IMG/VR virus record: IMGVR_UViG_3300032213_001992
Coordinates: 1-20,470 of that record
Strand: one strand, 5' to 3'
Source: a virus
Length of the DNA stretch: 20,470 bases
Part shown: positions 1 through 20,470 of the stretch, one piece after another
Numbering within the stretch: position 1 is the first letter of the stretch
Layout: every line of letters starts with the position of its first letter
Translations under genes and position numbers: made by a program
The notes under the pieces: generated by a model
Seen by the model: the letters and a program-made list of their open reading frames with translations, nothing else
Databases searched by the model: none
Told to the model about the DNA's origin: nothing

Positions 1-1439
1 CACAGATTAATCGTGAACAAGCCGGCATCAATGTTGAAACCTCTCCAACGCAGGAACATCTTGAATTCGTCGTCCAATTTCTGCATGATCAGGCCTTGTA
101 GACGCTCGCAATACTGGTTGAAGCGATATTCTTGTATGAGTGCAGTTCCTACTCGACCGTCGTTCATGGCTCGATCTGAGTCGTCGGGGCCGGTGGGCAG
201 GTAACTGCTGGGCACACGCAGGCCGCGGGCCATTTTGTTGTTGAAGTATTTTAAATCGTCAATTTCGCCTAGATTAGCGCCGCCTGGCAGGGTAGTGACA
301 TCGGAACCCTTGCTGTCTGCGCTGACTGGAAAGAAGTAGTCTTCGTTGATTGAAAGCGGATTGTAGCTGGCATCCATCATGTTGGCACCACCGCCTGTGT
401 TGGTGGGTATGCGCCGCTGATGCATCTCATTTTTTACACGTTCCACAAACTGCATGGCCATGTGGCTGGGCATGTTGCCCACGTCAATCTTGAATATCCT
501 ACGTTCTGGAGCACGTTGCACACGGTAGATCAATACCGAATCTTCCAGTAATTCCTTTTGCTTGAATACTTTGAATATATTTTCCAAGATACTTTGTCCA
601 AATGGCCAGAAAAAATCCAGGCCTTCGTTCAGGCTGAGATGCACTACGTGACGTGCATCGATGCAGGTTTCGTTCATGGCCTGTGTGAATCGGCTGTTGC
701 CGGTTCCTCCGCCTGCACCACCATAACCGCCGCCGTTGGGTGCTGTGTAGTTGTTTTGTCCGGCCACACCAGTAGCACGGCTCACATAATAGTCAGACGT
801 GGTCTTTTGTGCCACACTCATGTTCTGGAAATTAGGGTTGATGTCGCGAATAATGTACTGCTCGGGGCGTTTGCCCTCGCTTTCGTTAACAATAACTCGT
901 GCTACCTTGACCATGTCTACCCACATCATTTCAAAGGTTTCTGGGTCACGCACAAATACCTGATCACCATACTTGATGGTGTTGCGGAACAGTTTGAATA
1001 TGCGCTGATCCAGCTTGTTGAGCTTGGTCCACTGTTGCAGTTGTTTTTTGATGATTTCTACTTCGTGGTCAGTGGGTTTGTCCGTGAACTGTATTTCAAA
1101 CGGAGTCTTGTTGTCTTGGTTGACCTGTGTTGAAAATTCAGCTATGATGTCCAAACAGGCATTTACTTCACTATCACAGTCCATGTTTTCATACTGATTG
1201 TAGCGTTCAATACGGTTAGGATGTCCGCTGTAGACTTCAGGCAGGCGTGACGCATAGTTGCGGAAAGCAAAATCGTTGGGCGTGCCTGTGCCATCGGCAT
1301 AACCCACACCGGTTTGTCTGGGATAATTTGGAAGCCCAAATTGATTTTGTCCCGAAATTGGACTGAGTTGGCCGCCGGTGTTGGCTACCCGGAAATACTT
1401 TTTCCAGCCGCGTTTGCGGTTGTTGTCATTGTCTGCCAT
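1..1439 (-). CDS. 20: Portal vertex protein, T4 gp20-like (partial, C-terminus beyond left edge)
   Basis: Forms the dodecameric portal ring at the head vertex through which DNA is packaged and to which the tail joins. The minus-strand frame is open from ATG at 1439 to the window edge, giving 479 visible codons with no stop; T4 gp20 is 524 residues, so only a short C-terminal piece is missing. Recognisable segments include the basic, glycine-containing start (MADNDNNRKRGWKKYF), a DSEVNACLDIIAEFSTQ block near residue 90, a wing/stem region with the RVQRAPERRIFKIDVGNMP motif, and the late block DDSDRAMNDGRVGTALIQEYRF. These are hallmarks of the T4-like portal family as I know it. A glycine-rich loop (GGGYGGAGGGTG) interrupts the middle. 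It begins 17 bases after the stop of the tape-measure-like gene, so the two are probably cotranscribed leftward. Family call is secure; the end lies outside the window. Confidence 0.92.
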   Translation of the reverse strand, partial: MADNDNNRKRGWKKYFRVANTGGQLSPISGQNQFGLPNYPRQTGVGYADGTGTPNDFAFRNYASRLPEVYSGHPNRIERYNQYENMDCDSEVNACLDIIAEFSTQVNQDNKTPFEIQFTDKPTDHEVEIIKKQLQQWTKLNKLDQRIFKLFRNTIKYGDQVFVRDPETFEMMWVDMVKVARVIVNESEGKRPEQYIIRDINPNFQNMSVAQKTTSDYYVSRATGVAGQNNYTAPNGGGYGGAGGGTGNSRFTQAMNETCIDARHVVHLSLNEGLDFFWPFGQSILENIFKVFKQKELLEDSVLIYRVQRAPERRIFKIDVGNMPSHMAMQFVERVKNEMHQRRIPTNTGGGANMMDASYNPLSINEDYFFPVSADSKGSDVTTLPGGANLGEIDDLKYFNNKMARGLRVPSSYLPTGPDDSDRAMNDGRVGTALIQEYRFNQYCERLQGLIMQKLDDEFKMFLRWRGFNIDAGLFTINL

Positions 1440-1456
1440 GGTTGTATATTTAGCGT

Positions 1457-3574
1457 CTAGCCCTGACGCTGTAATATCTTCTTGTTGACCGCAAGAAGAT
1501 CTCTTTGGGTCTGATTAAGTTCGGCCAGTTGTCGTGTAAGTTGACCGGTTTGACTGGCCTGTTGCTGTTGCTCTGTGGTCCTGTCACCTTGTATTTTGGT
1601 GTCAGCGCCGGCTGTGGGTGCTGGCACGTCTTTGACCGGACTGTTGTATCTACCGCTTGGTCCAGCAATGGCAGCCATGAGCTGATTTGGATCCACATTA
1701 GCTTTGTTGGTATTGTAACCATCATACCTACCGCGGCCCGACATGTCCTGTGGCAAGGCGGCCCAGGTTCCTGCCAGATTGCGCATGACTGTGGCCGGGT
1801 CCTTTCGTCCATAGCCGGCCTGTGATATCAATTGCTGTGCCAGTAGGTCTTGCGTTTTTTCATCAAATTTGGTTGTGGTTGGGTCTAGCCCGGCCTTTTT
1901 AGCTTGCTCGGCTAATGTGCTGGCAATCATTTGATACTTGCCCACTGCTGTGCTGGGTCGTCCTGCAGCCCGCATGTTCTTCTGGAATTCTTGAACCTGG
2001 GCTATGGTCATTCCGGTTAAATCGGCACGTCCTCCTCCGACCAGGGCATTGTAATCACCGCCGCTTTCGCCTTGGCCTATTAGATCTAATAGAGTTTGGG
2101 GTGCTCCACCTGCCGATGCCCGAGGCCCCCCGGGCCTTCCGCGATTGACACCCCTAGGAGTTGATACAGTACCGCCCACTCCAAATTTTTGATTGATATA
2201 ACCTGTGATTTTTTCTAGGGCTCCGGCAAACTTGTCCACAGCCGGAATCGCATAAGTGGCCAGACTGAATCCCAAACTCTGTATGTTTTTGCTGGCGCCG
2301 GCTGTGGCCAGCTGTGCGTCGGTAAATTCTGTGGTGGTCTTGCCTGAAGCTTCTGCTTGTCTGCGTTGTGCTTCAGCGACAGCCTGCTCACGAGTCAGGC
2401 CTTCGGCCATGAGCTGATTTTGTAATGCCAGCATAGCTTTGGTATCGTATGCCTGTACCGCTACGCCACCAAACATATCGCCAGCATATTGTATCTGTTT
2501 GCCAAATGTATCAGTACCTCGAGCTAGAGCTTCTTGTGTGCTGGTTATGGCTTCCGTGGCTTTCATGCCTTGTTGAACAGCCTCGGTATTCTGGCGTATA
2601 GCATCATTGGCAAATAGGTTAGCAGCGGCTGCTTCTTTGGTCAGTGGTATACCTGTGACTAGAGCTCTAGCAGCATCACCGGCTGCTCCGCCAAGACCCT
2701 CTACGTACAGTCTCAACTGCTCAGCTTCATTTTTTTGTCCGTTGGCTGTCATTTCGGCCAACTTGGCACGGAATCTGGCATCTACTAGACTCTTCTGTGC
2801 TTCTTTGGCCTGTTGCTCTCGAGTCTGCCCTGTGAGCCTAGCTATTTTGTCTACTTCAACGATGTAGTTTTGAGTTTTTTTGGTTAACTCGTCGGTGGTC
2901 ATGCCCTGCGTGATACCGTACCTGGCACTGTCTGCTAGATATTGTGCTGTGGCATCTCCTACTGCGTCTAGACTGATTCCCAAACGTAAAAATTTTCTAG
3001 CAGTATCTCCAGTGGTCAAACTACCGGCAACCTTGCTGAGTTCTTCCGCACCCAAGGCCGCTGTGCCACCAAGTGCTGCTAGACCCGTGGTGTTGGCTCG
3101 CACTGCCTTGGTAAATGCTGGCAGGCTGTAGTTGCCTAACTGATTGAACTGTCTTAGTAGTCCATCTACTCCGTCGGCTGCACCGGCACTGGCATCACCC
3201 AGAGTCTGATAGTTCTTGGCCATGACATCCAGCTGATCCAACACAAACTTGGCTGCTTCGCCTACACCTTCGGCTAAGGCCTTGGCTGCACCGCCCACCA
3301 ATGGAATGGCACTGGCCAACTTGCCAATGACACCGGTTAAACCTGTTATGGTTCCGCCCAAACTTTTGAAACTGCCTTCGCCGTCGGCCACCTGCTTGGC
3401 CATGCTGCCCACCGCCGAGGTTGCGCCCAAGAGTCTTTTAGTATATCCTTCAAGAGCCTTGTTGACATTTTGGGTGGTCCCACCCAGTTTGGCCAAGGTT
3501 TCCGCGCTGACAGTGCTGCCTTTTCGCAGTTGGTCTAGGGCTTCAGAAACAGCTTGTAGTTCTTTTTCATCCAT
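1457..3574 (-). CDS. Tape-measure-like tail protein with lysozyme/transglycosylase domain
   Basis: A 705-residue virion protein, probably the tail tape measure or a tape-measure-associated peptidoglycan hydrolase. Residues 1-480 are Ala/Gly/Thr/Gln-rich, largely helical, with a hydrophobic Gly/Ala stretch near 70-115 typical of tape measures. Residues about 492-610 form a lysozyme-like domain: the LIGQGESGGDYNAL segment supplies the presumed catalytic glutamate (E503), followed by TGMTIAQVQEF and the STAVGKYQMI motif, the order seen in phage lytic transglycosylases (lambda R/GH104-like). The C-terminus (about 665-705) is Gln-rich and likely coiled coil. It lies back to back with the gp26-like chaperone gene and directly before the portal gene, fitting a tail/head morphogenesis cluster. 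No clear Shine-Dalgarno precedes the ATG at 3574. T4 gp29 itself has no such hydrolase domain; a separate virion lysin is the alternative reading. Confidence 0.72.
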   Translation of the reverse strand: MDEKELQAVSEALDQLRKGSTVSAETLAKLGGTTQNVNKALEGYTKRLLGATSAVGSMAKQVADGEGSFKSLGGTITGLTGVIGKLASAIPLVGGAAKALAEGVGEAAKFVLDQLDVMAKNYQTLGDASAGAADGVDGLLRQFNQLGNYSLPAFTKAVRANTTGLAALGGTAALGAEELSKVAGSLTTGDTARKFLRLGISLDAVGDATAQYLADSARYGITQGMTTDELTKKTQNYIVEVDKIARLTGQTREQQAKEAQKSLVDARFRAKLAEMTANGQKNEAEQLRLYVEGLGGAAGDAARALVTGIPLTKEAAAANLFANDAIRQNTEAVQQGMKATEAITSTQEALARGTDTFGKQIQYAGDMFGGVAVQAYDTKAMLALQNQLMAEGLTREQAVAEAQRRQAEASGKTTTEFTDAQLATAGASKNIQSLGFSLATYAIPAVDKFAGALEKITGYINQKFGVGGTVSTPRGVNRGRPGGPRASAGGAPQTLLDLIGQGESGGDYNALVGGGRADLTGMTIAQVQEFQKNMRAAGRPSTAVGKYQMIASTLAEQAKKAGLDPTTTKFDEKTQDLLAQQLISQAGYGRKDPATVMRNLAGTWAALPQDMSGRGRYDGYNTNKANVDPNQLMAAIAGPSGRYNSPVKDVPAPTAGADTKIQGDRTTEQQQQASQTGQLTRQLAELNQTQRDLLAVNKKILQRQG

Positions 3575-3584
3575 AATCTAGGGC

Positions 3585-3592
3585 TATAAGTA
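3585..3592 (+). promoter_or_regulatory. Late-promoter-like box (TATAAGTA) for the gp26 operon
   Basis: Plus-strand TATAAGTA differs from the T4 late consensus TATAAATA at one position and ends 25 bases before the ATG of the gp26-like gene. Together with the oppositely oriented box at 3602-3609 it would make this 43-base gap a divergent late promoter region. The call rests only on sequence similarity and position. Confidence 0.35.
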
Positions 3593-3601
3593 ATAACATT
3601 A

Positions 3602-3609
3602 TATTTATG
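3602..3609 (-). promoter_or_regulatory. Late-promoter-like box (CATAAATA) for the tape-measure/portal genes
   Basis: On the minus strand these bases read CATAAATA, one base from the T4 late consensus TATAAATA and identical to the NATAAATA form reported for T4-like cyanophages. It ends 27 bases before the ATG at 3574, a normal distance for a gp55-dependent -10 box with a short leader. No -35 element is expected at T4 late promoters. Short A/T-rich matches can occur by chance. Confidence 0.45.
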
Positions 3610-3617
3610 GTGACCAA

Positions 3618-4451
3618 ATGACCAATCCTTTAAGTCAATACTTTCGACAACCTGCCATCTACATACGCTTGCCCAGCGGTGGTAAAAATTATCCCACAGG
3701 CACGCTAGACATGCCAGCAAACGGTGAACTGCCAGTTTATCCCATGACTGCCATAGACGAGATCACCTATCGCACGCCAGACGCCTTGTACAACGGCCAG
3801 GCCACGATCAACGTGATACAAAGCTGTGTCCCCAGTATCAAGGATGCCTGGAGCATACCCAGCATAGATCTAGACACTATCCTGATCGGTATACGCATAG
3901 CCAGTTATGGACATGAAATGGAATTTGGCACCACCTGCCCGGCCTGCCAAGACACCAGCGAACGCACCGTGGATCTGCGCAATCTCCTAGCGACCATGCG
4001 TGCTCCAGATTACATGGCCAGTGTGCAACAGGGCGATTTAGAAATCTATTTCCGTCCACTCAGCTACAAAAATCTAAATGACAACAGTCAACTACAGTAC
4101 GAACAACAAAAATTGTTACAGGTCATACCAGACAGCGAAGTCAGTGACGAAGACAAGATTGCTGCGCTGAATCGTGCATTCCGCCAGCTGACCGATATAA
4201 CCATACGAAGTTTAACCACTAGCATTACCACTATCAAAACACCGCAGGCCTTGGTCACAGAATCTGCATACATAGAAGATTTTTTGAAAAACTGCGATCG
4301 TGATCTGTTTAATCGTATAAGAGATCATGTGCTAAAACTACGCGAGCAGAGCGAATTGCAACCACTCAAAATCAAATGCACAGCCTGCAACCACGAATAC
4401 GAACAGATCATAACCTTGGACATGGCCAGTTTTTTCGCGCCCGCCTCTTAG
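3618..4451 (+). CDS. 26: Baseplate hub/tail assembly chaperone, T4 gp26-like (T4_baseplate family)
   Basis: Predicted assembly factor for the baseplate hub and tail tube. The 277-residue product opens with the characteristic NPLSQYFRQPAIYIRLPSGG block and continues with DMPANGELPVYPMTAIDEI and YRTPDALYNG, which I recognise from gp26-type proteins of T4-like aquatic phages. Two cysteine pairs, CPAC (107-110) and CTAC (254-257), probably form one zinc ribbon bracketing the helical middle. GGTG about 8 bases before the ATG can act as ribosome binding site. The last codons AGT TTT TTC contain a T TTT TTC heptamer directly before the stop at 4449-4451, and the -1 frame is open for a further 76 codons (see findings), so a longer frameshifted product is possible, as for tail assembly chaperones such as lambda G/GT. 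The gene stands beside the tape-measure-like gene, the usual neighbour for such chaperones. Confidence 0.82.
   Translation: MTNPLSQYFRQPAIYIRLPSGGKNYPTGTLDMPANGELPVYPMTAIDEITYRTPDALYNGQATINVIQSCVPSIKDAWSIPSIDLDTILIGIRIASYGHEMEFGTTCPACQDTSERTVDLRNLLATMRAPDYMASVQQGDLEIYFRPLSYKNLNDNSQLQYEQQKLLQVIPDSEVSDEDKIAALNRAFRQLTDITIRSLTTSITTIKTPQALVTESAYIEDFLKNCDRDLFNRIRDHVLKLREQSELQPLKIKCTACNHEYEQIITLDMASFFAPAS
4430..4436 (+). promoter_or_regulatory. Putative -1 programmed frameshift site T TTT TTC
   Basis: The heptamer is in the canonical X XXY YYZ register relative to the gp26 frame (AGT TTT TTC) and lies 12 bases before the gp26 stop codon. A -1 slip re-pairs TTT TTC to TTT TTT and joins gp26 to the downstream open frame, which runs to the stop at 4664-4666. 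This would give a product of about 349 residues instead of 277. No strong downstream stem-loop or upstream Shine-Dalgarno stimulator is obvious to me. Confidence 0.5.
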
Positions 4452-4489
4452 CCTTGGACTCTGACCAGATTTCCAAGATTGTGGATGGC

Positions 4490-4666
4490 ATGGAAAAAGA
4501 AACCAATGACATCCGACAGGAGGCGCTAAAAGTGTCCTGGTACATGCGAGGTGGTGTGACCTATGATCAAGCCTTGCAACTCAGTGTCAGTGAGAGAACT
4601 TTTATCAGCACCTTGATCAAAGAAAATCTTGAGACCACCAAGAAAACCGGATTGCCATTTTTCTGA
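4490..4666 (+). CDS. Small conserved-looking tail assembly ORF; possibly the frameshift extension of gp26
   Basis: A separate product starting at ATG 4490 would be 58 residues (MEKETNDIRQEALKVSWYMR at the start, ending in TTKKTGLPFF). GTG at 4481 or TTG just after the gp26 stop are other starts, but none has a convincing Shine-Dalgarno. The frame is in fact open far upstream, through the T TTT TTC heptamer at 4430-4436, in the -1 frame of gp26, and the residues between the heptamer and 4490 (RARLLALDSDQISKIVDGM) look like ordinary protein. That arrangement fits a frameshift-made C-terminal domain better than an independent gene. The WYMRGGVTYDQALQL segment resembles small proteins next to gp26 in other T4-like phages; I do not have a firm family name. 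Its stop overlaps the next gene's ATG (TGATG). Confidence 0.65.
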   Translation: MEKETNDIRQEALKVSWYMRGGVTYDQALQLSVSERTFISTLIKENLETTKKTGLPFF

Positions 4667-5169
4667 TGCTGGATCTCGAACGAGTCACCTACGACATAGA
4701 ACGCTGGATCGCAAACTTTGTAGAAGTTCCGCATCCTGCTCTGGGTGGCTGGGCACCGTGTCCCTATGCTAGAAAGGCACGCCTGGACAGAGACTTTGAA
4801 GTCAGACTGGGAGTGAATCCTTATTTTGATTTGAAGGTTATAGCACAGACCGGCATAGCCAAAAGCGTCATAATTTTTGTTTATGAATCAACAGCTTACA
4901 GCTATGAGCAATTTCATACTCAAATTGAATCAGCCAACAAGGAATTTTTGGTAGATAAAGATTTGCTGGCATTGGAGGATCATCCCGGCGCACCCGAGAT
5001 AGTCAACGATGTGTCAATGAATCAAGGCACCTATGCCTTGACCTTGGTACAGTCGTTGAGTGATCTCAACGACAAGGCACGACTCATGGCCCGACGAGGT
5101 TTCTACGACACTTGGCCTGAGCCATACTTGCAAGAGTTGTTCCAACACAGGCAGGATCCCAGATCATGA
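4666..5169 (+). CDS. Unknown protein with PCPYA motif
   Basis: I do not recognise a defined function. The 167-residue soluble protein has an N-terminal WIANFVEVPHPALGGWAPCPYARKARL segment (about residues 14-40), in which the Cys-Pro-Tyr-Ala core is reminiscent of the CPFA motif of DUF1415 proteins; the remainder (a strand VIIFVYES, an acidic helix, then EIVNDVSMNQGTYALTLVQSL) could fit the same fold, but this is a guess from memory. No signal peptide or membrane segment. Start ATG overlaps the upstream stop by one base, and its own stop overlaps the next ATG (ATGA), so it is translationally coupled to both neighbours and belongs to a three-gene accessory module inserted after the gp26 cluster. 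Confidence 0.75.
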   Translation: MLDLERVTYDIERWIANFVEVPHPALGGWAPCPYARKARLDRDFEVRLGVNPYFDLKVIAQTGIAKSVIIFVYESTAYSYEQFHTQIESANKEFLVDKDLLALEDHPGAPEIVNDVSMNQGTYALTLVQSLSDLNDKARLMARRGFYDTWPEPYLQELFQHRQDPRS

Positions 5170-5600
5170 CTTATCAATTTGCTAGAATTAATCTTGACCA
5201 AGTTACATATCAAACGTCCGTGGACTGGGAATACCTGCGTGAACCCAATATACCTGTGTTGCAGGACATCTATAGAACCTATTGTATCTACAAACATTTT
5301 TCATCGGTCATGCCTTTGTTTGACAGCCAGTTTACCGATAGCATGACCGATGTAATTGGTTACAGAGAAAACGGCGAGCTAGTGGCTTTTAGCCTAATGA
5401 AACGATTAGACGATCAAAACGTATTAGCCAGTCAGTTTGCGTGGACCTATCATAATCCACGTAGTCGACTGGGCATTGAGAGTTTGAAAACCGAGTGTGC
5501 TATCTACAGAGATCGCGGTTTTGAATACTTGTACTTGGATCAAGCACACTTGTACAAACAAGGCCTTGAGGGCTTTGAAATTTTAGGACCTATACAATAA
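5166..5600 (+). CDS. GNAT-like acyltransferase-type protein, unknown substrate
   Basis: The 144-residue product looks like a compact GNAT fold: GYRENGELVAFSLMKRL (about 66-82) would be the central beta strands, then FAWTYHNPRSRLGIESLKTE supplies the helix that in GNAT enzymes follows the acyl-CoA loop, and GFEYLYLDQAHLYKQGLEGFEIL is the C-terminal strand-helix-strand. The RSRLGIESLK stretch occupies the place of the pyrophosphate-binding loop but lacks the classical Q/RxxGxG/A form. The C-terminal part is also reminiscent of aminoacyl-tRNA-protein transferases. Start overlaps the upstream stop by four bases (ATGA) and the stop overlaps the next ATG (TAATG), so it is expressed with both neighbours. 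Substrate cannot be inferred from sequence. Confidence 0.72.
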   Translation: MTYQFARINLDQVTYQTSVDWEYLREPNIPVLQDIYRTYCIYKHFSSVMPLFDSQFTDSMTDVIGYRENGELVAFSLMKRLDDQNVLASQFAWTYHNPRSRLGIESLKTECAIYRDRGFEYLYLDQAHLYKQGLEGFEILGPIQ

Positions 5601-5935
5601 TGGCAGACTTATACACAATTTGGGCAGACAAAGAAGGCGATATCTCAGACTTAGACTGGGTCAACGGAATGAAGAGTTTCTTTGATCATCTTATCTCCGA
5701 AGGCAAGATGCAAAGCTACAGGATCACTAGATGCAAAATGGGCTTCCGCAGCATAGCAGACATGCCAGAATTCATGATTCTGATGGAGTTCCGCGACATG
5801 GGCCAAATGGATGAAGCATTTCGCAGAGTAGCACCACTTGAAGGCGAACTAGAAACCAAACACAAAAGTTTCAATCAGTTTGTGAGTGGCAACATCCAGC
5901 ACGCACTGTTTCGAGACTTTCCTGATCAGTTCTGA
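5600..5935 (+). CDS. DUF6614-like small protein
   Basis: The 111-residue product starts MADLYTIWADKEGDISDLDW and continues with a helix (GMKSFFDHLISEGKMQSYRI), TRCKMGF, a strand FMILMEFRDMGQMDEAFRRV and an ending FRDFPDQF. This pattern matches my memory of DUF6614, a ferredoxin-like alpha/beta-barrel-type family found mainly in proteobacteria, with no assigned function. No membrane or secretion signals. It is the last gene of the coupled three-gene module (TAATG overlap with the GNAT-like gene) and its stop codon is the first base pairs of a perfect hairpin (5935-5953). The bacterial character of the family suggests capture from a host. Confidence 0.72.
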   Translation: MADLYTIWADKEGDISDLDWVNGMKSFFDHLISEGKMQSYRITRCKMGFRSIADMPEFMILMEFRDMGQMDEAFRRVAPLEGELETKHKSFNQFVSGNIQHALFRDFPDQF

Positions 5936-5953
5936 GATCTCTTAGAGAGATCT
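5935..5953. repeat. Perfect 8-bp hairpin at the end of the rightward module
   Basis: AGATCTCT and AGAGATCT pair perfectly around a TAG loop, directly overlapping the last base of the DUF6614-like stop codon. Neither strand has a T-tract next to the stem, so it is not a standard intrinsic terminator. It could mark the 3' end of the leftward structured-RNA candidate, or protect the 3' end of the rightward message. Confidence 0.5.
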
Positions 5954-6330
5954 ATTGATTCGCTGTCGCTCATCAATTATTGTCTTTCCGTATTATCCAG
6001 ATCTTGTGGTCACAATTCACCGTATGCACGGTGAACAATGATCTGCATTATCCGAGTCGGAGCAGTCACTTCATTCTAATGAGATTGTGTTTGCACACAC
6101 GGAGGCGGTTGACCGGTACCCCCTACTCAAGCTTCACATATCAACGGAACCCTAGTGACCCGAGAAGAACCAAGTCCTATAAGCATGGGTTGTATCTTTT
6201 TCACAGAGCCCAAATCATTTGTTGCCTTAAGTTAGCAATTGCCTTTGACACACAAGCCTATCCGGACCGGGTATCTCACCGTTCCTCCTTGCGGATCGAG
6301 CTACCTCGATCAAACAGAGTCTATTAGTTG
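5936..6330 (-). ncRNA. Candidate structured non-coding RNA, hairpin-rich, about 390 nt
   Basis: No convincing gene occupies this stretch. It is packed with short perfect inverted repeats: 5954-5959 with 5972-5977 (6 bp), 6016-6023 with 6028-6035 (8 bp, 4-base loop) nested inside 5998-6007 with 6035-6045, TCCG/CGGA at 6051-6061, TCAT/ATGA at 6071-6082, GTGT/ACAC at 6087-6098, CGGT/ACCG at 6106-6115, TCC/GGA around 6285-6294, and GATCGAG/CTCGATC at 6294-6311 (7 bp). Read on the minus strand, the 6087-6098 and 6285-6294 hairpins both close with GCAA, a GNRA tetraloop, which argues for leftward transcription directly after the SGNH hydrolase gene (stop 6333). Long-range pairing such as CAACCC with GGGTT is also possible. 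I checked against remembered features of tmRNA, RNase P RNA, rRNA and group I introns and saw none of them; large phage RNAs (GOLLD, ROOL) remain to be compared. Confidence 0.5.
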
Positions 6331-6332
6331 CC

Positions 6333-7166
6333 TTACTGAGTTTCTAAAAAAGTTTTGATTTGTTCAAAATAAATTTGGTTGCTTTTTTTGCCTGGATGCA
6401 GTTTGTCAAAATTTGTATCTACTCGATTTGATAGCATTGAGTCGTAAAGATTGACCCATTGCTGTGGATCAATTCCACCGGCTTGATCATAATCGTCATG
6501 CATGATTTTATAAAGTTTGAAAATATCCTCATCGTTTCTGGAATCTATGTTCAAGATTTCTTTTTTGGTAAAAGGTGTGTAAGCTTCGGGCAATACATCG
6601 TGCAGCCTTACAAAATAGTCGTTGTCCCAGGGACAACATCCGTTTATGAAATATAGTTTGATGCCAAAAGATTTGGCTAGATTTTGTAAAATATTAGAAT
6701 AACGCACAACTTTTAAAATTTCTGGATGTAAATGATGTAAGACTAAAAGTCTATCTAGCAAATCATCTAGATATTTTCTATTCCAACTGATTCCGTTGTT
6801 TAAATTGACGTCACATCTAAGTCTATTGATCGAATTAATATTTTCGGACGTGGGCCAAAGTTCGAATCCCACATCAAATGTGTATCTGGGCATAGATGTC
6901 CATTCACAAAAAATTATTTTTATTTCTTTCTGGAATTTTGAAATTATATTTGTGGTATTGATAAAAATGTCAGTATTGCTGGCACCGCCCTGCCCACAAT
7001 TCAAAAGCTCAAGTTTATTTAATTCAGGAATTTGACTATGGCACAACGTGACATACAGATCTGGATGGTTTGGCACTGCGATTGATATGCTGTCATCAGG
7101 AGAGTCTAATTCTGTCCAACCATTGCCGGCGGTAAAACTGCAACCTAAAAAAACTAACTTATCCAT
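6333..7166 (-). CDS. SGNH/GDSL-family hydrolase
   Basis: Predicted esterase/lipase-fold hydrolase, commonly a deacetylase or acylesterase acting on carbohydrates or lipids. The 277-residue protein shows the SGNH blocks in order: LGCSFTAG with nucleophile Ser10, NCGQGGASN with the oxyanion Gly and Asn (about 57-64), and the C-terminal DKLHPG block supplying the Asp254-x-x-His257 pair. Block III asparagine is probably in the INGCCPWDND region but less certain. No signal peptide. AGGA lies about 7 bases before the ATG at 7166, and the start overlaps the GIY-YIG gene end by 8 bases, so it is the last gene of the leftward operon. Its DNA is visibly more A/T-rich than the core genes, suggesting separate acquisition. 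In phages such proteins may trim surface polysaccharide or act in the infected cell; location cannot be told here. Confidence 0.8.
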   Translation of the reverse strand: MDKLVFLGCSFTAGNGWTELDSPDDSISIAVPNHPDLYVTLCHSQIPELNKLELLNCGQGGASNTDIFINTTNIISKFQKEIKIIFCEWTSMPRYTFDVGFELWPTSENINSINRLRCDVNLNNGISWNRKYLDDLLDRLLVLHHLHPEILKVVRYSNILQNLAKSFGIKLYFINGCCPWDNDYFVRLHDVLPEAYTPFTKKEILNIDSRNDEDIFKLYKIMHDDYDQAGGIDPQQWVNLYDSMLSNRVDTNFDKLHPGKKSNQIYFEQIKTFLETQ

Positions 7167-7599
7167 TGATATTTCCTAATTTGCGGATATGGCTACCATG
7201 CACACGCACTTGAATGTGTCCATTGTACCAGTCATCGCTTTCTAATACACGTCTTGAGAATTGTTCGCGAGCTTCTATGTAACTACATTCAGCCTTGGAC
7301 CTGCAGTAGTATAATATTTCGCGAGTGAAGTTTTGGTTGCCTAACTGTGCTACATCTTTGTTTAGTTGTTCGTTGCTGCCGTAGTATGTCTGCCAGTCTG
7401 ATTCGATTTTGCCACGTATTTTCTTGCGCTTCTTGTTGCCGTTCTTGAGTTTTACTGTCTTGTATGTTGTCTTGCTGAATTTTGCTAATTTTTTTCCAAT
7501 ATACTTTCTGCCGGTTAAGTTATTTGTGATCAAATAAACAAAACCCACGCAGTCTTCGGGTAACACTTCAATAGTTTTGCTTTCGAATAACCATGACAT
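7159..7599 (-). CDS. GIY-YIG endonuclease (putative homing/Seg-like)
   Basis: Predicted DNA endonuclease. The N-terminal GFVYLITNNLTGRKYIGKK segment (about residues 19-37) carries the two signature triplets in the forms FVY and YIG with the usual spacing. A lysine-rich loop (KNGNKKRKKIRGK) is followed by ESDWQTYYGS, the helix with a TREIL motif, and CSYIEAREQF, where the glutamate is the likely metal-binding catalytic residue. The layout and 146-residue length match a GIY-YIG family widespread in T4-like phages, often as a free-standing gene rather than within an intron. It starts 18 bases after the stop of the first radical SAM gene and overlaps the SGNH gene by 8 bases. Whether it mobilises itself or neighbours, or serves in exclusion of competing phages, is unknown. 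Confidence 0.82.
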   Translation of the reverse strand: MSWLFESKTIEVLPEDCVGFVYLITNNLTGRKYIGKKLAKFSKTTYKTVKLKNGNKKRKKIRGKIESDWQTYYGSNEQLNKDVAQLGNQNFTREILYYCRSKAECSYIEAREQFSRRVLESDDWYNGHIQVRVHGSHIRKLGNING

Positions 7600-7617
7600 G
7601 GACTATTGTTTATCATC

Positions 7618-8637
7618 TTACCACTCAGTTGCGTATTTTTCATCTACCCTGGTCGCTGCACACTTTGTTTGGCATTCTTGCCAGCTATAATCTCGGAATG
7701 TAGTCGACCAAAAATCATCAGTCACTGCATCAGTCAAAGTTCTCGCATTCAAATCAAATTTAGCAGAAATTGCTTTCCATTCTGAATTGTGGGCATAGCG
7801 ATTGGCCACCCAACAACAGGGAAAGAGTCTGCCGCGAGCATCAATGTATAAACCCTTGTTACCGATCTCACACAACGGTCGCACACCATTGATTTCTTTG
7901 TTGCGACGGTACAAATCCAGATTGATTGGGTGTGTTTTCCATGCGTGATTGTTCAGTCCACGCACACTCAATAAAATTGTTTCTCGCTCAAATCTGTGAC
8001 TGGAGCTGACAAATTCATCTGCGGGTTGCAGATTGTCGTCGATGCCATAGGATGGATAGATTTTTCCAAATTTTGTACTTTTGGTAATTTGAAACCCATC
8101 CATGCCCCATTGTTGCGCCATGTCAATCATGTCATGCAACTTCTCTTGATTGAACTTGAACGCTATGGCGGCCCATAAAGTACGACAGTGAGAATTTTTG
8201 GTCAAGGTAGTAACACCCTGCTGTATTGATTCAAAGTCGCTGTTGATTCTATATAGATTGTTTGATTCGTTGTTCCAGCCATCTATGCTGAAATGTACAG
8301 TATCCTGCTCGGTGAGCACACTGCCTAGTTGCTGCCACCATTCTGGTTTCTTGTGTGATCCATTGGTGACAATAACAATCTCAACAGGTTTGATTGATTT
8401 GATGTATTGAATAACTGGTATAAGATCGTGGGCATAGATAGGATCACCGTCATCACCACAGAATGTGATCTTTTCTACATTGTCAAGAACAAATTCTTGA
8501 GTAAAGTTTCTTTTAAAAAATTCTAAATCCAGTTCAGTGTTTACCAAACTGTCAGGAATTTCCTGGCGAGCACAACGTGGGCAACGTAGGGTACACTTGC
8601 TACTAATCTCAATATGAAAATGCCAAGTGGCTAACAT
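7618..8637 (-). CDS. Radical SAM enzyme with SPASM-like C-terminus (downstream copy)
   Basis: Predicted iron-sulfur enzyme that cleaves S-adenosylmethionine to start radical chemistry, probably on a peptide or protein. With the start at ATG 8637 (339 aa), the cluster motif CTLRCPRC places cysteines at residues 15, 19 and 22, exactly as in the neighbouring paralogue. GAGG lies 7 bases before this ATG, whereas the earlier in-frame ATG at 8658 has no such site, so I prefer 8637. Further motifs: FCGDDGDP (GGEP-like SAM contact), VTNGS, HFSIDGW, and a C-terminal cysteine set RPLCEIG, FPCCW and ECQTKC typical of SPASM/twitch auxiliary clusters, with YIDARGR between. The start overlaps the upstream paralogue's end by 7 bases (ATGTTAG). 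No precursor peptide gene is visible nearby. Substrate unknown. Confidence 0.85.
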   Translation of the reverse strand: MLATWHFHIEISSKCTLRCPRCARQEIPDSLVNTELDLEFFKRNFTQEFVLDNVEKITFCGDDGDPIYAHDLIPVIQYIKSIKPVEIVIVTNGSHKKPEWWQQLGSVLTEQDTVHFSIDGWNNESNNLYRINSDFESIQQGVTTLTKNSHCRTLWAAIAFKFNQEKLHDMIDMAQQWGMDGFQITKSTKFGKIYPSYGIDDNLQPADEFVSSSHRFERETILLSVRGLNNHAWKTHPINLDLYRRNKEINGVRPLCEIGNKGLYIDARGRLFPCCWVANRYAHNSEWKAISAKFDLNARTLTDAVTDDFWSTTFRDYSWQECQTKCAATRVDEKYATEW

Positions 8638-9497
8638 AGTTGAACCTCGCGTTGCCACTGTTCTTGGAACACTGTTTTATTTTTGGTTGTAGAACAGGCC
8701 TTTACGCACACCAAGTTAGGTGTGTCTGTTTTCCAGGTTAATTTTACAGTAGCCAGATCATCTTTGACAAAATCTCTTTGAGTAGCCCCAAGCCAGCAAC
8801 AAGGGCTTACCCGACCTTGAGCGTCTATGTACATACTTTTTTCATTGAGCACGTGACATTTAATGGGTCCTTGTTTGATTGCGGGTTGTCGCCATCCTAT
8901 AGGAAATTCCAATCGATCAGTAAACCCACGCTTACTGACCTTGGCACGAAACCACTTGAATCCCAGATCACGTGCTAATTGCTCACAAGCATCTACTTGA
9001 TGTTGATTATGTTTGTAAACCAACATGTCCCAATGAGCTGATCCGCCTGCAGCAATGAATGCTTGGGCATTGGCCATCAGCTTTTTCCAATTTACATTTT
9101 TTCTATACACGTGATTGGTATCTTCTAATCCATCTATGCTGAACACACAATAGTCTCGGGCCTGATTAAACAAACCTCCTAGTTCATGCCAAAAGAATGT
9201 GCTTTGCACAGCACCATTGGTGTTCATGCCTAGCACGATGTCAGGATTGATTTTTCTAAAATATCGGTAAATGTCTAGGGTATAATACCCGGCAGCCGGG
9301 TCACCATAGTTGCCACACATGAACATCTTGTCCATGTTGCCAATCACGCGATCAGAAAAATGTTGTTGGATTTGTTCTATGCGTAAGTGATGTTTTTGAT
9401 CCTTTCTAAATATCGGATCGGTTTCTCGGGCGCACATTGGGCATGCAGCCTGACAGACGTCTGTGGGTTCGATGTGTAATACTCGGATTCTACGCAA
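8631..9497 (-). CDS. Radical SAM enzyme with SPASM-like C-terminus (upstream copy)
   Basis: Paralogue of the next gene downstream and probably its partner. The 288-residue product starts at a TTG (9497), since the codon two before it in frame is a TAG stop and no early ATG exists; GGATG about 8 bases upstream may serve as ribosome binding site. Motifs in order: CQAACPMC with cysteines 15, 19 and 22 for the catalytic [4Fe-4S] cluster, MCGNYGDP, MNTNGA, FSIDGL, then the C-terminal KCHVL, YIDAQGRVSPCCW and VCVKAC cysteines for auxiliary cluster(s). It overlaps the end of gene 46 by 8 bases and therefore depends on that gene's translation. The family includes peptide-modifying and anaerobic maturase enzymes; the sequence does not say which reaction this one performs. 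Confidence 0.85.
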   Translation of the reverse strand: MRRIRVLHIEPTDVCQAACPMCARETDPIFRKDQKHHLRIEQIQQHFSDRVIGNMDKMFMCGNYGDPAAGYYTLDIYRYFRKINPDIVLGMNTNGAVQSTFFWHELGGLFNQARDYCVFSIDGLEDTNHVYRKNVNWKKLMANAQAFIAAGGSAHWDMLVYKHNQHQVDACEQLARDLGFKWFRAKVSKRGFTDRLEFPIGWRQPAIKQGPIKCHVLNEKSMYIDAQGRVSPCCWLGATQRDFVKDDLATVKLTWKTDTPNLVCVKACSTTKNKTVFQEQWQREVQLC

Positions 9498-11256
9498 GAT
9501 CTACATCCGTGTTGTAACTGGTAAAGCCGCCTTCTTTGACCACCTTGAGAATGTTTTCTACACGACCGGCCAGTTCATCTCTGTGCGAAACCAGCCAGAT
9601 TGATTTGTGACGTTCTCGACTCATGTGTTTGAGCAAGGCCAACGAATTTTCTACGCCCTGTGTATCTAGTCCTGAGTCGATCATTTCGTCTATGAACAGC
9701 ACATTGATGGGTTGGTACAGACTTTCGAACACATCGCGGAAGGCCCAGCTCATGGACAGTATCAAACGGTTGCGCTCACCGCGACTCAAATTGTCAAAAT
9801 CTAATTCGCGACCTAGTTCCTCAATGCTCACAGTCAAGTCGTTCTGGAATATCACAGTGTGTGGCAACCCGATCCTGTCTAAATAGTGTGTGAGTCGGGC
9901 ATTCAAATAACTCAAATTCTGTTCAATGATCTTTTTGCGTATAAAACTGTCCTTGCTGGTCAATAGTTTTAGCAAGAAGTCTTGATGTTCTTGTAGTCTA
10001 GTAAGTTCGTTAAGTGTGTCATAACTTACTACCTGTAACGCCCGGCCCTGCATGTCAGAGATCTGTTCTTCGTAAGGATCTGTTTCGACCTGTTTGTCCG
10101 TTAACTGTTTTTCTAATGCCGACATACTGCTCCGATGGTGTATAGCATCCTCCTCACGATCATAAAACATCGCAGGCGGTTTGCCTAGCGTGCCCAAGGC
10201 GGTGTGGGCAGTCTCAAGTTCTGATAAGAGCTGTGTATGTTCCTGGCACGCTTCTCGCGCTCGCTCCAGATCAGCCTGCTTACCTTCCAGGACCTGTTGG
10301 TGCTTATGGTCGTGGAAAGCCTGCCCGCAAGTGTGACATGTGTGACTTTCAAGTGTCGCAATCTCCTTGCCAAGCTTCTCAATGCTTTTGTTCTCGCGGT
10401 CCTTATCAAGCTTCGTGCGGGAGATCTGTCCAGCCAGATCGTTAAGATCTTTGCGCTTCTGATCCCATACTCGGTGCGCCTTGTGGGACGCAATCTCGGC
10501 TTCAATGTCAATCTTCTTGAGCTCTTCGAGCGCGGTTTCAAGTTTTGCAATCTCTTCTTCATGTTTGGTCATCCATAATGTTTGCCTGCGTCGCAAGGAT
10601 TCGATCTGTTCTTCGATCCTTTTGTTGGCCTCCTGCACAGCACGTATGCGGAATTCTTCCTGCTGTATGCCTTCCTTGGTCTGCCGGTTGTGTTCTTTGA
10701 TCTTGTCGGCTCGCTCACTGAGCATGGTAATGCCTAATAACTGTTCAATAATGGTTCTTTGATCGTTGGCTTTGAGACTTAGAAATGGTTCAGTATAGGT
10801 GTTGAGTGCTAGGATGTGTTTGAACATGTCGTGACTGAGCCCCAGCACCGATTCTATAGCATCCTGTGTTTCTCTTGAATCACCTTGAGCTTCGTCGGTT
10901 ACGGTCTGTTGTTCGTTGTTTACATAGAATCTTAGAACATTGGGTTTGCGACCACGTTCGATGCGATATTCCTTGCCACTCACACTGAAGTCCAAGCTGA
11001 CCAGCATGTTTTTTCCGTTGGTCTTGTTGACCAGATTGTCTTTGCGTATGTTTGAAAGAGCTTGACCATACAGGCTGTAACTAAGTGCGTTGATTATGGT
11101 GGTCTTGCCTGTGCCATTACGGCTGCCATCGCCGCCCAGATCGAGATTTTCTCCCAGCACCAAGGTCAGGTCTTTGCGTTCAAAATTTATGCCCTGGGTG
11201 TTGTTGCCCACACTCATGAAGTTTTTTACTGTTAGTTTTTTTATCTGTAAACTCAT
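9490..11256 (-). CDS. 46: Recombination nuclease ATPase subunit, T4 gp46-like (SbcC/Rad50 family)
   Basis: ATPase subunit of the gp46/gp47 complex that resects DNA ends for phage recombination-dependent replication, repair and host DNA degradation. The 588-residue product from ATG 11256 (MSLQIKKLTVKNFMSVG) contains Walker A with RNGTGKTT (about 46-53), a long coiled-coil arm interrupted by the zinc hook CHTC (307-310), the ABC signature LSRGERNRLILS, Walker B VLFIDEMID and the switch histidine in SHRDEL. An in-frame TTG-type start at 11352 would add 32 residues that do not look like gp46, so I chose 11256, which overlaps the upstream stop as TAATG. T4 gp46 is 560 residues. Unlike T4, a 396-residue gene lies between it and gene 47. 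Confidence 0.95.
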   Translation of the reverse strand: MSLQIKKLTVKNFMSVGNNTQGINFERKDLTLVLGENLDLGGDGSRNGTGKTTIINALSYSLYGQALSNIRKDNLVNKTNGKNMLVSLDFSVSGKEYRIERGRKPNVLRFYVNNEQQTVTDEAQGDSRETQDAIESVLGLSHDMFKHILALNTYTEPFLSLKANDQRTIIEQLLGITMLSERADKIKEHNRQTKEGIQQEEFRIRAVQEANKRIEEQIESLRRRQTLWMTKHEEEIAKLETALEELKKIDIEAEIASHKAHRVWDQKRKDLNDLAGQISRTKLDKDRENKSIEKLGKEIATLESHTCHTCGQAFHDHKHQQVLEGKQADLERAREACQEHTQLLSELETAHTALGTLGKPPAMFYDREEDAIHHRSSMSALEKQLTDKQVETDPYEEQISDMQGRALQVVSYDTLNELTRLQEHQDFLLKLLTSKDSFIRKKIIEQNLSYLNARLTHYLDRIGLPHTVIFQNDLTVSIEELGRELDFDNLSRGERNRLILSMSWAFRDVFESLYQPINVLFIDEMIDSGLDTQGVENSLALLKHMSRERHKSIWLVSHRDELAGRVENILKVVKEGGFTSYNTDVDLA

Positions 11257-12446
11257 TATATTTTGGCCAGCAGGTCTGTTAATTGCGATTTTGAATAATT
11301 TTCTACGTAGTGTTGAAAATTGTATTCGACAGTATCTACTATATTGTTGCACAGTTTATCAAAATCTGCTACGGACATAGAGCAAATTTGTTGGCAAATT
11401 GCAGCAACTTTTTTCATACGTTTGGAACAATCTGGTTCTGAATCATACGATTCGTCCCAAAATTTTGCAAAGGTTTTGAATCCAAGATTTTTTAATCTTG
11501 CAAGGGTGTTACAAGCACCCAAGACTACAAAAGGCCGACGATTCAAAATTGGAGTCCAAGTTTTTTCACTGATATAAGGATATGGGTAATCAAAAACTGT
11601 TTCAGCCACAACATACAACAATGCTTGTTTCACAGCCGGGATCCAAAATTTGACATCGTAGGGCAATACGTTTGGTCCTTCATGCAATCTTTCGTCTTTG
11701 TAGTTGTTGTTAAAACTGTCTGAGTGTTTGTTGAATATCTGTTTTAGATCAGAATCTGCTGTAAAAAAATCATTGATTCTGGTATATGGGTGCGGCCATA
11801 TCATACTTTGAGAAACGTTTAATGTAGTTGATTCAACTGGTGGCAGATTGTCAAAGTGTGAACGAGATTGCCGGTCAAAGTGCCAGGAACATATTCCAGA
11901 ATCCAGACAGTTTAAATCTTTCAACAATGATAAAAAAAACAATCGATGAGATCTTTTCTGTCCGTTTAGATAGATAAATTTTTTTTTAATTTTATCAAGT
12001 TCAGGACCTGAATTTATCACATGATCGGAAATGGTCTCGGGACACATCATGAGCTGGTAATTACACTCGACTATCTTGAGATAGTCGTTGTCAAAATCAT
12101 GATTGTGATATTTTTTTCCTATGTGATTTTTTATTTCTTGTTGAATGCCTTCGTGGTTTGTAAAAAAAATCACACTAGAAAGAGAGATATCAAGTTGGCG
12201 CAACAGTTCTAAAAGATTATACAAGTGTAAGCCAATGTCATTGGTCAGATAAAAATCTGTGTCAAAGTGAGAGATTATAATTTTTTCATTGGGTGCGTAG
12301 TGTGATTTTTGCAAACTTTTTAATACATCAAAAAAAGTTTGAGCGTCTGACGTCACATGGGTAAGATCAAATTGACCTATGATGGAATATTTTTTTTCGC
12401 ATTCTTGTTGTATCGAAGACCAAAGAAAACATTTGATGTCTATCAT
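11256..12446 (-). CDS. Glycosyltransferase-like protein of unknown specificity
   Basis: The 396-residue product has no secure family assignment. Its second half looks like a GT-B-type glycosyltransferase C-terminal domain: KKKFIYLNGQKRSHR (about 154-168), then DYPYPYISEKTWTPILNRRP (286-305), where SEK followed by a helix and FVVLG resembles the nucleotide-sugar site of GT10-like fucosyltransferases, then LKNLGFKTFAKFWDESYD. Such proteins occur as hypothetical genes in aquatic T4-like phages. The N-terminal half is A/T-rich and unassigned, with an alpha/beta look (KIIISHFDTDFYL, SVIFFTNHEG). The start overlaps the gene 47 stop (ATGA) and the stop overlaps the gene 46 start (TAATG), so it is precisely embedded between the two nuclease genes. 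Its DNA is clearly A/T-richer than both. Confidence 0.6.
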   Translation of the reverse strand: MIDIKCFLWSSIQQECEKKYSIIGQFDLTHVTSDAQTFFDVLKSLQKSHYAPNEKIIISHFDTDFYLTNDIGLHLYNLLELLRQLDISLSSVIFFTNHEGIQQEIKNHIGKKYHNHDFDNDYLKIVECNYQLMMCPETISDHVINSGPELDKIKKKFIYLNGQKRSHRLFFLSLLKDLNCLDSGICSWHFDRQSRSHFDNLPPVESTTLNVSQSMIWPHPYTRINDFFTADSDLKQIFNKHSDSFNNNYKDERLHEGPNVLPYDVKFWIPAVKQALLYVVAETVFDYPYPYISEKTWTPILNRRPFVVLGACNTLARLKNLGFKTFAKFWDESYDSEPDCSKRMKKVAAICQQICSMSVADFDKLCNNIVDTVEYNFQHYVENYSKSQLTDLLAKI

Positions 12447-13456
12447 AAATTTTGATAAATCTTTAACAAAAGTTTGGGATCATAAAATTCACTCTCTATA
12501 TTTGTAAGTTGATCAGTTACTATTTGATCTACACTTTCAAATTTGACTTCTCCTGGCGCCATGTCTGTGTCTACGGCTGTGTTTTTGACCGGAATCAAGG
12601 CCATCTCTCTGAGATCGTAATCTTTAATAAACGTATCTTTGATAAAATTAGCTTCTTCGTAGCTGATGTCAATGTCTAGCTCCACACGCACATGCATGTT
12701 TTTGGCCAACAAGTCTGGGGCCGAATCAATGACCTGGCTGAGTTTTAGGACTTTGTACAAGGGTTGTCCTGGCCAGGAATGGAACACAGGTTGCTGGCCC
12801 CACTCTAGTGTCATCATGCCACGCTGATTGTCGCCAGCATCGGCATAATTGTGTGGAAAGCAGTTGCCGATATAGTGTATGTTTTTCTTTTGCTGTCGCA
12901 AGTGAAAATGTCCAGAAAACACACGATCAAACCCACCGAAGTGATCAACCTGTATATCACCATGATCGGGCATTTCTACCATGGCATTCATTTTAAAATG
13001 CGGGAGTTCAAAGTGCCCAAACATGTACTGACCTTTTAGTTTTGGTATCTTTTTATGATCGTCGCCGACCAACCAAGGTGCTATGACCACATCGCCGTCC
13101 TGAAACCAGTCATTGACTATTTGTATGTTGGGTATATGCCGTGCCCATTCTGTGCTGTAGATGTCGCGCTTGTCACGATAATACAAGTCGTGATTGCCCG
13201 GAATAAAGTAAAATCGATCAAAAGCCGCACTCAACTTTTCCAGACTACGCAGGCTATATTGCAAGGTCTGCATGTTGATTGCTGCACGCTGATGGCTCCA
13301 GTCGCCTAGGAACATGCCGGTTTCACAACCATTGGCCCGGGCCGTGTCTATAAACCAATCAATGAAATTACTACAATCTTGATTGTGAACCAGGCTGTTG
13401 GATTTTAAACCAAAGTGGATGTCAGTGCAAACTGCTACCTTACGGAATAGACTCAT
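12443..13456 (-). CDS. 47: Recombination nuclease catalytic subunit, T4 gp47-like (SbcD/Mre11 family)
   Basis: Metallophosphoesterase-fold nuclease that works with gp46 in end resection. At 337 residues it matches T4 gp47 (339). The metal-binding motifs are all present: TDIHFG (Asp12, His14), GDWSH (Asp52, His55), PGNHD (Asn88, His89), GHFE (His148) and SGHFHLRQ (His183, His185). The start at 13456 is fixed by the closeness of the first motif. The four-base ATGA overlap couples it to the GT-like gene, which in turn is coupled to gene 46. A sigma70-like promoter (-35 TTGCAA, 17-base spacer, TATAAT) lies so close upstream that a message made from it would have almost no leader; no Shine-Dalgarno is visible. 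Confidence 0.95.
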   Translation of the reverse strand: MSLFRKVAVCTDIHFGLKSNSLVHNQDCSNFIDWFIDTARANGCETGMFLGDWSHQRAAINMQTLQYSLRSLEKLSAAFDRFYFIPGNHDLYYRDKRDIYSTEWARHIPNIQIVNDWFQDGDVVIAPWLVGDDHKKIPKLKGQYMFGHFELPHFKMNAMVEMPDHGDIQVDHFGGFDRVFSGHFHLRQQKKNIHYIGNCFPHNYADAGDNQRGMMTLEWGQQPVFHSWPGQPLYKVLKLSQVIDSAPDLLAKNMHVRVELDIDISYEEANFIKDTFIKDYDLREMALIPVKNTAVDTDMAPGEVKFESVDQIVTDQLTNIESEFYDPKLLLKIYQNL

Positions 13457-13464
13457 AGTTTAAA

Positions 13465-13493
13465 ATTATACACTACAAAAATAGGTTTTGCAA
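13465..13493 (-). promoter_or_regulatory. Sigma70-like promoter ahead of gene 47
   Basis: On the minus strand TTGCAA (13493-13488) and a perfect TATAAT (13470-13465) are separated by 17 bases, the ideal spacing. Only 8 bases separate the -10 box from the gene 47 ATG, so transcription would begin at or within a few bases of the start codon. The match is good, but it lies in a short A/T-rich gap between gene 55 and gene 47 where chance matches are easy. Confidence 0.45.
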
Positions 13494-13502
13494 CCCATCT
13501 GG

Positions 13503-14417
13503 CTAGGATGTTTCCCAGTCTTCTCCGGCAGTGATGGTCACTGTAGAACTGGCATTGGGATTCTTTTTGCCAGCATTTTGTCGAGTCCATGATGGATTGA
13601 GTCCGGCTTGTTCCAGCATGTCGTCGCGAATGTTTTGATTTTTCTTTTCTAGATTCAAGATGCGTGTGAAACTATTGGTAATGGCCGCAGTGTAATATGC
13701 AAAAGGATTTTGGCTCTTTGATTCGTCAAACTGTAGGCCGATCTGGCTTAACTGTAACAAGGCTTGTCCACGCATTTCTTCGTTGTAGGTATAGCCCCGC
13801 CAGTTTGATCTAGTGGCATAGCGTTCGCATAATTTCATAAACATGGTGGCCAAGGTACGGGTCATGGTGCCATGATCTTTTGAAAACTCGCCCTTGTCAA
13901 GGTCGCCACACCAGTGGCTCTTTCCTACCAGATATGGCATCTTTTTTTCATCCAAGCGATAATGATAGAACGGTGGAAAGTTTAAACGCACATGTTTTTC
14001 ATCCAACACAGGTTGTTCCAACAATTCAGCCAGTGGATCGTCTTCATCCAACACGTCCAGTTCAAATATGTCTTCAATTTTCTTTTTCTTCTGTTGACTT
14101 TTTGGAATTTTTTTGGGTGCCATGGGTATGTGTTCCCAGCAGGTTATGCGAAACACCAAGTCTGTGTTGGGGATTTTTTTAGGATCAACATCTACACCGG
14201 TTTCGCGTCGTATACGATCTGCACGATTTCTTCTTGCTTCGGCTGTGGTTCTTTGATTGATTTTTTCCACTGTGGGCAAAATTATGTCATACTGGTGATC
14301 TGTCGCAGGGTCACGATAGGTGCAGTAGGTATTTTTACTAAGGTGTATCTGTTTTAAGATATCTCTGTTGTTGAGATAGTTGGTTTTTGCTGGGGTCCTT
14401 GTGACAGTGTTTGACAC
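13503..14417 (-). CDS. 55: Late-transcription sigma factor, T4 gp55-like, with long N-terminal extension
   Basis: Redirects host RNA polymerase to phage late promoters. The C-terminal half has the gp55/sigma region 2 signature: SNWRGYTYNEEMRGQALLQL, then FDESKSQNPFAYYTAAITNSFTRIL and LEKKNQNIRDDML, closely paralleling T4 gp55. The product is 304 residues against 185 in T4; the extra N-terminal part includes basic RNRADRIRRETG, a lysine run (QQKKKKIED) and an acidic stretch (LDVLDEDDPLAELLEQ). The start is a GTG with AGGAG seven bases upstream, an excellent ribosome binding site. It diverges from the baseplate operon beginning at 14528 and precedes gene 47. Family call is secure; function of the extension is unknown. 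Confidence 0.9.
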   Translation of the reverse strand: MSNTVTRTPAKTNYLNNRDILKQIHLSKNTYCTYRDPATDHQYDIILPTVEKINQRTTAEARRNRADRIRRETGVDVDPKKIPNTDLVFRITCWEHIPMAPKKIPKSQQKKKKIEDIFELDVLDEDDPLAELLEQPVLDEKHVRLNFPPFYHYRLDEKKMPYLVGKSHWCGDLDKGEFSKDHGTMTRTLATMFMKLCERYATRSNWRGYTYNEEMRGQALLQLSQIGLQFDESKSQNPFAYYTAAITNSFTRILNLEKKNQNIRDDMLEQAGLNPSWTRQNAGKKNPNASSTVTITAGEDWETS

Positions 14418-14436
14418 TAAAATTCTCCTGAGATAT

Positions 14437-14444
14437 TATTTATT
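14437..14444 (-). promoter_or_regulatory. Late-promoter-like box (AATAAATA) upstream of gene 55
   Basis: The minus strand reads AATAAATA, one base from the T4 late consensus, 19 bases before the GTG of gene 55. This would let gp55 drive its own gene, but the leader would barely contain the AGGAG ribosome binding site. An early or middle promoter would be expected too, and I see no convincing one in the gap. Confidence 0.3.
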
Positions 14445-14458
14445 GTAGCACAAAAAAC

Positions 14459-14473
14459 CAGGTTGTCAACCTG
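14459..14473. repeat. Perfect inverted repeat in the gene 55 / gene 48 divergent gap
   Basis: CAGGTTGTCAACCTG is a perfect 7-bp inverted repeat around one base (or 6 bp around GTC). On the minus strand it is followed shortly by a run of six T, like a small intrinsic terminator that would stop leftward transcripts coming from inside the baseplate operon. It could equally be an operator between the two divergent genes. Confidence 0.4.
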
Positions 14474-14527
14474 AATCATAATATAGGTGGTTTATTTTTA
14501 CGGTAAATACGGTATAGGAAAACAACA

Positions 14528-15685
14528 ATGGCCGACCAACCACCACTACCAGTAGATCCTGATGTAGATCCAGAAGTTCCACAACCTGTGACTGAACCAG
14601 AAATTCCTGTTGTTCAAGAAGCTGGCAATACCGATGGATATGGTGCTCAAAATGAAGTGGCGGTTCCTATCACAGATGTGCGTACTGCTCCTTCTATCAT
14701 TGGTGACGAAGATGCACAACAATTCGCATTTACCACAGGCGTTGCACCGGGCGATGAGGATGCGCAACAAAGACCATTCCAGACATTTGCCGCCGCCGGC
14801 GACGAAGATGCGCAACAGGCAGCATTCAGGAGCAGTGAAGTGCAGGTAGGAACTATACAGGCTAGAAATCAACCGAACAATGCCAGTCTGGCCCAGGCCA
14901 CGTTTCCGCAGAACAATGACTGGCGTGTGACCTTGCGTCTGGCGCCGGGGGCTGACTATCTCTACAAGGCCGGATACAGCAAAGACAATCCCAACGGTCC
15001 CGGTATCCTGGCACCCTTGGCCGTGACCAATGGTGTGGTGTTTCCCTACACCCCCAACATCAGCACAGCCTACAAGGCCAACTACACACCGTATGATTTG
15101 ACACACAGCAACTATCGTGGTTATTTTTATCAGAACAGTTATACAGATCAAATCACACTGAATGCCACATTTACTGCCCAGAGCACGTCAGATGCGCAAT
15201 ATGTGTTGGCGGTCATACACTTTTTCCGAAGTGTGACCAAGATGTTTTACGGTCAAGATGCACTACGTGGAAGTCCACCGCCCTTGGTATTCCTTAGCGG
15301 TCTGGGCGACTTCCAATATAACAATCATCCCTGCTTGGTCAGCCAGTTCAACTACAACCTGCCGCCAGATGTAGACTACATCAGTTCGGGCACTCCTAAC
15401 AATCTTGGCTTGAATCTGGCTCCGTTGCAAAATCTTTTTTCTACTACCATAAATTCATATGGACCCACAGCTCAAAGATTGGCTCAGGCCTTTTTGCCAC
15501 CGGGTGCTCAGAATGCCTTGCCGGCACCCCTGCGACAGTTGATCACATCCAACCCCACTTATGTGCCCAGCAAGATTGAAATTGCTTTGACCTTGTATCC
15601 GGTGCAGACACGTGCCCAGGTCAGCCAAACGTTCAGTCTCAAGAATTTTGCAAGTGGACAACTGCTCAGAGGAGGATTCTGGTAA
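14528..15685 (+). CDS. 48: Baseplate tail-tube cap protein, T4 gp48-like
   Basis: Joins the baseplate hub to the first tail-tube ring. The 385-residue protein has a conserved body from about residue 130: DWRVTLRLAPGADYLYKAG, GILAPLAVTNGVVFPYTP, YDLTHSNYRGYFYQNS, VIHFFRSVTKMFYGQD and LPPDVDYI, a set I recognise from gp48 proteins of T4-like aquatic phages. The N-terminal 110 residues are disordered-looking, Pro/Glu/Asp-rich, and carry three exact-period copies of GDEDAQQ (residues 59, 75 and 91). AGGA about 8 bases before the ATG serves as ribosome binding site. First gene of the rightward baseplate operon; its stop overlaps the gp53 start (TAATG). T4 gp54 is a related fold and the main alternative. 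Confidence 0.82.
   Translation: MADQPPLPVDPDVDPEVPQPVTEPEIPVVQEAGNTDGYGAQNEVAVPITDVRTAPSIIGDEDAQQFAFTTGVAPGDEDAQQRPFQTFAAAGDEDAQQAAFRSSEVQVGTIQARNQPNNASLAQATFPQNNDWRVTLRLAPGADYLYKAGYSKDNPNGPGILAPLAVTNGVVFPYTPNISTAYKANYTPYDLTHSNYRGYFYQNSYTDQITLNATFTAQSTSDAQYVLAVIHFFRSVTKMFYGQDALRGSPPPLVFLSGLGDFQYNNHPCLVSQFNYNLPPDVDYISSGTPNNLGLNLAPLQNLFSTTINSYGPTAQRLAQAFLPPGAQNALPAPLRQLITSNPTYVPSKIEIALTLYPVQTRAQVSQTFSLKNFASGQLLRGGFW
14702..14845 (+). repeat. Three tandem 48-bp coding repeats in gene 48
   Basis: Three units of exactly 48 bases (starting 14702, 14750 and 14798) encode GDEDAQQ followed by nine variable residues ending near a Phe-containing turn. The first 20 or so bases of each unit are nearly identical apart from third positions; the rest has diverged. 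This points to an old duplication kept for its protein motif rather than a recent slippage event. Confidence 0.75.
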
Positions 15686-15987
15686 TGAGTGCCAATTACA
15701 GTGCTACCAGTCCATATTTTTTAACTGGCTATAGCCAATTCTTTCTAGATGTCATGACCAACAGGCCCATACCTAGGTCTGCTGACGATCTCCTGTTTAC
15801 CATCAATACCACGTTTCAGTACAGGCCCGATTTGTTGGCCTATGACCTTTATGGCGATGCTGGCCTATGGTGGGTGTTTTATCAGCGCAATCCCAACACA
15901 CTCACAGCACCGCCCATGGACTTTGCGGCCGGTGTGCCTATCTATTTGCCCAAGTTGGAAACACTGAAAACAGTGCTGGGATTCTAA
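15685..15987 (+). CDS. 53: Baseplate wedge protein, T4 gp53-like
   Basis: Small wedge component that links wedges around the hub. The 100-residue product contains the typical gp53 core: SQFFLDVMTNRPIPRSADD near residues 17-35, then TTFQYRPDLLAYDLYGDAGLWWVFYQRNPN (42-71), PPMDFAAGVPIYLPK, a LysM-like fold in which a tyrosine/tryptophan-rich helix is followed by the closing strand. T4 gp53 is 196 residues, so this is a compact version retaining the core domain. Start and stop are tightly packed (TAATG with gene 48; stop immediately followed by the next ATG), showing polycistronic expression. Confidence 0.85.
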   Translation: MSANYSATSPYFLTGYSQFFLDVMTNRPIPRSADDLLFTINTTFQYRPDLLAYDLYGDAGLWWVFYQRNPNTLTAPPMDFAAGVPIYLPKLETLKTVLGF

Positions 15988-17136
15988 ATGGCCAACAGTC
16001 CCTACATCAATACCGACGGCGTAGACTTGGCTGTTCCTGTGCCAACTCTGACCACGGGTGAAAGCCAGGCTACATCAGCACCCAGCGCCAATGATGATGC
16101 GCCTGCTCAGGCACCTAGTTCGCCTGGAGTTGGTGCTGGAACTACCAACAACGGTGTAGACAGCCGCGGCAATGACAACACGCCCCCTTCGTCCAACAAC
16201 ACCACACAACAGACTATCAATCAGACCTTTGCAACACAGGCCATAATAGCTCAGCCCAATGTTTTGGACCAATACAGCAGTTATACCTATGCCATCAGCT
16301 GGTGGTTGTTGACTCCAGAACAATACAATGCCAGCCAGCTGGCACCGGCACCCAATACCGGCAATTGGAGTCTGTTGTGTCAAAGCGGTGGAGCTCCGGT
16401 GGGTCAAAGGAACCCCAGTTTTCCTGTTGATTTTTACCTAGATGACCTGGAGATTGAAACCTATCTCATGGGCAAAGGCACTAATATGAGCACCAACGCC
16501 GCTGACATCAGATTCAAGGTGGTTGAACCCAATGGGTTGACTTTGATACAAAGACTGTATGAGGCCGTGGTCAATGCCTATAAATTCCCCAAAGCCGCCG
16601 CCGGCGCCAACCCCACGGTCAACACCAATGTCAGCCAAGTCACACCCAACTATGGTTCTGCCATCTATGCTTTGACCATTGAATTCTACGGCTATGACAG
16701 CCAAGGAAATCTAGTGGCACCAGCACGAGGACAATATACCATAAACGGTCAATTGGGAAACAACAACAGCCAGGCAGTAATACGAAAATACTATCCGTTC
16801 TTGATACAGAACATCACATTTAGAACTGTTAGCAATCAGATAGAATACCAGGTAACCGGCAAGCCTATACCTTATGCCACCGGTACCTCGCAGGCACGCG
16901 GCACCATACCTTTTGCTTTTGCATTGGCCGGAACCACAGTGTCTCAACTGTTGCAAGGCTCACCCATACCGGTCAACGTTGTCAACAACGAATCTGGTGC
17001 TCGGACATCGGCCCCAGCTCCTAACATAAATCAAGTCGTGGCCGATTCTGTGATAGTTGACGCCACTCGGGCACAAGTAGATGCCAACGGCAACTTCACT
17101 GGTGACACAAGCAGTCCCTTCAATGTGGGGGCCTGA
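15988..17136 (+). CDS. Virion structural/baseplate protein, unknown
   Basis: A 382-residue protein I cannot assign to a T4 gene with confidence. Residues 1-75 are Ser/Asn/Pro/Ala-rich and probably flexible. From about 90 an ordered domain follows: YSSYTYAISWWLLTPEQYN, FPVDFYLDDLEIETYLMG, STNAADIRFKVVEPNGLTLI and a helix, then YALTIEFYGYDSQGN and YYPFLIQNITFRTVSNQIEYQV. The pattern of a beta-rich domain with EPNGLTLI is common to large baseplate or tail proteins of aquatic T4-like phages. It begins directly at the gp53 stop and ends two bases before the next ATG, between gp53 and the gp5-like spike, the place where hub proteins such as gp27 would be expected. Confidence 0.7.
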   Translation: MANSPYINTDGVDLAVPVPTLTTGESQATSAPSANDDAPAQAPSSPGVGAGTTNNGVDSRGNDNTPPSSNNTTQQTINQTFATQAIIAQPNVLDQYSSYTYAISWWLLTPEQYNASQLAPAPNTGNWSLLCQSGGAPVGQRNPSFPVDFYLDDLEIETYLMGKGTNMSTNAADIRFKVVEPNGLTLIQRLYEAVVNAYKFPKAAAGANPTVNTNVSQVTPNYGSAIYALTIEFYGYDSQGNLVAPARGQYTINGQLGNNNSQAVIRKYYPFLIQNITFRTVSNQIEYQVTGKPIPYATGTSQARGTIPFAFALAGTTVSQLLQGSPIPVNVVNNESGARTSAPAPNINQVVADSVIVDATRAQVDANGNFTGDTSSPFNVGA

Positions 17137-17138
17137 TC

Positions 17139-18779
17139 ATGACAAATTTGTTTGAAGCCGAATTTGGGGGAGCCACAGCCATAGCCGAAGCCACAGGAGC
17201 CCAGGTCAGAGAGCCAACCAACAGACCGGTCCAGACCAACACACCACCGCCCAAGGCCACAGATGCGCCCACCAAGGGCAACAACAACATATTCAATGGC
17301 CTGTGCGAAGCCTTGAATCTGCATCAGAAAAGATTGGAAAAACAGTATCCTGGGTATGTGGCCGACGAATATGTGATTGAATTTGCATCTGCGGCCATAG
17401 CCGACGCCAAGGTCACCAAACCCAATCTCAATGTGTACAAAAATACCGCTGGCAAGAATGTCAACACTGCCGCTGACAAACTGGACAGCGATACTGATAC
17501 TGTTAATGTCAACAGCCAAATTTGGAATATCACAGCCGGCACGCAAATAGCACAGCTCATCGATCAGATCATGCGCAGCAGCGCCTATATTACCAGCCAA
17601 CAAAAAGGCAACTATGATGCCAACGGCAAATGGATACCCAATCCCAAGGCCAACCCCAATCAACCGGTAGCTTGGTACAAGATCAGCGTCAGTGGCCAAG
17701 CTCTCAAGTATGACCGGGTGCGTAGAGATTTTGCATATCGTATCAAGTTCACGGTCAGCCCATATGCCATTAACCAAATGGCCAGTCAATATTTCAACGA
17801 TAGCCGCTATCGTGGGACCCACAAGGCCTATAATTACTGGTTTACCGGACTCAACAATCAGATAATCAGCTATGAACAAGATTACAATCAGGCCTACTAT
17901 ACAACTTTGAGTGGCAATCCAAATGCCTTGGCAGTGCCACCGGCGCAAGGACGAGATCAATTCAAACAAACCTATATGGCCACTTCCGAACAACGCACTC
18001 AAGGTCAGGCCAACTATGTCAACGATCCCAGTGACAGTGCCAGCAGTTTTTTATACAGCATAGCCGATTTCAGTGAGGTGCGAGTGAAAATAGTTGGTGA
18101 TCCATCCTGGATGCAACAGGGCGAAGTTGCCAGAGGTATCAACGCCCGTGCCTTTGAATATCGACCCTTCAACGCCGACGGCGGCATTAATTATGACAGC
18201 CAGCAGGTCACATTCCAGATAAGTTTTAACCGTCCCACAGACTATAATTTAAATACCGGTATCATGAATGTGAATTCTGGAACCGGTGCACCCAAAGAAA
18301 CCCTGACCTTTATAGCAAAAAGTTGCAAAAATGTTTTCAGTAAAGGGCAGTTCACGCAAGAACTGGTAGGCAGCCTGTTGCCGCTCAACACCCAGGGCAA
18401 GAACGACAGCAACGACCGGACTTCTACCGGTCTAATCAGCCAGGGCAACCCAGCGGGCGGCGGAGCACCTAGTGTCAGCAGTTCGAGTGCCAATCCTTTG
18501 CGTGAAACCAATTTACCCTATGACGGAAGCATGGGTTTTGAACTGCGTGATGAAACTGGTCAGCTCAGTCAATACAGACAAAACGAGTACGGTGACCTTT
18601 ATGTGCCCTTGGACAATCAAACACAAACCGGATCAGTCGGCGGCATACCCGCACCACAGCCAGCCAATCCGCCAGAACCACCGGACAGCACCGGCGACAT
18701 TGATGTATTTGCGGGCCTAGCCGGCACAGATCCTGGAAGCACTTCGCAAGGACCACAAATTATAGCAAAGGATGATTAA
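17139..18779 (+). CDS. Virion structural/baseplate hub-associated protein, unknown
   Basis: A 546-residue structural protein without secure family. After a Pro/Thr-rich start (residues 20-50), NIFNGLCEALNLHQKRLEKQ leads into a mixed domain with VADEYVIEF, a QIWNITAGTQIAQLIDQIMRSS helix, WYKISVSGQALKYDRVRRDFAYRIKFTVSPY and RYRGTHKAYNYWFTGLNNQI, then VRVKIVGDPSWMQQG. The C-terminal 120 residues are low complexity (Ser/Gly/Pro/Gln), ending in PAPQPANPPEPPDSTGD. The alternating strand pattern and the place directly before the gp5-like gene make a gp27-like hub role plausible. It may be the second half of a protein that is one piece with the preceding gene in other phages. The stop overlaps the gp5-like ATG (TAATG). 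Confidence 0.7.
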   Translation: MTNLFEAEFGGATAIAEATGAQVREPTNRPVQTNTPPPKATDAPTKGNNNIFNGLCEALNLHQKRLEKQYPGYVADEYVIEFASAAIADAKVTKPNLNVYKNTAGKNVNTAADKLDSDTDTVNVNSQIWNITAGTQIAQLIDQIMRSSAYITSQQKGNYDANGKWIPNPKANPNQPVAWYKISVSGQALKYDRVRRDFAYRIKFTVSPYAINQMASQYFNDSRYRGTHKAYNYWFTGLNNQIISYEQDYNQAYYTTLSGNPNALAVPPAQGRDQFKQTYMATSEQRTQGQANYVNDPSDSASSFLYSIADFSEVRVKIVGDPSWMQQGEVARGINARAFEYRPFNADGGINYDSQQVTFQISFNRPTDYNLNTGIMNVNSGTGAPKETLTFIAKSCKNVFSKGQFTQELVGSLLPLNTQGKNDSNDRTSTGLISQGNPAGGGAPSVSSSSANPLRETNLPYDGSMGFELRDETGQLSQYRQNEYGDLYVPLDNQTQTGSVGGIPAPQPANPPEPPDSTGDIDVFAGLAGTDPGSTSQGPQIIAKDD

Positions 18780-20302
18780 TGGCAGGAGAAAATTACGAAC
18801 GACTTACAGGTCAACCCTCTAACTACAAGATGGATCGTGGCGGCATGCCTGCCGAAATGGGACCATTTATTGGCCTGGTCAAAAACAACAACGACCCTAC
18901 ACGCAGTGGCCGATTACAGGTATACATTGAACTGTTTGGTGGATCGAATCCCAACGACGATACCTTGTGGCGTTGGGTCAACTATTGTCCTCCATTTTAT
19001 GGTTCTACACCAACTGGAGCTGCCGCTGGTACTGGTGCATACCTGCAAGGAAATCCTCAAAGCTACGGCATGTGGTTCACACCGCCCGACATAGGTACAC
19101 AGGTGCTGTGTTTCTTTGTAGGTGGCGACCCTAGCCAAGGTTACTATGTAGGATGTGTGCCTCGTCAGGGTATCACGCACATGATCCCGGCCATTGGTGC
19201 TGTGCCCAAGTCTCAAGCTGTGACACAAAACGGTGCGCAGTCCAATTATTTTGCTGGGTCGGCACGCTTGCCAGTCACTGAAATCAATGCATCAAACAAG
19301 GCTGTGGCTGGTAATCCTAGATATTTTGATCAGCCCAAGCCAGTTCACAGTTATGTGGCCGGCATCTTGTTCCAACAGGGTTTGATCAACGATCCCGTAC
19401 GTGGTTCCATAGGAAGCACCAGCCAACGCGAAAGTCCCAGTGGGTGTTATGGTATCAGCACACCAGGTCGTGCTATATATCTGGGCGGTATTGGTGGCGG
19501 AACCACGGGCGATAGCGGTGTGGATGCCAATCAGCTCAAAGGTCAATCACCAGAATCGGCCACTGTAATAGGACGGCGTGGCGGTCACAGCATAGTCATG
19601 GATGATGGAGATCTCAACGGTGAAGACAATCTCATCAGGATACGCACTAGCAAAGGTCACCAAATAACCATGAGCGACGATGGCAACTGTTTTTATATCT
19701 GCCACGCCAACGGTCAAAGCTGGGTGGAACTGGGCCAAGAAGGCACCCTGGATGTTTACAGCACCAACAGCATAAATTTGCGCACCGATGGTACAATAAA
19801 TTTACATGCTGACAAAGATGTCAATATCTATGCTGGAGAAAACCTTAACATGAGGGCAAAAGAAAAAGCGGCCTTCCAAGCCGAAGGTGATCTCAATGTG
19901 GCCAACAAAGGCAAAATGACCATATTCAGTCAAGGTGCCATAGGTATCAAGAGCAAGAGCACACTAAGTCTGGACAGCCAGCTGGGATCATGGAGCGCCA
20001 AAGCAGCTCTGAGTCTCAAAGGTACAGTGTTGTTGCTCAACAGCGGACCTGGACTGCCAGTGTCAGCACCCAAGGGCATTACCAAGTATCTGCAACCCAG
20101 CACAGAATACAACGCCAGCACAGGTTGGGCAGTATCACCCACAGGTACAGAAAGCATCTGCACACGGGCTCCTACGCACGAACCCTACCCTTATCACAAT
20201 CAAGGTGTAAACGCAACAACCACACTCAGCGATGATTTGGATACAGCTCCGCCCGACACACCCAATTTGCCCGACGGTGTTTCTATCAAGGCCGAAAACT
20301 AA
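18779..20302 (+). CDS. 5: Baseplate hub spike protein, T4 gp5-like, without lysozyme domain
   Basis: Trimeric cell-puncturing spike at the tail tip. The 507-residue protein has an N-terminal OB-fold (about 25-135: MGPFIGLVKNNNDPTRSGRLQVYI, DTLWRWVNYCPPFYG, WFTPPDIGTQVLCFFVGGDP, GYYVGCVPR), a linker with IGRRGGHSIVMDDGD, and a C-terminal beta-helix of short repeating strands (about 285-405: LDVYSTNSINLRTDGTINLH, ADKDVNIYAGENLNMRA, GDLNVANKGKMTIFS). The lysozyme domain that sits between these parts in T4 gp5 is absent. The tail ends in a Pro/Asp-rich stretch. Position at the end of the baseplate operon and start overlap with the preceding stop support a hub function together with the two upstream structural proteins. 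Confidence 0.88.
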   Translation: MAGENYERLTGQPSNYKMDRGGMPAEMGPFIGLVKNNNDPTRSGRLQVYIELFGGSNPNDDTLWRWVNYCPPFYGSTPTGAAAGTGAYLQGNPQSYGMWFTPPDIGTQVLCFFVGGDPSQGYYVGCVPRQGITHMIPAIGAVPKSQAVTQNGAQSNYFAGSARLPVTEINASNKAVAGNPRYFDQPKPVHSYVAGILFQQGLINDPVRGSIGSTSQRESPSGCYGISTPGRAIYLGGIGGGTTGDSGVDANQLKGQSPESATVIGRRGGHSIVMDDGDLNGEDNLIRIRTSKGHQITMSDDGNCFYICHANGQSWVELGQEGTLDVYSTNSINLRTDGTINLHADKDVNIYAGENLNMRAKEKAAFQAEGDLNVANKGKMTIFSQGAIGIKSKSTLSLDSQLGSWSAKAALSLKGTVLLLNSGPGLPVSAPKGITKYLQPSTEYNASTGWAVSPTGTESICTRAPTHEPYPYHNQGVNATTTLSDDLDTAPPDTPNLPDGVSIKAEN

Positions 20303-20470
20303 ATGAACAGGTTTACCTATACTCTTCCGTCGGGCAAACGATTTACAATGACCACTCCAGATTCAGTGACGCAAATACAAGCGGATGCGATCTTTTATGG
20401 TCAGGTGGCCGCAGGTGCCCTGGCAGGATTTGTGGCCGGGCAGACCAAAAGCAGTGTGCAAACTCAAGCA
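20303..20470 (+). CDS. Tail-associated protein, N-terminal fragment (runs off right edge)
   Basis: ATG at 20303 directly follows the gp5-like stop (TAA ATG) and the frame stays open for the remaining 56 codons. The visible sequence MNRFTYTLPSGKRFTMTTPD, then QIQADAIFYGQVAAGALAGF, resembles the N-terminal part of structural proteins found after gp5 in other aquatic T4-like phages, some of which continue into peptidoglycan-binding or lytic domains. Too little is visible to assign a function. Confidence 0.7.
   Translation, partial: MNRFTYTLPSGKRFTMTTPDSVTQIQADAIFYGQVAAGALAGFVAGQTKSSVQTQA

Follow-up and report, generated by a model that had tools for sequence, protein, structure and literature searches.

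Two radical SAM genes with twitch-like cysteine sets as independent occupants of an accessory-gene hotspot beside phage gene 46

Two adjacent genes for radical SAM proteins, here called A and B, lie next to recombination gene 46 in the window, a 20,470-base IMG/VR virus record. The distribution of their relatives shows that the two are independent accessory genes and not an obligate pair, and that they occupy an interval that serves as a hotspot for accessory genes in a lineage of very large T4-like phages. Tentatively, we take them to be intact twitch-type radical SAM enzymes, living as independent hotspot genes and acting as tailoring oxidoreductases of a phage pathway for sugars or small molecules.

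The region that holds A and B is on the minus strand. Read from gene 47 down, the order on that strand is gp47, a 396-aa gene, gp46, B, A, a SegE-like gene and an SGNH-like gene. The sequence-only reading had placed A and B inside a gp46/gp47 operon, and the identity of both recombination genes is confirmed by profile matches: gp47 (SbcD-like, 12443..13456) by phrog_100 (E 5.7e-55) and PF00149, gp46 (SbcC-like, 9490..11256) by phrog_77 (E 3e-101). The gp46 reading frame opens upstream at 11352; its relatives start near the methionine of MSLQIKK, and align from about residue 33. Between the two recombination genes sits an accessory gene (11256..12446, 396 aa) with no Pfam or PHROG match, in an interval that gp47 borders.

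The interval that holds B and A has two conserved borders. One is gp46. The other is the gene for a SegE-like GIY-YIG protein (7159..7599; PF19835, E 4.8e-33), whose cluster is present at 138 loci. Positions 7159-7599 also match phrog_447, labelled "NAD synthetase"; Pfam reports a SegE GIY-YIG endonuclease domain here, and the PHROG label appears wrong. The constant position of this gene beside the hotspot might bear some relation to cassette exchange. Next in order, the SGNH/GDSL-like protein (6333..7166, 277 aa) is recognized by its motif only (GCSFTAG), with no Pfam match. It belongs to an accessory family (cluster 22) that in one relative sits inside the gp46-segE interval. Further past segE, on the opposite strand, positions 4666-5935 hold a conserved block of three genes whose products are DUF6875-like, ATE_C-like (a weak match) and DUF6614; many relatives keep this block.

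Gene B (8631..9497, 288 aa) starts with a TTG at 9497 and overlaps the stop of gene 46 by 8 nt. Gene A (7618..8637, 339 aa) starts with an ATG at 8637 and overlaps the stop of B by 7 nt. An alternative GTG start for A at 8658, giving 346 aa, is possible; the residues before M8 vary among relatives. A gap of 18 nt separates A from segE. The overlaps suggest that A, B and gene 46 may be translationally coupled.

With these starts, the coordinates of the two genes stand as first given, as do the cysteines at 15, 19 and 22 in both proteins and the PCCW set that they share (A 273-276, B 232-235). Across 70 distinct A proteins and 76 distinct B proteins, the cysteines of the CX3CX2C motif never vary, and those of the C-terminal C-(17 or 18)-CC...CX3C pattern are likewise 100% conserved. 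The full invariant set is C15/C19/C22, C60 and C256/C274/C275/C322/C326 in A (numbered from the ATG), and C15/C19/C22, C61 and C214/C233/C234/C264/C268 in B. A matches PF04055 (Radical_SAM) with 35.1 bits, above the cut-off of 29.5; B scores 28.0 bits in hmmscan, just below that cut-off, and 29.7 in a genome search with its frame neighbours. Both match phrog_21308 (A, E 6.6e-25; B, E 1.7e-16). In close homologue pairs, the median dN/dS is 0.083 for A and 0.063 for B; both genes are under purifying selection. The radical SAM cysteine sets are intact in the two proteins, and both would be catalytically active.

The assignment to the SPASM type does not stand. A full SPASM protein was taken to be one with a seven-cysteine C-terminal domain that binds two auxiliary clusters, together with a Pfam SPASM match; a twitch protein has a shortened SPASM, with C-terminal cysteines that bind one auxiliary cluster. 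Against PF13186, A gives no match and B gives 17.1 bits, under the cut-off of 21.5, and each protein has just five conserved C-terminal cysteines. These are too few for a full SPASM, and the shorter twitch type therefore fits better. The cysteine pattern and the coverage of the BtrN fold agree with this type; BtrN, too, has one auxiliary set of cysteines at its C terminus, and the first spacing is similar to that in A and B. The C-terminal set of A and B would be expected to bind an auxiliary Fe-S cluster.

Profiles of named families place neither protein. The N_Twi_rSAM family (NF033640) belongs to the same superfamily, is abundant in the same genomes and is found in the same hotspot. Its twitch, however, precedes the barrel in proteins of about 400 aa, whereas the cysteines of A and B follow the barrel; at a cut-off of 170 bits, A is not listed and B gives a weak 33.6 bits. 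The MoaA profile TIGR02666 (cut-off 284) returns 34.0 bits for A and 17.2 for B. A scan of genome contigs gave three homologues only, at 32-45% identity, and among 50,697 phage records no match to A or B reached 30% identity.

A and B are homologous radical SAM enzymes with the SAM site intact in both, as the sequence-only reading held; they are 26% identical (E 6e-24), with the cysteines invariant. Their kinship is old, however. In a tree with phage and bacterial relatives, A and B each form their own fully supported clade, and other phage and bacterial proteins branch between them. B is nearer another phage group (83/76, a weak support), and A is nearer proteins from Bdellovibrionota (99/95). 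Because branches are long and the deep nodes weakly supported, the order of branching is only approximate. Thus, the proposed duplication and divergence is correct in a deep sense, but the tree does not support a sister relation: A and B appear to be ancient cousins. A recent duplication was considered and dropped on the strength of the separate clades.

An obligate two-enzyme unit, a heterodimer or a sequential pair, might modify a single protein target, for example a virion or host protein. The overlap of the genes favours this, as does the B-A order, which is fixed wherever both occur (71 loci with B and A in the set anchored on A or B, redundancy included), and as do the intact enzymes and the purifying selection on both. 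The unit was judged from intervals in loci retrieved through gp46 or segE rather than through A or B. These cover the nearest relatives of the two border genes among the matches listed, out of more than 599 in the collection. Among these matches, the 112 non-redundant gp46-segE intervals divide into 7 with both genes, 21 with A only, 11 with B only and 73 with neither. Across all 112 of the listed intervals, A and B show no significant association (Fisher p = 0.15; 0.79 when occupied intervals alone are counted). The long contigs, none of them certified as a complete genome, tell the same story: B and A are adjacent in five, A occurs without B at 344 and 228 kb, B without A at 262 and 135 kb, and three contigs of 317-347 kb have neither. 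In a tree of 84 A proteins, the neighbouring B was gained or lost at least seven times on well supported branches. Independent occurrence was named beforehand as the result that refutes the pair, and it is what intervals, large contigs and the A tree all display. The idea of an obligate pair is thereby largely set aside, and two enzymes bound together on one protein target are very improbable.

The interval itself behaves as a hotspot. It is empty in 35 of the 112 cases among the matches listed. Elsewhere, it holds radical SAM genes of the B12 type or the N-terminal-twitch type, genes for short-chain dehydrogenases (SDR), and SGNH-like or P-loop-like genes, among others. The gp47-gp46 interval is likewise variable, with radical SAM, SGNH-like or other genes in relatives. 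In the gp46-segE interval, a family of small proteins (150-190 aa), with no Pfam match and probably beta-rich, recurs directly beside the radical SAM genes of the B12 type (L288:3787-4302, L246:3173-3709, L223:5331-5846).

The closest large relative is contig G004 (320 kb), with a B 89% and an A 78% identical to those of the window. Its further radical SAM genes abut a clamp loader, a DnaB-like helicase (followed by primase), the large subunit of terminase, and gp47. The hotspot, and the radical SAM genes beside other core genes, indicate that closeness to gp46 and gp47 reflects where accessory genes settle. Thus, the tie to recombination drawn in the sequence-only reading is positional only, and A and B are not specifically linked to recombination.

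What, then, do these enzymes act upon? AlphaFold2 models were built from alignments of 55 (A) and 56 (B) sequences, with a mean pLDDT of 86.4 for A and 90.0 for B, and a pTM of 0.89 for each. The models match SPASM/twitch radical SAM enzymes over nearly the whole chain. For A, the Z values are 18.3 for SuiB and for BlsE, 17.6 for MoaA, 17.4 for SkfB, 17.3 for DesII, about 16 for viperin and 14.3 for BtrN; for B, they are 16.9 for BlsE, 16.4 for SkfB and 16.3 for SuiB. AnSME is also among the fold matches. BlsE (7vob), from blasticidin S biosynthesis, is the best or tied best match for both, superposing on 268 residues of A at 4.2 Å and 244 of B at 3.9 Å, at 15-17% identity. The tie with SuiB, MoaA and SkfB allows no functional assignment from this likeness. 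BtrN (4m7t), a twitch radical SAM dehydrogenase, aligns with 222 residues of A at 3.7 Å, and with 208 of B at 3.6 Å (Z 13.5); here the identity is 11-13%, and A and B differ in having CX3C as the last pair and an extra adjacent cysteine (PCC). With Z values tied, the fold does not name the substrate. The predicted structures do not separate enzymes that act on sugars or nucleotides (BlsE, BtrN, DesII, MoaA) from those that act on peptides (SuiB, SkfB, AnSME).

This leaves room for a peptide or protein substrate, with A and B as maturases, RiPP-like or otherwise, acting on a precursor from another part of the phage genome or from the host. SuiB, SkfB and AnSME are, of course, among the tied best fold matches, and the NCBIfam peptide-maturase profiles do give matches to A and B. 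These matches are weak, however, with all scores far under cut-off. Further, A and B start straight with the barrel, which leaves no N-terminal domain to bind a leader. The earlier observation that no precursor peptide is visible also holds, since the two overlaps and the 18-nt gap leave no space for a small ORF beside A or B; these rule out an adjacent precursor gene. We regard maturation of a peptide or protein as unlikely.

A nucleic acid or nucleotide substrate is just as unlikely in our judgment. Here, A and B would hypermodify bases of the phage nucleic acid, or produce a modified nucleotide much as viperin or MoaA does. The best Foldseek matches are viperin for A and BlsE, a cytosyl-sugar enzyme, for B; the PADLOC pVip profile gives A 38.8 bits and B none. 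A sequence search of solved structures gave weak viperin matches for A (its profile against viperin-like 7n7h, E 0.00076) and nothing significant for B. Replication and recombination genes are nearby. Against this, A reaches 28.5 bits with the prokaryotic viperin profile NF038283, whose cut-off is 180, and has a C-terminal cysteine set the like of which is, to our knowledge, absent from viperin. The thymidine hypermodification kinase HMUDK_hel was not found, in a search run without a positive control, and QueC matches are weak. Other radical SAM genes, moreover, adjoin terminase and further unrelated genes.

The sharpest clue comes from the company that homologues keep. In 10 phage loci, whose A genes make up a sister A clade, the gene immediately upstream of A encodes a dehydrogenase of one SDR family, and 19 SDR matches lie directly downstream of other members of the A/B family. 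The phage loci had been fetched around the interval, and the link was therefore checked independently in bacterial genomes. In 369 genomes of Bdellovibrionota, 6 of 8 strong A orthologues have an SDR gene within about 1.5 kb, but only 2 among 23 weaker relatives do (Fisher p 9e-4, for related species that are not fully independent). The A of the window has no adjoining SDR and falls outside the subclade of SDR-linked A proteins; the contig G004, where both B and A occur, has one SDR of the A-linked family, at 272 kb. The idea that B and SDR exclude each other as neighbours of A was dropped, since at locus L118 B and an SDR seem to stand together with an A-like gene that is cut. A/B-like genes are present in 28 of the 369 Bdellovibrionota genomes (L304-L334), some having up to five or more, and often adjoin N-terminal-twitch-like radical SAM genes.

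The pairing resembles the logic of AprD4/AprD3, a radical SAM dehydratase and an NADPH reductase that together perform a deoxygenation in apramycin biosynthesis (PMC5461906). In the sister A clade and in the bacterial A homologues, a radical SAM protein again has a partner of the reductase type. The analogy is functional only, and the window's A has no adjoining SDR. Given this resemblance, we tentatively favour a C-H oxidoreduction whose substrate is a small metabolite, sugar-like or other, with A and B as tailoring oxidoreductases. In such a reaction, the [4Fe-4S] cluster held by CX3CX2C would cleave SAM, and a hydrogen would then be abstracted from a carbon of the metabolite. The auxiliary Fe-S cluster near the C terminus may hold the substrate in place or take up an electron, and a partner dehydrogenase would finish the redox reaction in the way that AprD3 serves AprD4. 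The reaction would be one step in a phage-encoded tailoring of a glycan or natural product, be it of the envelope, of the virion or diffusible. That the substrate is sugar-like is suggested by the gene neighbourhood and not by a binding site, and a role in infection is likewise conjectural.

T4-like phages rich in radical SAM genes are already known. The Campylobacter phages CP220 and CPt10 have 11-12 radical SAM proteins, with an exchangeable module of five that includes an amidinotransferase (PMC2853527, 2010). The marine T4-like genome TARA_ERS488813_N000010 has 12 radical SAM genes and an A-type Fe-S carrier (PMC5332604, 2017), and radical SAM cassettes were noted in the host-recognition regions of pelagimyophages (PMC7029224, 2020). 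To call A and B part of an unexplained phage function is fair, although the expansion as such had been reported. A is distantly related to proteins of CP220 (25.7% identity). In CP220, radical SAM genes are accompanied by nucleotide-sugar transferases and by what may be a glycine amidinotransferase; in Pelagibacter phage Mosig, their company is a carbamoyltransferase, an ArnB-like aminotransferase and an epimerase. Compared with CP220/CPt10 and the TARA genome, A and B are here found in the gp46-segE interval, on contigs of up to 344 kb. New here are the two families of A and B, the slot that they occupy, the independence of one from the other, and the link to SDR genes.

The phage contigs with relatives of A and B are metagenomic. 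Twelve large ones have 7-21 PF04055 matches and 8-19 N_Twi_rSAM matches each, and six contigs above 260 kb have two A-type Fe-S carriers each. Dense radical SAM clusters in large contigs include NodU-type carbamoyltransferases and proteins that resemble amidinotransferases, with weak Pfam support; one also has an NAD-dependent sugar epimerase. In G004, a radical SAM gene lies between a piece of a DegT/DnrJ-like aminotransferase and an epimerase of the GDP-mannose dehydratase type. A conserved block of 10-18 kb recurs in L146, L147, L148, L149, L150 and L152; in it, several radical SAM genes, most of them of the N-terminal-twitch type, are mixed with carbamoyltransferase, amidinotransferase-like, SGNH-like and unmatched genes.

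G004 also has, inside 2.7 kb (L341:3055-5720, which is G004 111055-113720), IscU (PF01592, 174.5 bits), an A-type carrier (PF01521), an unmatched 337-aa gene and an adjoining radical SAM gene. This is a phage-encoded Fe-S assembly module. No metK was found in the 12 large contigs, nor an MTA/SAH nucleosidase by PF01048. Such nucleosidases can clear 5'-deoxyadenosine, a by-product of radical SAM enzymes, and a phage-borne protein that resembles them is seen near the A/B interval at L113:10735-11283.

A wider hypothesis, and a doubtful one, is that the phages of this lineage combine their own Fe-S assembly factors with a combinatorial toolkit of radical enzymes, to build sugars or natural products that are peculiar to the phages and not known from their hosts. 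The genes behind the 7-21 radical SAM matches per contig would be swapped among core genes singly or in small modules, with A and B as two members in wide use.

In phages, radical SAM enzymes are uncommon. They depend on clusters that are sensitive to oxygen, and are usually a sign of difficult C-H chemistry. Guilt by association had made of A and B a vague pair near recombination genes; this is corrected once the closeness to gp46 and gp47 is seen as an insertion hotspot. The independence of A and B, and the dehydrogenase that recurs as a partner of their homologues, replace that pair with questions that can be tested one enzyme at a time. The two genes point to a large, unexplored reservoir of phage enzymes.
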